Assembly: GCF_014644535.1 (NCBI RefSeq)
Contig: NZ_BMKW01000002.1
Coordinates: forward strand, 397,034 to 461,033
Reading direction: 5' to 3'
Source of the DNA: Neoroseomonas lacus
GTDB taxonomy: Bacteria > Pseudomonadota > Alphaproteobacteria > Acetobacterales > Acetobacteraceae
Length of the DNA: 64,000 bases
The notes below the pieces were generated by a model, which ran no database searches, was not told the DNA's origin, and was given only the letters and a program-made list of their open reading frames with translations. Each line of letters starts with the position of its first letter. Within the stretch, counting starts at the first letter, position 1. A program made the position numbers and the translations under genes. Positions 1 through 64,000 of the stretch are shown piece by piece.

Positions 1-924
1 GCGGTCGGGTTGAACCTGTCGGGCGTCTATGCGGTGGGTGGGCCGGCCGCGGCCGGTGGGGCGCTGGCGGCCAAGGGTGGGCATGCCGGGTCGTTCTTCA
101 CCGGGGCGCTGGCGGTGCTGGTCGCCACGCCCTGCACCGCGCCCTTCATGGCGGCGGCGATCGGCGCGGCACTGGGGCTCGGCGCGGTCGAGGCACTGGC
201 CGTCTTCGGCGCCATGGGGCTCGGGATGGCGCTGCCCTATGCGCTGCTGGGCCTCGCGCCTGGGCTGGCGCGGGCGCTGCCGAAGCCGGGGGTGTGGATG
301 GACCGGCTGAAGCAGGGCCTCGCCTTCCCGATGTATGGCGCGGCCGCCTGGCTGGTCTGGGTGCTGGCGGAACAGGCCGGGCCGTCGGCGGTGCTGCTGG
401 TGCTGATGGGGGCCGTGCTGATCGGCTTCGCTGCCTGGGCGGTCGGGCTGGCGCAGGGGTCCGGTGGGCGGCTGGGGCGGCTGGCTGGCGGTGTCGCCTT
501 GCTCGGCGCGCTGGCGCTGCTGCCGGTGCTACATGCCGCCCCGGCGCCGGCGCAGGCCGCCGAAGCGGCGGGCGGAGAAGCGTGGTCCGAGGCCCGCCTC
601 GCCGAGTTGCGGGCCGAGGGTCGCCCGGTCTTCGTCAACCTGACCGCGGCCTGGTGCATCACCTGCAAGGTCAATGAACGTCTCGCACTATCGAGCGCTG
701 GGGTACGGCAGGCCTTCGAGCAGCGCGGCATCACCACCCTGGTCGGCGACTGGACGCGAGGTGACCCGGCGATCACCGCCATGCTGCGCGCGCATGGGCG
801 CGACGGGGTGCCGCTGTACCTGTTCTACCCGGCGGGCGCGACGGCGCCGCGCATCCTGCCGCAGATCCTCACCGAGGGGATCGTGCTGGACGCGCTCAAC
901 GCATCAGGTGCGGCGGGATCGTAA
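1..924 (+). CDS. dsbD: Protein-disulfide reductase DsbD family, C-terminal part (partial)
   Basis: The reading frame is open from the first base, so the gene starts before the window. About 307 residues are visible. The first part is hydrophobic and carries the TPCTAPFMAAAIG stretch typical of the DsbD/CcdA membrane domain, followed by several membrane segments. After an Ala/Pro-rich linker comes a thioredoxin-like domain with the redox pair in WCITCK (bases 652-669). DsbD-type proteins carry electrons from cytoplasmic thioredoxin across the membrane to periplasmic oxidised thiols, with the C-terminal thioredoxin fold on the periplasmic side. The last 29 bases overlap, on the opposite strand, the end of the GNAT gene. 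The N-terminal periplasmic domain cannot be judged from this fragment. Confidence 0.85.
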   Translation, partial: AVGLNLSGVYAVGGPAAAGGALAAKGGHAGSFFTGALAVLVATPCTAPFMAAAIGAALGLGAVEALAVFGAMGLGMALPYALLGLAPGLARALPKPGVWMDRLKQGLAFPMYGAAAWLVWVLAEQAGPSAVLLVLMGAVLIGFAAWAVGLAQGSGGRLGRLAGGVALLGALALLPVLHAAPAPAQAAEAAGGEAWSEARLAELRAEGRPVFVNLTAAWCITCKVNERLALSSAGVRQAFEQRGITTLVGDWTRGDPAITAMLRAHGRDGVPLYLFYPAGATAPRILPQILTEGIVLDALNASGAAGS

Positions 925-1465
925 GGCCGAGGCGGGTCGGCACCGGCCAGATTTCACGCACGGTGCGTAGCCGCTGGAAGCCAGCCGAGACATAGGCCGG
1001 CAGCGCGCGGGGATGGTCGGCGGTGCAGGTATTCACCGTGATCGCCGGCCGGCCGGCGGCCCAGGCGGTGTCTATAGCGTGGCGTAGGAAGGCACGGCCC
1101 AGCCCGCTGCCGATCGCCCAGGGCATCAGCCCGAAATAGGCCAGGTTGACGGAATGCGGATGGCGCCGGTCGAGTTCGTAGAACCCCGCCGGCTCGCCAT
1201 CCTTCATCAGCACATGGATCGACACGGCCGGCAGCGACAGCAGCGCGGCGAGGTCGGCATCCGAGGCAGTGCGGCGCATCCACCACAGCCAGGGCTCGCC
1301 CACCGTGTCGTAGAGGTAGCGGTAGAAGGGCACCGAACAGTGGCGCGCCTGCTCGACCCGCACGTCGGGCGGCAGCGGCCGCACCGGGTCGGTCGGCCGG
1401 GATTCCATGCGCAGGAAGGTGACGTCGACCATCACCTCCTGAACCGCATTCATCGTTGCCGCCAT
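896..1465 (-). CDS. GNAT family N-acetyltransferase
   Basis: A 189-residue protein with a GNAT-like layout: a substrate-side N-terminal half ([16 protein letters not shown]), a central beta strand with [10 protein letters not shown], then [20 protein letters not shown], which corresponds to the acetyl-CoA pyrophosphate loop (Gln/Arg-x-x-Gly-x-Gly/Ala type). It probably transfers an acetyl group to an amine; the substrate is unknown. The start is supported by an AGGAGG-like site about 10 bases upstream. It lies downstream of rpoD on the same strand with a gap of about 116 bases, and its 3' end runs 29 bases into the DsbD gene in convergent orientation. Confidence 0.75.
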
Positions 1466-1581
1466 GGCGCGGGCCCCTCCTGGTGGCGCGAGTCTCGCGG
1501 AGGCGATGGGGGGCGGTCAACAGCGGTCGCTGACCCTGGGGCCAGGCCCCCCGCACATGCGGCCCAGCCGCCGAACCGCGA

Positions 1582-3510
<1,929 letters not shown>

Positions 3511-3527
3511 TCCGCTCCGTCCAACGG

Positions 3528-3560
3528 TTTCGGGCATCCGGGGTAGCCGGATGCCCGAAA
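3528..3560 (-). promoter_or_regulatory. Perfect inverted repeat beside a U-tract in the dnaG-rpoD leader
   Basis: Arms TTTCGGGCATCCGG and CCGGATGCCCGAAA (14 bp, perfect) are separated by 5 bases. In the leftward transcript the hairpin is preceded by eight U residues (bases 3558-3565) and followed by AAA. U comes before the stem rather than after it, so it is not an intrinsic terminator for either strand. It sits between the dnaG stop and the rpoD start. A single-stranded U-rich stretch against a stable stem is a common arrangement for RNase E processing, and the E. coli operon is cleaved between dnaG and rpoD. The structure is visible; the role is inferred. Confidence 0.6.
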
Positions 3561-3574
3561 AAAAACTCTCTATC

Positions 3575-5374
3575 CTATGCGGCGTCGCCTGCCGCCCCCG
3601 AGGCCGCTTCCCCACGGCGGATGGCGTCGAGCGCCTCCGTCACCAGGATAAGCCGGCGCTGCGCCGAGGCATCATTCGTCTCGGCCAGTGTCTGCCGGGC
3701 TTCCTGCTGGTCCTCGATCAACTCCGCCTCGCCACGCAGGCGCAGGAAGAAATGCCAGAAGCCTTCCTCGACTTCACCCGGCAAGGCCTCGGGCCTCGCT
3801 GCCAGGGGCAGTCCTGTGGGCATCAGGGCCCAGGCTACCGCATCTTCCACACCGTACTTGGCGAGGTGGGCGATCAACCCTTCGGAGTCAAGCGGTTCCG
3901 CAGCCACAGGCCATGCGAGAATCGCGGCCCGCAATTGCGCGGCGGGGCCTTCGGGCAGGTCGAGCAGGCCGATCGCCTCCTCCACCTGCGACAGAATCCA
4001 GGGGTGACGCAGGATGATGGCGAACATCATCCGTGCCCGTTCGGCCCGCACAGGGCCGGCTTCGATGACCGGGCGGGCCGGGCGGCGCGGCGGCGGCGGC
4101 CGTCCGCCGGGCTTGATGCGCGAGGCGGCGAAGAAGCGGTCGAGCAACACCCGCCGGTATTCTGCCGCCAGGGATTTGTCGGTGATTGTGCCGGCGACGC
4201 CGGCGAGCCGATTGCGCAACGCGGCGCGCTGTTCTGGGGTGGCCGAGGGGCGGCCCTCGGTGATCAGGCCGAACAGGGCGTCGGACATCGGCCGCGCGGC
4301 GTCGAGCACGCCCTGGAAGGCGGCAGGGCCGCGCTTGGCGGTCAGCGTGTCGGGGTCCTCGCCGGCCGGAAGGGTGGCGAGGCGCAGCGTCCGCTCGGTC
4401 GAGATCAGCGGCAGGGCGAGTTCCGCCGCCCGCGCCGCCGCCCGCGCGCCGGCGGCGTCGCCGTCGAAGCACAGCACCGGCTCGGGGGAGATCCGCCACA
4501 ATTCTTCCAACTGTTCGGGGGTCAGCGCCGTGCCGAGGGGTGCGACCGCCCCGGTGAAGCCCGCCTGATGCAGGGCGATCACGTCCATGTAGCCCTCGAC
4601 GGCGACCACCGTGGCGCCGCGAAAGGCACCTTCGCGGGCGAGGTCCAGCCCGTACAGCCCGAGTCGCTTGCGAAAGAGCGGGGTCTCCGGGCTGTTGACG
4701 TATTTCGGCTGGCCATCGCCGAGGATGCGCCCGCCGAACGCGATCACCCGGCCACGCCGGTCGCGGATCGGGAACATCACGCGGGAGAAGAAGAAATCGC
4801 GCGAAGGCTCGCCGCCCTCGCCCTCGCGCAACAGGCCGGCTTCGATCAGCTGGTCCTCGGTGATGTCCTCGCCACGCAGGTCGGCGGCGATGGCGCCGCG
4901 CCCGCCCGGAGCCCAGCCGAGCAGGAAGTCGCGGATCGTCTGTTCCTTCAGCCCGCGCCGCCGCAGGTAATCGAGGGCGGGTCGGCCCTCGGGCAGGAAC
5001 AGGCGGCGATGATAGGCCTCGGCGGCGGCGGCCATCACGGCGTGCAGATCGCGCGCCCGGCGCTCCCGCGCGGCGTCCTGGGCGGACGGCTTGGGCACCT
5101 CCAGCCCGGCCTCGGCGGCCAGGCGCTCCACGGCTTCGGGGAAGGCGGCGCCCTCCGCCCGCATCAGGAAGGAGATGGCATCGCCATGCGCGCCACAGCC
5201 GAAGCAGTGGAAATGGTCGTCATAGACGTAGAAGGAGGGCGTCTTCTCGCCATGGAAGGGGCAGCACCCCTTCCAGTTGCGCCCGGACTTCAGCAGGCGC
5301 GTCTTGCGGCCGATCAGGCCGGGCAAGGGCGTGCGGGCGCGCAGCTCGTCGAGGAATGCGGGACTGAGGGCCAT
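3575..5374 (-). CDS. dnaG: DNA primase DnaG
   Basis: Primase of about 599 residues that makes RNA primers at the replication fork. The N-terminal CHC2 zinc finger reads [12 protein letters not shown] then [15 protein letters not shown]. The catalytic core follows with the FGGRILG region, and a TOPRIM domain carries [18 protein letters not shown] and FDGDAAG. The C-terminal third is the helicase-binding part, with Pro/Arg-rich linkers. The ATG at 5374 ([14 protein letters not shown]) has an AGGA site upstream; a GTG seven codons earlier is less likely. It is transcribed leftward into rpoD after a 64-base gap. The rpsU gene found upstream in enterobacteria is absent, as is usual in this class. 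Confidence 0.96.
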
Positions 5375-5520
5375 CGGTTCCTGGGCCTTTAGCACAAGGC
5401 GGGGGTCGGGTTGGATGGCCCGGAAAGAAAAGCGTGGGCGGGGCGGCCCGCCGCCGGCAATTTGCGCCGCCGTGACGGCGGAGCTATCCAGCCGCCCGAT
5501 CCATACATGAGGACCCCGCC

Positions 5521-5739
5521 ATGACCCCGGCTGAACGCGCCGCCGTGCAAGCCCATCTCCGCCGCCTGTTCGGCAACAACCGGATTGCCGTGATGGCTCC
5601 CGAGCGTAAGGGCGCGAGCGTCGAACTGCGCGTCGGCGACGAGTTCATCGGCACCATCCATCGCGACGCCGAGGATGGCGAAGTCTCCTACGCCGTGCAG
5701 ATCGTTGTGCTGTCCGAAGACCTCGAGATGCCGAACTGA
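5521..5739 (+). CDS. DUF3126 family protein
   Basis: A 72-residue protein with a C-terminal core VELRVGDEFIGTIHRD then EVSYAVQIVVLSEDLE, matching the small alphaproteobacterial family DUF3126 as I remember it. Function is unknown. It is probably a single alpha/beta domain with no signal peptide or membrane segment. It is divergent from dnaG across about 146 bases and convergent with the DUF3592 gene, so it is likely a single-gene transcript. Confidence 0.75.
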   Translation: MTPAERAAVQAHLRRLFGNNRIAVMAPERKGASVELRVGDEFIGTIHRDAEDGEVSYAVQIVVLSEDLEMPN

Positions 5740-5781
5740 GGCGACGGCGGGGAAACCGCCCCACCGGGTTCCCCGCCCCCC

Positions 5782-6231
5782 TCAGGCCATCTTCCGCGGC
5801 TTCTGCGGCAGCAGAAAGACCGAGGCCAGCGCGAACATGAGCAGCGCCATCGCGGCCAGGATCCAGGGCGTCACGCCCGGCCCGCCTTCCAGCGCGGAGG
5901 CCTGCTGCACCGTCTCCGGATGCGCCGGGTCGTAGACGACAGTCACGCGGTTGCCGCGCCGCAATTGGGCGGGTTCGGCTGAAACGCCTGACGCCGCCTG
6001 CACCCGGCGGCCGTCCGGCGTAGTGAACTGAAACACCGGATACCAGGTCGTGCTGCGGCGCCCGCGGACCTCGTCATAGCCGACGATGGCGGCCTCGGTA
6101 CGCTGGCCACGGGAGGCGAGCGACCAATGGGCACTCGCCTGCGACCAGGCATACCAGGCGAAGAGTCCGCCGAGGCCGAAGCAGAAGGCGAAGTAGACCC
6201 AGCGGCTTTGCGATGACGATGCGGTGGCCAT
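5782..6231 (-). CDS. DUF3592 domain-containing membrane protein
   Basis: A 149-residue protein with a membrane segment near residues 10-28 (FAFCFGLGGLFAWYAW), an external domain, and a second membrane segment at the C-terminus (ILAAMALLMFALASVFLL). The central part, with TEAAIVGYDEVRGR, YPVFQFTTPDGR and VTVVYDPAHPE, is the DUF3592 pattern. Function is unknown; such proteins are inner-membrane proteins with one beta-rich domain. The start at 6231 is chosen over an extension to 6324 because a GGAG lies upstream and the extension has no coding character. Confidence 0.7.
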   Translation of the reverse strand: MATASSSQSRWVYFAFCFGLGGLFAWYAWSQASAHWSLASRGQRTEAAIVGYDEVRGRRSTTWYPVFQFTTPDGRRVQAASGVSAEPAQLRRGNRVTVVYDPAHPETVQQASALEGGPGVTPWILAAMALLMFALASVFLLPQKPRKMA

Positions 6232-6351
6232 GCCCGGCGCTCCAGCGCGATGGACGCCTTGGGCATCCGGTTGCGCCGCGAGGCTAGACCGCGTTGCGGC
6301 AGCGGAATAGCCGGAGGCCATCATGGGGCGATCGCGAAGCGCCGTCCCCCA

Positions 6352-6804
6352 TCAGCCGCCGAGTCGCGCCTTCACCATCGGTCCCGCCTTGGCCATGTCG
6401 AGCACCGCGGCATACTTGCCCTTCAGCACCGCCATCACCTTGCCCATCTCCTTGACACTGGTCGCGCCGGCCTCGGCCACGGCGGCGTCGACCGCGGCCG
6501 CCATCGCGGCATCGTCCAGCTGCTGCGGCAGGAAGCTGTCGATGATCGCGATCTCGGCTTCTTCCTTGGCCGCCAGCTCCTCGCGGCCGCCCTGGCGGTA
6601 CATCGTCACGCTCTCGGCGCGCGACTTCGCCATGCCGCGCAGCATGGCGATGATGCCGGCCTCGTCGATCGGTGGGCCGGGGCGGGCGGCGATGTCGCTG
6701 TCCTTCAATTTGGCCGTGATCATGCGCAGGGTGGAGACACGGGCGGCCTCGCCGGCGCGCATCGCGGTCTTGAGCTCATCGGTGAAACGGTCGCGGAGTG
6801 ACAT
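6352..6804 (-). CDS. GatB/YqeY domain-containing protein
   Basis: A 150-residue stand-alone YqeY-type protein (MSLRDRFTDELKTAMRAGEAARVSTLRMI). This all-helical domain is shared with the tail of the GatB subunit of tRNA amidotransferase, where it contacts tRNA; the stand-alone form has no firmly known role. Family marks include the K/R-rich N-terminal helix, SVTMYRQGGREELAAKEEAEI and IDSFLPQQL. The start at 6804 has a GAGGA site upstream. It is divergent from carA with 117 bases between starts. In many alphaproteobacteria yqeY lies next to dnaG; here two small genes lie between them. Confidence 0.85.
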   Translation of the reverse strand: MSLRDRFTDELKTAMRAGEAARVSTLRMITAKLKDSDIAARPGPPIDEAGIIAMLRGMAKSRAESVTMYRQGGREELAAKEEAEIAIIDSFLPQQLDDAAMAAAVDAAVAEAGATSVKEMGKVMAVLKGKYAAVLDMAKAGPMVKARLGG

Positions 6805-6857
6805 GGTCGAGGTCCTCGGTCTGGTTGGCACGGATATAGCGCTTCAGTCGCCTGGGA

Positions 6858-6867
6858 GGAAATTTCC
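6858..6867. promoter_or_regulatory. Palindrome GGAAATTTCC in the yqeY-carA spacer
   Basis: A perfect 10-bp palindrome in the divergent spacer, extended by GGG/CCC on the flanks. Its centre is about 36 bases upstream of a second inverted repeat (arms GGGAA/TTCCC, 6892-6906). The two share a GGGAA-like half-site and could be sites for one regulator. No binding evidence exists beyond the symmetry. Confidence 0.35.
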
Positions 6868-6884
6868 CATCCACCTGAATCAGC

Positions 6885-6914
6885 TTGCACTGGGAAATCA
6901 GTTCCCGGCATAAC
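6885..6914 (+). promoter_or_regulatory. Candidate carA promoter with embedded operator
   Basis: Candidate -35 TTGCAC (6885-6890), an 18-base spacer and candidate -10 CATAAC (6909-6914). The spacer contains an inverted repeat with arms GGGAA and TTCCC separated by five bases (6892-6906), the usual place for an operator. A start of transcription 7-8 bases after the -10 would fall on the ATG at 6922, giving a leaderless message. That fits the lack of a Shine-Dalgarno site before that ATG. The hexamers match consensus only partly, so this is a proposal. Confidence 0.4.
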
Positions 6915-6921
6915 CCTGCCC

Positions 6922-8301
6922 ATGCGCACCGTGGAAGATATCATCGCCCTGCTCGGAGGTCCCGAGGCGGCGGCGTCGCATTGCGGCGTCGGCACCGAGG
7001 CGATCCGCAAATGGCGCCAGGCCCGGGCCATCCCGGCCAAACACTGGCCCGCGGTTCTCTCCGCGACCGGCCTTTCCCTGTCCGACCTGCCGGGTACGCC
7101 CGGCGAAACCCTGAAGACGGAGCCGACCATGGCCTCTGCCGATACTCCCCCCGATGGTGCCACGGGCTGCCTGGTGCTGGCCGACGGGACCATCATCTGG
7201 GGCCGAGGCTTCGGCGCCGAGACCTCGGCGGTCGGCGAGGTCTGCTTCAACACCGGCATGACGGGGTATCAGGAGACGCTGACCGACCCGTCCTATGCCG
7301 GCCAGATCATCACCTTCACCTTCCCCCACATCGGCAACGTCGGGACCAATATCGAGGATCTCGAAAGCGTGACGCCGGCCGCTCGCGGCCTGATCGTCCG
7401 CCAGGATGTGACCGAGCCGGCCAATTACCGTTCGACCAAGCATCTGAATGGCTGGCTGGTCTCGCATGGCATCGCCGGGCTCGCCGGGGTGGATACGCGG
7501 GCGCTGACCGTGCTGATCCGCGATGGCGGGGCGCCGAATGGCGTGATCAGCCACCGGGCGGACGGCAAGTTCGACATCGCAGCGCTGAAGGCGCAGGCCG
7601 CCGGCTGGCCGGGGCTGGAAGGGATGGACCTGGCCAAGGAGGTCACCTGCCGCCAGAGCTTCGCCTGGAACGAGACCGAATGGGCCTGGTCGACGGGTTT
7701 CGGGCAGCAGACGGCGCCGACGCACAAGGTCGTTGCGGTCGATTACGGGGCGAAGCGCAACATCCTGCGCTGCCTGGCCTCGGCCGGCTGCGACGTGGTG
7801 GTGGTGCCGGCGACGGCGACCGCCGAGGAGATCCTCGCCCACAAGCCGGATGGGGTGTTCCTCTCGAACGGCCCGGGGGACCCGGCGGCGACGGGCGAAT
7901 ACGCCGTGCCGGCGATCCAGGGCGTGATGGCGAGCCAGGTGCCGGTGTTCGGCATCTGCCTGGGGCATCAGTTGCTAGCGCTGTCGTTGGGGGCCAAGAC
8001 CTTCAAGCTGCCGCGCGGCCATCGCGGGGCGAACCAGCCGGTGAAGGACCTGACCACCGGCAAGGTCGAGATCACCAGCCAGAATCACGGCTTCGCGGTG
8101 GACCCGAAGACGCTGCCGGACACGGCGAAGGTCACCCACGTCTCGCTGTTCGACGGCACCAATGAAGGCATCGCGGCGACCGACCGGCCGGCCTTCTCCG
8201 TGCAGTACCACCCCGAAGCGAGCCCGGGGCCGACCGATAGCCACTACCTGTTCCATCGTTTCGTCGAGATGATGGCGGCGTCCAAGGCTGGCCGGGCCTG
8301 A
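6922..8301 (+). CDS. carA: Carbamoyl-phosphate synthase small subunit with N-terminal HTH extension
   Basis: Glutaminase subunit that supplies ammonia to CarB for carbamoyl phosphate, the precursor of arginine and pyrimidines. From residue 70 (ATG at 7129, with GGAG upstream) the protein is a standard CarA: N-terminal CPSase small-chain domain, then a class I glutaminase with Cys346 in FGICLGHQ and a C-terminal YHPEASPGP. The first 69 codons are in frame with no stop. They encode a helix-turn-helix-like module (EDIIALLGGPEAAASHCGVG, then EAIRKWRQARAIPAKHW) resembling small Cro/YdaS-type domains; I recall an NCBI model called carph-isopro for similar N-terminal modules. Two products, 459 and 390 residues, are possible. 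carB follows 2.4 kb downstream, after six other reading frames. Confidence 0.93.
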   Translation: MRTVEDIIALLGGPEAAASHCGVGTEAIRKWRQARAIPAKHWPAVLSATGLSLSDLPGTPGETLKTEPTMASADTPPDGATGCLVLADGTIIWGRGFGAETSAVGEVCFNTGMTGYQETLTDPSYAGQIITFTFPHIGNVGTNIEDLESVTPAARGLIVRQDVTEPANYRSTKHLNGWLVSHGIAGLAGVDTRALTVLIRDGGAPNGVISHRADGKFDIAALKAQAAGWPGLEGMDLAKEVTCRQSFAWNETEWAWSTGFGQQTAPTHKVVAVDYGAKRNILRCLASAGCDVVVVPATATAEEILAHKPDGVFLSNGPGDPAATGEYAVPAIQGVMASQVPVFGICLGHQLLALSLGAKTFKLPRGHRGANQPVKDLTTGKVEITSQNHGFAVDPKTLPDTAKVTHVSLFDGTNEGIAATDRPAFSVQYHPEASPGPTDSHYLFHRFVEMMAASKAGRA

Positions 8302-8386
8302 ACCCGCCGGCGCAGAACCGCGACCGGTGACCGCAACGCCCCAGGCCTGACGGTCCGCACCGGACGCGTACAAACGGGAGAACGGC

Positions 8387-9145
8387 ATGTTCGATCTGAA
8401 GGGGCGCGCGGCGCTCGTCACCGGCGGAAATGGCGGCATCGGACTCGGCTTCGCGCGGGGGCTGGCCAAGGCCGGCGCATCCGTGATGGTGGCCGGGCGC
8501 AATGCGGCGAAGAATGCCGCCGCGGTGGCTGAGTTGCGGGCGCTCGGCGCGACGGCCGATGCCGTGGAGGTCGATGTCACCGATGAGGCGTCGATCCGCG
8601 CCATGGTCGCGACCACGGCCGAGCGGCTCGGGCGGCTCGATATCCTGGTGAACAATGCCGGCACGAACATCCGCAACCGTCCGGAGGTCTACCGGATGGA
8701 GGATTGGCACACCGTCATCGCGACCAACCTGACCAGCGGCATGATCGCGGCGCAGGCGGCGCATCCGTGGCTGAAGAAGGGCGGCGTGGGCCGCGTCATC
8801 AACAACGGGTCGATGCTGTCAATCTTCGGCCTGCCTTTTCATGCCGCCTATGGCGCGTCGAAGGGCGGCGTGGTGCAGATGACGAAGTCGATGGCAGTGG
8901 CCTGGGCGGAGGACGGCATCACGGTGAACGTCATCCTGCCCGGCTGGATCGACACCGACCTGACGCGCAAGGCGCGCACCGACATGGTCAATCTGAACGA
9001 GGACGTGCTGCGACGCACGCCGACGAAGCGCTGGGGCACGCCCGGCGATTTCGAAGGCGTCGCGGCGTTCCTCGCATCCGACGCGGCGGCCTTCATCACC
9101 GGGGTGGCGATTCCGGTGGATGGCGGGTTCTCGGTTCACGGCTGA
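8387..9145 (+). CDS. SDR family oxidoreductase
   Basis: A classical short-chain dehydrogenase of 252 residues. It has the dinucleotide-binding VTGGNGGIGLGFA at the N-terminus, NNAGTN after strand 4, the catalytic Ser in INNGSMLS and the catalytic pair in YGASKGG, and ends with a family-typical VPVDGGFSVHG. It probably oxidises or reduces a sugar or hydroxyacid with NAD(P); the substrate is not deducible. The closest feel is the gluconate/KduD-like group. GGGAGA precedes the ATG. Its stop overlaps the start of the LysE gene (TGATG), so the two are likely co-translated. Confidence 0.85.
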   Translation: MFDLKGRAALVTGGNGGIGLGFARGLAKAGASVMVAGRNAAKNAAAVAELRALGATADAVEVDVTDEASIRAMVATTAERLGRLDILVNNAGTNIRNRPEVYRMEDWHTVIATNLTSGMIAAQAAHPWLKKGGVGRVINNGSMLSIFGLPFHAAYGASKGGVVQMTKSMAVAWAEDGITVNVILPGWIDTDLTRKARTDMVNLNEDVLRRTPTKRWGTPGDFEGVAAFLASDAAAFITGVAIPVDGGFSVHG

Positions 9146-9777
9146 TGCCCTCCATTGAGACGCTGCTGGTCTTCGCCGCGCTGTCCTTCGGCCTCGCGGC
9201 AACGCCGGGGCCGAACATGCTCTATCTCGTCTCCCGCGCGCTCGCGCAGGGAACCGGGGCGGGCATGGTGTCGCTCGTCGGCTGCCAGGCCGGCTCGCTG
9301 GTCATCATGCTGTGTGCCGCCGCCGGGCTGACCGCGGCGCTGTTCGCCGTGCCCTATGCCTGGGATGTGCTGCGCCTTGGTGGCGCGGCCTATCTGGCAT
9401 GGCTCGCCTGGCAATGCCTGCGCCCCGGCGGGCAGCCGATCTTCGCGCCCCGCGCGATGCCGCGCGAGCCAGCGGCGCGGCTGTTCTCGGTCGGCTTCGC
9501 CACGGCGGCGCTGAACCCGAAGGTCGCGCTGTTCTACGTGGCCGTGCTGCCGCCCTTCATCGACCCGGCGCGCGGCGATGTCTTCACCCAGGGCGTGGTA
9601 CTTGGGGCGGTGCAGGTCCTCGTCGCCATCATCTTCGACGGCGCCTTGATCTATGGCGCGGCGGGTGTCGCGCGCTTCCTTGGCACGCGGCCGGGCTGGA
9701 TGGCGGCGCAGCGTTGGGTTCTCGGCGCGGCTCTGGCGTTGATCGCCGTGAAGCTCGCCAGCGAGGGACGGCGATGA
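9145..9777 (+). CDS. LysE family translocator
   Basis: A 210-residue membrane exporter of the LysE/RhtB group. It carries the signature ATPGPNMLYLVSRALAQG near the N-terminus, six hydrophobic segments, and ALNPKVALFYVAVLPPFI in the middle. The family exports amino acids or similar metabolites. The start is fixed by a one-base overlap with the SDR stop; there is no separate ribosome site. It may remove a product related to the SDR reaction, but that is inference from coupling only. Confidence 0.85.
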   Translation: MPSIETLLVFAALSFGLAATPGPNMLYLVSRALAQGTGAGMVSLVGCQAGSLVIMLCAAAGLTAALFAVPYAWDVLRLGGAAYLAWLAWQCLRPGGQPIFAPRAMPREPAARLFSVGFATAALNPKVALFYVAVLPPFIDPARGDVFTQGVVLGAVQVLVAIIFDGALIYGAAGVARFLGTRPGWMAAQRWVLGAALALIAVKLASEGRR

Positions 9778-10073
9778 ACTATTATGGCCTCGATGCACTT
9801 GCGCATGGCGCGACGGCGGCGCTGGTCGTCTTCCTGCCGGCGGTCGTGCTGTTCTGGCGACTGACGCGCAGCCTGACCGGGATGCGGCCATTGCGGCCCT
9901 TCGTCGCCGTCTGCGCGGCCTATGGCATCGCCATCGGTGGGGCAGGCCTGTGGGCCGCGAATTTCGAGCGCGCGAGCTTCGTCGACGAAGCCATGGGCGG
10001 CGGTCTGCTCGGCGGCGCGATCTTCGCGTTGCTCGCCTTCCTCGTGCTGCTGCTGTTTCCGCACAGGCGATGA
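9774..10073 (+). CDS. Small membrane protein, unknown
   Basis: A 99-residue hydrophobic protein with three predicted membrane segments: roughly residues 10-28, 45-62 and 78-96, the last ending FLVLLLFPHRR. The ATG overlaps the LysE stop (ATGA). I do not recognise a family. It is the first of a run of tiny coupled genes before carB. Base composition matches the neighbours, and the overlapping start/stop pattern supports it as real. Confidence 0.6.
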   Translation: MNYYGLDALAHGATAALVVFLPAVVLFWRLTRSLTGMRPLRPFVAVCAAYGIAIGGAGLWAANFERASFVDEAMGGGLLGGAIFALLAFLVLLLFPHRR

Positions 10074-10159
10074 CAGCGATGATCCATGACCTCCCTGCCC
10101 TGCCCGGCCATGTCGTGCTGTTGCTGACCGTGACGCCGGCAACGGGACACCACGCGTGA
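10070..10159 (+). CDS. Very small coupled reading frame (29 aa)
   Basis: Starts on ATGA, overlapping the stop of the 99-residue membrane gene, and ends on TGATG, overlapping the start of the next one. The product has a hydrophobic middle (GHVVLLLTVTP). It may be a tiny protein or simply a translational bridge that keeps ribosomes moving to the next gene. Only the precise overlaps support it. Confidence 0.35.
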   Translation: MTAMIHDLPALPGHVVLLLTVTPATGHHA

Positions 10160-10452
10160 TGCTGTTGCTCCTCGTGTTGGTCCTGGCCGAACTGGCGGCG
10201 CTGGCGCTGTCCGCGCTGGTTTATCGGCTGCGGCCAGGCTTCCTGCCGCGCTGGGCGGCGGCGCTGCTCGCGCCGGTGCTGGTCATGCTGGCGGGGTTCA
10301 CCTTTGTCGGCTGGTCGGCATCGCGCCTGCCGCCGGATGGCTTCGACCTGCACCTGCTGGTGCTGTCCCCACCCTTCGCCTTCGCCATCTTCGCCCCTGT
10401 AGGCGTGGCGCTGCTGGGCTGGGTTTTCTTCACGCGCGGCCATGCGCCGTGA
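10159..10452 (+). CDS. Small membrane protein, unknown
   Basis: A 97-residue protein with three hydrophobic segments (LLLLVLVLAELAALALSAL; AALLAPVLVMLAGFTFVGW; FAFAIFAPVGVALLGWVFF). The ATG overlaps the preceding stop; a GTG one codon earlier is an alternative. No recognised family. It is coupled at its end to the next gene by GTGA. Confidence 0.55.
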   Translation: MLLLLVLVLAELAALALSALVYRLRPGFLPRWAAALLAPVLVMLAGFTFVGWSASRLPPDGFDLHLLVLSPPFAFAIFAPVGVALLGWVFFTRGHAP

Positions 10453-10736
10453 GCGACATCGCGATCGATTTCACGCCGCTCTATGTGGTGCTGCTGCTGG
10501 CCGCGGTCGCGGCGCTGCTGGCGTTGCCACTGGCCTGGTGGTGGCTGCGTGACCTGGCGACGATCTATCGCGCGCCGGCCGCTGTACTGGCGGCCCTGGC
10601 GCTGGCCGGCCTCGGCGGCGTGCTCGGCGATGCCGTGCTGCGCGACGACGAGGTCGCGCTGCTGACCCTCGGCGCCACCTTGCTGTTGCAGGTGATGGTG
10701 CTGCCCATACTTCTCATTTTCTTTCGCAGAGGCTGA
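10449..10736 (+). CDS. Small membrane protein, unknown
   Basis: A 95-residue protein that starts with GTG on a GTGA overlap. It has an N-terminal segment [20 protein letters not shown], a middle hydrophobic helix and a C-terminal one ([14 protein letters not shown]) ending in FRRG. Family not recognised. Only 8 bases separate its stop from the carB start, so carB is very probably read from the same transcript. Confidence 0.55.
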
Positions 10737-10744
10737 CCGACCCA

Positions 10745-13700
10745 ATGCCCAAGCGCACCGACATCAAGTCCATCCTCATCATTGGCGCCGGCCCGATCGT
10801 CATCGGCCAGGCCTGCGAATTCGACTATTCCGGCGCCCAGGCCTGCAAGGCGCTGCGCGCCGAGGGCTACCGCGTCATCCTGGTGAATTCCAACCCGGCC
10901 ACGATCATGACCGATCCCGGGCTGGCGGATGCCACCTACATCGAGCCGATCACGGTCGAGATCGTCGAGAAGATCATCGCCAAGGAGCGCCCCGACGCGC
11001 TGCTGCCGACGATGGGCGGGCAGACCGCGCTCAACACGTCGTTGAAGCTGGCCGAGGCCGGCATTCTTGAGAAATACGGCTGCGAGCTGATCGGGGCGAA
11101 GGCCGAGGTCATCGACAAGGCCGAGGATCGCCAGAAGTTCCGCAATGCGATGACGAAGATCGGCATCGAGAGCCCGCGCAGCGAGATCGCGCACACCATG
11201 CCGGAAGCCTGGGATGCGCTGAAGGTGGTGGGGCTGCCCTGCGTCATCCGGCCATCCTTCACGCTCGGCGGCACCGGCGGCGGCATCGCTTACAACCGCG
11301 AGGAATTCGACCAGATCGTTGCCGCCGGCCTCGCCGCCTCCATGACCAGCGAAGTACTGGTCGAGGAAAGCGTGCTGGGCTGGAAGGAATACGAGATGGA
11401 GGTCGTCCGCGACCGCGCGGACAACTGCATCATCATCTGCTCCATCGAGAATCTCGACGCGATGGGCGTGCATACCGGCGACAGCGTCACCATCGCCCCG
11501 GCGCTGACGCTGACCGACAAGGAATACCAGCGCATGCGCGACGCCTCGATCGCGTGTTTGCGCGAGATCGGCGTCGATACCGGCGGGTCCAACGTGCAGT
11601 TCGGCATCAACCCCGCCGATGGACGCATGGTCGTCATCGAGATGAATCCGCGCGTGTCGCGCTCCTCCGCACTGGCCTCGAAGGCGACCGGCTTCCCGAT
11701 CGCCAAGATCGCGGCGAAGCTCGCCGTCGGCTACACGCTCGACGAATTGCAGAACGACATCACCATGGTCACGCCGGCGAGCTTCGAGCCGACGATCGAC
11801 TATGTCGTGGTCAAGATCCCGCGCTTCACCTTCGAGAAGTTCCCCGGCACGCCGGCAACCTTGACGACCTCAATGAAGTCAGTCGGCGAGACCATGGCGA
11901 TAGGCCGCTCCTTCGCGGAGGCCTTGCAGAAAGGTCTGCGCGGGCTGGAGACGGGCTTCACCGGCCTCGATGACCTGCCGGTGCCGGGCGACGGTTCGGC
12001 CCAGGCCTTCCACGCCGCGCTGGCGACACCGCGGCCGGACCGCATCCTGATGGCGGCGCAGGCGATGCGCGCCGGCGTCTCGCTCGACGAGATCCACGAG
12101 GCCTGCAAATTCGACCCGTGGTTCCTGCGTGAAGTCGAGAAGATCGTGCTCGCCGAGAACGAAATTCGCGCCAAGGGCCTGCCACAGAGCGCGCCTGCCA
12201 TGCGCAACCTGAAGGCGCTCGGCTTCTCCGACATGCGGCTGGCGAAGCTCGCCGGCGTGAAGGAGACGGAAGTCACGGCGCTGCGCGGCAAGCTTGGGGT
12301 GCAGCCGGTCTACAAGCGCATCGACACCTGCGCGGGCGAATTCGCCTCCGACACGCCGTACATGTATTCGACCTATGAGGGCGGCTTCGGCACGCCTGTC
12401 TGCGAATCACGACCGACGGCGCGTAGGAAGGTCATCATCCTCGGCGGCGGGCCGAACCGCATCGGCCAGGGCATCGAATTCGACTATTGCTGCGTCCATG
12501 CCTGCTACGCGCTGCGCGATGCCGGCTATGAGACCATCATGGTCAACTGCAATCCCGAGACTGTGTCGACCGACTACGACACCTCCGACCGGCTGTATTT
12601 CGAACCACTGACGGCCGAGGACGTCATCGCCCTGATCCGCAAGGAACAGGAATCCGGTGAGGTGCTCGGCTGCATCGTGCAATATGGCGGGCAGACGCCG
12701 CTGAAGCTGTCCCAGGCGTTGCACAAGGCGGGCATTCCGATCCTCGGCACCTCGGCCGAGGCCATCGACATCGCCGAGGACCGCGAGCGCTTCCAACAGC
12801 TGCTGAAGGGCCTCGGCCTGAAGCAGCCGCAGAACGGTACGGCGCGCACGCTGGACGAGGCCGTCAGCGAGGCCAACCGCATCGGCTATCCGGTCGTGGT
12901 GCGCCCGTCCTATGTTCTCGGGGGCCGTGCGATGGAGATCGCGCATAACGACGAGCAACTGCGGCGCTTCGGCGCGGAGGCGGTAAAGGTCTCGGGCGAG
13001 AACCCCATCCTGATCGACCAGTATCTGGCCGACGCGATCGAGGTCGATGTCGACTGCATCTGCGACGCCGTCGGCCAGGTCTATGTCGCGGGGGTGATGG
13101 AGCACATCGAGGAAGCCGGCATCCATTCGGGCGATTCCGCCTGCTCGCTGCCGCCCTATTCGCTCCCGCCCGCCATCGTGACGGAACTCAAGGCCGAGAC
13201 GGAAGCGATGGCCCGCGCGCTCAAGGTGCAGGGGCTGATGAACGTGCAGTACGCCGTCAAGGACGGCGAGATCTTCGTGCTCGAAGTAAACCCCCGCGCC
13301 TCGCGCACCGTCCCCTTCGTCGCCAAGGCGACCGGCATCGCCGTGGCCAAGATCGGCGCCCGCGTCATGGCGGGCGAGCATCTGTCCAGCTTCAAGCTCG
13401 ATGACGATGCCGTCTCGCGCCATGTTGCGGTCAAGGAAGCCGTTTTCCCCTTCAACCGTTTCCCCAATGTCGATGTCATTCTCGGGCCGGAGATGAAGTC
13501 GACAGGCGAGGTGATGGGCCTCGACCATTCCTTCGAGCGTGCCTTCCTCAAGGCGCAGCTCGGCGCCGGGGTGAAGCTCCCGGAGGAAGGCACCGCCTTC
13601 ATCTCCGTGAAGGAGAGCGACAAGGCGGCGGCGGTCACCCTCGCGCGGCGCCTGTCGGATATGGGCTTCCGAATCCTTGCGACCCGCGGCACCGCGGCGC

Positions 13701-13990
13701 GCATTCGCGAGGCCGGGCTGGAGGTGCAGATCGTCAACAAAGTGCTGGAGGGTCGGCCACATTGCGTCGACGCCATGAAGTCCGGCGACATCCAGCTGGT
13801 GATCAACACCACCGGCGGCGGGCAGTCGGTGGCGGACAGCTTCGACATCCGGCGCTCGGCCCTGACGCATGGCATTCCGCACTACACCACGGCGGCTGGA
13901 GCGCGGGCTGCGGTGCATGCGATTGCGGCACTGAAGGCCGGAACCCTTGATGTGGCGCCCCTGCAGGCGTATTTTGATACATCATTCTGA
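10745..13990 (+). CDS. carB: Carbamoyl-phosphate synthase large subunit
   Basis: A 1081-residue synthetase subunit with the usual duplicated layout. The N-terminal carboxyphosphate half has [17 protein letters not shown] and an ATP-grasp fold. An oligomerisation region follows, then a second ATP-grasp half with [19 protein letters not shown]. The C-terminal methylglyoxal-synthase-like allosteric domain starts around residue 935 ([21 protein letters not shown]). It makes carbamoyl phosphate from bicarbonate, two ATP and ammonia from CarA. Length and motifs are normal. The separation from carA by an SDR-LysE-membrane-protein chain is the unusual point. Confidence 0.97.
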
Positions 13991-13996
13991 CCGCAT

Positions 13997-14015
13997 GGGG
14001 GCCTTTCGGGCCCCC
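13997..14015 (+). terminator. GC hairpin after carB
   Basis: Stem GGGGGCC/GGCCCCC with a five-base loop, a few bases after the carB stop. No T-run follows, so it is at best a weak intrinsic terminator or a 3'-end stabiliser. Confidence 0.4.
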
Positions 14016-14104
14016 GTGGCGTCTCTCCCCCCAGCGCCGTCGGGCCTGGCTGAACCGGACCGAGGGTCGGCTTTGGGGGGCGCTTTCTATGGGAAGGGTT
14101 TGCT

Positions 14105-14578
14105 GTGCAGAAGTTCCCGATGACCGCCGAGGGCCTCGTGCGCCTGGAGGAGGAGTTGAAGGTCCTGAAATCCGAAGAGCGCCCGGCCATCATCCGGGCG
14201 ATCGCGGAAGCGCGCGCCCATGGTGATCTGTCGGAGAACGCCGAATACCATGCCGCGCGCGAACGCCAGTCCTTCATCGAGGGCCGCATCGGGGAGCTTG
14301 AATCGATTATCCCCTCGGTCGAGGTGATCGATGTCGCCCGGCTTTCCGGCAACAAGGTGCTGTTCGGCGCGCATGTCACGATCGTCGACGAGGAAAGCGA
14401 AGACGAGAAGACCTACCGCATCATCGGCCAGTATGAGGCCGACATGAAGAACGGGTCGATCTCCGTCACCTCGCCGCTGGCCAAGGCGCTGATGGGCCGC
14501 AAGATCGGTGATTCCGTCGAAGTCCCCGCCCCTGGCGGCGCCCGGTCGGTCGAGATTACCGCCGTGCGTTTCACCTGA
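14105..14578 (+). CDS. greA: Transcription elongation factor GreA
   Basis: A 157-residue factor that rescues backtracked RNA polymerase by stimulating transcript cleavage. The N-terminal coiled-coil carries the two conserved acidic residues in the tip (HGDLSENAEYHAAR). The C-terminal FKBP-like domain contains YRIIGQYEAD and ISVTSPLAKALMGRKIGD. The start is GTG, with a GGAAGGG site 8 bases upstream; an ATG five codons in is possible but would lose conserved residues. It is followed by a clear terminator. Confidence 0.95.
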   Translation: MQKFPMTAEGLVRLEEELKVLKSEERPAIIRAIAEARAHGDLSENAEYHAARERQSFIEGRIGELESIIPSVEVIDVARLSGNKVLFGAHVTIVDEESEDEKTYRIIGQYEADMKNGSISVTSPLAKALMGRKIGDSVEVPAPGGARSVEITAVRFT

Positions 14579-14603
14579 CCGCCGGTTCCATTGCCGTGCG
14601 GCC

Positions 14604-14644
14604 AGGGCGCTCCGGGGAAACCCGGTGCGCCCTTCTTCTTTCTT
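14604..14644 (+). terminator. Rho-independent terminator of greA
   Basis: Stem AGGGCGC-t-CCGGG with its complement around a GAAA loop, directly followed by a T-rich tract (TCTTCTTTCTT). It lies 26 bases after the greA stop and before the threonine ammonia-lyase gene. Confidence 0.85.
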
Positions 14645-14667
14645 GTCCACCACAGTGAGGATCACCA

Positions 14668-15927
14668 ATGTCCGCCGTGAATGCGATCCGCGGTCTTGCC
14701 GCGGCCACCGAGGCCCCTGTCGTGCCGAGTGTGACGCTCGCCGACATTCGTGCCGCGGCGGAGCGAATTCGCGGGGCCATTCTGCGCACGCCGACGATTG
14801 AGAGCCCGGCCGTCAGCCGCGCCGCCGGCACGCGCGTGATGCTCAAGCTCGACAACCTGCAGGCGACCGGCGCCTTCAAGGAACGCGGTGCCGCGAACCG
14901 TCTCGCGCTGCTGAGCGCGCACGAACGCGCCGCCGGCGTCATCGCCATGTCGGCCGGAAACCATGCGCAGGCGGTGGCGCGGCATGCGCAGCTCGCCGGC
15001 GTCGCGGCCACGATCGTGATGCCGAAATTCACCCCGGCGACGAAGGTGGTGCGCACCGAATCCTGGGGCGCGCGCGTCGTTCTCCACGGCGAGACACTGG
15101 CCGAGGCTGCCGCCCATGCGCATGACCTCGCCCGCCGCGAGGGGCTGGTGTTCATCCATCCCTATGACGATGTCGGCGTCATCGCCGGCCAGGGCACCAT
15201 GGCGCTTGAGATACTCGAGGATGCGCCGGAGATCGAGGTGCTGGTCATCCCGATCGGCGGCGGCGGGCTGTGTGCCGGGGTCGCGAGCGCGGCCGCCGAA
15301 CTGCGCCCCGGCATGAAGGTCTATGGCGTCGAGGTGGAAGGCTATCCCGCCATGGCGCAGCGCCTGGCGGGGCAGCCGGTCTCGGTCGGCGGGCCGACCA
15401 TCGCCGAGGGCATCGCCGTGCGCGATGTGGGCGAGACGCCGCTTGGGATCCTGCGTGACCTGGACGTCGAGGTGCTACTGGTGCCCGAACGCGCGGTGGA
15501 GCAGGCCGTCGCCCTGCTCGTCGAGGGTGCCAAAGTGGTCGCCGAAGGGGCCGGCGCTGCGGCGCTGGCGGCGATCCTGACCTATCCGGAACGCTTCGCC
15601 GGCAAGGTCACCGGCACAACGGTCTGCGGCGGCAACATCGACGCGCGGGCCCTGTCCAACGTGCTGCTGCGCCAGCTGCTGCGCGACGGGAGGATCCTGC
15701 GACTGCATTTCGACATCCCCGACCGCCCCGGCGTTCTCGCCGACATCGCTGCGCGCATCTCGGATCTTGGCGGCAATGTGATCGAGGTGAAGCACCAGCA
15801 GTTGTTCGGCGCGCCGACGGTGCAGAGCACGGAACTGCATCTGATGGTGGAAGTGCGCGATCAGGCCCAGGGCGACGCCATCATCGCGGCAATGGAAGCG
15901 GCGGATTACGTGGTGCGGCGCGGGTGA
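14668..15927 (+). CDS. ilvA: Threonine ammonia-lyase with C-terminal ACT domain
   Basis: A PLP enzyme of 419 residues that deaminates threonine to 2-oxobutanoate, the entry to isoleucine synthesis. The PLP lysine is Lys71 in GAFKERGAANRL, and the glycine-rich phosphate loop is PIGGGGLCAGVA. A single ACT-like regulatory domain occupies about the last 85 residues (DRPGVLADIAARISDLGGN). This length and single ACT domain fit the roughly 400-residue class rather than the longer two-domain IlvA, so a catabolic (TdcB-like) role is also possible. The start is supported by GAGGA upstream. Confidence 0.88.
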   Translation: MSAVNAIRGLAAATEAPVVPSVTLADIRAAAERIRGAILRTPTIESPAVSRAAGTRVMLKLDNLQATGAFKERGAANRLALLSAHERAAGVIAMSAGNHAQAVARHAQLAGVAATIVMPKFTPATKVVRTESWGARVVLHGETLAEAAAHAHDLARREGLVFIHPYDDVGVIAGQGTMALEILEDAPEIEVLVIPIGGGGLCAGVASAAAELRPGMKVYGVEVEGYPAMAQRLAGQPVSVGGPTIAEGIAVRDVGETPLGILRDLDVEVLLVPERAVEQAVALLVEGAKVVAEGAGAAALAAILTYPERFAGKVTGTTVCGGNIDARALSNVLLRQLLRDGRILRLHFDIPDRPGVLADIAARISDLGGNVIEVKHQQLFGAPTVQSTELHLMVEVRDQAQGDAIIAAMEAADYVVRRG

Positions 15928-15938
15928 TGCCGGGGGAC

Positions 15939-16243
15939 CGGAGAAGGGCTTCGCCCCCGCTCCGCACCTCACCCCACCACGAGGACCCATTGACGTTGCT
16001 ATGCAACGCGCATGGGAACCCGCCAGTTAAGGACTTTGGAGACCTTGCACCTGGCGATGGGCAGGGCTGGGGTTTCACTGGTTCAGGGCGCACACCGCGC
16101 CCGGTACCAAGCGCATTACCGGGCATCGTGCCCGGAACGACTTCGTCTTGATATGACCGTCGGGCCCGGCGCCAAATCGAGGTGTCCGGAGGCCCTTAGG
16201 CCTTTGGCAGGGTGAGATTTGGAGAGGGGTGGCGCCCCTCTTC
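15939..16243. repeat. Intergenic repeat element, copy 1
   Basis: Left end GGAGAAGGGCTTCGCCCCC followed by CACCTCACCCCACCA. The right end (about 16180-16243) has GAGGCCCTTAGGCCTTTGG, CAGGGTGAG, then GGAGAGGGGTGGCGCCCCTC. Left and right ends are imperfect inverted copies of each other, and the same ends recur at 29092-29361 and 52163-52371. The centre is unlike the centres of the other copies. It lies between the convergent ends of the threonine ammonia-lyase and Lrp genes. No reading frame of note. Sequence 16244-16326 shows nothing further. Confidence 0.75.
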
Positions 16244-16326
16244 AAGGCGTTCAGCCCCCGGCTTGGCTCCCACGGCTCAGAGCCCCACCAAGCCGTCTGC
16301 GCACGCAAGGCCGAGGCTCGCGCCCC

Positions 16327-16803
16327 TCACCCGATCGGCACGCCCGCCGCGTCCTTCGCCGTCCGGATGGTCTGCAGCGTTTGCACCCGCTGCACGGCGG
16401 CGGCGTTTGTCAGCCGCGTGGTCAACTCGTTTTCATGTGCCGTGTCGCGCGCCACGAGGCGCAGTAGGAAATCGCCTCCGCCGCGAATCATGTGGCATTC
16501 GCGCACTTCCGGCCAGGCGGTCGCCAGCGCCTCGAAGGCGTCGAGCACGGCCAGCTTTTGCGACTCCAGCCCGACCAGGGCGAAAAAGGTGATCTCCCAG
16601 CCAAGCGAGACCGGGTCGACATCGGCGTGATAGCCGCGAATGATGCCGGCCTCCTCCAGCCGGCGCACGCGGCGCAGGCAGGGCGGCGCGGACAGATTCA
16701 CCCGCCGGGCCAGCTCGACATTCGTCATCCGTCCATCCAGCTGGAGTTCGGCCAGGATGTGCCGGTCAACCGAATCGAGATCGGGATCATCTTCGCGGTT
16801 CAT
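16327..16803 (-). CDS. Lrp/AsnC family transcriptional regulator
   Basis: A 158-residue regulator. The N-terminal helix-turn-helix reads LDSVDRHILAELQLDGR, then NVELARRVNLSAPPCLRRV and RLEEAGIIRGY. A linker strand and a C-terminal RAM (ligand-binding) domain of about 75 residues follow (FFALVGLESQK, then RECHMIRGGGDFLLRL). Such proteins usually sense an amino acid. It is divergent from trxB (145 bases between starts) and convergent with threonine ammonia-lyase, either of which could be a target. Confidence 0.9.
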   Translation of the reverse strand: MNREDDPDLDSVDRHILAELQLDGRMTNVELARRVNLSAPPCLRRVRRLEEAGIIRGYHADVDPVSLGWEITFFALVGLESQKLAVLDAFEALATAWPEVRECHMIRGGGDFLLRLVARDTAHENELTTRLTNAAAVQRVQTLQTIRTAKDAAGVPIG

Positions 16804-16948
16804 CGTGCCAACTCGTTTGCTTCATTGCTCAGGCGCAGCGTCTGGCGCAATATCATTGCAAGGACGCGGTCCTTCAAGGCATTGGGTTGTGACGGCGCCG
16901 GGAGTGCCTGATATCCAGAGAATTGCAACTAGGTATGGATTGCCTGCC

Positions 16949-17923
16949 GTGGCCGAGATTCATCGTACCCGCCTCCTGATCATCGGCGCCGGCCCGGCGG
17001 GGTATACGGCCGCGATCTATGCCGCGCGAGCCGGGCTTGAACCGCTGATCGTCGCCGGGCTGCAGCCGGGCGGGCAGCTGACCATCACCACAGATGTCGA
17101 GAACTACCCAGGTTTCGCCGAGGCGATCCAGGGCCCCTGGCTGATGGAGCAGATGCAGAAGCAGGCCGAGCATGTCGGCGCCCGGGTGCTGTTCGACATC
17201 ATCACCGGCATCGACCTCTCGGCGCGGCCGTTCCGCGCCATCGGCGATTCGGGCGACAGCTTCGAAGCCGAAGCGGTGGTGATCGCCACCGGCGCCCAGG
17301 CGCGCTGGCTCGGCATTCCCGGCGAGAAGGAACTTGGCGGCTTCGGCGTTTCCGCTTGCGCAACCTGTGATGGGTTCTTCTATCGTGGAAAGGATGTCGC
17401 GGTGATTGGCGGCGGCAATTCCGCGACGGAGGAAGCGCTGTATTTGTCGAACCTTGCCCGCCACGTCACGTTGATCCATCGCCGCGACAGCCTGCGCAGT
17501 GAAAGGATCCTGCAGCAGCGGCTGTTTGCGAAGCCGAACGTGACCGTGATGTGGGATACCGTGACCGAGGCTGTGCTGGCCGACCCCTCGGGCCGCGTGC
17601 CGGTGGCCCGTGCACTGGCGCTACGTGACGCACGCACCGGCGAGCGGCGGGAGCTCGCGGTCGATGGTGTTTTCGTCGCCATCGGCCATGCGCCGGCGAC
17701 CGCGCTGTTCCAGGGCCAGGTCGAGATGGATGCGGAGGGCTACATCGTGACGCGGCCGGGCACCACGCGAACCTCGATCCCTGGCGTCTTCGCCGCGGGC
17801 GATGTGCAGGACAGGATCTATCGCCAGGCCGTCACCGCGGCGGGCACCGGCTGCATGGCGGCGCTGGAGGCGGAGAAGTTCCTTGCCGCCTCGGATGCCG
17901 AGACCGAGCAAGCAGCCGCCTGA
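16949..17923 (+). CDS. trxB: Thioredoxin-disulfide reductase
   Basis: An FAD enzyme of 324 residues that reduces thioredoxin with NADPH. FAD motif LLIIGAGPAGYTAAIYAARAG; redox pair Cys137/Cys140 in ACATCDGFF; NADPH motif VIGGGNSATEEALYLS; second FAD motif GVFAAGDVQD. The GTG at 16949 (reads MAEIHRTRLL) matches the usual start of the family; a TTG three codons earlier is possible, and the longer open frame upstream overlaps the Lrp gene. Its stop overlaps the LysR start (TGATG), a pairing I have seen in other alphaproteobacteria. Confidence 0.95.
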   Translation: MAEIHRTRLLIIGAGPAGYTAAIYAARAGLEPLIVAGLQPGGQLTITTDVENYPGFAEAIQGPWLMEQMQKQAEHVGARVLFDIITGIDLSARPFRAIGDSGDSFEAEAVVIATGAQARWLGIPGEKELGGFGVSACATCDGFFYRGKDVAVIGGGNSATEEALYLSNLARHVTLIHRRDSLRSERILQQRLFAKPNVTVMWDTVTEAVLADPSGRVPVARALALRDARTGERRELAVDGVFVAIGHAPATALFQGQVEMDAEGYIVTRPGTTRTSIPGVFAAGDVQDRIYRQAVTAAGTGCMAALEAEKFLAASDAETEQAAA

Positions 17924-18813
17924 TGCCGATCGACTGGGACAAGCTGCGCGTTTTCCACGCGGTCGCCGAGGCGGGCTCCTTCACCCATGCGGGAGAGACG
18001 CTGAACCTCAGCCAATCCGCCGTCTCGCGGCAGATCCAGGCGCTGGAGGAAGCGCTGACGGTGCCGCTGTTCCATCGCCATGCGCGCGGGCTGATCCTGA
18101 CCGAGCAGGGGGAGACGCTGAACCGCACCGTACGGGAGGTCTTCGCCAAGCTGGCGATGACTGAGGCGCTGCTGACCGAAAGCCGAGAGCGCCCCGCCGG
18201 CCGGCTGAAAGTGACGACGACGACCGGCTTCGGCAGCGCCTGGCTGGCGCCGCGATTGCGCCGGCTGCTCGACCTGCATCCCGAGATCAGTGTGACGCTG
18301 CTGCTGGACGATTCCGACCTCGACCTCGCGATGCGCGAAGCCGATGTCGCTATCCGCATGCATCCCCCGCGGCAGCCGGACCTGATCCAGCGCCATATCG
18401 CGACCTTCGGGTGGAAGGTCTGCGGTTCGGCGGCCTATCTGAAGACGACGGGCATTCCGCAGCGTGTCGAGGAGCTCGATGCGCATCGGCTGATCGTCTA
18501 TGGCGACTACCGCCCGCCGATCGACAACATCAACTGGTTGGCCGAGGCCGGGCGCCGTGCCGGCACGCCACGCCGCGCGGCGATCGAGATCAACTCGCTG
18601 CCCGGCATGCTGGGCGCGGTGCGCAGCGGGCTCGGCCTCGCTGCACTGCCCGACTACATGGAGCAGGTGGAGGACCTGGTGCAGGTGCTGCCCGAGGTGA
18701 AGGCGCCGCGCATTGAGGCCTTCTTCGTCTATCCCGAGGAGATGCGTCATTCGAAGCGCGTGGCGGTGTTCCGCGACTTCCTGATGGCGGAGTTGGTGAA
18801 CGCCGGGGGCTGA
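17923..18813 (+). CDS. LysR family transcriptional regulator
   Basis: A 296-residue regulator. The N-terminal winged helix reads DKLRVFHAVAEAGSFTHAG, then LNLSQSAVSRQIQALE, with a linker helix. The C-terminal periplasmic-binding-like effector domain runs from about residue 95. It overlaps the trxB stop by one base, so both are made from one message. A redox-linked target is a reasonable guess from context, but no effector is known. Confidence 0.9.
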   Translation: MPIDWDKLRVFHAVAEAGSFTHAGETLNLSQSAVSRQIQALEEALTVPLFHRHARGLILTEQGETLNRTVREVFAKLAMTEALLTESRERPAGRLKVTTTTGFGSAWLAPRLRRLLDLHPEISVTLLLDDSDLDLAMREADVAIRMHPPRQPDLIQRHIATFGWKVCGSAAYLKTTGIPQRVEELDAHRLIVYGDYRPPIDNINWLAEAGRRAGTPRRAAIEINSLPGMLGAVRSGLGLAALPDYMEQVEDLVQVLPEVKAPRIEAFFVYPEEMRHSKRVAVFRDFLMAELVNAGG

Positions 18814-18980
18814 GCCTACCGGCAGCGGCGATGCGCCGGGCCCGAATCGCGTCACGGGGGCTGCCACGCACATCACGCAAGGGTGAGCGCCAGCCATGCG
18901 CCTCTGGTATATCCGGGTGGTGCATATCGAGAATCACGCATGCCGATTTCGGGATTAGGATTTCTTCATCCGGCGACTAG

Positions 18981-19075
18981 GTCGGAAGGGGTCTTTGGAT
19001 CCCTCGTCTCCCAGACGTGAAGCCTCCCTGTTGACTTAGGCCCGGTCCCCCAAGGGGTTCCGGGCCTTTCTTTTT
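18981..19075 (+). ncRNA. Candidate small RNA, MmgR/suhB (alpha-r8)-like
   Basis: A compact structured unit ending in a strong terminator, 170 bases after the LysR stop. First hairpin GGGGTC/GATCCC with a TTTG loop (18988-19003). Second hairpin CGTCT/AGACG with a 3-base loop. Then an unpaired stretch AAGCCTCCCTGTTGACTT, followed by the terminator. That layout and the CCTCCCTGTTGACT stretch match what I remember of the alphaproteobacterial suhB/MmgR family, whose known member in Sinorhizobium limits PHB storage. The 5' end is not fixed and no convincing promoter was found. Confidence 0.55.
19039..19075 (+). terminator. Rho-independent terminator (sRNA 3' end)
   Basis: Stem GGCCCGG-t-CCCC with GGGG-tt-CCGGGCC around a short loop, followed by TTTCTTTTT. 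One of the two clearest intrinsic terminators in the window. The distance to the LysR stop (225 bases) suggests it ends a separate short transcript. Confidence 0.85.
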
Positions 19076-19371
19076 GCGGTGCGCGAAGATACGCCATTGT
19101 GCGGCGCCGCCCGGGCAGGCGGAATTGACGATGAGTCCTGCAACTTTTACGGGCATCAAACTGCATTATTACGCATATTTTGGCGATTCGAGGCGAGGCG
19201 TGAGCAACTTGCGGTGGTCGTCGTTGGTGCGATTCTTGCTTGATGAAATCAGCGAGAAATCGACCGAAGTACCGCATCAGCGTGGGCGTCGCTCCGCCAT
19301 GCCGATATCGCGACCATCGACCCTCTCGATGTGTTCTTGAATTGTTCCTAAATCCCGACCAAGCTGCATGC
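19076..19371. other. AT-richer gene-free stretch
   Basis: About 300 bases between the sRNA terminator and a small hypothetical gene. The part around 19125-19370 is clearly richer in A/T than the rest of the window (runs such as CTGCATTATTACGCATATTT). No coding frame, tRNA or long repeat seen. It could hold promoters for the downstream gene or be a remnant of transferred DNA. Confidence 0.5.
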
Positions 19372-19635
19372 ATGCACCCGGAGCCGCCAAGCTGGTTGGA
19401 TAAAGCAACGCTGCGCCGTCTGCGCGCCTCGCCGCCGCGCGGCCGCAACACGCCGTCCAGCGATGCCGAAACCCGTGACCACCTCTGGGCGCGCTACCCC
19501 GCGCTGCCACTCACCGCCATCGAGGACGCTGCCCGCTTCCTCCATCCAGCCCCCGCTGGCGAGCGTACTTCCGGCATGCGTCTGCTCGCCAGGCGCCTCG
19601 CGCGCATCACGGCGCGCTTCCGCCCGCCGACCTGA
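19372..19635 (+). CDS. Hypothetical protein (87 aa)
   Basis: A basic protein of 87 residues with no recognised domain, signal peptide or membrane segment (PPSWLDKATLRRLRASPPRG, then ARRLARITARFRPPT). It starts right after the AT-richer stretch and ends 42 bases before the tag gene in the same direction. The frame is open further upstream but without coding character. Real-gene status is uncertain. Confidence 0.4.
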   Translation: MHPEPPSWLDKATLRRLRASPPRGRNTPSSDAETRDHLWARYPALPLTAIEDAARFLHPAPAGERTSGMRLLARRLARITARFRPPT

Positions 19636-19677
19636 ACGCCACCGCCAGCGCCTCGCCGCCGACCAGGAGCCACCGCC

Positions 19678-20262
19678 ATGCCCGACCGCCCCCGCTGCGC
19701 CTGGGCTTGCAAGAACCCGATCGAGCGGGACTACCACGACGCCGAATGGGGCGTGCCCGAGCGCGACCCGCGCGCGTTGTGGGAATGCCTGATGCTGGAA
19801 GGCTTCCAGGCCGGCCTCGCCTGGATCACCGTGCTGCGCAAGCGCGACGCCTTCCGCGCCGGTTTCGCCGGCTTCGACCCGCGGCAGGTCGCCCGCTTCA
19901 CCGAAGCCGATATCCTCCGCCTGCTCGCCGATCCCGGCATCATCCGATCCCGCGCCAAGATCGAAGCGACCATCCGTGGCGCGCAGATCTTTCTCGAGAT
20001 GCAGGCGTCCGGCGAGGACTTCGCAGACTACTGCTGGTCCTTTACCGATGGCGCGGTGCGGCACGGTGACGGCCGGACGCAGGCGCTCTCGGCCGAGCTT
20101 GCCGAGCGCGTCTCGAAGGATCTCAAGCGCCGCGGCTTCAAATTTGTCGGGCCGACCATCGTGCAGGCCTGGCTGCAAGCGGTCGGCATCGTCAACGACC
20201 ATGCGCTGGGTTGCTTCTGCCGCGACGTGACCAGCCAGGGACCACACCTCGCCACCGGCTGA
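19678..20262 (+). CDS. tag: DNA-3-methyladenine glycosylase I
   Basis: A 194-residue base-excision repair enzyme that removes 3-methyladenine. The N-terminal CAWACKNP and YHDAEWGVPERD, the helix-hairpin region GFQAGLAWITVLRKRDAFR and the C-terminal VGIVNDHALGCFC carry the conserved Trp/Glu base pocket and the zinc-binding Cys and His positions of the Tag family. The start has an AGGAGCC site upstream. Full length, no anomalies. Confidence 0.93.
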   Translation: MPDRPRCAWACKNPIERDYHDAEWGVPERDPRALWECLMLEGFQAGLAWITVLRKRDAFRAGFAGFDPRQVARFTEADILRLLADPGIIRSRAKIEATIRGAQIFLEMQASGEDFADYCWSFTDGAVRHGDGRTQALSAELAERVSKDLKRRGFKFVGPTIVQAWLQAVGIVNDHALGCFCRDVTSQGPHLATG

Positions 20263-20364
20263 CCGCGCCACCGCCGCGACGGCAGACAAAACTTGACGCG
20301 GCGGGTCCGCCTCGTCTGCCATGCCTCCAAGCCCGGCCCGACCGGGCGTTTGGGGAGAAGACAA

Positions 20365-21354
20365 ATGGACCAGGATCACCGCCGCATGGCGACGCCCCGG
20401 CGCGCCATGCTCATGCTCGGTGCGGCTGCCCTCGGCACGCCCGCGCTCGCGCAGCCGGCCTGGCCCACCGGTCCGGTCCGCTACATCGCGATCTTCCCGC
20501 CCGGCGCCTCCACCGACCAGTTGTCGCGCATCTGGTGCAACCGGATGACGGAGATCACCGGCCAATCCTTCGTCGTCGAGAACCGCTCTGGCTCGGGCGG
20601 CAACATCGGCACCGAAGTGATCGCGCGCGCCGCGCCGGACGGCACCACGATCGGCCTTGGCTCGGTCTCCTCGCTGTCGATCGCGCCGACGCTGTACCGG
20701 CGCCTCGCCTTCGACGTGATGCGGGACTTCACCTATGTCTGCGGCCTGTGGCAATTGCCCAACCTGCTCGTGGTGCGCCCCGACCTGCCGGCACAGACGG
20801 TACCTGAACTTGTCGAGCTGTGCCGCGCCGACCCTGGTCGGTATTCGTTCGGCAGTTCGGGCGCCGGCACCACGCTGCACATCGCCGGAGAGATGTTCAA
20901 GCAGCTTGCCGGCGTAAACATCCTGCACGTGCCCTATCGCGGCGGCGCGCCGGCCTATGCCGACCTGCTGGGTGGCCGGCTCGACATGATCTTCGGCAAT
21001 ATCCCCGAGGCGCTGCGCCTGTCGCGCGAAGGCAAGCTGCGCCCGCTCGGCGTAACGGGCGCCACCCGCAGCCCGCAAGCGCCCGAGGTGCCGACCATGG
21101 CCGAGTTCCTGCCGGGCTTCGAGATCAATTCCTGGGGCAGCGTGATCGCGCCGGCCGGCCTGCCGCCTGCCATGGTCACCCGCATGGCCGAGCTGGGTCG
21201 CGCGGCGGTCGAAAGCCCACCCGTGCGCGACCGCTACGAGACCGCCGGCGCGACCGCCTGGTGGGTCGGGCCGGAAGGCCTCGCCGATTTCCGCCGCGAG
21301 AACGAAATGCGATTCGCGCCTCTGATCCGCGCGTCTGGTGCCGTCGTGGAATGA
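20365..21354 (+). CDS. Bug/TctC family tripartite tricarboxylate transporter receptor (copy 1)
   Basis: A 329-residue secreted binding protein. The N-terminus has a twin-arginine-like start (TPRRAMLMLGAAALG) ending ALAQ. The mature part shows the family motifs FPPGASTDQLSRI, FVVENRSGSGGNIG, a Gly/Ser-rich SFGSSGAGTTLH and HVPYRGGAPAYADL. The family binds carboxylic acids and similar anions in the periplasm. The start at 20365 has GGGGAGAAG upstream. A close paralog follows directly. No tctA/tctB membrane genes are nearby, so it is an orphan receptor. Confidence 0.9.
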   Translation: MDQDHRRMATPRRAMLMLGAAALGTPALAQPAWPTGPVRYIAIFPPGASTDQLSRIWCNRMTEITGQSFVVENRSGSGGNIGTEVIARAAPDGTTIGLGSVSSLSIAPTLYRRLAFDVMRDFTYVCGLWQLPNLLVVRPDLPAQTVPELVELCRADPGRYSFGSSGAGTTLHIAGEMFKQLAGVNILHVPYRGGAPAYADLLGGRLDMIFGNIPEALRLSREGKLRPLGVTGATRSPQAPEVPTMAEFLPGFEINSWGSVIAPAGLPPAMVTRMAELGRAAVESPPVRDRYETAGATAWWVGPEGLADFRRENEMRFAPLIRASGAVVE

Positions 21355-21436
21355 CGCCACGCCCTTGACGCTGGCCGGTGCGGCATCGTGACATGTCGCT
21401 CATCCGGTCCCGAGAACCGGCAGGGAGAGACATTCC

Positions 21437-22408
21437 ATGACGTCACTATCACGCCGCGCACTGCTCGCGGGCGCTGGGCTTGCGCTCGCGACACCGGCAG
21501 TCAGCCAGTCTATCTGGCCGAACACCACCATCCGCTTCATCGGCATCTTCCCGCCCGGCGGCGGCACCGACATCCTCTCCCGCCTGTGGTGCGCCAAGAT
21601 GGGTGAGATCACCGGCCAGCAATTCGTCGTCGAGAACCGCTCCGGCAGCGCCGGCAATGTCGGCACCGAGGCGATCGCCCGCGCCCCGGCGGATGGCAAC
21701 ACCATCGGCCTCGCTTCGGTCTCCTCGCTTTCCATCGCGCCGACGCTCTATGCACGCCTGCCCTTTGATGTGCGGCGTGACTTCACCTTCGTCTCCGGAC
21801 TGTGGCAGTTGCCGAACCTGCTGATCGTCAACAACGACCTGCCGGCGCACACCGTCCCCGAACTCATCGCGCTGCTGCGTGCCAATCCCGGCAAGTACAC
21901 CTATGCCTCCTCGGGTTCCGGCACGACCGTTCATCTGTCGGGGGAGATGTTCAAGCACCTCGCCGGGCTCGACATCCTGCATGTGCCCTATCGCGGCGGC
22001 GCGCCGGCGCATGTCGACCTGATCGGCGGGCGCGTGCACATGATCTTCGACAACATCCCGCAGGGCCTTGCCGAGGCGCGCGCCGGCCAAGTGCGGGCCC
22101 TGGCGGTGACCGGCGCCGAGCGCAGCCCGATGGCCCCCGAAATCCCGACCATGGCGGAATTCCTGCCCGGCTTCGAGATCACCTCCTGGGGTGGCGTGTT
22201 GGCGCCGGCCGGCGTCCCGGCCCCGATCGTCCAGCGCATGAACGCGCTGACCAAGCAGGCGCTGGAAAGCCCGGACCTGATGCAGCGTTTCCGCGAAAAC
22301 GGCGCGACACCGTGGTGGACGACACCGGAGGGGCTCGCGGATTTCCGTGCGGCGAATGAGGCGGCCTTCGCGCCGCTGATCCGCGCGTCGGGCGCGCGGG
22401 TGGACTGA
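21437..22408 (+). CDS. Bug/TctC family receptor (copy 2)
   Basis: A 323-residue paralog of the preceding protein, with long stretches of near-identity (VSSLSIAPTLYARLPFDV; CGLWQLPNLL versus SGLWQLPNLL; HVPYRGGAPAHVDL). The signal region is SRRALLAGAGLALATPAVSQ. GGGAGAG precedes the ATG. The pair looks like a tandem duplication with moderate divergence; both keep the ligand-loop glycine motifs, so both may be functional with different ligands. Confidence 0.9.
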   Translation: MTSLSRRALLAGAGLALATPAVSQSIWPNTTIRFIGIFPPGGGTDILSRLWCAKMGEITGQQFVVENRSGSAGNVGTEAIARAPADGNTIGLASVSSLSIAPTLYARLPFDVRRDFTFVSGLWQLPNLLIVNNDLPAHTVPELIALLRANPGKYTYASSGSGTTVHLSGEMFKHLAGLDILHVPYRGGAPAHVDLIGGRVHMIFDNIPQGLAEARAGQVRALAVTGAERSPMAPEIPTMAEFLPGFEITSWGGVLAPAGVPAPIVQRMNALTKQALESPDLMQRFRENGATPWWTTPEGLADFRAANEAAFAPLIRASGARVD

Positions 22409-22415
22409 GCGGGCT

Positions 22416-22442
22416 GACTGGAGGGGCAAATCCCCTCCAGTC
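22416..22442. terminator. Shared hairpin between convergent genes
   Basis: A perfect 11-bp stem (GACTGGAGGGG with CCCCTCCAGTC) and a 5-base loop, filling most of the 37-base gap between the convergent Bug copy 2 and Ldh genes. No long T-run on either side. It probably acts as a two-way terminator or 3'-end stabiliser. Confidence 0.6.
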
Positions 22443-22445
22443 CGA

Positions 22446-23528
22446 CTACCGCACCGCCGGCAGCGCGTTGATGCCCAGGCTCCGTGCCGCCTCGACCAAA
22501 TTCCTCCACGTCGTCGTATCGACCGGGATGCCGCCGGCGAGGCGCGTTGCCTTGGTGATGCGCTCCTTCTCCCCGGCCACCAGCACCGGGTAATCCGGGT
22601 CCGCGGCGGGCGAGGCCTTCACATCGGCGATCACGGCCGCAAGTTCCGCGCGGAATGCAGAGACGTCGCCAAAGCGCGCCGGGTCGAGCACGAAGGCGAG
22701 CCAGGAATTGACAATGCCGCGCTCGCGCATCTCCGGCCGCCAGGCGGTCGCGCCACCCAGCAGCGCGCCGGCCAGGATCTCGCAGACGAGCGCCAAGCCG
22801 TAACCCTTGTGCGCGCCAAAGGACAACAGCGCGCCGCGCGGATTGTCACGATACAGCACGCCGGGGTCGGTGGTGGGCTGGCCCTTCGCATCGACCAGCG
22901 CGCCTTCGGGCACCGGCCGGCCTGCATTGAACGCCACCCGGCATTTGCCGAGCGCGATCGCCGAGGTCGCGAAATCCAGCACCAGCGGCTGCCCGCCCGC
23001 CTCGGCCGGCGGGATGGTGACGCAGACCGGGTTGGTCGACAGCCTGCCGTCCGACCCGCCGAAGGGGGCGACCGAAGGCGGCCCGGACACGCCATTGACG
23101 AAGTGGACGGAGATCATCCCCGCTCGCGCCGCCTGCTCGCCATAGGTGCCGACACGGCCGATGTGATGGACGTTGCGCAGCCCCATCACCGCATGGCCGT
23201 GCTGGCGGGCAGCCTCGATCGCCCAGTCCATCGCTTGGCGGCCGACATGCTGGCCGAAGCCCATATTGCCGTCGAACAGCGCGAGCGAGGCTTCCTGCCG
23301 CACCGGCGTCGGCGTGACATCCGGGTGCAGCTTGCCTTCGCGCACATGCTGCACGTAGCGCGGCAGCAGCATGATGCCGTGGCTGTCATGCCCTTGCAGA
23401 TTGGCTTCCAGCAGATGGGCGGAAACTTCCTCCGCCTCCTGCCGGCTGCTGCCGGTCGCACCCACGATGGCACGCAGGAAGTCGCCGAGGGCCTGCGCCT
23501 CGACGTGGACGGTATCGGCTTCGGTCAT
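22446..23528 (-). CDS. Ldh family (malate/L-lactate/ureidoglycolate-type) oxidoreductase
   Basis: A 360-residue NAD(P)-dependent 2-hydroxyacid dehydrogenase of the LDH2/MDHG2 family, unrelated to ordinary malate dehydrogenase. Family marks: SRQEAEEVSAHLLEANLQGHDSHG, IGRVGTYGEQAARAG, DGRLSTNPVCVTIP, and the substrate-side SFGAHKGYGLALVCEILAGAL. The start at 23528 has GGAAGGA upstream and overlaps the stop of the Bug receptor (ATGA), so receptor and enzyme are made together. The receptor's ligand may therefore be a hydroxyacid oxidised by this enzyme (inference). Confidence 0.88.
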   Translation of the reverse strand: MTEADTVHVEAQALGDFLRAIVGATGSSRQEAEEVSAHLLEANLQGHDSHGIMLLPRYVQHVREGKLHPDVTPTPVRQEASLALFDGNMGFGQHVGRQAMDWAIEAARQHGHAVMGLRNVHHIGRVGTYGEQAARAGMISVHFVNGVSGPPSVAPFGGSDGRLSTNPVCVTIPPAEAGGQPLVLDFATSAIALGKCRVAFNAGRPVPEGALVDAKGQPTTDPGVLYRDNPRGALLSFGAHKGYGLALVCEILAGALLGGATAWRPEMRERGIVNSWLAFVLDPARFGDVSAFRAELAAVIADVKASPAADPDYPVLVAGEKERITKATRLAGGIPVDTTTWRNLVEAARSLGINALPAVR

Positions 23529-24499
23529 GATTCCTTCCAGGGCCGGCGCTGCCAAAGCCCGCGCAGGCTGGTCTCGAGCGTCGCGACATCGTTGCGGAAG
23601 TCGGCGCCGATGCGCGGAGCGAGCGGCAGGCCGAGACGCTGGGCCTCCCGCACGAAATCGGTGTCCGACAAGGCGGCGCGGAAGGCCTCTTCCAGCTTGC
23701 CGGCGATCTCGGCCGGCAGGCCCGGCGGGCCGACAATGCCACGTGTGGCGCCGCTGATGAGGTCGATGCCCTGCTCCTTGAAGGTCGGCACATCCGGCGT
23801 GCCGGACCAGCGCGTCGCCGCCGCCTGCCCCAGGCCGCGGATGCGACCGGCCTGCAGCAGCGCGAGGCCTTCGCTCATGTTGAAGGCGCCGAGCTGCAAA
23901 TGCCCGCCGACCAACGCGGTGGACAGCGGCGCCATGCCGTTGAACGGCACATGGGTCATCGGCGGCAGGCTCAGCTTGTCCTCAAGGCCCAGCACCAGCA
24001 GATGGTCATCCGAGCCGATACCCGTGGTGCCATAGCTGAGCCGCCCGGGATTAGCCTTGGCCGCCGCGACCAGGTCCGCCAGCGTCCGCAGCGGCGAATC
24101 GGCGCCGACGAACAACCCGCCTGGATCGTCGACGACATTGGCGATGAAGGTGAATTCCATCGGCCGGTAGCGCACCGTGCGCTCCATCGGATAAGTGATC
24201 ATCGCCGGCACCGACGTCGCCGCCAGGGTGAAGCCGTCGGGCGCGGCATTGAACACCGCTTCCCAGCCGAGCTGCCCGCCCGCGCCCGCGCGGTTGACCA
24301 CGACGAAGCGCGCGCCGGGCAGGCGGTTCTGCACCACCGGCAGCACCATGCGCGCCATGGTGTCGACGCCGCCGCCGGGGGGATAGGGCACGATCACTTC
24401 GATGGGCCGGTCGGCCGGCCAAGCGGCCTGGGCAATGCGCGGCAGGGCGAGGGCACCGGCAGCGGCGAGCGTGCCGAGGGCGGCGCGACGGGTGGTCAT
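23525..24499 (-). CDS. Bug/TctC family receptor (copy 3)
   Basis: A 324-residue secreted receptor with signal TTRRAALGTLAAAGALALPRIAQA, then VIVPYPPGGGVDTMARM, FVVVNRAGAGGQLGWEAV and LSYGTTGIGSDDHLL. It is less similar to copies 1 and 2 than they are to each other. GGAGGAAAC precedes the ATG at 24499. It is translationally coupled to the downstream Ldh-family gene and divergent from the first patatin gene. No transporter membrane subunits are nearby. Confidence 0.88.
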   Translation of the reverse strand: MTTRRAALGTLAAAGALALPRIAQAAWPADRPIEVIVPYPPGGGVDTMARMVLPVVQNRLPGARFVVVNRAGAGGQLGWEAVFNAAPDGFTLAATSVPAMITYPMERTVRYRPMEFTFIANVVDDPGGLFVGADSPLRTLADLVAAAKANPGRLSYGTTGIGSDDHLLVLGLEDKLSLPPMTHVPFNGMAPLSTALVGGHLQLGAFNMSEGLALLQAGRIRGLGQAAATRWSGTPDVPTFKEQGIDLISGATRGIVGPPGLPAEIAGKLEEAFRAALSDTDFVREAQRLGLPLAPRIGADFRNDVATLETSLRGLWQRRPWKES

Positions 24500-24637
24500 G
24501 GTGTTTCCTCCGGGTTTCCCGATTGTTATGAGACTGGCCGATGGCGCCCGTCGCGTCCATCCACGCAGGCGTTGGCATGTCGCCCGCCGCCGGCCCGGTC
24601 TATGCTGCGCCTGCACGTCAGTCAGGATCAGGCCCCC

Positions 24638-25843
24638 ATGGCCATCGCCAAGACCTCGCGCCGTTCCCTGTTCGCCCTTGCCGCCGCCGGCGGACTGCAG
24701 GGTTGTGCCGCGCTCGAACGCGGCCCCGCCGTTCCACGAGCCCGCACCAGCGACGCCACGGTGCTGGGCCTGCCGAACGAGCGCTTCCTGGTGCTGTCCC
24801 GTGCCGGCCTGGCCGCGATGGATGCCGAGTTCGTCGCCGCGGGTGAACGCACGCGGCGCCGCCTGGCCCTGCGTCCCGGCGTGCCGCTGCCGCCGATCAA
24901 TCTGCTCGCCGTCTCCGGCGGTGGGGAGAACGGGGCCTTCGGCGCCGGCCTGCTCTGCGGCTGGACCGAGAACGGCACGCGCCCGGTCTTCAATCTGGTC
25001 ACCGGCGTCAGCACGGGGGCGCTGACGGCGCCCTTCGCCTATCTCGGCCCCGCCTATGACGCAAAGCTGCGCAGCGTCTATACGGAGCTGTCGCCGGCCG
25101 ACATTCTCGAAAGCCGCAGCCTGCTGCATGCGGCCCTCTTCGCCGACGGGCTCGCCGACACCTCCCCGCTGTTCCGCACCATTTCGCGCGTCATCGACGA
25201 GGCCATGCTCGCCGACCTCGCCCGCGCCCATCAGGAAGGCCGGCTGCTGTTGATCGGCACGACCAATCTCGATGCGCAGATCCCGGTCATCTGGAACATC
25301 GGCGCCATCGCCGCCAGCGGCGACGCCCGCGCGCCGGACCTCATCCGCCGCGTGCTGCTCGCCTCCGCCTCCATCCCCGGCGCCTTTCCGCCGGTGATGT
25401 TCGACGTGACGGTGGATGGCGAAGCGAAGCAGGAAATGCATGTGGATGGCGGCGCCTTCGCGCAGGCCTTCCTGTATCCCGCCGCCCTCGGCGAGCAGCG
25501 GCGCGCGCGCATCCGCCAGGGCACCGCCGCTCGGCAGGCCGAGGCCTACATCATCCGCAATGCGCGGCTCGACCCCGACTGGGCCACGGTGGAGCGTCGC
25601 ACGCTGGGCATCGCCGGTCGCGCCATCTCCACCATGATCACCACCAGCGGTTACAATGATATCGGGCGGATGTGGGCCAACACCCAGCGTGACGGGATCG
25701 GCTACAACCTCGCCTTCATCGGCTCGGACTTCACCGAGGAACTGCCCTCCCCTTTCGACCAGACCTATATGCGGGTCCTGTTCAACTACGGCCTCGCGGC
25801 GGGGCGGCGCGGCTATGACTGGGCGCATCGCCCGCCCTTCTGA
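24638..25843 (+). CDS. Patatin-like phospholipase, putative lipoprotein (copy 1)
   Basis: A 401-residue acyl hydrolase. The N-terminus is a lipoprotein signal with Cys23 in GGLQGCAAL. The patatin fold shows the oxyanion Gly-rich loop AVSGGGENGAFGAGLL, the nucleophile Ser126 in GVSTGAL and the partner Asp270 in MHVDGGAFAQ. It probably cleaves acyl esters at the membrane or in the periplasm. The ATG at 24638 has AGGATCAGG upstream; an ATG at 24603 lacks a site. A paralog of similar length follows after 214 bases on the same strand. Confidence 0.85.
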   Translation: MAIAKTSRRSLFALAAAGGLQGCAALERGPAVPRARTSDATVLGLPNERFLVLSRAGLAAMDAEFVAAGERTRRRLALRPGVPLPPINLLAVSGGGENGAFGAGLLCGWTENGTRPVFNLVTGVSTGALTAPFAYLGPAYDAKLRSVYTELSPADILESRSLLHAALFADGLADTSPLFRTISRVIDEAMLADLARAHQEGRLLLIGTTNLDAQIPVIWNIGAIAASGDARAPDLIRRVLLASASIPGAFPPVMFDVTVDGEAKQEMHVDGGAFAQAFLYPAALGEQRRARIRQGTAARQAEAYIIRNARLDPDWATVERRTLGIAGRAISTMITTSGYNDIGRMWANTQRDGIGYNLAFIGSDFTEELPSPFDQTYMRVLFNYGLAAGRRGYDWAHRPPF

Positions 25844-26016
25844 GCATGGCGTCGGCTGCCGGCGTACCGGGTGGAGCCTTCGGCCAGGCGGCGGCGGCGC
25901 AAATGCCCGCGCGGCGCGGCGGCCTGCCACGGCATCCGAACGGGGTCGTGCCGCGTCGTCCTGGTGTACGGAATCCGATCCGCCTCGTTGACGATCGGGA
26001 CGCCATGACCGGTTCA

Positions 26017-26028
26017 GGTGATGTCACC
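26017..26028. promoter_or_regulatory. Palindrome GGTGA-tg-TCACC upstream of patatin copy 2
   Basis: A perfect 12-bp palindrome about 30 bases before the ATG of the second patatin gene, inside a 214-base spacer with no coding frame. Position and symmetry suggest a regulator site, or a hairpin in the leader. No other evidence. Confidence 0.3.
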
Positions 26029-26057
26029 GGATCGGGAACTGCCTTAACCTGGACGCC

Positions 26058-27269
26058 ATGCATGAAGCAGAATGCTGGCTCAGGCTGGCCCGGCGCGCTG
26101 TCCTGGCAGGTGGCATGTTCTCGTTGGCCGGCTGCGCCATCCCGCGGCGGGTCGATCCGGTGCCGGCCGCGCGCGTGCGCAATGCCCAGGTGCTCGGCGT
26201 GCCCAATGAACGCTTCTGCGTCACCGATCCGCACGACGTTCCGCGCATCGTCGAGGAATTCAACGAGGCCGGGCGCCGCCAGCGCCGGCGTTTCGGCCTC
26301 GGCCCGCGCGACCGGCTGCCGGACGGGCACATCATCGCCTTCTCCGGCGGCGGGGATGACGGGGCGTTCGGGGCCGGACTCGCCTGCGGCTGGACCGAGC
26401 ACGGCGATCGGCCCGAATTCACCCTGGCGACGGGCACCAGCACCGGCGCGCTGACCGCGCCGATGGTCTTCGTCGGGCCGCGGCGCGACCCGCAGCTGCG
26501 CGCCGCCTATACCGAGATCACCGCGGCCGATGTGCTGACCAGCCGCGGACTGCTCGCCGCGCTGGTCGACGATGCCCTGGCCGACAGCGCGCCGCTCGCC
26601 CGCACCATCGCACGGTTCATGGACGACGCCCTGCTCGCCGAGATCGCCGAGGGCTATCGCGGCGGGCGGCAGCTCATCATCAACACCACCAATCTCGATG
26701 CGCAGCGGCCGGTCGGCTGGAATATCGGCGCCATCGCCGCCAGCGGGCATCCGCGCGCGCTCGAGCTCACGCGCCAGGTACTGCTCGCCTCGGCCTCGGT
26801 GCCCGCCGTGTTTCCGCCGGTGATGATCGATGTGACGGTCGACGGCCGGCCCTTCCAGGAAATGCATGTGGATGGCGGCACCTATGCGCAGGCCTTCCTC
26901 TATCCGCCCGCCCTCGGCGAAAGCCGTGCCGAACGCATCCGCGCGGGCCTGACGCCGCCGGCCGTGACCGCCTATATCGTGCGCAACGGGCGGCTGACCC
27001 AGAGCGGCGGGCCGGTTCCGCGGCGCGCCTTCACGATTGCCGAGCGGGCCATCTCGACACTGCTCGGTGCCTCGGGCGTCAACGACATCTTTCGCATCCA
27101 GGCAGCGACGCAGCGGCACGACATTGGGTTCCGCCTCGCCAATATCGATGACGACTTCACGACGACGGCAGCCGAATCCTTCGACCAGGACTATCTGCGC
27201 GCGCTGTTCGACTACGGCTACGGCAAGGCGCGGCAAGGTTATCCGTGGAAGCACACGCTGCCACCCTGA
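26058..27269 (+). CDS. Patatin-like phospholipase, putative lipoprotein (copy 2)
   Basis: A 403-residue paralog of the preceding protein. Lipobox Cys26 in FSLAGCAIP; oxyanion loop AFSGGGDDGAFGAGLA; nucleophile Ser128 in GTSTGAL; Asp272 in MHVDGGTYAQ. The two share long blocks (CGWTE, TTNLDAQ, WNIGAIAASG, PPVM.DVTVDG, EMHVDGG.AQAFLYP.ALGE). Differences cluster in the N-terminal 80 residues and the C-terminal third. All catalytic residues are kept in both, so the duplication has probably led to two active enzymes. There is no clear Shine-Dalgarno site before the ATG. Confidence 0.85.
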   Translation: MHEAECWLRLARRAVLAGGMFSLAGCAIPRRVDPVPAARVRNAQVLGVPNERFCVTDPHDVPRIVEEFNEAGRRQRRRFGLGPRDRLPDGHIIAFSGGGDDGAFGAGLACGWTEHGDRPEFTLATGTSTGALTAPMVFVGPRRDPQLRAAYTEITAADVLTSRGLLAALVDDALADSAPLARTIARFMDDALLAEIAEGYRGGRQLIINTTNLDAQRPVGWNIGAIAASGHPRALELTRQVLLASASVPAVFPPVMIDVTVDGRPFQEMHVDGGTYAQAFLYPPALGESRAERIRAGLTPPAVTAYIVRNGRLTQSGGPVPRRAFTIAERAISTLLGASGVNDIFRIQAATQRHDIGFRLANIDDDFTTTAAESFDQDYLRALFDYGYGKARQGYPWKHTLPP

Positions 27270-27315
27270 CCAGCCCGGAAAGGCAATCTCAACCCTGCCG
27301 ACGCCAGCCTGTGCC

Positions 27316-27831
27316 ATGCCCGTTGCCAAGGACTGCTTCGCCGCCTGCGCTGCAACCGTGATGACGGCGCATGGCGGGTTCAGGCTGCGCGATCCGCTGC
27401 TTGACGGGCCGGCCGCGCATGGCATCGGGCTTGGGCTGCTCTCCGTCTGGATAGGCGGTCCGGCCGATGCCCCGGCGCTGCGCGCCCTGGGGCGTGACGA
27501 GGCGGGGCGCATCCTGCGGGCGATGGTCTGGGCGCCGCTGGGTGCGAGTGCACTGCCGCCAGGCCCGGACCTCGCCTTGTTCGACTATGCGGTGGAGGCC
27601 GGGACGCTGCAGGCCCTGACGGACCTGCAGGTGGAACTCGGCGTCGAGGCGACCGGCGCGCCCGATGCAGCAACCCTTGCCGCGGCCCGGATGCGCGAGC
27701 CCGCCGCACTGGCCCATGCCATCGCCGCCGCCCATGCCGCCTGGCGCGAAACGCGAGGCCTGCCGGCCGCGACATCAGGCCGGGCCCGTCGCATCGCATC
27801 GGCCCGAAGGGACCTCACGCCCGTCTGCTGA
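27316..27831 (+). CDS. GH108-like (lysozyme-family) protein lacking the catalytic Glu
   Basis: A 171-residue protein whose layout follows the GH108/PG_binding_3 muramidases: FAACAATVMTAHGGF at the start, GIGLGLLSVWIG where those enzymes have GITIATLSAWRG, EAGRILRAMVWAPLGA, then LALFDYAVEAGTLQALTDLQ and GVEATGAPDAATLAAA in the peptidoglycan-binding half. The catalytic Glu of the family's EGGY motif is replaced by His19 (AHGGF), so muramidase activity is doubtful. No signal peptide. It follows the two patatin lipoproteins by 46 bases. It could be a binding protein or a decayed enzyme. The assignment rests on remembered family patterns. Confidence 0.55.
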   Translation: MPVAKDCFAACAATVMTAHGGFRLRDPLLDGPAAHGIGLGLLSVWIGGPADAPALRALGRDEAGRILRAMVWAPLGASALPPGPDLALFDYAVEAGTLQALTDLQVELGVEATGAPDAATLAAARMREPAALAHAIAAAHAAWRETRGLPAATSGRARRIASARRDLTPVC

Positions 27832-27912
27832 GCAGGCCGGCCGCGCCCCTCTTGGCAGACGGCTCTCGGGCGGCCAGCCTATCCCCGAGAAGAACTTGGG
27901 AGATGATCGCTG

Positions 27913-29079
27913 ATGCGGCTGGACCGAACCTGCCTGCCTGCGGATATGGCGCGTGGCACCTTCGCCGCCCGCATCATGACGCCGGACGGGCCCTGCGTCG
28001 TCGGCCTGATCGGCGGCGCCGCCTTCGACATGACGCCCATGTGGGGCACCATGTCCCGCTGGATGGAGGCGGAGACGCCCACCGCCTGCATCCGCACCCG
28101 CGGCGTACCAATGGCGCTCGACCTCGACGCGCTGCTGGCCAATTCGGCGCATGACGCGCGCGACCCGGCCAAGCCCTGGCTGCTCGCGCCGATCGACCTG
28201 CAGGCGGTGAAGGCCGCCGGCGTCACCTATGTCCGCTCCATGCTGGAACGCGTCATCGAGGAGCGCTGCCGTGGCGATGCCTCGCTCGCCGCCGCTGTGC
28301 GGGTCGAGGTGCGCGAGATCATCGGCGATGACCTGGCCGCCCTGGTGCCCGGCAGCGCCGAGGCGATGCGCGTCAAGGCCGCGCTGGTCGAGAAGGGCTG
28401 GTGGAGCCAATACCTTGAAGTCGGCATTGGCCCGGATGCCGAGATCTTCACCAAATGCGCCCCGATGGCCGCGGTCGGCACCGGGTCGAAGGTCGGCGTC
28501 CACCCCAATTCGCAATGGTCCAACCCGGAACCCGAGGCGGTGATGGTGGTGAACAGCCGCGGCCGCATCCAGGGGGTGACGCTCGGCAATGACGTGAACC
28601 TGCGTGACGTGGAAGGGCGCAGCGCGCTGTTGCTGGGCCGGGCGAAGGACAACAACGCCTCGGCCGCCCTCGGGCCGATGATCCGCCTGTTCGATGAGGA
28701 GTTCACACTGGAGGATGTGCGCCAGGCCGAGATCACCCTGACCATCAGCGGACGCGACGGCTTCGCGCTTGATGAGCGCGGCGCGGTCGGCTCGATCAGC
28801 CGCGACCCCACCGACATCGTCGGGCAGATGATCGGTGCGCACCACCAATACCCGGATGGGGCGGTGCTGTATCTCGGCACGCCCTTCTCGCCGTCGAAGG
28901 ATCGCGGCGCGGCGGGGATGGGGTTCACCCACCAGGAAGGCGATGTGGTGCGGGTATCGTCGCCCCAGCTCGGCGCGCTGGTCAATGAGGTGGACCGGAC
29001 GGATGAATGCCCGCCCTGGGTGTTCGGGACCGGCGCTCTGTTTGCCTCGCTGACGCGGCGCGGGCTGCCTCGGGCGTGA
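27913..29079 (+). CDS. Fumarylacetoacetate hydrolase family protein
   Basis: A 388-residue member of the FAH superfamily. The C-terminal part carries the usual pattern of this family: YLEVGIGPDAEIFTKCAP, VGTGSKVGVHPNSQW, NPEPEAVMVVNSRG and GVTLGNDVNLRDVEGRS, with acidic residues that would hold a divalent metal. Members cleave or dehydrate 2-keto acids and 3-deoxy sugars; this longer type resembles the sugar-acid dehydratase branch, but the substrate is unknown. A GGGAGATGATC site lies upstream. It stands alone between the GH108-like gene and a repeat element. Confidence 0.8.
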   Translation: MRLDRTCLPADMARGTFAARIMTPDGPCVVGLIGGAAFDMTPMWGTMSRWMEAETPTACIRTRGVPMALDLDALLANSAHDARDPAKPWLLAPIDLQAVKAAGVTYVRSMLERVIEERCRGDASLAAAVRVEVREIIGDDLAALVPGSAEAMRVKAALVEKGWWSQYLEVGIGPDAEIFTKCAPMAAVGTGSKVGVHPNSQWSNPEPEAVMVVNSRGRIQGVTLGNDVNLRDVEGRSALLLGRAKDNNASAALGPMIRLFDEEFTLEDVRQAEITLTISGRDGFALDERGAVGSISRDPTDIVGQMIGAHHQYPDGAVLYLGTPFSPSKDRGAAGMGFTHQEGDVVRVSSPQLGALVNEVDRTDECPPWVFGTGALFASLTRRGLPRA

Positions 29080-29091
29080 CGGGCGGGACAG

Positions 29092-29361
29092 CGGAGAGGG
29101 GCGTCGCCTCTCTCCGGACCTCACCCCACCAAAGGCCGGGGGGCCTTTGGAAGCCGATACCTGGTGCCGGGCAGAGCAGGCAGCACACGTTGCAGGGGCA
29201 TCAGCCCTGCCCGCTGCCTGGCGATCTTCCTGGCGCCACGCAGGGATCGTCCTCCGCCATGCTGGCCAGCCCGGCGCGCCCATCGCCCATTCAAGGTGTC
29301 CAGAGGCCCTTAGGCCTTTGGCGGGGTGAGGTTTGGAGAGCGGCGGAGCCCCTCTCCAACG
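29092..29361. repeat. Intergenic repeat element, copy 2 (best-preserved ends)
   Basis: The left end (29092-29152) reads GGAGAGGGGCGTCGCCTC, then ACCTCACCCCACCAAAGG and GGGGGGCCTTTGG. The right end (about 29302-29361) reads AGAGGCCCTTAGGCCTTTGG, CGGGGTGAGGTTTGGAGAG, then GGAGCCCCTCTCC. The right end is an imperfect inverted copy of the left over about 58 bases. Each end also folds on itself. The roughly 150-base centre is unlike those of the other copies. The element ends 20 bases before the ATG of the next gene and so supplies its leader. Confidence 0.8.
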
Positions 29362-29380
29362 GTTGCACGGCGCCACCCCC

Positions 29381-30133
29381 ATGAAGGAGCAGACCGGCAC
29401 CCTCGACCGCGGCGACGGCATCCACCTCGCCTGGCGCCGCATCGCGGGCCGGGGCACCGGCGTCGTCTTCCTCGGCGGCTTCAATTCCGACATGGCCGGC
29501 AGCAAGGCGGAATTCCTCGCCGGCTGGTGCGAGGCGCGTGGCACGCCCTTCCTGCGCTTCGACTATTCCGGTCACGGCACCTCAGAAGGGCGCTTCGTGG
29601 ATGGCACCGTCGGTCGCTGGGCGGAGGACGCCGCCTGTGTGCTCGACGCCCTGGCGCCGGGACCGCAGGTGCTGGTGGGGTCGTCCATGGGCGGCTGGAT
29701 TGCGCTGCTGTTGGCGCGACACCGCCCACCCCGGGCGCTGGTCGGCATCGCCCCGGCGCCGGATTTCACCGAAGACCTGATGTGGGCCGACTTCACGCCC
29801 GAGATTCGCGCGACCATCGAGCGCGAAGGCGTCTGGCACCGCCCGAGCGAGTATGGCGCCCCCTACCCCATCACCCGCGCGCTGATCGAGGATGGCCGCA
29901 ACCACGTGTTGCTGCGCGCCCCGTTGGCGGTCGACGTGCCGGTGCGCATCCTGCAAGGCCAGCGCGACGCGGATGTGCCCTGGCGCCACGCCCTGCGCAT
30001 CGGCGAGGCGCTGACCGGCGAGGATGTCCGCATCCATCTGGTCAAGGATGGCGACCATCGGCTGTCGCGGCCGCAGGACCTGGCGCTATTGGGCGAGACC
30101 CTCGCGCCGCTCCTGCTCCAGGATGGCCGCTAG
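29381..30133 (+). CDS. Alpha/beta hydrolase
   Basis: A 250-residue serine hydrolase: VVFLGGFNSDMAGSKAEFL (oxyanion region), FDYSGHGTSEG, nucleophile elbow VLVGSSMGGWIA, an acidic residue in QGQRDADVPW and His in KDGDHRLSRP. This is the layout of small esterases/peptidase-like hydrolases. The start is placed at 29381 (MKEQTGTL); an in-frame extension upstream is entirely inside the repeat element and is not credible. No ribosome site is visible. Its last 48 bases overlap the end of the epimerase gene on the other strand. Confidence 0.8.
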   Translation: MKEQTGTLDRGDGIHLAWRRIAGRGTGVVFLGGFNSDMAGSKAEFLAGWCEARGTPFLRFDYSGHGTSEGRFVDGTVGRWAEDAACVLDALAPGPQVLVGSSMGGWIALLLARHRPPRALVGIAPAPDFTEDLMWADFTPEIRATIEREGVWHRPSEYGAPYPITRALIEDGRNHVLLRAPLAVDVPVRILQGQRDADVPWRHALRIGEALTGEDVRIHLVKDGDHRLSRPQDLALLGETLAPLLLQDGR

Positions 30134-30961
30134 GCCCTCGCGGTAGGTTGGATAACGCCAGGCAATACCGAGCGCCGTCTTGGTGGCGGCATTGGCGACG
30201 CGGCGATTCTCCGACCAGAAGGACAGTGCCATGGCGGACATCGTCGCGCGCACCGTCTCGAAGGGGATGCCCGGCGGTGGGGCAATGCCCAGCAGCCCGG
30301 CGGCGAATTCGATCACCTCGGCGCTCTCGGCCGCTTCGTCATCCACCAGATGCAGAACGCGCGGCACCCGCGCCCGGTCCTGCGCCATGGCGGCCAGCGC
30401 CGCCAGCGCGATGTCGTCGCGATGGATGCGCGAGAAAGCATGGCCAGGCTTGAGCACGCGCCGCGCCGCCCCTGCCCGCAGGTCATCGAGGGCCGAACGC
30501 CCCGGCCCGTAGATACCGCCAGCGCGCATCAGGTCGAGCGCGGCGCGGCCGTGGGTGGCGTCGCGCCAAGCCTGTTCCGCGGCGAGGCGGCGGAGGCTGC
30601 GCGGCTGGCCGGGGGCTGGCGGCGTCGCCTCATTTACCTCGGCACCGCCGCGATCGCCATAGACGCCGGTGGTGGAGACATAGCCGACCCAGCGCAGCGT
30701 GCCGGTGGCCAGCGCCGCCGCCAGCGCCGGCCCGTGGATGGCGAGGATCGGGTCGCCGGCCTCGCCCGGCGGCGCGGTGACCAGCAGGTGCGTGGCATCG
30801 CGAATCGCCTCCCCGGCGGCGGCGAAGGGGATCGCAAGGGCCCGCGCCGCCGGTGGCAGGGTGGCGGGGTCGCGTGCCGTCCCGCGCACCGCCAGGCCGG
30901 CCGCCTGTGCCTGCCGCGCCACCGCCAACCCCGAATAGCCAAGACCCAACACCAGAAGCAT
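30086..30961 (-). CDS. NAD(P)-dependent epimerase/dehydratase-like protein (YeeZ type)
   Basis: A 291-residue Rossmann protein beginning LLVLGLGYSGLAVARQAQ, with VSTTGVYGDRGG where extended SDRs have the catalytic Thr/Tyr region, then RAGGIYGPGRSALD. This is the short extended-SDR group sometimes annotated as YeeZ or ActC-like. Substrate unknown. The ATG at 30961 has GGGAGGCGG upstream. Convergent with the alpha/beta hydrolase (48-base overlap) and divergent from the TPR gene. Confidence 0.75.
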   Translation of the reverse strand: MLLVLGLGYSGLAVARQAQAAGLAVRGTARDPATLPPAARALAIPFAAAGEAIRDATHLLVTAPPGEAGDPILAIHGPALAAALATGTLRWVGYVSTTGVYGDRGGAEVNEATPPAPGQPRSLRRLAAEQAWRDATHGRAALDLMRAGGIYGPGRSALDDLRAGAARRVLKPGHAFSRIHRDDIALAALAAMAQDRARVPRVLHLVDDEAAESAEVIEFAAGLLGIAPPPGIPFETVRATMSAMALSFWSENRRVANAATKTALGIAWRYPTYREGLAAILEQERREGLAQ

Positions 30962-31019
30962 GGCCGCCTCCCACACAGCGATCTGGCACGGACCGGATCC
31001 GAACACTAGATTGACGACC

Positions 31020-31832
31020 ATGAAGCCCTTCCGCCTCCTTATGGCCGGGGCCGCGATGGTGATGCTCGCGGCGGGTGGTGGCGCGTGGTGGTGGTTGTCC
31101 GGGCCTGAGCAGGACGACATCCTGCCAACGCCGCCCGAACCGCCGCGTCTGGTGGATTCACCGGAATACGAACGCTGCCTGCAGATGCTGGATGACGACC
31201 CGGAAGGCGCGCGGACACTCTCCGACAACTGGGCCATGCAGGGCGGCGGCGAGGGCGCGGCGCATTGCGCGGCCTTGGCGATGCTGTCGTTGGGCGAGGC
31301 CGAGCGCGCCGCCGAGGCGTTGGAACGCATCGCCACGCGCAGCCAGGCGGGCATTGCCGCACGTGCGGCGGTGTTCGGCCAAGCCGGTACGGCGTGGATC
31401 GCCTCTGGGCGCCCGATGCGCGCCCATGCCGCCCTGACGCTGGCGCTGGCGCTGACGCCGGCCGACGCCGAATTGCTGACGGAGCGAGCGATGGCGTCGC
31501 TCGCCCTCGACCGTCCGGCAGATGCGCTGGCCGATGTTGATCAGGTTGTCGTTGTCGAGCCGTCATTGACCCAGGCCTGGATCGTCCGCGCCTCGGCGCT
31601 GCGGCGGATGGACCGGTTGCCTCCGGCCGCCGAGAGCGTGACGCGGGCGCTGCAGCTTGACGGGGACAATGTCGAGGCGCTGCTGGAACGTGGCATCATC
31701 CGCCAGGCGCAGGGCAATGCCGCTGGCGCACGGACGGATTGGGAACGGGTGATCGAGTTGGAGCCCGATGGGGCGACGGCGGACCTCGCCGCGCAGAACA
31801 TGGCGTTGATCGAGGCCGGCCCCGCGCAGTGA
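31020..31832 (+). CDS. Tetratricopeptide repeat protein, membrane-anchored
   Basis: A 270-residue protein with an N-terminal membrane anchor (LLMAGAAMVMLAAGGGAWWW), a Pro-rich linker and TPR-like helical pairs over the rest (ADAELLTERAMASLALDRPADAL; LTQAWIVRASALRRMDRLPPAA; VEALLERGIIRQAQGNAAGA). It is probably a periplasm-facing scaffold. Partner unknown. The start at 31020 (MKPFRLL) is preferred over one 20 codons earlier because it precedes the anchor directly. Confidence 0.75.
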   Translation: MKPFRLLMAGAAMVMLAAGGGAWWWLSGPEQDDILPTPPEPPRLVDSPEYERCLQMLDDDPEGARTLSDNWAMQGGGEGAAHCAALAMLSLGEAERAAEALERIATRSQAGIAARAAVFGQAGTAWIASGRPMRAHAALTLALALTPADAELLTERAMASLALDRPADALADVDQVVVVEPSLTQAWIVRASALRRMDRLPPAAESVTRALQLDGDNVEALLERGIIRQAQGNAAGARTDWERVIELEPDGATADLAAQNMALIEAGPAQ

Positions 31833-31883
31833 GGCGTGGCGCCTGAGGGCGAAAAAGGACTCAGCCGCCCGCCGTCGCAGCCC

Positions 31884-32552
31884 TCAGAAATCGAGATCCG
31901 CGTAATGCGCGGGCGGCGTCACGCCGCTGACGCGGTCGGTCAGCAGAGGGCGGAAGGAAGGGCGGGATTTCATCCGCGCATACCAATCCTTGGCGGCCTC
32001 GTTCAGCGACCAGTCAACGTCGCCGATGAAGTCGAGGGCGGAAAGATGTGCCGCCGCGGCAAGGTCCGCCAGCGTCAGCGAGGTGCCGGCCAGCCAGGGG
32101 CGGGTTTCCGCCAGCCAGCCGATATATTCGAGATGCGGGCGCAGATTGGCGTAGCCGGCACGGATCGCCGTGGCGTCCGGGTTGCCGCGCCCCATCACTC
32201 GCTTCATCTGCTTTTCGTACAGCAGGTTCATGCCGACCTCAGCGTGGAACTTGCCGTCGAACCAAGCCACCAGGCGACGCACCTCGACGCGTTCGGCCAG
32301 GGTACGGCCGAGCAGCGGCATGTCGGGGTAGGCTTCGTCCAGATATTCGCAGATCGCGGTCGAATCGGCGATGGTGAGGCCGTTGTCCTCCTGCAGCACG
32401 GGGACGGTGCAGGCAGGGTTCATGGCCAGGTAGTCGTCACGCCTTTCCCACACGCGCTCGACGCGCATGTCGAAGGGGATGCGCTTCTCGGCCAGGGCCA
32501 AACGCACCTTGCGGGAGAAGGGGGAGAGGGGAAGGTGGAACAGCAGCCTCAC
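31884..32552 (-). CDS. fzlA: Glutathione S-transferase-fold protein, probable FzlA
   Basis: A 222-residue GST-fold protein: N-terminal thioredoxin-like half (FHLPLSPFSRKVRLALAEK; PVLQEDNGLTIADSTAICEYL) and helical C-terminal half (GKFHAEVGMNLLYEK). The ending THPPAHYADLDF-like tail (residues PPAHYADLDF) and LAAAAHLSALDFIGDVDW match my memory of Caulobacter FzlA, which binds FtsZ and supports constriction rather than acting on glutathione. Function by family resemblance only; a plain GST is the alternative. No division genes are adjacent. Confidence 0.6.
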   Translation of the reverse strand: MRLLFHLPLSPFSRKVRLALAEKRIPFDMRVERVWERRDDYLAMNPACTVPVLQEDNGLTIADSTAICEYLDEAYPDMPLLGRTLAERVEVRRLVAWFDGKFHAEVGMNLLYEKQMKRVMGRGNPDATAIRAGYANLRPHLEYIGWLAETRPWLAGTSLTLADLAAAAHLSALDFIGDVDWSLNEAAKDWYARMKSRPSFRPLLTDRVSGVTPPAHYADLDF

Positions 32553-32626
32553 GATGGGCCGCTTATGCCACCCTGCCCGCCGCGGCGCAAAGGCCGCCGT
32601 TCAGCCGGGGTTTGGTGCCAGCGCGT

Positions 32627-33136
32627 TCAGATACGCCGGGCGCAGGCCAGGAAGGCGTCGGTCACTGCGCGGGTGCCGCGCAGATCCGCGCCCCAGGGTT
32701 CCACAGTCTCACCAGGGAAGATCACCTGCATGCGATTGCCGAGCGCGAAGGCGCGGACGAAATTGATGAAATTGTCGAAGGCGCCGCGGTAGGAGGCCTC
32801 GATCATGTCGGGCCGGTTGGTGCCGGTGTAGTGGAGTTCGGCACGCTGCCGGTCGATGCCGATGATGATCTGCCCTGTGACGCCGTCGCGAACCTGCCAA
32901 CTGCGGTCGCCTACCTGGACGAAGCCGTGCAACTCGGGACCCAACCGTTCGACCTTGATCCAGAGGAATCGGCCCTGGGAATTGGCTTCGGTCCCCATGC
33001 CGCAGAGCGGGCCGTTGGCGCTCTGCGCGAGATAAGCCACCCAGCCATTGACGGATGCGAGGTTACGGACCTCCTGCGCCTTGGCCGGCACGACCAGGGC
33101 CAGGGCGGCCACCAGGGCCAGGGTCAGACGGCGCAT
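32627..33136 (-). CDS. Secreted protein of unknown function
   Basis: A 169-residue protein with a clear Sec signal (LALVAALALVVPAKA, cleavage after Ala20) and a beta-rich mature domain with two cysteines (Cys45, Cys165) that could form a disulfide. Features include SWQVRDGVTGQIIIGID and EPWGADLRGTRAVTDAFLAC. It loosely recalls invasion-associated locus B-type periplasmic proteins, but I do not assign it. Divergent or independent of neighbours; it lies 126 bases downstream of gltB on the same strand. Confidence 0.65.
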   Translation of the reverse strand: MRRLTLALVAALALVVPAKAQEVRNLASVNGWVAYLAQSANGPLCGMGTEANSQGRFLWIKVERLGPELHGFVQVGDRSWQVRDGVTGQIIIGIDRQRAELHYTGTNRPDMIEASYRGAFDNFINFVRAFALGNRMQVIFPGETVEPWGADLRGTRAVTDAFLACARRI

Positions 33137-33261
33137 GGCTCTATTCCCTTCCTGCGACGCGCCGGACGCGCATCGGTCGGGGCAAGATTACCGCGCCGTC
33201 ATGGGAACGGAAGGTATCGCGACACCGCCCGGTGAAACGCTTCACCGGGCGGTGCTCAGGC

Positions 33262-36200
33262 TCACTCGGCGGCGACGGCCTCGGTCGCGGCCATCGGGAC
33301 CGGCAGGTACTTCAGGTATTCGCGCGGCACGACGTGCCAGAAGTGGCCGCGTTCCACCGCCCATTCGTTCAGCAGGCGGGCGGCGAAGCGACTGCCCGTC
33401 TCGGCGACATGCCGGGCGATCAGGTCGCACAGGACACCTTCCCAATGCGGATGGGCGAGGCGCGTCCAGACCAACGTCTCGGGGTTCACGCGCACGCCGA
33501 AATTGTCGTCGGCGTCATAGACGAAAGCTTGGCCGCCGGTGAATCCGGCGCCGAAATTGTCGCCGACCGCACCGAGGATCGCGACGGTGCCGCCCGTCAT
33601 GTATTCGCAGCCATTGGCACCGCAGCCTTCGACCACCGCGGTGGCGCCGGAATTGCGCACCGCGAAGCGCTCGCCAGCCTGGCCGGCGGCGAACAACTCA
33701 CCGGCCGTCGCGCCATACAGGCAGGTGTTGCCGATGATGGTGTTGTCATTCCACACCAGCGGTGAGGACGGCGCCGGCCGCACCACGATCGACGCGCCGG
33801 ACAATCCCTTGCCGACATAGTCATTGGCGTCGCCGAAGACTTCCAGCTTGAGCCCGCGTACGCCGAAGGCGCCGAGCGACTGGCCGGCCGAGCCACGCAG
33901 GCGAACATTCAAATGTCCGGGCTGCAGCCCGGACATGCCGAACTGCCGGGTGATGCGCGACGACACCTTGGTGCCGATCGCACGATGCGTGTTCCGGATG
34001 TTGTACTGCAACTGCATCTTCTCGCCGTGGCGGAACAGCGCCTCGGCGTCGCGGATCATCTCGGCATCCAGCGTCTCGGGCACCTCGTTGCGGCCCTCGA
34101 TCGTGCAGTAGGGCGCATGCGGGCCGGCATCGGCCTGCACCAGCAGCGGGTTGAGGTCGAGGTCGTCGAGGTCCTCCGACCCGCGGCTGACCTGATGCAG
34201 CAGATCCGTCCGGCCGATCACATCGGTCAGCTTGCGGAAGCCGAGCGCGGCGAGGATCTCACGCACATCCTCCGCCACGAAGGAGAACAGGTTGATGACC
34301 TTCTCCGGCGTGCCGGTGAACTTCTCGCGCAGCGCCTCATCCTGCACGCAGACGCCGACCGGGCAGGTGTTGGAATGGCACTGGCGCACCATGATGCAGC
34401 CCATCGCCACCAGCGAGGCGGTGCCGATGCCGAATTCCTCGGCGCCGAGCATCGCCGCGATCACCACGTCGCGCCCGGTCTTGAGACCGCCATCGGTGCG
34501 CAGCCGCACGCGGTGACGCAGCCGGTTGAGCTGCAGCACCTGGTGCGTCTCCGACAACCCCATCTCCCAGGGCAGGCCGGCATATTTGATGGAGGATTGC
34601 GGCGAGGCACCGGTGCCGCCGGAATGACCGGAGACGAGGATCGCATCTGCCTTCGCCTTGGCCACGCCGGCCGCGATGGTGCCAATGCCCGAGCGCGAGA
34701 CCAGCTTTACGCACACGCTCGCATCGGGGTTGATCTGCTTCAGATCATAGATGAGCTGGGCAAGATCCTCGATGGAGTAGATGTCATGATGCGGCGGCGG
34801 GGAGATCAGCATCACCCCCGGCGTCGAGTGCCGCAGCTTGGCGATCAGCCCGGTCACCTTGAAGCCGGGCAGCTGCCCGCCCTCGCCGGGCTTGGCACCC
34901 TGGGCAACCTTGATCTCGATCTCGCGGCAGTTGTTGAGGTATTCCGCGGTGACGCCGAAGCGGCCCGAGGCGATCTGCTTGATCGCGGAATTCGCGTTGT
35001 CGCCGTTCGAGCGCGGCTTGGCGCGCGACGGATCCTCGCCGCCCTCGCCGCTGTCCGAACGCGCGCCGATGCGGTTCATCGCGATCGACAGCGTCTCATG
35101 CGCTTCCGGCGACAGCGCGCCGAGCGAGATGCCCGGGGCGATCAGCCGCTTGCGGATTTCGGTGATGCTCTCGACTTCCTCGATCGCGACCGCGGTGCGG
35201 CCGTCCATGCGGAAATCCAGCAGGTCGCGCAGCGCCACCGGCGGCAGGCGCCGCACGGCCTCGGTATAGCGCTTGTAGGTCTGGTAGCTGTCGGTCTCGA
35301 CCGCCTTCTGCAGCGTGTGGATCAGGCTGCCGTCGAAGGCATGGACCTCGCCACGGCGGCGCAGCTTGTACAGCCCACCCACCGGCAGGGCGACGGCGCC
35401 GATCTGCCAGGCCTTGTCATGCAGCGCGAGGACACGCCGCGCGATGCCCGACAGGCCGATGCCCGAGATGCGCGAGGGCGTGCCGGGGAAGAATTCCGCC
35501 ACCAGCGCGCGCGACAGGCCGATCGCCTCGAAGTTCATGCCGCCGCGATAGGAGGACAACACGCCGATGCCCATCTTGGCCATGACTTTCAGCAGGCCCT
35601 TGTCCACCGCCTTCTTGTACTTGGTGACGGTATCGCCGAGGCCGACATTGCCGAACAGCCCGCGACGATGGCGGTCGGCGATGCTCTCCTGCGCCAGATA
35701 GGCGTTCACCGTGGTGGCGCCCGCGCCGATCAGCACGGCGAAGTAGTGCACATCCATGCATTCGCCGGCGCGGACGTTGAGCGAGGTGAAGGTGCGCAGC
35801 CCGTGCTTGATCAGATGCGTCTGCACGGCGCCGACGGCGAGGATCATCGGGATCGCCACCCGCTCGGCGGACTGGCCTTCATCGGTCAGAATGACGTGGG
35901 CGCAGCCGGAGCGCACGCCTTCCTCGGCCTCGCGCCGGATGCGTTCCATGGCGCGGCGCAGGCCGGTCTCGCCGTCGCTCACCGCCCAGGTGCAGTCCAC
36001 AGTGCAGACCGTGCTGCCCATGTAGCCGCGCATCGCCTCGAACTGCGCATTAGTCAGCACGGGGCTTTCCAGCATCAGCATCTCGAGCTGCGACGGGTCC
36101 TCGTCGAGGATGTTGCCGAGATTGCCGAGCCGCGTCCGCAGCGTCATCACCCGCGTCTCGCGCAGGCTGTCGATCGGCGGGTTGGTGACCTGGCTGAAGG

Positions 36201-37800
36201 TCTGGCGGAAGTAGTGGTGCAGGCCACGATACTGCGAGGACAGCACCGCGATCGGCGTGTCGTCGCCCATCGAGCCGGTGGCCTCGTTGCCGTCCTCGGC
36301 CATCGGATGGAGGATGCCTTCCAGCTCCTCCAGCGTGTAGCCCATGGCGAGCTGGCGGCGGCGCAACTCCTCGACGCCGAAATGCGAGCGCTGGTCGAGT
36401 TCAGGCTTGAGGATCTCGTCGATGCCGGTGGTGCGCGCGGTCCACTTGCCGAAGGGCTTGCGGGCGGCGAGCGCATCCTTCAGCGCCGCATCCTCGTAGA
36501 AGCGCGCCTCGTCGAGATCGACGCCGATGCACTGTCCCGGACCGAGGCGGCCCTTCTGCACGACGCGGTCCTCGGCCACCTTCACCATGCCCGTCTCGGA
36601 ACCGACGATCAGCAGGCCGTCGGAGGTCACGGTATAGCGCATCGGGCGCAGGCCGTTGCGGTCGAGCCCGCCGATCACCCAGCGCCCATCGGTCGCGGCG
36701 ATCGCCGCCGGCCCGTCCCAGGGTTCCATCACCGCGTTGCAGTACATGAACAGTTCGCGGTGGTTCTCCGGCATGGTCGCATTGTTGCCGACGCTTTCGG
36801 GGATCAGCAGCGCCTTGGCCATGGGTGCGTCGCGCCCGCCGCGCACCAGCAGCTCGAACACGTTGTCGAGCGTCGCGGTGTCGGACCCGCCCGCCTGCAC
36901 GATCGGCTTGAGGTCATCCATGAAGGGGTCGAGCAGCGAATGGGCGAGCCGCGTCTCGTGGCTCTTCATCCAGTTGGCGTTGCCGTGCAGCGTGTTGATC
37001 TCGCCATTATGGGCGAGCATGCGGAAGGGCTGCGCCAGGCGCCAGGTCGGGAAGGTGTTGGTGCTGTAGCGCTGGTGATAGATCGCGAAGCGCGAGACGA
37101 AGCGCGCATCGAGCAGATCCGGGTAGAAATCCGTCAGGCTCTCGGCGAGGAACATGCCCTTGTAGATCAGCGACCGGGCCGACAGCGAGCACAGATACAG
37201 CTCGGGGATCTGGGCGGCGATCGCCTGCTTCTCGATGCGCCGGCGGATGACGAACATGTCGCGCTCGGCGGTGGCGACATCGCGCTGCTCGGGGTCCCAG
37301 ATCAGGATCTGCTCGATCTCGGGCCGCGTCGCATTGGCCTTCTCGCCGATGCAGGCGACGTTAATCGGCACCTGGCGCCAGCCATAGATGCTGTAGCCGG
37401 CATTGAGAATCTCGGTCTCGATGATCTGGCGGCAGCGTTCCTGCGCGCCGAGGTCGGTCTTGGGCAGGAACACCATGCCGACGGCGATGCGTCCCGGGCG
37501 CAGCCGGTCGCCGCCGCGCTCCACCACCTCGGCGAAGAAGTCCTGCGGGATCTCGATGTGGATGCCCGCGCCGTCGCCGGTCTTGCCGTCGGCATCGACG
37601 GCGCCGCGGTGCCACACCGCCTTCAGCGCATCGATGCCGGCCTGCACCACATTGCGGGAGGCGACGCCGTCCAGCGCGGCGACCAGGCCGACGCCGCAGG
37701 CGTCATGCTCGGTCATGTCGATATGGGCCGCACCCTCCAGCGCGGCGCGGCCGGCGGCATAGGAGGCGACGAAGGCGGAACCGGATTCGTGCTGCGTCAT
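33262..37800 (-). CDS. gltB: Glutamate synthase large subunit
   Basis: A 1512-residue NADPH-GOGAT alpha subunit that converts glutamine and 2-oxoglutarate to glutamate. The class II glutaminase begins at the Cys of [14 protein letters not shown], after a short leader that is removed in this family. The central domain and the FMN/2-oxoglutarate domain follow ([52 protein letters not shown]). The 3Fe-4S cysteines lie in [16 protein letters not shown]. The C-terminal beta-helix carries repeated G-x-x-G motifs. The ATG at 37800 is 5 bases after the gltD stop, so gltD-gltB form one operon. Confidence 0.97.
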   Translation of the reverse strand: [1512 protein letters not shown]

Positions 37801-37805
37801 GGTCG

Positions 37806-39245
37806 TCACTCCGCCGCAATGGCCGGGCTCTCGCCGCGTGCCTGGATGAAGCTGTGGATCTGGTCGGCGGCATCGCGCCCGTCGCGGATGCCCCACACCA
37901 CCAGGGAAGCGCCGCGCACGATGTCGCCGGCGGCGAACACGCCGGGCAGCGGTGTCATCATCGTGCGGTAGTCAACCTTCAGCGTGCCCCAGCGCGTCAC
38001 CGACAGCGCGGGTTCGCCAAAGGCGGCGGGCAGGTCCTCGGGGTCGAAGCCGAGCGCCTTGATGACCAGTTCGGCCTGCAGGTTGAACAGCGCGCCGGGG
38101 ATCGGTTCGACCTGCTGGCGGCCGGTCGCGTCCGGCAAGCCGAGATGCATGCGCTGGGCGCGCACGCCTTGCACCTTGTCTTCGCCGAAAAATGCCTCGG
38201 GGCCGGCGAGCCATTCGAAGCGCACGCCTTCTTCCTCGGCGTTCTTCACCTCGCGCATCGAGCCCGGCATGTTGGTCTTGTCGCGCCGGTACAGGCAGGT
38301 GACAGAGGCCGCCCCCTGGCGCACCGCGGTGCGCACGCAATCCATCGCGGTATCGCCGCCGCCGACCACGACGACATGCTTGTCCGCGGCATCGAGTGCA
38401 CCGGAGTCGAATTCGGGCACGCTGTCGCCCAGCCCCTTCCGGTTCGACGCGATCAGGTAGTCGAGCGCCGGCACGACGCCCGGCAGGTCGCCGCCCGGAT
38501 TGTCGATGTCGCGTGCCTTGTACACGCCGGTCGCGATCAGCACGGCGTCGTGCTTCGCCCGCAATGCGTCGAGCGTGATGTCCTGGCCGATCGCGACATT
38601 CATGCTGAAGACGATGCCGCCCTCGGCATATTGCTGCTGGCGGCGCTGAACGATGTCCTTCTCCAGCTTGAAGTTCGGGATGCCGTAGATCATCAGCCCG
38701 CCGGCGCGGTCATGCCGGTCATAGATCGTGACCTGATAGCCCATGGTGCGAAGCCGTTCGGCCGCCGCCATGCCGGCCGGGCCGGCGCCGATGATGCCGA
38801 CCGACTGCGCGCGCTCGCGCACCGGCATCGGCGGCTTGACCCAGCCTTTCTCCCAGGCGGTGTCGGTGATGTATTTCTCGACCGCGCCGATGGTGACGGA
38901 GTCAAAACCCTTCTCGATGACGCAATTGCCTTCGCACAGCCGGTCCTGCGGGCAGACGCGGCCGCAGATTTCAGGGAAGGTATTGGTCGCCGCGGCGATT
39001 TCGTAGGCTTCCTCGAGCCGGCCTTCGGCGGTCAGCTTCAGCCAGTCCGGGATGTTGTTGTTGAGCGGGCAATGCACCTGACAGAAGGGCACGCCGCATT
39101 GCGAACAGCGTGATGCCTGGGTCGCGGCGGCTTCCTGCGCGAAGGGCTGGTAGACTTCCGCCCAGTCGGCGCGGCGGGCGCCGGCATCGCGCTTGTCGGG
39201 CTGGCGCTGCTGCAGGCGCACGAACTGGAGCATCTTCTCGGCCAT
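37806..39245 (-). CDS. gltD: Glutamate synthase small subunit
   Basis: A 479-residue beta subunit that takes electrons from NADPH. N-terminal cysteine clusters for two 4Fe-4S centres: RCSQCGVPFCQVHCPLNNN and ICGRVCPQDRLCEGNC. FAD motif VGIIGAGPAGMAAAERL, NADPH motif VVVGGGDTAMDCVRTA and the second FAD signature GVFAAGDIVRGASLVVW. It precedes gltB with a 5-base gap. The promoter must lie in the 250-base gap upstream, which holds a 17-bp inverted repeat at 39343-39359. Confidence 0.97.
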   Translation of the reverse strand: MAEKMLQFVRLQQRQPDKRDAGARRADWAEVYQPFAQEAAATQASRCSQCGVPFCQVHCPLNNNIPDWLKLTAEGRLEEAYEIAAATNTFPEICGRVCPQDRLCEGNCVIEKGFDSVTIGAVEKYITDTAWEKGWVKPPMPVRERAQSVGIIGAGPAGMAAAERLRTMGYQVTIYDRHDRAGGLMIYGIPNFKLEKDIVQRRQQQYAEGGIVFSMNVAIGQDITLDALRAKHDAVLIATGVYKARDIDNPGGDLPGVVPALDYLIASNRKGLGDSVPEFDSGALDAADKHVVVVGGGDTAMDCVRTAVRQGAASVTCLYRRDKTNMPGSMREVKNAEEEGVRFEWLAGPEAFFGEDKVQGVRAQRMHLGLPDATGRQQVEPIPGALFNLQAELVIKALGFDPEDLPAAFGEPALSVTRWGTLKVDYRTMMTPLPGVFAAGDIVRGASLVVWGIRDGRDAADQIHSFIQARGESPAIAAE

Positions 39246-39342
39246 GCAAACCCCCGCGGCGGCATAATTCTTGCGTGAAAATTACGGACTGCATCCAAGC
39301 AAGGTGGCAGGCGGGCATGCGTAAGGCACGATCCGCCACGGC

Positions 39343-39359
39343 GACCCTGGCTGAGGGTC
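39343..39359. promoter_or_regulatory. Inverted repeat upstream of gltD
   Basis: Arms GACCCT and AGGGTC with five bases between, about 100 bases before the gltD start. It is a possible operator for nitrogen or amino-acid control of gltDB. No adjacent regulator gene points to it. Confidence 0.3.
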
Positions 39360-39476
39360 ACATAAGGCATGGAATCACCTAGCGCGAGTCCTTTTTGCGC
39401 TGATAGGTCAGTTTTAATGTCCTAATTCAATGCCGGATACCGTACGCCATGATCCATCAACCTCATGGTGCCATCA

Positions 39477-39499
39477 AATTGGTCCGAATTGGACCAATT
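39477..39499. promoter_or_regulatory. Perfect 9-bp inverted repeat over a stop codon
   Basis: Arms AATTGGTCC and GGACCAATT separated by GAATT. It is strikingly A/T-rich compared with its surroundings and covers part of the stop codon of the leftward NDUFA9-like gene. TTGGTC/GACCAA half-sites recall GntR-type operators, but the spacing is wider. It is too AT-rich to be a strong terminator. Confidence 0.45.
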
Positions 39500-40445
39500 A
39501 TCGCCCGAAGACCGTTTGCCGCGCCCCACCCCGCCGGTAACGCGCCAGATAGGCCGGCACCACCGCTTCCGCCGCCTTGGGCGCAATGCCGAGCGCCTCC
39601 AGCCCCGCCGCATTCGCCGCCACCACATTGTCGCGCGCCAGGAGGATCAGCTGGTCGCGCGTCAGCGGCGGGGTCGGCAGGAATTCGCCAAGCCGCGCCT
39701 GGATGGCCACCAGCGCCCGCGGCAGCGGCACCATCATCCGCCGGCGATGGGTATGTTCCAGCACGAAGCCCAGCACGTCCCGCATCGTCATCACCCGCGG
39801 GCCGCCAAGTTCGAAAACTCGCCCCGCCGCGTCGTCGCGCGCGATTGCCGCCATCACCGCATCGGCGACATCGCCGACATAGACCGGCTGGAAGCGCGTC
39901 TGTCCTTCCACCACCGGCATGAAGGGCAGCACCGCCGCCAGCCCCGCGAAACGATTAAAGAACTGGTCCTCAGCGCCGAACACGACCGAGGGGCGCAGGA
40001 TGGTCGCGCCCGGAAAGGCTTCAAGGACCGCCTTTTCGCCCGCCGCCTTGCTGCGCGCATAGTGGCTTTGGCTGCCCGGATCCGCGCCAATCGCCGATAT
40101 ATGTACCAGCTTGCGCACACCCGCCGCCGCGGCCAGCCGGGCGACACGGCCGGCACCCTCGGCCTGGATGCGCTGAAAATCGCCGGGCTTCCGTTCGAAC
40201 AGGATGCCGACCAGGTTCACCACCACGCTCGCCCCGGCCACCGCCCGCGCCACCGAGGCCTCATTCGTCACCGAGGCGGCGACGGGCACCACCTGCCCGA
40301 CATCGCCCTGGGTGCACAATTTGGCGGCCGCGACCGTGTCGCGCCCGGCGATGCGGACGATGAAACCCTGCCTGGCGAGTCGCTGGACGACATGGCGTCC
40401 GATAAAGCCAGAGCCGCCGAACACCGTCGCTACCTGCTGCATCAT
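39498..40445 (-). CDS. Complex I NDUFA9-like / NAD(P)H-binding protein
   Basis: A 315-residue atypical SDR. The N-terminus ATVFGGSGFIGRHVVQRLARQG binds the dinucleotide; ASVVVNLVGILFE, KLVHISAIGAD, HYARSKAAGEKAVLEAFPGATILRPS and FQPVYVGDVADAVMAA are typical of the bacterial proteins annotated as NDUFA9-like, related to a mitochondrial complex I accessory subunit. Role in bacteria uncertain. Two adjacent ATG codons (40445, 40442) share one GAGGGCGGA site. Upstream of gltD on the same strand. Confidence 0.8.
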   Translation of the reverse strand: MMQQVATVFGGSGFIGRHVVQRLARQGFIVRIAGRDTVAAAKLCTQGDVGQVVPVAASVTNEASVARAVAGASVVVNLVGILFERKPGDFQRIQAEGAGRVARLAAAAGVRKLVHISAIGADPGSQSHYARSKAAGEKAVLEAFPGATILRPSVVFGAEDQFFNRFAGLAAVLPFMPVVEGQTRFQPVYVGDVADAVMAAIARDDAAGRVFELGGPRVMTMRDVLGFVLEHTHRRRMMVPLPRALVAIQARLGEFLPTPPLTRDQLILLARDNVVAANAAGLEALGIAPKAAEAVVPAYLARYRRGGARQTVFGR

Positions 40446-40599
40446 TCCGCCCTCATTTCCATCACCGCTTCTCCATATGGTCCGGCCCCACCGCACCAAG
40501 TGGCCAGCGGATCATGCACCTCGCTCGCACAATCAGGTGAGACACGCATCGACAGGCGCGATAAGGAAATTCCATCCGCCCGAGAGGAAACCGTCGTCG

Positions 40600-41829
40600 A
40601 TGAAGCTGCTCTCCCATCTCCTCCGCCGCTTCGTCCGGCGCGGCAGGCTCATCGTGCTGGACCACACGGGCGCCACCCACCGCTTCGGTTCGGGGGAGGA
40701 CGGGCCGGAAGTGACCATCCACCTGACCGACAAGGCGGTGGAGCGGGAGATCTTCCTCAACCCCGAACTCAAGACCGCCGAAGCCTATATGGATGGGCGG
40801 CTGGTGATGGAGGGCGGCGCGCCGGTCTTCGACCTGCTGTATCTGTTCTCGATCAACCGTTCGGGACTTGCCGCGCATCCGGTGCAGCAGATGCTGCGTC
40901 GCGCCTGGCGGTCGGTGCGGCGGTGGCAGCAGCGCAATCCGCTCGGCCTCGCGGCGAAGAACATCCGCCACCATTACGATATCCCGCCTGCCTTCTACCG
41001 GCTGTGGCTGGATGAGACGATGACCTATTCCTGCGCCTATTACCCGACGCCGGAGACCTCGCTGTACGACGCACAGATCGCCAAGCTGCGTCACATCGCC
41101 GCCAAGCTGCGGCTCGAGCCGGGCATGACGGTCGCCGAGATCGGCTCGGGTTGGGGCGCCCTTGGCACCTTCCTCGCGCGCAACTACGGCGTGACGGTCA
41201 CCTCCGTCACCCTTTCGCCCGAGCAATGCGCGGTCGCCAAGCAGCGCGCCATCGATGAGGGCGTGACCGACCGCGTCGAGTTCCGCGAGCAGGACTATCG
41301 CGAGTTGGAAGGCACCTATGACCGCGTCGTCTCGATCGCGATGATGGAGGCGATCGGCATCGACGAGTTCGACACCTATTTCCGCAAGATCAAGGCGCTG
41401 ACCAAACCGGGCGGATTTGCGCTGGTCCACTGCATCGGCCGGATGTCGCCACCTGGCACCACCGCCCCCTTCATCCGCAAATACATCTTCCCCGGCGGCT
41501 ATGTGCCGGCGCTGTCGGAGGTCTTCGCCTCGCTCGAACGCACCGGCACCTGGTGCGACGATTGCGAGAGCCTGCGCCTGCACTACTACTGGACCATCAA
41601 GCATTGGCGCGAAGCCTATGACGCCCGCCGCGACGAAGCCGTGGCCATGATGGGCGACCGCTTCTGCCGCATGTGGGATTTCTACCTGGCCTCGGTCGAA
41701 CTCGGCTTCCTGCACGGGTCGAATTTCGTCTTCCAGCTGTTGCTGTCCGACCGTCGTGACGACGTACCGGTGGTGCGCGACTTCATCCAGGACGAGGAGC
41801 GGCGGCTGGCGGAAATCGGCGCGCGTTAA
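40600..41829 (+). CDS. cfa: Cyclopropane-fatty-acyl-phospholipid synthase family methyltransferase
   Basis: A 409-residue SAM-dependent enzyme that adds a methylene bridge to unsaturated phospholipid chains. An N-terminal lipid-binding domain of about 115 residues (FLNPELKTAEAYMDGRLVMEGG) precedes NIRHHYDIPPAFYRLWLD and MTYSCAYYPTPETSL. The SAM site is VAEIGSGWGALGTFLA. C-terminal marks are IFPGGYVPALSE and LHYYWTIKHWREAYD. The ATG at 40600 has GAGAGGAAA upstream. Other members of this family make different modified lipids, so the symbol is by family. Confidence 0.88.
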   Translation: MKLLSHLLRRFVRRGRLIVLDHTGATHRFGSGEDGPEVTIHLTDKAVEREIFLNPELKTAEAYMDGRLVMEGGAPVFDLLYLFSINRSGLAAHPVQQMLRRAWRSVRRWQQRNPLGLAAKNIRHHYDIPPAFYRLWLDETMTYSCAYYPTPETSLYDAQIAKLRHIAAKLRLEPGMTVAEIGSGWGALGTFLARNYGVTVTSVTLSPEQCAVAKQRAIDEGVTDRVEFREQDYRELEGTYDRVVSIAMMEAIGIDEFDTYFRKIKALTKPGGFALVHCIGRMSPPGTTAPFIRKYIFPGGYVPALSEVFASLERTGTWCDDCESLRLHYYWTIKHWREAYDARRDEAVAMMGDRFCRMWDFYLASVELGFLHGSNFVFQLLLSDRRDDVPVVRDFIQDEERRLAEIGAR

Positions 41830-41851
41830 GGCGCGTCGCACCCGGGCGGAA

Positions 41852-41880
41852 CGCCCCCGCCCGAAAAGCGCGCGGGGGCG
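41852..41880 (+). terminator. GC hairpin after cfa
   Basis: Perfect 9-bp stem CGCCCCCGC/GCGGGGGCG with an 11-base loop, 22 bases after the cfa stop and just before the tRNA promoter. Only CTTG follows, so termination efficiency is uncertain. Confidence 0.45.
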
Positions 41881-41881
41881 C

Positions 41882-41910
41882 TTGACGGCCCGCACCGCCA
41901 CGGGTAATTC
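41882..41910 (+). promoter_or_regulatory. Candidate promoter of tRNA-Leu
   Basis: TTGACG (41882-41887), a 17-base spacer and TAATTC (41905-41910), 32 bases before the tRNA 5' end. A good -35 with correct spacing and a moderate -10, in the expected place. Confidence 0.6.
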
Positions 41911-41942
41911 CCCGCCCCTCGCCGAAAGGCGCCGGCCCCCTT

Positions 41943-42029
<87 letters not shown>

Positions 42030-42054
42030 AGGCTGGCAGAACACGGCGCGCAGG

Positions 42055-42537
42055 CTAGTCCTGCGGCGGTTCGAAAACCTGGAACATGTCAGCCACGACA
42101 TGCCAGCCCGCCGTCAAATTCTTCAGGTACAATATCGAATGGGCACGCCGGTGCTGCGGGACTTGACCCGGGCGTGCGATGATTGTCGCCCAGGTCCAGG
42201 AAATCACGCCAAATCGGGGGCCCCCACCCGAATGCGCGTTGACCAGCCGTGTCGGCGGCGGACCGGAAGCGACCCTGCAGGCAAAGGCCTCACGAATGTG
42301 GTCGCGGCCCTGAATGATCTGTCCCTCCGAGGTCAGCAGCATCGCCTTATCCGTGTAGAACCCGGCGATGCGGTCAGGATCGTGCGCGATGATCGCTGCG
42401 GCGAACTGCTCTATCAAGTCCTTCGGTGTTGTCGGCCGGGTCTGTGCCGCCGCGGGACCGGCGCCAGCCAGCAGGGACGACATCATCGTCGCGCCGGCGC
42501 ACAACACACCACGGCGCATCGCTTCGACTTCCGACAT
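42055..42537 (-). CDS. Secreted SnoaL/NTF2-like protein
   Basis: A 160-residue protein with a signal peptide (RRGVLCAGATMMSSLLAGAGPAAAQ) and an NTF2-like cone fold: DLIEQFAAAIIAHDPDRIAGFY, LLTSEGQIIQGRDHIREAF and a C-terminal VFEPPQD. This fold is used by enzymes and by binding proteins, so no reaction can be given; the SgcJ/EcaC group is the closest I can name. The ATG at 42537 has AAAGGAAAA upstream. Its 3' end is 25 bases from the tRNA gene. Confidence 0.7.
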   Translation of the reverse strand: MSEVEAMRRGVLCAGATMMSSLLAGAGPAAAQTRPTTPKDLIEQFAAAIIAHDPDRIAGFYTDKAMLLTSEGQIIQGRDHIREAFACRVASGPPPTRLVNAHSGGGPRFGVISWTWATIIARPGQVPQHRRAHSILYLKNLTAGWHVVADMFQVFEPPQD

Positions 42538-42648
42538 GGTTTTCCTTTCATGGCCTTCTCGCGCGGCGCGGCATGCGAAACGTCCTGCCATCATGCCGTA
42601 CCGCGGGCGCCGCTTCACGCCTGCGCCGTTCTGGTCTAGGGCCGGTAC

Positions 42649-43362
42649 ATGGCCGACGCCTTTCCATCGGTGCGGGCATCAAACAACGTCAAGGGCGCGC
42701 ATTCCGTGGGCACCACACTCTTCACCCATGCCGGCGTGACGATCCGCCTGCATCGTAATGATCTGCCGGACGGGCTCGATCTCGGCCGCGTCGTCGCCAT
42801 CGACAGCGAGACAATGGGCCTCAACCCGCATCGCGACCGGTTGTGCCTGGTGCAGCTCTCCTCCGGCGACGGCTCCGCCCACCTTGTGCAACTGATCCCC
42901 GAGAGCCTCGGCGGCCAGGGCTATGCCGCGCCGAACCTCAAGAAGCTGCTGGCCGACCCGGCGGTGACCAAGCTGTTCCACTTCGCCCGCTTCGATGTCG
43001 CGGCGCTGTACCGCTATCTCGGCGTCACCACGGCACCGGTGGTCTGCACCAAGGTCGCCGCCAAGCTGGTGCGCACCTTCACCGACCGGCACGGGTTGAA
43101 GGATCTGTGCAAGGAGTTGCTCGGCGTCGACCTGTCGAAGCAGCAGCAGACCTCCGACTGGGGCGCGCCGGAACTGTCGCCTGAACAGCTCGCCTACGCC
43201 GCATCCGATGTGCTGCACCTGCATGCGCTCTGGGCGAAGCTGGAAGGGCTGCTGAAGCGGGAAGGCCGGCTGGATCTCGCCGAGGCCTGCTTCCGCTTCC
43301 TGCCGGCGCGCGGCAAGCTTGACCTGTTGGGCTACGAAGACCCCGACATCCTGAGCCACTAG
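42649..43362 (+). CDS. rnd: Ribonuclease D, single-domain form
   Basis: A 237-residue DEDDy 3'-5' exonuclease. Motif I AIDSETMGLN, motif II LFHFARFDVAALYRYL, motif III YAASDVLHLHALW with the Tyr and Asp of the DEDDy class. It lacks the HRDC domains of E. coli RNase D, as is normal in this class, so it acts on tRNA or other small RNAs as a bare catalytic domain. The N-terminal 20 residues are not conserved in my memory, so a GTG at 42706 is an alternative start. First gene of the block leading to the Kdo/LPS cluster. Confidence 0.9.
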   Translation: MADAFPSVRASNNVKGAHSVGTTLFTHAGVTIRLHRNDLPDGLDLGRVVAIDSETMGLNPHRDRLCLVQLSSGDGSAHLVQLIPESLGGQGYAAPNLKKLLADPAVTKLFHFARFDVAALYRYLGVTTAPVVCTKVAAKLVRTFTDRHGLKDLCKELLGVDLSKQQQTSDWGAPELSPEQLAYAASDVLHLHALWAKLEGLLKREGRLDLAEACFRFLPARGKLDLLGYEDPDILSH

Positions 43363-43747
43363 CTTTTTTCGCCCCTCATACGGCGGGCGCGGCCTATCTG
43401 GGCCGCTTGCCTTCGCGCCCATGGTTGTCGCATCGGGGGCGACGGGCCGGTTGGGCGCGATCCCGCCGTGCGCTCGCGGGCACCTGTGCAGCGTGTTGGT
43501 TCACGCGCCCAACGCCGATGCCCGCCAGCTTGGCCGCCTCCTCTCGCACCACCGTCGCATCGGCCGGCGGCGCGGTCGCACTTCGCCCTCGCGGGCTCCG
43601 GCGCAGCCACAGGCCGCGCGCCGCGGCCCACCGCCCCGTCCCCGGCCCGATGCCCTCGATTCGCTCGCCGAATGGCCTTGGCACGGTTCTTGATAGACCG
43701 CAGCGACTTTTATTGACCCTTAGGCCCCGCGGCACCATACAGGCGTC
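43363..43747. other. Gene-free spacer before kdsD
   Basis: A 385-base GC-rich stretch between ribonuclease D and kdsD. Frames are open in several directions, but none gives a protein-like product or a ribosome site. No repeat copy, tRNA or strong hairpin. The last 35 bases carry a candidate promoter. Confidence 0.6.
43713..43741 (+). promoter_or_regulatory. Candidate promoter giving a leaderless kdsD message
   Basis: TTGACC (43713-43718), a 17-base spacer and CATACA (43736-43741). Transcription starting 7 bases later would begin on the GTG start codon of kdsD, which has no Shine-Dalgarno site. The -35 is good, the -10 poor. Confidence 0.35.
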
Positions 43748-44725
43748 GTGAACGCCCCTATTCCCCACCCCGATCTCGACACCGCGCGCCGCGTCCTGGC
43801 GCTCGAATCCGAAGCCCTGACCGCCCTGGCCGACAGCCTGGACGATCGCTTCGCCCAGGCCGTCTCGGTGCTCGCCGCCACCACGGGGCGCGTCGTCGTC
43901 TCCGGCATGGGCAAGTCCGGCCATGTCGCCCGCAAGATCGCGGCAACCTTCGCCTCCACCGGCACGCCCGCGCTGTTCGTCCACCCGGCCGAGGCGTCCC
44001 ACGGCGACCTCGGCATGATCATCCCCGGCGATACGGTACTGGCACTGTCCAATTCCGGCGAAGCGCCAGAACTCGCCGACCTGATCGGCCACGCCAAGCG
44101 CTTCGGCCTTCCGCTGATCGGCATCACCGGCCGGCCTGGCAGCACCCTCGCCCGCGCCGCCGATGTCCCACTGCTGCTGCCTGAAGCGCCCGAGGCCTGC
44201 CCGATGGGCCTCGCGCCGACCACCTCCACCACCATGCAGATCGCCCTGGGCGATGCGCTGGCAGTCTCGCTGATGAACCGGCGCGGCTTCACCGCCGCCG
44301 ATTTCCGCGTCTTCCACCCCGGTGGCAAGCTGGGAGCGCGGCTGCAACGGGTGCGCGACCTGATGCATGGCGAACAGGAACTGCCCCTCGCCCCGCCCGA
44401 GACGCGCATGGATGCCGCCATCGTCGCCATGACGGCCCGGCGCTTCGGCTGCCTCGGCGTGCAGGGCGCGGATGGCCAGCTGCTCGGCATCATCACCGAT
44501 GGCGACCTGCGCCGCAGCCTCGAAGCCGGCGGCACCCTGCTCAACCGCACCGCCGGCGAGGTCATGACCCGCGCGCCGCGAACCGTCCGCCCCGATACCC
44601 TCGCGGCCGAGGCGCTGCACGCGATGAACACGCGTGCCATCACCACCCTGTTCGTGGTGGATGAGGCATCGCGCCCGGTCGGCATCCTGCATATCCACGA
44701 CCTGCTCCGGGCCGGTGTCGCGTGA
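43748..44725 (+). CDS. kdsD: Arabinose-5-phosphate isomerase, KpsF/GutQ family
   Basis: A 325-residue isomerase that makes arabinose 5-phosphate from ribulose 5-phosphate, the first step to Kdo of lipopolysaccharide. The SIS domain has VVVSGMGKSGHVARKIAATFAS, the catalytic-region HGDLGMI and SNSGEAPEL. Two CBS domains follow (VRDLMHGEQELPLAPP to LLGIITDGDLRR; AGEVMTRAPRTV to PVGILHIHDLLRAG). The start is GTG. Its end overlaps the lptC start (GTGA), placing it at the head of the LPS transport operon. Confidence 0.93.
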   Translation: MNAPIPHPDLDTARRVLALESEALTALADSLDDRFAQAVSVLAATTGRVVVSGMGKSGHVARKIAATFASTGTPALFVHPAEASHGDLGMIIPGDTVLALSNSGEAPELADLIGHAKRFGLPLIGITGRPGSTLARAADVPLLLPEAPEACPMGLAPTTSTTMQIALGDALAVSLMNRRGFTAADFRVFHPGGKLGARLQRVRDLMHGEQELPLAPPETRMDAAIVAMTARRFGCLGVQGADGQLLGIITDGDLRRSLEAGGTLLNRTAGEVMTRAPRTVRPDTLAAEALHAMNTRAITTLFVVDEASRPVGILHIHDLLRAGVA

Positions 44726-45444
44726 GCGGACGGGACGAGCCCACCCCCCAACCCGCGCCGGCCGTGCCGCTGCGCGCGGTGGCGACGGAACGCGGCCCGG
44801 CGGTAGTCTCGCGCCACATGCTGCCGCCATCGCGTCGTCGCTGGGCGCCGTCGGCCGGACAGATCGCCCGCCGCCGCTTCGCCGTGCGCGTCGCCAAATG
44901 GTTCCTGCCGCTTGCCGGCGTCGGCCTGCTGCTGGCGATCGCCGTCTGGCCGGAACTCGACCGCATGGAAGACCGCGCCCGTGTCTCCTTCCGCCGCGTC
45001 ATCCAGGCCCAGCCGGAAGCGGTTCGCCTGGTCGAGCCCCGTTACCAAGGCCTCGATGAACAGAATCGGCCCTTCACTGTGACCGCCACCGTCGCGACGC
45101 AGACCGAGGACCCCGACATCGTCGACCTCGACCGCCCGCGCGCCGATGTGCTGCTGACCGATGGCAGCTGGGTGCTGCTGGAATCCAACCAGGGCCGCTT
45201 CGACAAGGGGCGGCACCTGCTCGACCTCTCGGGCGACGTCACGCTGTGGCAGGATGGCGGCAACCTGCTCGTCACCGCCGCGGCGCAGGTGCAACTGCAG
45301 GAGGGTTCGGCCTCCGGCGACAAACCGGTGGCGGCGCAAGGGCCCTTCGGCACGTTGGTGAGCGAGGGTTTCCGACTGCTCGACCGCGGCCAGGTCGTGA
45401 TCTTCACCGGCCGGTCCCGTGCCGTGCTCGAGGGCGGGCAATGA
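44722..45444 (+). CDS. lptC: LPS export ABC transporter periplasmic protein LptC
   Basis: A 240-residue bitopic protein. A basic cytoplasmic N-terminus of about 60 residues is longer than in E. coli. One membrane helix follows (FLPLAGVGLLLAIAVWP), then a periplasmic beta-jellyroll (NRPFTVTATVATQ; DIVDLDRPRADVLLTDGSW; DLSGDVTLWQDGG; SEGFRLLDRGQVVIF). It passes LPS from the LptBFG exporter to LptA. GTG start on a GTGA overlap with kdsD; its stop overlaps the lptA start. Confidence 0.88.
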   Translation: MSGRDEPTPQPAPAVPLRAVATERGPAVVSRHMLPPSRRRWAPSAGQIARRRFAVRVAKWFLPLAGVGLLLAIAVWPELDRMEDRARVSFRRVIQAQPEAVRLVEPRYQGLDEQNRPFTVTATVATQTEDPDIVDLDRPRADVLLTDGSWVLLESNQGRFDKGRHLLDLSGDVTLWQDGGNLLVTAAAQVQLQEGSASGDKPVAAQGPFGTLVSEGFRLLDRGQVVIFTGRSRAVLEGGQ

Positions 45445-46403
45445 GAACCATCATGCGACGGACCATCCTCGGCCTGGCTGCGGCGCTGCTGTCATCGGCG
45501 GCCTTCGCGCAGGGTCTCGACCTCAGCCAGGGCGGCCCGATCGAGGTCACCGCCGTCGACGGCATCGAATGGCGGCAGCAGGAACAGGTGATCGTCGCCC
45601 GCGGCGAGGCCCGTGCGGTGCGCGGCGGCGTCACCGTCGAGGCCGACCGCCTGATCGCCCGCTATCGCCCGCGTGGCGGGGAGTCCGGCGCCGCCCCGCG
45701 CGCACCGACCGATGGCCCCACCGGCGGCGGGGAAATCTGGCGCCTGGAGGCCGAGGGCAACGTCGTCGTCACCTCGGCGACCGACCGCGCCGAGGGCGAC
45801 CGAGCCGTCTATGACATGGACCAGTCGGTCATGGTGATGACCGGCGGCAACCTCCGCCTGATCTCGACCGACAACACGCTGACCGCGCGCGACAGCATCG
45901 AATACTGGGCGCAGCGCCGCATGGCCGTGGCGCGCGGCAATGCTGTGGTGGTCACCAATGACGGAAGGCGCGTGCGGGCCGACACACTGGTCGCCTATTT
46001 CGTCGAGAATGCCGCCCCCGGGGCGACACCGACCCCCGAACGCACCCCGCGCGCGCAGCCGGCCGCCACCCTGCCCGGCCAGCCGCCCGGCACCGAGGCC
46101 TCCTCGATCGAACGCGTCGAGGCCTATGGCAATGTCGATATCCGCACCGCCGAGGAAGTCGTGCGCGGCGACCGCGGCGTCTACAACCCGAATTCGGGCC
46201 TCGCGCGCCTGCTGGGCGCCGTGCGCATCACGCGTGGGGACAACACACTGACTGGTCAGGAAGCCATCGTGAACATGAAGACCGGCGTGGCTCGCCTCGT
46301 CTCGGCGCCCGGCGCGCGCGTGCAGGGCCTCGTCGTGCCGCAGCAGCAGGGCCAGCCCATTCCCGGGCCGCAACCCGCGCCACAGCCGGAGGCGACACGA
46401 TGA
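45441..46403 (+). CDS. lptA: LPS transport periplasmic protein LptA (OstA-like)
   Basis: A 320-residue periplasmic bridge protein. Signal peptide [17 protein letters not shown]. Repeated OstA strands carry patterns such as [50 protein letters not shown] and [27 protein letters not shown]. It is longer than the roughly 185-residue E. coli protein because of a Pro-rich insert near residue 200 and a Pro/Gln-rich tail; longer forms are usual in this class. ATG on an ATGA overlap with lptC. Confidence 0.9.
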
Positions 46404-47161
46404 GCGACGCCCTGCGTGTCGTCGAAGGGGCCGCCACTGGCGGCGGGCTGGTCGCCCGTGGCCTCGGCAAGCGCTACAAGAAGCGACCGGTAGTGCGGAA
46501 CGTCTCGATCTCGGTGAAGCGCGGCGAGGCGGTCGGCCTGCTCGGCCCGAACGGCGCCGGCAAGACCACGACCTTCTACATGATCACCGGCCTCGTGCGC
46601 CCCGATGAGGGGCAGGTGATGATGGACGGCCACGACGTTACGACCCTGCCGATGTATCGCCGCGCGCGCCTCGGCCTCGGCTACCTGCCGCAGGAAGCCT
46701 CGATCTTCCGCGGGCTGAACGTGGAGGACAATATCCGCGCCGCCCTCGAGGTGGTCGAACCGCTGCGCGACCGGCGCGAGCAGATGCTCGATGCGCTGCT
46801 GGCGGAATTCGGCATCTCGCACCTGCGCCGCGCGCCGGCCCTCGCGCTGTCGGGTGGTGAGCGGCGGCGTTGCGAGATCGCCCGCGCGCTCGCCACGCAT
46901 CCTTCCTACATCCTGCTCGACGAACCGCTGGCCGGGATCGACCCGATTGCGGTCGGCGAGATCCGTGACCTGGTCAAGCATCTCAAGGATCGTGGCATCG
47001 GCGTGCTGATCACCGACCACAATGTGCGCGAGACGCTCGAGATCATCGACCGCGCCTATATCCTGCATGACGGCCAGGTGCTGATGGAAGGCAATCCGCG
47101 CGACATCGTCGCGCATGAGGGCGTTCGCCGTGTCTACCTCGGCGAAAGGTTCAGCCTGTAA
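46400..47161 (+). CDS. lptB: LPS export ABC transporter ATP-binding protein LptB
   Basis: A 253-residue ATPase that powers LPS extraction with LptF and LptG, which are not in this window. Walker [18 protein letters not shown]-loop [13 protein letters not shown], signature [17 protein letters not shown], Walker [16 protein letters not shown] and the switch His in [13 protein letters not shown]. About 18 extra N-terminal residues. ATGA overlap with lptA; rpoN follows after 81 bases. Confidence 0.95.
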
Positions 47162-47242
47162 TTTGACCGCCATGCCTGCAGCCGCCGCACCGATCCTGCA
47201 TGCGTGGCGGGAACGCGCGGCCTCGCCACGCGTGTCGCCCTG

Positions 47243-48718
47243 ATGGCGATCGGCCCACGCCTCGACCTGCGTCACTCGCAGCAGCTGGTGATGACGCCGC
47301 AGCTGCGCCAGGCGATCAAGCTGCTGCAATCCTCCAACATCGAAGTCACCAGCTTCGTCGAGGAGGAGCTCGAACGGAACCCGCTGCTCGAACGCGATGA
47401 GCGCGCGACACCCGGCCCCGATGCCGGGCGCAGCACCGACCCGCTGCCCGCCGCCGCCGAGGCGCCCGACACCGCCACCGCCGCGGCATCGGACGTGCTG
47501 CCTTCGGAAGCTGCCGCGCCGCTCGATACCGAGTGGGACAACGTCTATGACAGCGGTACGCCGCCGATGGGTCGCGGCGGCCGCGCGGATTTCGACGACG
47601 ACCTGTCCGGCATCGATGCCATGGCTGCGCCGGAGAAGAACCTGCGCGAGCACATCGGCGAACAGGTGCGGCTGACCTTCGGCACCCCGCAGGAGCGCAT
47701 GATCGCGGCGAACCTGCTCGCGCTGGTCGATGCGGCCGGTCGGCTCGCGGTGCCTGATGCCACCATCGCCGCCGCCCTCGGCTGCGACCAAGCCGTGGTC
47801 ACCGCCGTGCGCCGACGCATGCAGCGCTTCGACCCGGTCGGCATGTTCTGCGCCGACCTGCGCGAATGCCTGATGGTCCAGTTGCAGGACCGCAACCGCT
47901 TCGACCCGGCCATGGCCGCGCTGCTCGACAACCTGGACCTGCTGGCGCGGCGCGACCTGCGCGGCCTGCAGCGCGTCTGCGGCGTCGATGGCGAGGACAT
48001 CGCCGAGATGGTGGCCGAGCTGAAACGGCTCGACCCCAAGCCCGGTGCGAGTTTCGACGCGCCGCCGGCGATGACGCTGGTGCCCGACGTGCTGATGCGT
48101 CGCGGTCCGGCCAATGACTGGATCATCGAGCTGAATCCCGAGACGCTGCCGCGCGTGCTGATCAATCGGGGCTTTCATGCCCGCGCCGTGGTCGGCGCCA
48201 AGTCGCGCGACGAGAAGGCCTGGGTCGCCGAACGCTTCCAGACCGCGTCATGGCTGGTGAAATCGCTGGAGCAGCGGGCCAATACCATCCTGAAGGTCTC
48301 GGCCGAGATCGTTCGGCGGCAGGATGGCTTCTTCCGCCATGGCGTCGCGCATCTACGCCCACTGATCCTGCGCGATGTGGCCGAGGAAGTCGGCATGCAT
48401 GAAAGCACCGTCTCGCGCGTCACCTCGAACAAGGCGATCGCCACGCCGCGTGGCACCTTCGAGCTCAAGTATTTCTTCACCACGGCCATCGCCGGCACCG
48501 CCGGCGGCGAATCGGTCAGTGCCGAGGCGGTGCGTCACCGCATCAAGGCCATGGTCGAGGCCGAAGGCGTGGCCGATGTCCTGTCGGATGACGCGATCGT
48601 CGAACGGTTGCGTGCGGAAGGCGTGGACATTGCCCGGCGGACCGTGGCCAAATACCGCGATGCGTTGCGCATCCCATCATCGGTGCAGCGCAAAAGGGAG
48701 AAGGCCGTCCCGGCCTGA
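47243..48718 (+). CDS. rpoN: RNA polymerase sigma-54 factor RpoN
   Basis: A 491-residue alternative sigma factor for enhancer-dependent promoters. The N-terminal Gln-rich activator region is RLDLRHSQQLVMTPQLRQAIKLLQSSN; an acidic/Pro-rich linker, the core-binding domain and the helix-turn-helix DVAEEVGMHESTVSRVTSNK follow. The C-terminal RpoN box is ARRTVAKYRDALRI. The ATG at 47243 matches the family's usual start; a GTG 13 codons earlier is possible, and neither has a good ribosome site, which fits read-through from lptB. Confidence 0.95.
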   Translation: MAIGPRLDLRHSQQLVMTPQLRQAIKLLQSSNIEVTSFVEEELERNPLLERDERATPGPDAGRSTDPLPAAAEAPDTATAAASDVLPSEAAAPLDTEWDNVYDSGTPPMGRGGRADFDDDLSGIDAMAAPEKNLREHIGEQVRLTFGTPQERMIAANLLALVDAAGRLAVPDATIAAALGCDQAVVTAVRRRMQRFDPVGMFCADLRECLMVQLQDRNRFDPAMAALLDNLDLLARRDLRGLQRVCGVDGEDIAEMVAELKRLDPKPGASFDAPPAMTLVPDVLMRRGPANDWIIELNPETLPRVLINRGFHARAVVGAKSRDEKAWVAERFQTASWLVKSLEQRANTILKVSAEIVRRQDGFFRHGVAHLRPLILRDVAEEVGMHESTVSRVTSNKAIATPRGTFELKYFFTTAIAGTAGGESVSAEAVRHRIKAMVEAEGVADVLSDDAIVERLRAEGVDIARRTVAKYRDALRIPSSVQRKREKAVPA

Positions 48719-48820
48719 TCCGGTCCTGCCTGTACGGCCCGCGCGGAGGATGCGGACCGGCGTCCGGTCGCCATACGGGGCGGCCCCTCCCCTTCACTGG
48801 AAGAAGGAGGGCATAGCCCC

Positions 48821-49411
48821 ATGCATGTCACGGTCGCAGGCAAGCAGGTCGAAACCGGCGAGGCGCTGAAGGTCCATGTGCGCGACGGCCTCGATGCCAT
48901 CACGCGCAAATACTTCGACCACGCGTTGGAAGCGAATGTAACCTTCCACCGCTCACGCGCGCATTTCGCTTGCGACATCAATCTCAAGGCCGGTCGAGGG
49001 CTGACCATGCGGGCCGAGGGCGAGGGCCCGGACGCCCATCGCGCCTTCGAGGAAGCGGCCGAACACCTGGCCAAGCGGCTCCGCCGCTATCGCCGCCGCA
49101 TGAACGAGCATTCCCGCTCCGTCGCCCCCGATCGCGACGCCGAGGCGCCCAGCGGCCGCGAGCGCGTGCTGCAGGCCATCGAGGAGGAGGAGGGCGAGCA
49201 GCCGGTCGCCACCAACGGCGCCGACCATGGCGCGATCATCGCGGAGCATGCGACCGCCATCGCCCTGATGACGGTGGGCGAGGCGGTGATGCGGATGGAT
49301 CTCGCCCATGTTCCGGTCTTGATGTTCCGCAACAAGGCAACGCGCACGCTGAATGTCGTCTATCGGCGTGGCGACGGACATGTGGGCTGGATCGACCCGG
49401 GCGAAGGGTAA
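48821..49411 (+). CDS. hpf: Ribosome hibernation-promoting factor, long form
   Basis: A 196-residue ribosome-associated protein. The N-terminal S30AE domain (about residues 1-95: VTVAGKQVETGEALKVHV; DALEANVTFHRSR-like strand) blocks the decoding site. An acidic linker follows, then a C-terminal dimerisation domain (ALMTVGEAVMRMDLAHVPVLMF; LNVVYRRGDGHVGWI) that joins two 70S ribosomes into 100S particles. AAGGAGGG lies upstream. It follows rpoN as in most alphaproteobacteria, but ptsN, the usual next gene, is absent. Confidence 0.92.
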   Translation: MHVTVAGKQVETGEALKVHVRDGLDAITRKYFDHALEANVTFHRSRAHFACDINLKAGRGLTMRAEGEGPDAHRAFEEAAEHLAKRLRRYRRRMNEHSRSVAPDRDAEAPSGRERVLQAIEEEEGEQPVATNGADHGAIIAEHATAIALMTVGEAVMRMDLAHVPVLMFRNKATRTLNVVYRRGDGHVGWIDPGEG

Positions 49412-49470
49412 GCACGGGCAGGTTTCCACTACGGAAGGGCCTGGCGCGGCAATCCGCGCCAGGTTCCCGA

Positions 49471-50649
49471 TCACTGGCCGGGGATCGGCACACTTTCGGC
49501 CGGCGCCGGCAGATCAATATCGAGTGCCAGCACCGCCCCGACGTCCGCCGGACTGTGGCTGAGGTTTTCCAGCGCCGCACTCCGCGCCAGCGCGATTTCT
49601 CGAGGTCCGGCGCGCGCCTGCAACGCCTGCAACAGGCCCAGATGTGCCGGCGCAAATCGCGGCGCCGTCTGGATCGCGCGGCGGAAGCACTGGGCAGCTC
49701 TCGCGGGCAGCCCACGGCGGCGCAAATACTCGCCAAGATGCACCAACGCCTGGACCTGGCGTCCCTGTTCTTCGATCGCCGTATTGATGAAGGCGATGGC
49801 CTCGCGCGGCCGGCGCATCGCGAATAATGCCATCAGCCTTTCGCGCAGGGCCAGGGCGCGGACCGCGGCGATGCCGCCAGGCCGGGCGCCGAGCGCCTGC
49901 GCCCGTGCCCAGAGCCGCTCAGCCGGTCCGAGATGACCGCGTGCCGCCGCGGAGCGCCCGATCCAGAGGTGCAGTTCAGCCGATTGCGACCGCCCCCGGC
50001 GCAACTCCTCCCGCAGCGCGGCGGCATCGCCAGCCAGCACGAGGTCGAGCACGGAGGCTATGACGCGCGTCGAGGTGAGACGATCGATAGCCGCATGGCG
50101 CATGAAAGGCAGCGGGATGACGTGTACGCCCGGCAATGTCGCCGCCTGGCGCAGATGCAACCCATCAAGGTCCCACATCGTGTCGCCGACGACGAAGCTG
50201 ATCGGCGGTGGGTCCGGCGCCACCACCGCCATGTTGGCATGCAGGACCGGGTCGTGATGCGGGCGAAACCGTCGTTCCTGCGGCACATCCGCCGGGTCGA
50301 TGCTGACCTGCGGCGATACCGCCAATCCATGGGTCAGCCCGAGCAGCCGCCCGTACTTCAGCACGGCATAGCCGCCCATGCTGTAGCCGTAGCCGATGGC
50401 GCGTGGGCGCAGCAGGTCGCGGATGACCGGCGCCGCGGCCTGCATCGCCGCGGCCGGAAACCAGTTCGGGCGATGGGCGATGATCCCGATCGCCTCGATG
50501 TCGAGCTTTTCGATGGGCGGGCCAGCCCAGATCCAGTCGCCGTTCGGCCGATGGCCGAGTGCCGCGAAGGTGACCAGGCTGTAGTCGCTGGATCCGGGCC
50601 GATGCACGACCCGGATCTCCGCATCCTCGAACACGATATTGCCGGCCAT
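49471..50649 (-). CDS. Alpha/beta-hydrolase-like protein with C-terminal TPR region
   Basis: A 392-residue two-part protein. The first 200 residues read as a hydrolase fold: nucleophile elbow with Ser90 in GYGYSMGGYAVLKYG, a plausible acid Asp156 (VVGDTMWD) and His185 (PFMRHAAID). From about residue 215 come TPR-like helix pairs (ELHLWIGRSAAARGHLGPAERLW; QVQALVHLGEYLRRRGLPARAAQCFRRAI). It could be an esterase scaffolded on a protein, or a glycan-related hydrolase. It is the third gene after hsp20 and the DUF1150 gene, 24 bases behind the latter. Confidence 0.7.
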   Translation of the reverse strand: MAGNIVFEDAEIRVVHRPGSSDYSLVTFAALGHRPNGDWIWAGPPIEKLDIEAIGIIAHRPNWFPAAAMQAAAPVIRDLLRPRAIGYGYSMGGYAVLKYGRLLGLTHGLAVSPQVSIDPADVPQERRFRPHHDPVLHANMAVVAPDPPPISFVVGDTMWDLDGLHLRQAATLPGVHVIPLPFMRHAAIDRLTSTRVIASVLDLVLAGDAAALREELRRGRSQSAELHLWIGRSAAARGHLGPAERLWARAQALGARPGGIAAVRALALRERLMALFAMRRPREAIAFINTAIEEQGRQVQALVHLGEYLRRRGLPARAAQCFRRAIQTAPRFAPAHLGLLQALQARAGPREIALARSAALENLSHSPADVGAVLALDIDLPAPAESVPIPGQ

Positions 50650-50673
50650 CCGGCAATGATCCCGCGCCGCCGG

Positions 50674-50940
50674 TCAGTGGACCAGCGCCGCACCCATCCC
50701 ATGCTGGCGGATTGCCGCCGTCGCGAGGGCCAGCGTCGGGGCCGCGCCGATCGGCGTACCATCCGCCGCGTGGATCGCGACCGCCGCCTGGCCGTTCACC
50801 AGAACAGGCCGCGCATAGGCCATGCTCCGGGCGCCGAAACGGGCCCAGTCGAGCGGCGAGAGGCGCCGCATCTCAACCGCGGAGGGCATCATCACGGCAG
50901 TTTCGTCGGTTTCGTCGAAGTCGTCATGGTCGTCGGTCAT
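50674..50940 (-). CDS. DUF1150 family protein
   Basis: An 88-residue protein with an acidic N-terminus (TDDHDDFDETDET) and a core LSPLDWARFGARSMAYARPV, then AVAIHAADGTPIGAAPTLALA and a C-terminal GAALVH. This matches the alphaproteobacterial family DUF1150, which typically sits behind an hsp20 gene as it does here. Function unknown. The ATG at 50940 has a strong AGGAGGATA site. Confidence 0.8.
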   Translation of the reverse strand: MTDDHDDFDETDETAVMMPSAVEMRRLSPLDWARFGARSMAYARPVLVNGQAAVAIHAADGTPIGAAPTLALATAAIRQHGMGAALVH

Positions 50941-51029
50941 CACTGTATCCTCCTGCCGCCACGTCCGCTGGGGCCCGTGTGGCACTGGGTCCGGCCCGGA
51001 TAGGCCCGGTTGGGGAAAACGGTCGGGCT

Positions 51030-51485
51030 TCAGCCCGGTTCGGGCAGCCGTTCCGTGATTGTCGTGGCGCCATTGGTGCGGGCGCCGATGCGAATGGTCT
51101 TCACCCGCGTCTCGGGCTGCGGGCGCTTGAGTTCCAGGTGCAACAGCCCATTGTCGAGCCAGGCGCCTTCCACATCCATCCCTTCCGCCAGCACGAAGGC
51201 GCGCTGGAATTGCCGCGCGGCAATGCCGCGATGCAGGAAGATGCGGCCTTCACTGTCATCCTGCTGGCGCCCGCGGATCACCAGTTGGTTGTCTTCCTGC
51301 GTGATCTGCAGGTCGTCCATGGCGAAGCCGGCGACGGCGAGGGTGATGCGCAGCCGGTCTGGGCCGATCTGCTCGATATTGTAGGGCGGGTAGCCATCGG
51401 CATTCTTGCCCACGCGGTCGAGCATCTGTTCGAGATGGTCGAAGCCGAGAAACAGGGGCGAACCGAAAAGCGGTGGTCGAGACAC
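51030..51485 (-). CDS. Hsp20/alpha-crystallin family small heat-shock protein
   Basis: A 151-residue chaperone that holds unfolding proteins. The alpha-crystallin domain spans about residues 30-125 (YPPYNIEQIGPDRLRITLAVAGF; DDLQITQEDNQLVIRGRQ; GRIFLHRGIAARQFQRAFVLAEGM; GLLHLELKRP). The start is set at a GTG (51485, reading MSRPPLFGSPLFLGFD) because AGGAGG lies 10 bases upstream; the in-frame ATG six codons earlier has no site. First gene of a leftward operon with DUF1150 and the hydrolase-TPR gene; divergent from def. Confidence 0.92.
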   Translation of the reverse strand: MSRPPLFGSPLFLGFDHLEQMLDRVGKNADGYPPYNIEQIGPDRLRITLAVAGFAMDDLQITQEDNQLVIRGRQQDDSEGRIFLHRGIAARQFQRAFVLAEGMDVEGAWLDNGLLHLELKRPQPETRVKTIRIGARTNGATTITERLPEPG

Positions 51486-51551
51486 GAAGGCAGGCCTCCT
51501 CATCCGAGAGCGAAGCGGGCGGCGGGACCCGAAGCATCCAGCCGCTACGTG

Positions 51552-51580
51552 ATTTTGGCGGGGGGGCCGGCGGTTGCAAG
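51552..51580 (-). promoter_or_regulatory. Candidate heat-shock (sigma-32-like) promoter of hsp20
   Basis: Reading leftward: CTTGCAA (51574-51580), a 15-base spacer and CCAAAAT (51552-51558). This resembles the CTTGAAA / CC-AT pattern of RpoH promoters and would give a leader of about 60 bases. The leader contains the AGGAGG site near AGGCCT, which could pair, but no ROSE thermometer is clear. Confidence 0.35.
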
Positions 51581-51616
51581 GGGGGGCGGCCAAGGCTACA
51601 TCCGGCCAGCCCCGCC

Positions 51617-52147
51617 ATGACCGATCCCGCCGCCACCTTGCCGATCCTGCTCGTCCCCGATGCGCGCTTGCGCGCCAAGGCGAAACCCGTCGCCGCCGGC
51701 AACAGCGACGCCGTGCGCGCTCTGTCGGAGAAGATGCTGGCGACGATGTATGCCGCGCCCGGTATTGGCCTGGCCGCGCCGCAGGTCGGCGAGATGCTGC
51801 GCCTGGTCGTGATCGACCTGCAGAAGGAAGATGCGCGCGCGCCCCTCGTCCTGGTGAACCCCGAGGTCGTGGCTGAGAGCGACGAACTCGCGACACGCGA
51901 GGAAGGCTGCCTGTCGTTGCCCAACCAGTATGGCGACGTCACGCGCCCCGCCCGGGTGAAGGTACGCTACCAGGACCTGACCGGGGCGAAGCGCGAGATC
52001 GAGGGCGAGGGCCTGCTCTCGGCCTGCCTGCAGCATGAGATCGACCATTTGAACGGCGTGCTGTTCGTGGATTATCTGAGCGTGCTCAAGCGCAACATGT
52101 TGCTGCGCAAGTTGGCCAAGGAACTGAAGGCGAAACAGCGGGACTGA
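51617..52147 (+). CDS. def: Peptide deformylase
   Basis: A 176-residue metalloenzyme that removes the N-formyl group from new proteins. All three motifs are present: GIGLAAPQVG, EGCLSLP and LQHEIDHLNG, giving the Cys and two His metal ligands and the catalytic Glu. The start is at 51617 (MTDPAATLPILLVPD). def and fmt are usually neighbours in one operon; here copy 3 of the intergenic repeat separates them. Confidence 0.95.
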   Translation: MTDPAATLPILLVPDARLRAKAKPVAAGNSDAVRALSEKMLATMYAAPGIGLAAPQVGEMLRLVVIDLQKEDARAPLVLVNPEVVAESDELATREEGCLSLPNQYGDVTRPARVKVRYQDLTGAKREIEGEGLLSACLQHEIDHLNGVLFVDYLSVLKRNMLLRKLAKELKAKQRD

Positions 52148-52162
52148 CGGCGCGGTCGTCCT

Positions 52163-52371
52163 CGGGAAGGGCTTTGCCCTCCCCGAACCCCATCTGTCAT
52201 CGGGGAGGGCCTGCCCTCCCCGAACCCCACCGGCCAAAGGCACAGGCCCTTTGGAAACCATCACTTTTCGGGAGCACCCTGCCCATGTGGCGCACCCCAA
52301 TTCGAGGGTTCCAAGGGCCCTTAGGCCTTTGGCGGGGTGAGGTTCGGAGAGGGGCGGCGCCCCTCTCCGGC
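52163..52371. repeat. Intergenic repeat element, copy 3
   Basis: The left part has two tandem end-like units: GGGAAGGGCTTTGCCCTCC with CCGAACCCCA (52163-52192), and GGGGAGGGCCTGCCCTCCCC with GAACCCCACCGGCCAAAGG (52201-52255). The right end (52303-52371) has AGGGCCCTTAGGCCTTTGG, CGGGGTGAGGTTCGGAGAG, then CGGCGCCCCTCTCC, an inverted counterpart of the left. The centre (about 45 bases) is shorter than in the other copies. It fills the gap between def and fmt and ends 10 bases before the fmt ATG. Confidence 0.8.
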
Positions 52372-52381
52372 GCGTGACGCT

Positions 52382-53287
52382 ATGCGAATCGCCTTCATGG
52401 GCAGCCCGGACTTCTCCGTCCCGGCGCTGCGCGCCCTGCATGCCGCCGGCCACGATATCGCCGCCGTCTATTGCCAGCCGCCGCGCCCCGCTGGCCGCGG
52501 CCAGAAGGAAACCCCCTGCCCTGTCCACCGCGCCGCGCTCGACCTGGGGCTGGAGGTCCGCACTCCCACCCGGCTGAAGCGCGACACCGCCCAGCATAAG
52601 GCCTTCGCGGCGCTAGACCTCGATGTCGCGGTGGTCGCCGCCTATGGGCTCATCCTGCCCAAGGCGATGCTCGATGCCCCCCGTCGCGGATGCATCAACA
52701 TCCATGCCTCGCTGCTGCCGCGCTGGCGCGGGGCGGCGCCGATCCATGCCGCGATCCTCGCCGGTGACACCGAAAGCGGCGTGACCATCATGCGCATGGA
52801 GGAAGGCCTCGACACCGGCCCGATGCTGCTGACGGAAGCCACGCCGATCGGCTCGGACACCACCGTCCAGGCGCTGCACGATGCATTGTCGGAAATCGGC
52901 GCGCGGTTGGTGCTGCGCGCCCTGGCCGAGGACCCGCCCGCCATCCCTCAGCCGGAGGAAGGCGTCACCTACGCTGCGAAATTGACCAAGGAGGATGGTC
53001 GGCTCGACTGGATGCTCGACGCCGCCGCGCTCGAACGCCGCGTGCGGGCGCTGAACCCCTGGCCGGGCACCTACTTCACCCAGGCCGGCGAACAGATCCG
53101 TTTGCTCGCCGCGCGCGTCGAGGCCGGTACCGGTGCGCCCGGCACGCTGCTCGACGATGCCGCGCTGGTCGCCTGCGGGATTGGCGCCTTGCGGCTGCTG
53201 CGCCTGCAACGCCCCGGGCGGGCCGCGATGGAGGCCGAGGCCTTCCTGCGCGGCTTCGCCCTGCCCGCCGGCACCGTGCTCGGCTGA
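52382..53287 (+). CDS. fmt: Methionyl-tRNA formyltransferase
   Basis: A 301-residue enzyme that formylates initiator Met-tRNA. The N-terminal formyltransferase domain reads [38 protein letters not shown] and [15 protein letters not shown], with the catalytic Asn/His/Asp set of the family. The C-terminal tRNA-binding barrel begins around residue 205. The start at 52382 (MRIAFMGS) is fixed by family comparison; upstream sequence belongs to the repeat and shows no ribosome site. Overlaps truA by one base (TGATG). Confidence 0.95.
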
Positions 53288-54048
53288 TGCCCTCCTACGC
53301 GCTGCTCTTCGAATATGACGGCACGCCCTTCGTCGGCTGGCAGCGCCAGGCGACCGGGCTGTCCGTGCAGCAGGTGCTGGAGGAAGCCGCCGCGCATTTG
53401 AATGGCGGCGAGGTGCCCACCGTCATCGCCGCCGGGCGCACCGATGCCGGCGTCCATGCGGAAGGCCAGGTTGCCCAGGTGACGCTGGCCGGTGATCTGC
53501 CGCCCGAACGGGTGCGCGAGGCGCTGAACTTCCACACCAAGCCCCACCCCATCGCCGTGCTGGGCGCGGCGGTGATGCCGGAGGATTGGTCGGCGCGCTT
53601 CTCGGCGATCGGCCGGGCCTATCGCTTCCGCATCCTGAACCGGCGGGCCCGGCCGGCGCTCGATCTCGGCCGGGTGTGGCATGTGCAGCGGCGGCTCGAT
53701 GCGGCAGCGATGCATGAGGCGGCGCAGGGGCTGCTCGGAAAGCATGATTTCTCGGCCTATCGCGCCACGGCCTGCCAGGCGAAGTCACCGCTGCGCACGC
53801 TCGACCGGCTGGATGTGGCGCGGCTCGGCGATGAGGTGGTGATCACCGCCGCCGCGCGCGCCTTCCTGCACCACCAGGTGCGCAACATGGTCGGCACGCT
53901 GGTGGAGGTCGGCATGGGCAGGCGCCCGGTCTCCTGGCCGCGGAGCGTGCTGGAGGGCCGCGATCGCGGCCGCGCCGGCCAGACCGCGCCACCGGAAGGG
54001 CTGGTGCTGACCGGCGTGCGATACCCCGAGGCGATCGACTGGCGCTGA
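53287..54048 (+). CDS. truA: tRNA pseudouridine(38-40) synthase TruA
   Basis: A 253-residue pseudouridine synthase acting on the anticodon stem. FEYDGTPFVGWQRQ near the N-terminus, catalytic Asp in AAGRTDAGVHAEGQV, and KHDFSAYRATACQAKSPLRT, then AFLHHQVRNMVGTLVEVG. Normal length. Its ATG overlaps the fmt stop, so fmt and truA are co-translated. Convergent with a membrane-protein gene 3 bases away. Confidence 0.95.
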   Translation: MPSYALLFEYDGTPFVGWQRQATGLSVQQVLEEAAAHLNGGEVPTVIAAGRTDAGVHAEGQVAQVTLAGDLPPERVREALNFHTKPHPIAVLGAAVMPEDWSARFSAIGRAYRFRILNRRARPALDLGRVWHVQRRLDAAAMHEAAQGLLGKHDFSAYRATACQAKSPLRTLDRLDVARLGDEVVITAAARAFLHHQVRNMVGTLVEVGMGRRPVSWPRSVLEGRDRGRAGQTAPPEGLVLTGVRYPEAIDWR

Positions 54049-54051
54049 GGG

Positions 54052-54597
54052 TCAGCCCAGCGCGAACTTCGCCGCCAGCCCCGACAGGAACAGCGATATG
54101 CCGAGGTCGAGCGCCACGAACGCCGCGGCGCGTGGCCCGGAGAGGCCAAGCGCGAGGCGCGTCGCAAACCACTGCAACCACATCGCATAGCCAAGGCCGA
54201 GCAGCGCGAGCGTATCCGCCATCAGCCCCGGCAGGCCGAGCAGTTCGGGCAGCGACAGCAGCGCCACCACCACATACTGGACCAGATTCACCCAGTTCCA
54301 GGCGGCAATGAAGCGTGGCCACAACACGCGACGCCCCATCGCCTCGGTCAAGGGCAGCGAGGCCAGGGCAAAACCGGCCCAGGAGCAGATGAAGGCGATC
54401 AGGTCGGCGGCCAGCGCACGCACCGGGTCGACGGCGACCACGGCCGGGCCACCACCCATGCGCAGCAACAGGAAGATCGGCAGGCACAGCAGCGCCGCGA
54501 GGAAGGAGACGCGCGCATCCTCCATGGTCGGCTCGAAGGCGTCGATGCCATCGACCTTGCCGCGGGCGAGCAGCAGCGCGCCGGCGATGCCGCGCAC
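54052..54597 (-). CDS. Multi-pass membrane protein, unknown
   Basis: A 181-residue hydrophobic protein with about five membrane segments (LAALLCLPIFLLLRM; LIAFICSWAGFALASLPL; VNLVQYVVVALLSLPELLG; LALLGLGYAMWLQWF; FVALDLGISLFLSGLA). An N-terminal motif DAFEPTMEDARVSFLA precedes them. I do not recognise a named family. GTG at 54597 is the most likely start; the frame is open further up, but only through dapE. It lies 32 bases after the dapE stop on the same strand, as the third gene behind dapD-dapE. Confidence 0.6.
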   Translation of the reverse strand: MRGIAGALLLARGKVDGIDAFEPTMEDARVSFLAALLCLPIFLLLRMGGGPAVVAVDPVRALAADLIAFICSWAGFALASLPLTEAMGRRVLWPRFIAAWNWVNLVQYVVVALLSLPELLGLPGLMADTLALLGLGYAMWLQWFATRLALGLSGPRAAAFVALDLGISLFLSGLAAKFALG

Positions 54598-54629
54598 CGC
54601 CGGGCCGGGCGGCGGGGGGGCTGCGCCGC

Positions 54630-55769
54630 TCAGCCGAGAATCTCCGCGATGATCGTCTGGTAGGCGGCGGCCAAGCGGCGCAACTCCGCCACCGAGGCGT
54701 GCTCGTTCACCTGGTGCAGCGTGGCGCCGACCGCGCCGAATTCCGCCACCGGGCAATAGCGCGCGATGAAGCGCGCATCGGAAGTGCCGCCGCCAGTGTC
54801 GAGCGCCGGCGTCACCCCGGTGCTGCGCGCGATGGCGCGCGACAGCGCATCGACGAAGGGGCCGGGCCGGGTAAGGAAGGACTCCCCCGAACAATCCACG
54901 TCCAGCGCGTAGGCACAGCCGGCGGCTCGCAATGCAGCGTGCAGCCGCTCGGTCAGCGTCGCGCTGGTGTGGTGGTCGTTGAAGCGGATGTTGAGCATCG
55001 CCCGTGCGGTCGCCGGGATGACGTTCGAGGCGCGATTGCCGACATCGAATCCCGTCACCTGCAGCGTGGTCGGGGGAAAGAACTCCGACCCGTTGTCGAG
55101 CGGCGCGGCGAGCAGCGGCCCCAGGGCGGCCACCAGCCGATGGATCGGATTGTCGGCCAGCGCCGGATAGGCGCTGTGCCCCTGCTTGCCCTGCACGGTG
55201 ATGCGCCCGGTCAGGCTGCCACGCCGGCCGATCTTGATGGTGTCGCCCAGTGCGCGCCGGCTGGTCGGTTCGCCGACCAGCGCCATGTCGGGCACCTGGC
55301 CGTTCGCCTGCATCCATTCCAGCACCTTCGCGGTGCCGTCGACCGAACGGTCCTCCTCATCCCCGGTGATCAGGAGGGAGATCGAACCGGGATGGTCCGG
55401 ATGCGCCGCCAGATAGTCGGTCAGCCCGGCGATGAAGGCAGCGATGCCGCCCTTCATGTCGCAGGCGCCTCGGCCAAACAACAGCCCGTCGCGCACCTCG
55501 CCGCTGAACGGGTCATCGGTCCAAGCGGCGACATCGCCGGGCGGCACCACATCAGTATGCCCCGCGTAGCAGAGATGCGGGCCCGCCGTGCCGCGCCGGG
55601 CGAACAGATTGTCCACCCGGTAGTCATCGGGTCCATAGACCAGCCGCGTGCAGGTGAAGCCAAGCGGTTCCAGCGCCCGTTGCACCACATCCAGCGCGCC
55701 GCCATCGGCCGGTGTGACAGACCGGCAGCGGATCAGCGCCTGGGCGAGCGGGATCGGATCAGTGGTCAC
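54630..55769 (-). CDS. dapE: Succinyl-diaminopimelate desuccinylase
   Basis: A 379-residue di-zinc M20-family enzyme of lysine and peptidoglycan precursor synthesis. Metal-site motifs: LCYAGHTDVVPPGD, LFGRGACDMKGGIAAF and LLITGDEEDRSVDGTAKVL (general-base Glu), VGEPTSRRALGD and the C-terminal TLHQVNEHASV. The lid domain lies in the middle (GKQGHSAYPALADNP). GTG start, 8 bases after the dapD stop. dapD and dapE act in consecutive halves of the succinylase pathway. Confidence 0.94.
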   Translation of the reverse strand: MTTDPIPLAQALIRCRSVTPADGGALDVVQRALEPLGFTCTRLVYGPDDYRVDNLFARRGTAGPHLCYAGHTDVVPPGDVAAWTDDPFSGEVRDGLLFGRGACDMKGGIAAFIAGLTDYLAAHPDHPGSISLLITGDEEDRSVDGTAKVLEWMQANGQVPDMALVGEPTSRRALGDTIKIGRRGSLTGRITVQGKQGHSAYPALADNPIHRLVAALGPLLAAPLDNGSEFFPPTTLQVTGFDVGNRASNVIPATARAMLNIRFNDHHTSATLTERLHAALRAAGCAYALDVDCSGESFLTRPGPFVDALSRAIARSTGVTPALDTGGGTSDARFIARYCPVAEFGAVGATLHQVNEHASVAELRRLAAAYQTIIAEILG

Positions 55770-55777
55770 CGGGGCGA

Positions 55778-56614
55778 TCAGTCGCGCAGCAGCTCGTTGA
55801 TCGCGGTCTTGGCCCGGGTCTGCGCATCGACGCGCTTGACGATCACCGCGCAGTACAACGAGGGCCCCGGCGACCCGTCCGGCAGCGGCTTGCCCGGCAG
55901 CGCGCCCGGCACCACCACGGCATAGGACGGCACGCGGCCGATGAAGATCTCGCCCGTCGCGCGGTCGATGATCTTGGTCGAGGCCCCGAGATACACGCCC
56001 ATCGACAGCACCGCGCCGCGCTCGACGATCACGCCCTCGGCGACTTCCGACCGAGCGCCGATGAAGCAGTCATCCTCGATCACCACCGGATTGGCCTGCA
56101 GCGGCTCCAGCACGCCGCCGATCCCCACGCCGCCCGACAGATGCACGTTCTTGCCGATCTGCGCACAGGAGCCGACCGTCGCCCAGGTGTCGACCATGGT
56201 GCCTTCGTCGACATAGGCGCCAAGATTCACGAAGGAGGGCATCAGCACCACATTCTTCGCGATGAAGGCCGAGCGGCGCACCACGGCCCCGGGCACGGCG
56301 CGGAAGCCGGCCTCGCGGAAGCGGTTCTCGCCCCAATCGGCGAACTTCAGGGGCACCTTGTCATAGGCGCCGGCGGCGGTGTCCATCGGCGCCGAATCAA
56401 CCAGGCGGAAGGACAGCAGCACGGCCTGCTTCAGCCACTGATTGACCTTCCAGCCGCCCTGGCCGTCCGGCTGCGCCACGCGGGCCTTGCCGGAATCGAG
56501 CAATTCCAGCGCCGCCTCGATCGCCGCGCGGTCGTCGCCGCCGGTGGCCGAGGTGATGCGGTCACGGGTCTCCCACAGCGATTCAATGCGGGCCTGCAGG
56601 GCGGTGATGTTCAT
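55778..56614 (-). CDS. dapD: 2,3,4,5-tetrahydropyridine-2,6-dicarboxylate N-succinyltransferase
   Basis: A 278-residue trimeric left-handed beta-helix enzyme that succinylates tetrahydrodipicolinate. An N-terminal helical domain ([16 protein letters not shown]) is followed by [18 protein letters not shown], then hexapeptide-repeat turns ([58 protein letters not shown]). The start at 56614 has GAGGACG upstream. First gene of the leftward dapD-dapE operon. Confidence 0.95.
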
Positions 56615-56714
56615 GGCGTCCTCGGGCGATCGGAAAGGGCAAGGCTGCTTGGCGCCGCCGCGGCTGCCTGTCAACGCGCCACGGTAACCGGGCATTCATT
56701 GCCGATGCCGTTCC

Positions 56715-58088
56715 ATGCCGCTGATGACGACGGCCCTGCGCCCTGAGGAACGATCGGCGACCATCCCGCCCGCGGCTGCGGCGGCGGCGGCGCTGCATGG
56801 CGCCTTGCTGGAATCCCGGCAGCGCTGGCAGGACCTTACAGGCCTCGCGGCCGATTTCGTTTTCGAGACCGACAGCGCCGGCCGTTTCAGCTTTCTCTGG
56901 CCCAACCACATCCTTGGCCATGCGGCTGCCGGCTTGTTGGGGCGGCGGGCGGCCTCTCTGCTGCTCGGCACCGCGACCGACCCTTTCGACCAGCGCCATG
57001 CCATACGCCACCATCGGGTCTGGATGGCCGGAGCAGGTGGGCGGCCGCGCTGCATTTCCCTGTCCCTGGCGCCGATCGGCGATGCTCGCGGCCAGTTCGC
57101 CGGGCTGCGTGGCGCCGCCCATGACGTCACCGACCAGGAAGCCGCCGCCACCGCGGCCGCCGCAGGGCTGCGCCGCGCCGCCCTGCTCGACGCGCTGGGC
57201 GAGACGGTGCGCCATGCCGGCACGGCGCGCGAGGCGCTGGCCAATGGCCTCGCCGAATTGCGCGACGCGCTGGGCTGTGTCGGGACGGCCATGGTGGTGC
57301 CGGGCGGGAACGGCGCCGAGATCATCGGCGCCACCGCCGAGGTGCCGCCAGGGCTCGGCGCCATTGCCGGCGAGACGCTCGATACGGCGCGGGACTGGCT
57401 CGGCGAGATCGATGGCCGTCTACCTGCGGCGCTGTTCCACCACCATGGCCGCCCGCCTGCCATCTCGGCGCTGGCCGCCTGGCGGGCCGCCGGGGCCCGC
57501 GGCTGGGATGCCGAAGATCTCGCGGTGCTGCGCACCATGGCGGCCACGCTCGGCGCCGTGCTCGGCTTCAGCCGGCTGCAGGCGACGCTGGAACTCCAGG
57601 CCGGCACAGACCCGTTGACCGGGCTTGCCAATCGGCGTGCCTTTCTCGACGCCTTGTCGAATGCCCTTGGCGATGGCACGAGCGGGCCTCGCGGCGCCCT
57701 TCTTTTCGCCGATCTCGACAATCTCAAGCCACTCAATGACCAGCACGGGCATGAGGCCGGCGACGTCGCTCTGCGAACCACCGCGCAGATGCTGCGCGAA
57801 GCCGCCGGCAGCAGCGGCATCGCCGCGCGCTTCGGCGGGGATGAGTTCACGTTGTGGCTGCCCGGCGCGACCGCCAAGGAAGCGGTCGCCTGCGCCGAAG
57901 CGCTGATCGCCGCCGCCGCGGCGTTGCCGGCCGACCGCCCGGCGCCGCGCTTCAGCATTGGCCTCGCCTGCCGCGCACCAGGCAGCGGGGATGGCGCCGA
58001 CGGCCTGCTCGCCCGCGCCGATGCCGCACTCTATGACGCCAAGCGCAGCGGGCGCGGCGGCTGGCGCATGGCGGAGCCGGCAGCATGA
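56715..58088 (+). CDS. Diguanylate cyclase with PAS-like and GAF-like sensors
   Basis: A 457-residue cytoplasmic protein. Residues ~30-140 look like a PAS domain (GLAADFVFETDSAGRFSFLW). Residues ~155-290 look like a GAF domain. The C-terminal GGDEF domain begins TDPLTGLANRRAFLDAL and has the active loop RFGGDEFTLWLPG, so c-di-GMP synthesis is likely. The product-inhibition RxxD site five residues before the loop is missing (GSSG there), so feedback control is not expected. No membrane segment. Its stop overlaps the start of the DUF2336 gene (ATGA). Confidence 0.88.
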   Translation: MPLMTTALRPEERSATIPPAAAAAAALHGALLESRQRWQDLTGLAADFVFETDSAGRFSFLWPNHILGHAAAGLLGRRAASLLLGTATDPFDQRHAIRHHRVWMAGAGGRPRCISLSLAPIGDARGQFAGLRGAAHDVTDQEAAATAAAAGLRRAALLDALGETVRHAGTAREALANGLAELRDALGCVGTAMVVPGGNGAEIIGATAEVPPGLGAIAGETLDTARDWLGEIDGRLPAALFHHHGRPPAISALAAWRAAGARGWDAEDLAVLRTMAATLGAVLGFSRLQATLELQAGTDPLTGLANRRAFLDALSNALGDGTSGPRGALLFADLDNLKPLNDQHGHEAGDVALRTTAQMLREAAGSSGIAARFGGDEFTLWLPGATAKEAVACAEALIAAAAALPADRPAPRFSIGLACRAPGSGDGADGLLARADAALYDAKRSGRGGWRMAEPAA

Positions 58089-59299
58089 CAGCCATCACCG
58101 ACATCGTCCGCATTCTCGAGGAAGGCCCGGCGAGCGAACGTGCGTCGCTTGCCGCCAATCCCGATGCACCGCCCGAGGCGCTCTACTACCTGATGGCGGA
58201 CCGCGCGCCGCAAACCCGTGCCGCCGTCGCGGCCAATCCCGCGAGCCCGCACCAGACCTTCACGACGCTGGCGGTCGATGATGACGAGGGCGTGCGGCAG
58301 GCCTTGGCGATACGCCTCTCGGACCTCGCGCCCGGCCTGTCATCGGGGCAGCAGGATCGCGTCGCGCAGCTTGCCTGGACGGCGCTCGCCAAGCTGGCCG
58401 AGGATACCGTCGAGGAGATCCGCGCCACCATCGCCGAGGCGGTGAAGGACCTGCCGGAGGCGCCACGGTCGATGATGCTCGCTCTCGCCCACGACACCAA
58501 CCTGCGCGTGGCCGAACCGGTCATCCGCCTGTGCCCGCTGCTGACCGAGGAAGACCTGCTGGGTCTCGTCGCCGCGCCGCCGGTGGCCGCGACGCTGACC
58601 GCCATCGCGCGCCGGCCGGCCATCAGCGAGACGGTGGCCGATGCGCTGGTGGCCACCGGCGACCCGGGGACGATCACCACGCTGCTCGGCAACAACACCG
58701 CAGCGATTCGCGAGAGCACGCTGGATGCGCTGGTGGTGCAGGCGGCCGAACACACCGCCTGGCAGGAACCGCTTGTTCGCCGTCCTGACCTGCCGCCCCG
58801 CGCGGCGCTGGCGCTGGCGCGCTTCGTGGCGGAAGAACTCCTCGCACCGCTGGCGGAGCGGAGCGATCTGCCAAGCGAGATCGCCGCGCGCATCCGCGGC
58901 GCCGTGGCGGGGCGGCTCGCCGGCAAGCCCCGGCCTGGCGAGACCGCGGAGGATGCCGCCGCGCGTGCCTCATTGCTGCTGCGCGCGCGCGCGCTGGATG
59001 AGGAGACAATGGTGCGCGCGTCGCGCGGCGGCGAGGCACCCTTCGTCGCGGCCGCGTTGGCCGGGCTGGCCGAGGTGCCGCAGGGCACGGTGGACCATGC
59101 GGTCACGACGCGGTGCAGCAAGTCCCTGGCGGGGCTGTGCCGCAAGGCCGGGCTGAGTGACACGGCGGCCGAGACCGTCATCGCGCTGCTCGCCCCCACG
59201 CCGCCGGCCGCGGCCACGGTGGCGGTCGCGCCGTCGTTGGTGGGCGATGGCGAGTTGCGCTGGCGGATCGACGCGCTGTCACGCGCCGCCGCGCGTTGA
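58085..59299 (+). CDS. DUF2336 domain-containing protein
   Basis: A 404-residue all-helical protein of HEAT-like repeats (SERASLAANPDAPPEALYYLMAD; APQTRAAVAANPASPHQTF; DEGVRQALAIRLSDLAPGL), matching the alphaproteobacterial DUF2336 group. Function unknown in general; related proteins are linked to signalling. It is translationally coupled to the diguanylate cyclase, so the two probably work together, perhaps with this protein as partner or output. No transmembrane segment or signal. Confidence 0.78.
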   Translation: MTAITDIVRILEEGPASERASLAANPDAPPEALYYLMADRAPQTRAAVAANPASPHQTFTTLAVDDDEGVRQALAIRLSDLAPGLSSGQQDRVAQLAWTALAKLAEDTVEEIRATIAEAVKDLPEAPRSMMLALAHDTNLRVAEPVIRLCPLLTEEDLLGLVAAPPVAATLTAIARRPAISETVADALVATGDPGTITTLLGNNTAAIRESTLDALVVQAAEHTAWQEPLVRRPDLPPRAALALARFVAEELLAPLAERSDLPSEIAARIRGAVAGRLAGKPRPGETAEDAAARASLLLRARALDEETMVRASRGGEAPFVAAALAGLAEVPQGTVDHAVTTRCSKSLAGLCRKAGLSDTAAETVIALLAPTPPAAATVAVAPSLVGDGELRWRIDALSRAAAR

Positions 59300-59416
59300 G
59301 ACAGGTTCCGCGCACCCTGGACGGTGACCGACCCAAGGCCGCCAGGCGTGCCGCGGCGTTGTGCCGATGCAGACCGTGCCGGGCCGGCGCCGGAAAGGAG
59401 CGGCGGCCCGCCCGTC

Positions 59417-60307
59417 TCAGGGCCGGATCAGGGTGCCCGGGCCGGCATCGGTGAACAGCTCGGCCAGGATCGCATGCGGCACGCGGCCATCCAGGATCAC
59501 CGCGCCTTTCACGCCACGCTCGATCGCGTAGATGCAGGTCTCGACCTTCGGGATCATGCCGCCGGCGATCCAGCCAGCGGCGATACCAGCCTTCACCTCG
59601 GCCACCGACATCTCCGGGATCAGACGCTTCTCGGGGTCGAGCACGCCGGCCACATCGGTCAGCATCAGCAGCCGTTCGGCGTTCAGCGCGCCGGCGATCG
59701 CGCCCGCGGCGGTGTCGGCATTGATGTTGTAGGTCTGGCCATCGGCGCCAATGCCCACCGGGGCGACCACCGGCACGATGTCCGCGCCGATCATCAGCTG
59801 CAGCACCTTCGGATTGACGCTTTCGGGCTCGCCGACGAAGCCGAGGTCGAGCACCTGCTCGATGTTGCTCTCGGGATCACGGTAGGTGCGCTGCAGTTTG
59901 CGCGCGCGGATCAGCCCGCCATCCTTGCCCGAGATGCCCACCGCCATGACGCCGGCGCGGGTGATCGCCTCGGCGACCTGTTTGTTGACCGGGCCGGCCA
60001 GGACCATCTCGACCACATCGAGCATTTCCTCATCCGTCACGCGCAGGCCCTGGACGAAGGTGGACTTCACGTTCAGGCGCTTGAGCATGGCGTTGATCTG
60101 CGGTCCGCCGCCATGGACGACCACAGGGTTCACGCCGACCTGCTCGAGCAGGGCGATGTCGCGACCGAAGCGCAACGCCGTCTCCTCCTGGCCCATGGCG
60201 TGACCGCCATACTTCACGACCACGGTCGCGTCGTCGTAGCGCTTCAGGAAGGGTAGCGCGCCGGCCAGGATGTGCATGGCGTCGAGCGTTTCGGCGGTCT
60301 CGGTCAT
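59417..60307 (-). CDS. argB: Acetylglutamate kinase
   Basis: A 296-residue amino-acid kinase of arginine synthesis that phosphorylates N-acetylglutamate. [10 protein letters not shown] (phosphate-binding Lys), [28 protein letters not shown] and [17 protein letters not shown] are the family motifs. The N-terminal helix extension fits the arginine-inhibited hexameric type. The ATG at 60307 has GAGGAACG upstream. It stands alone, leftward, between the DUF2336 gene and a divergent lipoprotein gene. Confidence 0.95.
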
Positions 60308-60453
60308 CGGCGTTCCTCGCCCCATCGCAGGGGTGCCGGTTTCTGGCGGCGCATGGTAGGGCGGTCAAGTCGGGATGGCGCGGATGGATACAACCTAGGC
60401 GCACAGTACCCTGGCGCGCTATGCCAGCCGGAACGAACTTCGGTGAGTTCCGC

Positions 60454-60861
60454 ATGGCCCGTACCATCGCCCTGGTCCTCGTCCTGGCCCTGGCCGCCTG
60501 CGGCCCGCGCACGGCCGCCGGTCGGGTCGAGGCGGGCCCGCAATTCTGGCGCCCCAGCACCACCAAGGATGCCTGGCGGATCGCTGGGACGCTGGAGACG
60601 CGACGCGTCCGGTCCGGCCTTGTCTCACGCCCGGAACATGAAGTGTTCATTACAGTCAACGGCCAGGTCGCGATGCACGGCGCCATGCCGCGCGACCGCA
60701 CCGTCGAATTCGCCGGCCGTGCCGAAGGGTCCGCTGTCGGCGCGATCTGCACACCCAGGATGGTCGCGCAAGCGACGCTGCAGGTGACCTGCATCGTCAT
60801 GGTGGCGTACGAGCGGGCGACCTCCCTCTCCTTCACGGCCGGGACAACGCCGCCAGGCTGA
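60454..60861 (+). CDS. Small lipoprotein, unknown
   Basis: A 135-residue protein with a lipoprotein signal (ALVLVLALAACGP, lipobox Cys near residue 16) and a short mature domain with two more cysteines (GAICTP; LQVTCIVMV) that could pair. No recognised family. The start at 60454 has GGTGAG nearby. Divergent from argB. The 258 bases after it, up to the leader peptide, show no gene. Confidence 0.6.
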   Translation: MARTIALVLVLALAACGPRTAAGRVEAGPQFWRPSTTKDAWRIAGTLETRRVRSGLVSRPEHEVFITVNGQVAMHGAMPRDRTVEFAGRAEGSAVGAICTPRMVAQATLQVTCIVMVAYERATSLSFTAGTTPPG

Positions 60862-61119
60862 TCGAGCCTCGCGGCACCGGCCCGCACGACATCTCACGGC
60901 ATCACGATCCTGCTCGGACGGCCGGCTCGGGATGTGGGCCGGGGAGCCGCGCCAGGATGCCTTCCGAGGGCATTCTCTCATGCTGTCGGGGCACCGATTC
61001 GCGGATGCCGCGCGGTTCGCGACCTGATCCGGCCCACCGCTTGCCGCCCCGCCATGCGGCCCGCATAGTCGCCGCAACACGCCGAACGCCAACACGGCCC
61101 AACGGAGACCGGAGGTCCC

Positions 61120-61167
61120 ATGGCCCGTCCCACCCGCCGCCTTGCCCGCCGGATGCGCGCCGCATGA
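61120..61167 (+). CDS. Possible 15-residue leader peptide coupled to the monooxygenase
   Basis: ATG at 61120 with GGAGG four to five bases upstream encodes MARPTRRLARRMRAA, whose stop overlaps the ATG of the next gene (ATGA). The monooxygenase start itself has no good ribosome site, so translation of the leader may deliver ribosomes to it. The peptide is very Arg-rich. It is too short to judge by composition. Confidence 0.4.
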   Translation: MARPTRRLARRMRAA

Positions 61168-62468
61168 CGCAGCGCCGCATGCATCTCGTCGCCTATCTCA
61201 AGACCGGCCCGACAGCGAACCATCCCGGCGCCTGGCGGCATCCCGAAGCAGCCCTCGACGATATCTTCAGCCCCCAACGCTACGAGCACATCGCCCGGGT
61301 GCTGGAGGATGCGCGCTTCGATGCCTGCTTCTATGCCGACACCTTCGGCCTGCCCGACATCCATGGCGGCAATTTCGACGCCTACCTGAAGCGCGGCGGA
61401 CAGATATCCTATCTCGATCCGCTGGTGGTGATGCCGCTGATGGCACGGGTGACGAAGCACCTCGGCCTCGGCGCGACGCTGTCCACAACCTTCATGCATC
61501 CATACTACCTGGCGCGGACGCTCGCCTCGCTCGACATGATCACCGGCGGGCGCATGGCGTGGAACATCGTCACCTCGGCGACCAATCTCGAGGCGAAGAA
61601 TTTCGGCCAGGACGGCATCCCGGCCAAGGACGAACGTTACGACCGCGCCGACGAAGTGCTCGCCGCCTGCATCGCCCTATGGGAATCCTGGGACGCGGAC
61701 GCAATGGTGAAGGATCGCGAGGCCGGAATCTTCATCGACCCGTCCAAGGTCCGCTACACGAACTTCGAAGGCAAATGGGTCAAGACGCGCGGCCCGTTGA
61801 CCATCCCTCGCACGCCGCAGGTGCGCCCCGTCTTCATGCAGGCCGGCTCGTCCGACCGCGGCCGCGACTTCGCCGCTCAATGGGCGGAATTGATCTTCTG
61901 CACGCCGCACAGCAAGGCCGACACCATCGCCTTCTACAACGACGTGAAGGCCCGCATGACGAGGCTCGGCCGGGCGCCCGATGCGTGCAAGATCCTGCCG
62001 AGCTTCGCCGTGGTGGTCGGCGAGACGATGCAGATCGCGCAGGAGAAATACGCGCATCTGCAGTCGCTGATCGACCCCGAGGCGCAGCTGATGCTGAACT
62101 CCTCCCTGATGGGTGCCGACCTGTCCCGGCATCGCGACGTCGCGAGCTTCGCCGCCGCGCAGGGCAACCAGGGCATCAGCGGCTCGATCGACCGCGTCAT
62201 GCAACTGATGCAGCAGGAAGGCATCAGCTTCACCGAAGCGGCGAGCAAGCCCCGCGGGCTGCTGGTGGGCACGCCGCAGTCCATCGCCGATGAGCTGGAG
62301 GATTTCTTCACCGCCGGCGCCTGCGACGGCTTCATCATCTGGCCCACCATCCACCCCCGCATGTTCGAGGATTTCGGCCGAATGGTGGTGCCGGAACTGC
62401 AGAAGCGCGGCCTGTTCCGCAAGGAGTATGCGGGCACGACGCTGCGGGAGAACCTGGCCAACCCGTGA
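61164..62468 (+). CDS. LLM-class FMN-dependent monooxygenase (NtaA/SnaA/DszA family)
   Basis: A 434-residue luciferase-like flavoenzyme: MHLVAYLKTGPTANHPGAWR, FDACFYADTFGLPDIHGGNF, LGATLSTTFMHPYYLARTLA, DMITGGRMAWNIVTSATN and VFMQAGSSDRGRDFAAQWAE, all typical of the NtaA/SnaA/DszA group. These enzymes use reduced flavin and oxygen to open chelators, sulfonates or organosulfur compounds; the substrate is unknown. They need a separate flavin reductase, and none lies nearby. The start at 61164 overlaps the possible leader peptide. Confidence 0.88.
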   Translation: MTQRRMHLVAYLKTGPTANHPGAWRHPEAALDDIFSPQRYEHIARVLEDARFDACFYADTFGLPDIHGGNFDAYLKRGGQISYLDPLVVMPLMARVTKHLGLGATLSTTFMHPYYLARTLASLDMITGGRMAWNIVTSATNLEAKNFGQDGIPAKDERYDRADEVLAACIALWESWDADAMVKDREAGIFIDPSKVRYTNFEGKWVKTRGPLTIPRTPQVRPVFMQAGSSDRGRDFAAQWAELIFCTPHSKADTIAFYNDVKARMTRLGRAPDACKILPSFAVVVGETMQIAQEKYAHLQSLIDPEAQLMLNSSLMGADLSRHRDVASFAAAQGNQGISGSIDRVMQLMQQEGISFTEAASKPRGLLVGTPQSIADELEDFFTAGACDGFIIWPTIHPRMFEDFGRMVVPELQKRGLFRKEYAGTTLRENLANP

Positions 62469-62474
62469 CGGGCG

Positions 62475-62503
62475 CGCCGGGAGATTGTCTTGAAATCCCG
62501 GCG
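62475..62503 (+). terminator. Hairpin after the monooxygenase gene
   Basis: Stem CGCCGGGA/TCCCGGCG with a 13-base loop just after the stop. No T-run. Weak terminator candidate. Confidence 0.3.
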
Positions 62504-62574
62504 CCGGCCCGGCCACCCAACGACCGTATCCGTGGCCGGGTCGAGGTGCGAACCGCTGCCGGCGAGACACACCC

Positions 62575-63006
62575 TCAGCCGGGCGGCTCGCCTTCATTGG
62601 GCCAGATCCCCGGCGTCGCGAATTCGCCCAGATGCCCGTCGGGGTCGCGGAAATACAGGCTGATGCCGCCGCGCGGCCACCGTGTCCGCCCTTCCTCGGC
62701 GATGCCATGCTCGGCGAGCCGCGCGGCCCAGGCCGGCAGGTCCGCCGCAGCAATCGACAGGGCGTAGTGAATGCGCCCTGCCGCGTCATGCGGCGGGAGG
62801 ATCCCGCCCGGCATCACCACCGGCTCCGTCGTCCCGCCGCGCAGGAAGACCAACAGCACTGAGCGGCCCACCGCATAGGCCACCAGGCGATGATCGGTGA
62901 AAACCGGCGCGAGACCCAGCACCCCTTCATAGAACGACCGGGCGCGCGCCAGGTCGGCGACGTAGATCGCGGTCTCGAGGACACCGGCGATGGGCGGAGT
63001 GCTCAT
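62575..63006 (-). CDS. VOC (glyoxalase/dioxygenase superfamily) protein
   Basis: A 143-residue vicinal-oxygen-chelate protein with paired beta-alpha-beta-beta-beta modules: VLETAIYVADLARARSFYEGVLGL, then HYALSIAAADLPAWAARLAEHGI and SLYFRDPDGHLGEFATPG. Possible metal ligands are the His and Glu positions near HYALS and HLGEFA. Ring-cleaving, lyase or binding roles are all possible. Convergent with the monooxygenase and divergent from the aldolase gene. Confidence 0.8.
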   Translation of the reverse strand: MSTPPIAGVLETAIYVADLARARSFYEGVLGLAPVFTDHRLVAYAVGRSVLLVFLRGGTTEPVVMPGGILPPHDAAGRIHYALSIAAADLPAWAARLAEHGIAEEGRTRWPRGGISLYFRDPDGHLGEFATPGIWPNEGEPPG

Positions 63007-63074
63007 GGCCGCATCTTGCTCCCGCACCGCCGCTGGGGGAACCTCCGCGCGACACCCCCAGGAGAGATACCGCC

Positions 63075-63863
63075 ATGGCCCATGCCCTGGGCGCGCCCGC
63101 CGCCCCCGCCATCCTGCGCAACACCGAGCTCGACGCCGACACGGTGCGCCAGGCGCGGGTCGACCTCGCCGCCTGTTTCCGCATGGCCGGGCGCCTCGGC
63201 ATGCATGAAGGCATCTGCAACCATTTCTCCTTCGTGGTGCCCGGCCGCGACGACCTGTTCCTGGTGAACCCCTATGGCTGGGCGTTCAGCGAGATCACCG
63301 CCTCGCGCCTGCTGGTGTGCGACTTCAACGGCCATGTCGTGGCCGGCGACGGCGTGCCGGAAGCGACAGCCTTCTTCATCCATGCCCGCGTGCATAAGAA
63401 TGTCGGGCGCGCCAAGGCCGCCTTCCACACCCACATGCCGAATGCGACGGCGCTGGCCATGCTGGAAGGCCCGCCGCTGGTCTGGGCAGGTCAGACCGCG
63501 CTGAAATTTTATGGCCGCACCATGGTCGACGAGGAATATGGCGGCCTCGCGCTCGATGAGCAGGAGGGCGACCGCATCGCGGCGAGCATTGGCGACGCAG
63601 ACATCGTCTTCATGAAAAATCACGGGGTGATGGTGGTCGGCGGTTCGGTCGCCGAGGCGTGGGATGACCTGTACTACCTCGAACGTGCGGCCGAGGTGCA
63701 GCGCATGGCCATGGCGACCGGCCGCACCCTGAAGGTCGTGCCGGAGGCGATGGCGGCGCGCACCTACGCCCAGATGCGCGAAGGCGACCGCGAGAGCGCA
63801 CGGCTGCATCTGGAAAGCGTGAAGCGCATTCTCGCGCGCGAGGAACCGGACTTCATGCATTGA
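63075..63863 (+). CDS. Class II aldolase/adducin family protein
   Basis: A 262-residue protein of the fuculose-aldolase/adducin fold. GMHEGICNHFSFVVPGRDD holds the phosphate-loop-like part; zinc ligands lie in KAAFHTHMPNATALA (two His) and VFMKNHGVMVVGG (third His). Members cleave or epimerise sugar phosphates or decarboxylate related compounds; the substrate is unknown. AGGAGAG precedes the ATG. A possible oppositely oriented gene overlaps its last 11 bases. Confidence 0.85.
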   Translation: MAHALGAPAAPAILRNTELDADTVRQARVDLAACFRMAGRLGMHEGICNHFSFVVPGRDDLFLVNPYGWAFSEITASRLLVCDFNGHVVAGDGVPEATAFFIHARVHKNVGRAKAAFHTHMPNATALAMLEGPPLVWAGQTALKFYGRTMVDEEYGGLALDEQEGDRIAASIGDADIVFMKNHGVMVVGGSVAEAWDDLYYLERAAEVQRMAMATGRTLKVVPEAMAARTYAQMREGDRESARLHLESVKRILAREEPDFMH

Positions 63864-64000
63864 CCCTGCCCGAGGCGCGCCGCGGTCGTCCCGGCAGCGC
63901 GGCGGCGAGCAGGTCGAGCGTCGCCACACGTGACGCGTCTTGAGCGCGCCCGGACGGTCGGGGCCGGATGGGGCCGGGTTGGCGCTGCTCGCCGTCACCA
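63853..64000 (-). CDS. Possible 3' end of a leftward gene (partial)
   Basis: A frame open from the window edge to a stop at 63853-63855, 48 codons, ending ATLDLLAAALPGRPRRASG and RVNA. The ending looks protein-like and the convergent overlap resembles others in this window, but the piece is too short to identify and open frames are common at this GC content. Confidence 0.3.
   Translation of the reverse strand, partial: GDGEQRQPGPIRPRPSGRAQDASRVATLDLLAAALPGRPRRASGRVNA

Follow-up and report, generated by a model that had tools for sequence, protein, structure and literature searches.

A predicted helix-turn-helix autorepressor fused to the small subunit of carbamoyl-phosphate synthase in Acetobacteraceae

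Arginine and pyrimidine synthesis both draw on carbamoyl phosphate, and the carAB genes of Escherichia coli are regulated by PepA, PurR, RutR, and IHF. PutA, which carries a ribbon-helix-helix domain, is governed by a flavin/membrane switch. In the part of the source available, PutA is described as one polypeptide that is both a metabolic enzyme and the repressor of its own operon (PMC6978683). The ArgR regulon of gammaproteobacteria includes carAB, likewise according to the available part of the paper (PMC5343134). The carph-isopro domain has already been named by NCBI, and its existence is thus known. In the open-access library searched, no paper was found on carph-isopro by name, on a CarA or CPSase with a helix-turn-helix (HTH) or DNA-binding extension, on an alphaproteobacterial carAB operator, or on a mitofilin with an HTH. 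Neither the operators presented here nor the covariation or dual start was found described in the same library.

The carA gene of Neoroseomonas lacus, located in a window of 64 kb (the whole stretch of DNA analysed), joins an enzyme and a predicted DNA-binding domain in one polypeptide, as judged from sequence and predicted fold (Table 1).

Table 1. Coordinates of the carA features, numbered by position in the window
Feature	Position	Strand	Remarks
Distal putative operator GGGAGGAAATTTCCC	6854..6868	.	1 mismatch to GGGAA-N5-TTCCC
-35 element TTGCAC	6885..6890	+	T/T/G conserved in relatives
Proximal putative operator GGGAAATCAGTTCCC	6892..6906	.	GGGAA-N5-TTCCC, inside -35/-10 spacer
-10 element CATAAC	6909..6914	+	A/T-rich block at same offset in relatives
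HTH-CarA fusion ORF	6922..8301	+	459 aa; 69-codon extension, then ordinary CarA
carph-isopro (Cro-type) HTH domain, residues 4-56	6931..7089	+	NF046037, predicted fold
Recognition helix, residues 25-34 (TEAIRKWRQA)	6994..7023	+	Helix from model, invariant residues, residue 33 covariation
Shine-Dalgarno-like GGAG of internal start	7119..7122	+	Duplex energy -5.8
Internal ATG, start of plain CarA	7129..7131	+	Linker ATG in 109/123 unique loci
CarA body, carbamoyl-phosphate synthase small subunit with glutamine amidotransferase domain	7129..8301	+	TIGR01368, PF00117

An earlier note on this DNA had proposed that an HTH extension precedes the normal CarA start, and this is borne out. The 69 in-frame codons 5' of ATG 7129 (6922–7128) are free of stops, and their translation belongs to carph-isopro by the curated cut-off of NF046037 (38 bits), scoring 72.4 bits alone and 68 bits within the whole protein. 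The CarA portion is equally clear. It belongs to TIGR01368 (461 bits; curated cut-off, 307.35), its body matches the GATase profile PF00117, and C346, H430, and E432, which we take to be the Cys-His-Glu triad of a class I amidotransferase, are invariant across 34 aligned CarA sequences. The extension falls outside Pfam P22_Cro (PF14549; 25.2 bits against a gathering cut-off of 30.2), although the fold is similar, and its score for Pfam YdaS is also under the cut-off. No second carph-isopro protein over the cut-off was found in the N. lacus genome.

AlphaFold2 places four helices in the extension (residues 4–11, 14–21, 25–34, and 39–49) with a pLDDT of about 90 and a low-confidence tail. In the full-length model, the HTH scores 70–91 per ten-residue block, and residues 59–71 and 111–141 score below 50; the linker, being of low confidence, is probably flexible. 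The closest solved folds in Foldseek are the Cro proteins of N15 (one entry, 6on0, on operator DNA), Xfaso 1, and P22, the best match having an E-value of 0.024 at a probability of 1.00, with none at 0.001 or better. A profile search of PDB sequences returned XPH1, Xfaso 1 Cro, and N15 Cro at E-values of 0.009–0.013. Selection on codons 1–69, a check raised in the earlier note, is purifying, as it is on CarA: dN/dS is 0.138 for the HTH extension and 0.161 for CarA (15 close loci, 105 pairs), which rules out a chance open reading frame.

The fusion extends across the family. The carph-isopro domain exceeds its cut-off in 236 of 249 Acetobacteraceae genomes in a profile search, and a search of the order with the whole protein recovered CarA in 200 of 200 genomes. 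Of the 150 matches listed from these, 147 align from residue 1–5 on and the other three carry the HTH, so that the frame is conserved in relatives, as the earlier note had suggested checking. Candidates for an HTH-less CarA in G608, G595, and G063 came from local alignments and were rejected, as the HTH is present in the fetched loci. Two genomes known to lack the HTH, G029 and G210, belong to the other 50 of the 200, outside the matches listed. The first 53 carA loci all have the extension, but were fetched via the HTH. In a scan of named genomes, the best 80 of 285 encoding stretches were kept; these include Neoroseomonas, Roseomonas, Roseococcus, Acidicaldus, Acetobacter syzygii, others, and metagenome bins.

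Upstream of the gene, the promoter outlined earlier is present in every part: a -35 element, a palindrome filling the spacer, a -10 element, and an ATG at 6922, seven bases past the -10. A second palindrome, overlooked by the earlier note, lies 38 bp upstream of the first. Allowing up to one mismatch, GGGAA-N5-TTCCC occurs three times in the window, twice 5' of carA; the total of three is not unusual, being reached in 25 of 100 shuffles. Scanning the DNA 5' of carA with the strict sigma-70 consensus gave no promoter, and the promoter call is based on conservation in relatives. Exact single sites occur at four places in the N. lacus genome and at three for the reversed control pattern; three of the four lie elsewhere than at carA, the same number as the control. 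No regulon is therefore visible, and the idea of one was rejected. The palindromes exceed chance in their place and conservation, not in their bare number.

This conservation is extensive. A site pair (up to one mismatch per site, spacing 36–44 or 47–55) precedes carA in 71 of the 80 named relatives, against 2 of 80 in an equal control stretch inside carA, and 114 of 123 unique carA loci (derived from 149 given) have an exact single site upstream. Among 148 loci with at least two sites, spacing is 38–40 bp in 105, 43–44 in 16, and 48–55 in 12; we take the last class to reflect roughly one additional turn of the helix. The alignment of 124 leaderless loci shows T/T/G (99, 93, and 89%) beginning 7 bp ahead of the proximal site, an A/T-rich -10 after it, and the ATG 27–31 bp from the site start. 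Since most loci were found through the HTH, the frequency of sites without an HTH is not readable from them, and genome-wide pattern searches of 100 family and 289 class genomes served as a check on this sampling. The exact tandem site occurs in 31 of the 100 family genomes, at one place each, and adjoins HTH-carA in all 31 (29 of 30 fetched loci, the thirtieth, L268, and G008, which is L112); the reversed control pattern gave none. The remaining 69, including N. lacus, whose own pair has one mismatch, lack the exact pair. It is absent from all 289 class genomes, four of which are family members.

Loss of the HTH bears on whether it reads these sites. Fourteen family genomes in which the domain match was absent or in doubt were searched, of which three have an intact CarA and enough upstream sequence, all without the HTH: G029 and G116, from one genus, and G210. 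In the other 11, CarA is partial or cut, or none was found. No site within two mismatches exists in the 600 bp upstream in G029 and G116, where the divergent yqeY is retained. G210 has two two-mismatch matches in its 600 bp, which look like chance; yqeY was not found there, and the fetched genomes of its genus (L034 and L296) retain the sites. Because HTH losses are few (three small genomes, two genera), the co-loss could mean that both parts drifted away during genome reduction. Although its CarA has no HTH, G116 still encodes a stand-alone carph-isopro protein of 82 aa (49.9 bits; L322). We read it as a phage Cro, since it stands next to genes that we take to be phage-like (one for a divergent HTH protein, the other a DNA-methylase-like frame) and has neither palindrome in its 3.1 kb. 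This protein is a hint that the carph-isopro domain itself came from a phage Cro.

The recognition helix and the operator also vary together. Across 160 loci, only the eight inner bases (up to one mismatch) were used to choose the sites, so that the outer base was left free. Where residue 33 is Gln (145 loci), the outer pair is G..C in 244 of 294 sites and C..G in three; where it is Ser (11 loci), the outer pair is C..G in 16 of 17. Loci with Thr (three) or His (one) have mixed outer pairs. A thinned tree of 58 CarA rows could take in four of the 11 Ser loci, given their length, and these form one clade. They thus represent one switch, kept by both partners, which is weaker than the raw count. 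Loci L028, L029, L033, L111, and L282–L288, with CGGAA-N5-TTCCG and Ser33, constitute a natural altered-specificity pair. A tie between the HTH on CarA and GGGAA-N5-TTCCC is supported by the co-loss, the single-place tandem site, and the covariation of residue 33. The earlier suggestion that long CarA may bind its own operator is supported indirectly, by co-loss, specificity covariation, and the location of the sites.

Two translation starts appear to serve this gene. By position (ATG 26–37 bp after a site start), 100 of the 123 loci are leaderless; Shine-Dalgarno pairing there is at background (mean -1.2 kcal/mol, with 11% reaching -4 or better). In the 23 leadered loci, by contrast, a Shine-Dalgarno sequence is mostly present (mean -5.6, 78% at -4 kcal/mol or better). 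This difference speaks for use of the first ATG as a start, and ATG 6922 probably lies at the 5' end of a leaderless mRNA. A search of the open-access library for leaderless transcripts in Acetobacteraceae found no paper. The RNA-seq paper on Gluconobacter oxydans, in the part available, reports 62 leaderless mRNAs (5%), 57 leaderless genes that begin with ATG, and a -35 of ttGnnn (PMC5756330). A family member is therefore known to use leaderless ATG starts and -35 boxes of this kind; carA is not named in the main text of that paper.

The internal ATG has its own GGAG, as the earlier note had observed. A view of this start as unconserved, prompted by L101 and L111, which have no linker Met, was overturned by the larger set: a linker ATG occurs in 109 of 123 loci, against 31% expected from Met frequency. 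In at least three loci (L024, L032, and L168), the linker Met is in the HTH tail rather than at the junction. Duplex energy averages -5.6 at the linker ATG, a mean flattered a little by taking the best of several ATGs in one linker, and -1.3 at 461 other in-frame CarA ATGs; the rows behind these statistics are related and not independent. Residues around the linker ATG vary (TEP, PET, QET, KDT, KET), while GGA is kept in most loci, and pairing is -4 or better in 97 of 123. Since an internal start with a Shine-Dalgarno sequence is mostly conserved, two CarA forms are likely to be made from one gene, in keeping with the earlier note. With the ATG absent in 14 of 123 loci, and pairing weak in others, the short form is not universal.

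The gene neighbourhood bears on the reach of any such regulation. Divergently from carA lies a gene (6352..6804, minus strand) for what is presumably a YqeY-like protein. Of the 80 named loci, some of which are cut by contig ends, 73 yielded this gene, and it is divergent in every one of the 73. Downstream, the frame at 10745..13990 (plus strand), which we take to be CarB, the large subunit, is separate from carA. Its start lies 2.4 kb downstream with other genes between, presumably a short-chain dehydrogenase, a LysE-like exporter, and small membrane proteins (8387–10736), and the window search found no palindrome with up to one mismatch near it. Consequently, the loop seems to act on carA alone. 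The genes at 8387–10736 thus split carA from carB, two genes that share an operon in many bacteria.

Taken as a whole, HTH-CarA is best read as a subunit of a metabolic enzyme with an autogenous repressor attached to it, a reading to which we give a probability of about 0.8. The Cro-type domain would bind as a dimer to the two palindromes. Protein bound at the inner one would block RNA polymerase at the carA promoter, because this palindrome fills the -35/-10 spacer, and the distal palindrome would strengthen repression. Transcripts starting at the first ATG would yield the HTH form, and the internal Shine-Dalgarno start would yield plain CarA, the usual enzyme subunit. The preferred signal would be free long CarA not taken up by CarB, so that carA expression would keep pace with the assembly of the enzyme. 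Another possible signal is a nucleotide or ornithine effector that works via CarB, but a loop on carA alone would favour the sensing of free CarA against CarB.

Several other explanations deserve weighing. The short CarA from 7129 might not be made, the long fusion alone being both enzyme and repressor; in the 14 loci without a linker ATG, the long form must indeed suffice as the enzyme. We regard this as doubtful in general, since the linker ATG is far commoner than Met frequency predicts and has a strong Shine-Dalgarno sequence in most loci, amid variable residues. The protein could also be an autogenous activator whose bound HTH remodels the promoter, as MerR-type activators likewise bind within the -35/-10 spacer, the position occupied by the palindrome. 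An optimal spacer is 17–18 bp, and as the spacer here is near this optimum, no remodelling is needed. The fold is moreover Cro-type, and leadered relatives have the site farther from the start codon, making activation unlikely.

That the operators serve an unrelated, separate regulator, with the HTH a structural or assembly extension of CarA, is improbable. Sites and HTH might be kept together merely since carA expression and CarA both matter. Against this, loss of the HTH accompanies loss of the sites while the divergent gene remains in two of three genomes, residue 33 tracks the outer operator base, and the exact tandem site is single-copy wherever present. The carph-isopro proteins of other families, in turn, have CGTACG upstream and no GGGAA palindrome. 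Nor do the sites, which lie in a shared intergenic region, seem to control yqeY rather than carA, for all its divergent orientation in the named loci. G029 and G116 retain divergent yqeY without sites or HTH, and the proximal site keeps a fixed distance from the -35, -10, and ATG of carA in 124 loci, so that control of yqeY is highly improbable.

Outside the family, carph-isopro is attached to other proteins. It exceeds the cut-off in 52 of 289 genomes drawn from the class (four of the own family). Non-family matches with frames of CarA-like length were rejected as CarA, as none of 46 loci matches it; several of these lie below the carph-isopro cut-off. Of ten non-family proteins scanned, eight are Pfam mitofilin, one is YjeF/NAD(P)H-hydrate dehydratase, and one is a zinc alcohol dehydrogenase. 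A TVQGW-type helix occurs in 27 of 47 non-CarA loci (L046–L067, L070, L073, L074, L088, and L091). Their upstream stretches (about 480 bp) hold 47 occurrences of CGTACG, in 22 loci, against 3.7 in shuffles, and no GGGAA-N5-TTCCC; CGTACG was found in 2 of 123 carA loci. In these other Alphaproteobacteria, the HTH stands at the N-terminus of other proteins, with CGTACG enriched upstream, and a relative of Mic60 is possibly autoregulated. In L065 (1492–3176), the fusion partner of the HTH is a YjeF N-terminal/NAD(P)H-hydrate dehydratase protein, and GTACG repeats directly precede the ATG; in L072 (1486–3069), a related HTH is fused to a zinc-binding alcohol dehydrogenase, with no CGTACG seen upstream. 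A broader proposal, tentative and somewhat short of even odds, is that carph-isopro is a plug-in self-repressor at the N-terminus of housekeeping proteins (CarA, and elsewhere mitofilin/Mic60-like proteins, YjeF, and alcohol dehydrogenase), with branch-specific palindromes close to its own gene. In carA, the leaderless start would then give the repressor-enzyme and the internal start the plain enzyme, letting the cell gauge free CarA against CarB and adjust subunit supply to assembly.

If the autorepressor reading is true, a whole bacterial family controls carbamoyl phosphate via a repressor built into an enzyme subunit, in a compact feedback loop whose operators, specificity residue, and two starts are mapped in a single gene. 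A domain so far only named by NCBI would thereby gain a suggested function, and autoregulation of the same sort becomes a possibility for mitofilin-like proteins in other Alphaproteobacteria.

Among known systems, HTH-CarA resembles PutA, the proline dehydrogenase that represses the put operon, in uniting an enzyme with a predicted autorepressor. Unlike PutA, it has a Cro-type HTH, borne on a subunit of a two-subunit enzyme, and a probable leaderless start together with a second, internal one. The predicted fold is that of phage N15, Xfaso 1, and P22 Cro; these are stand-alone repressors of about 60–80 aa, whereas in HTH-CarA a linker connects the domain to the enzyme subunit. Elsewhere, carph-isopro (NF046037) sits on mitofilin-like, YjeF, and alcohol dehydrogenase proteins, and in this family on CarA. 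Control of carAB by ArgR and by other regulators is likewise transcriptional control of carbamoyl phosphate supply. Those regulators are separate proteins, while the regulator predicted here is part of CarA itself.
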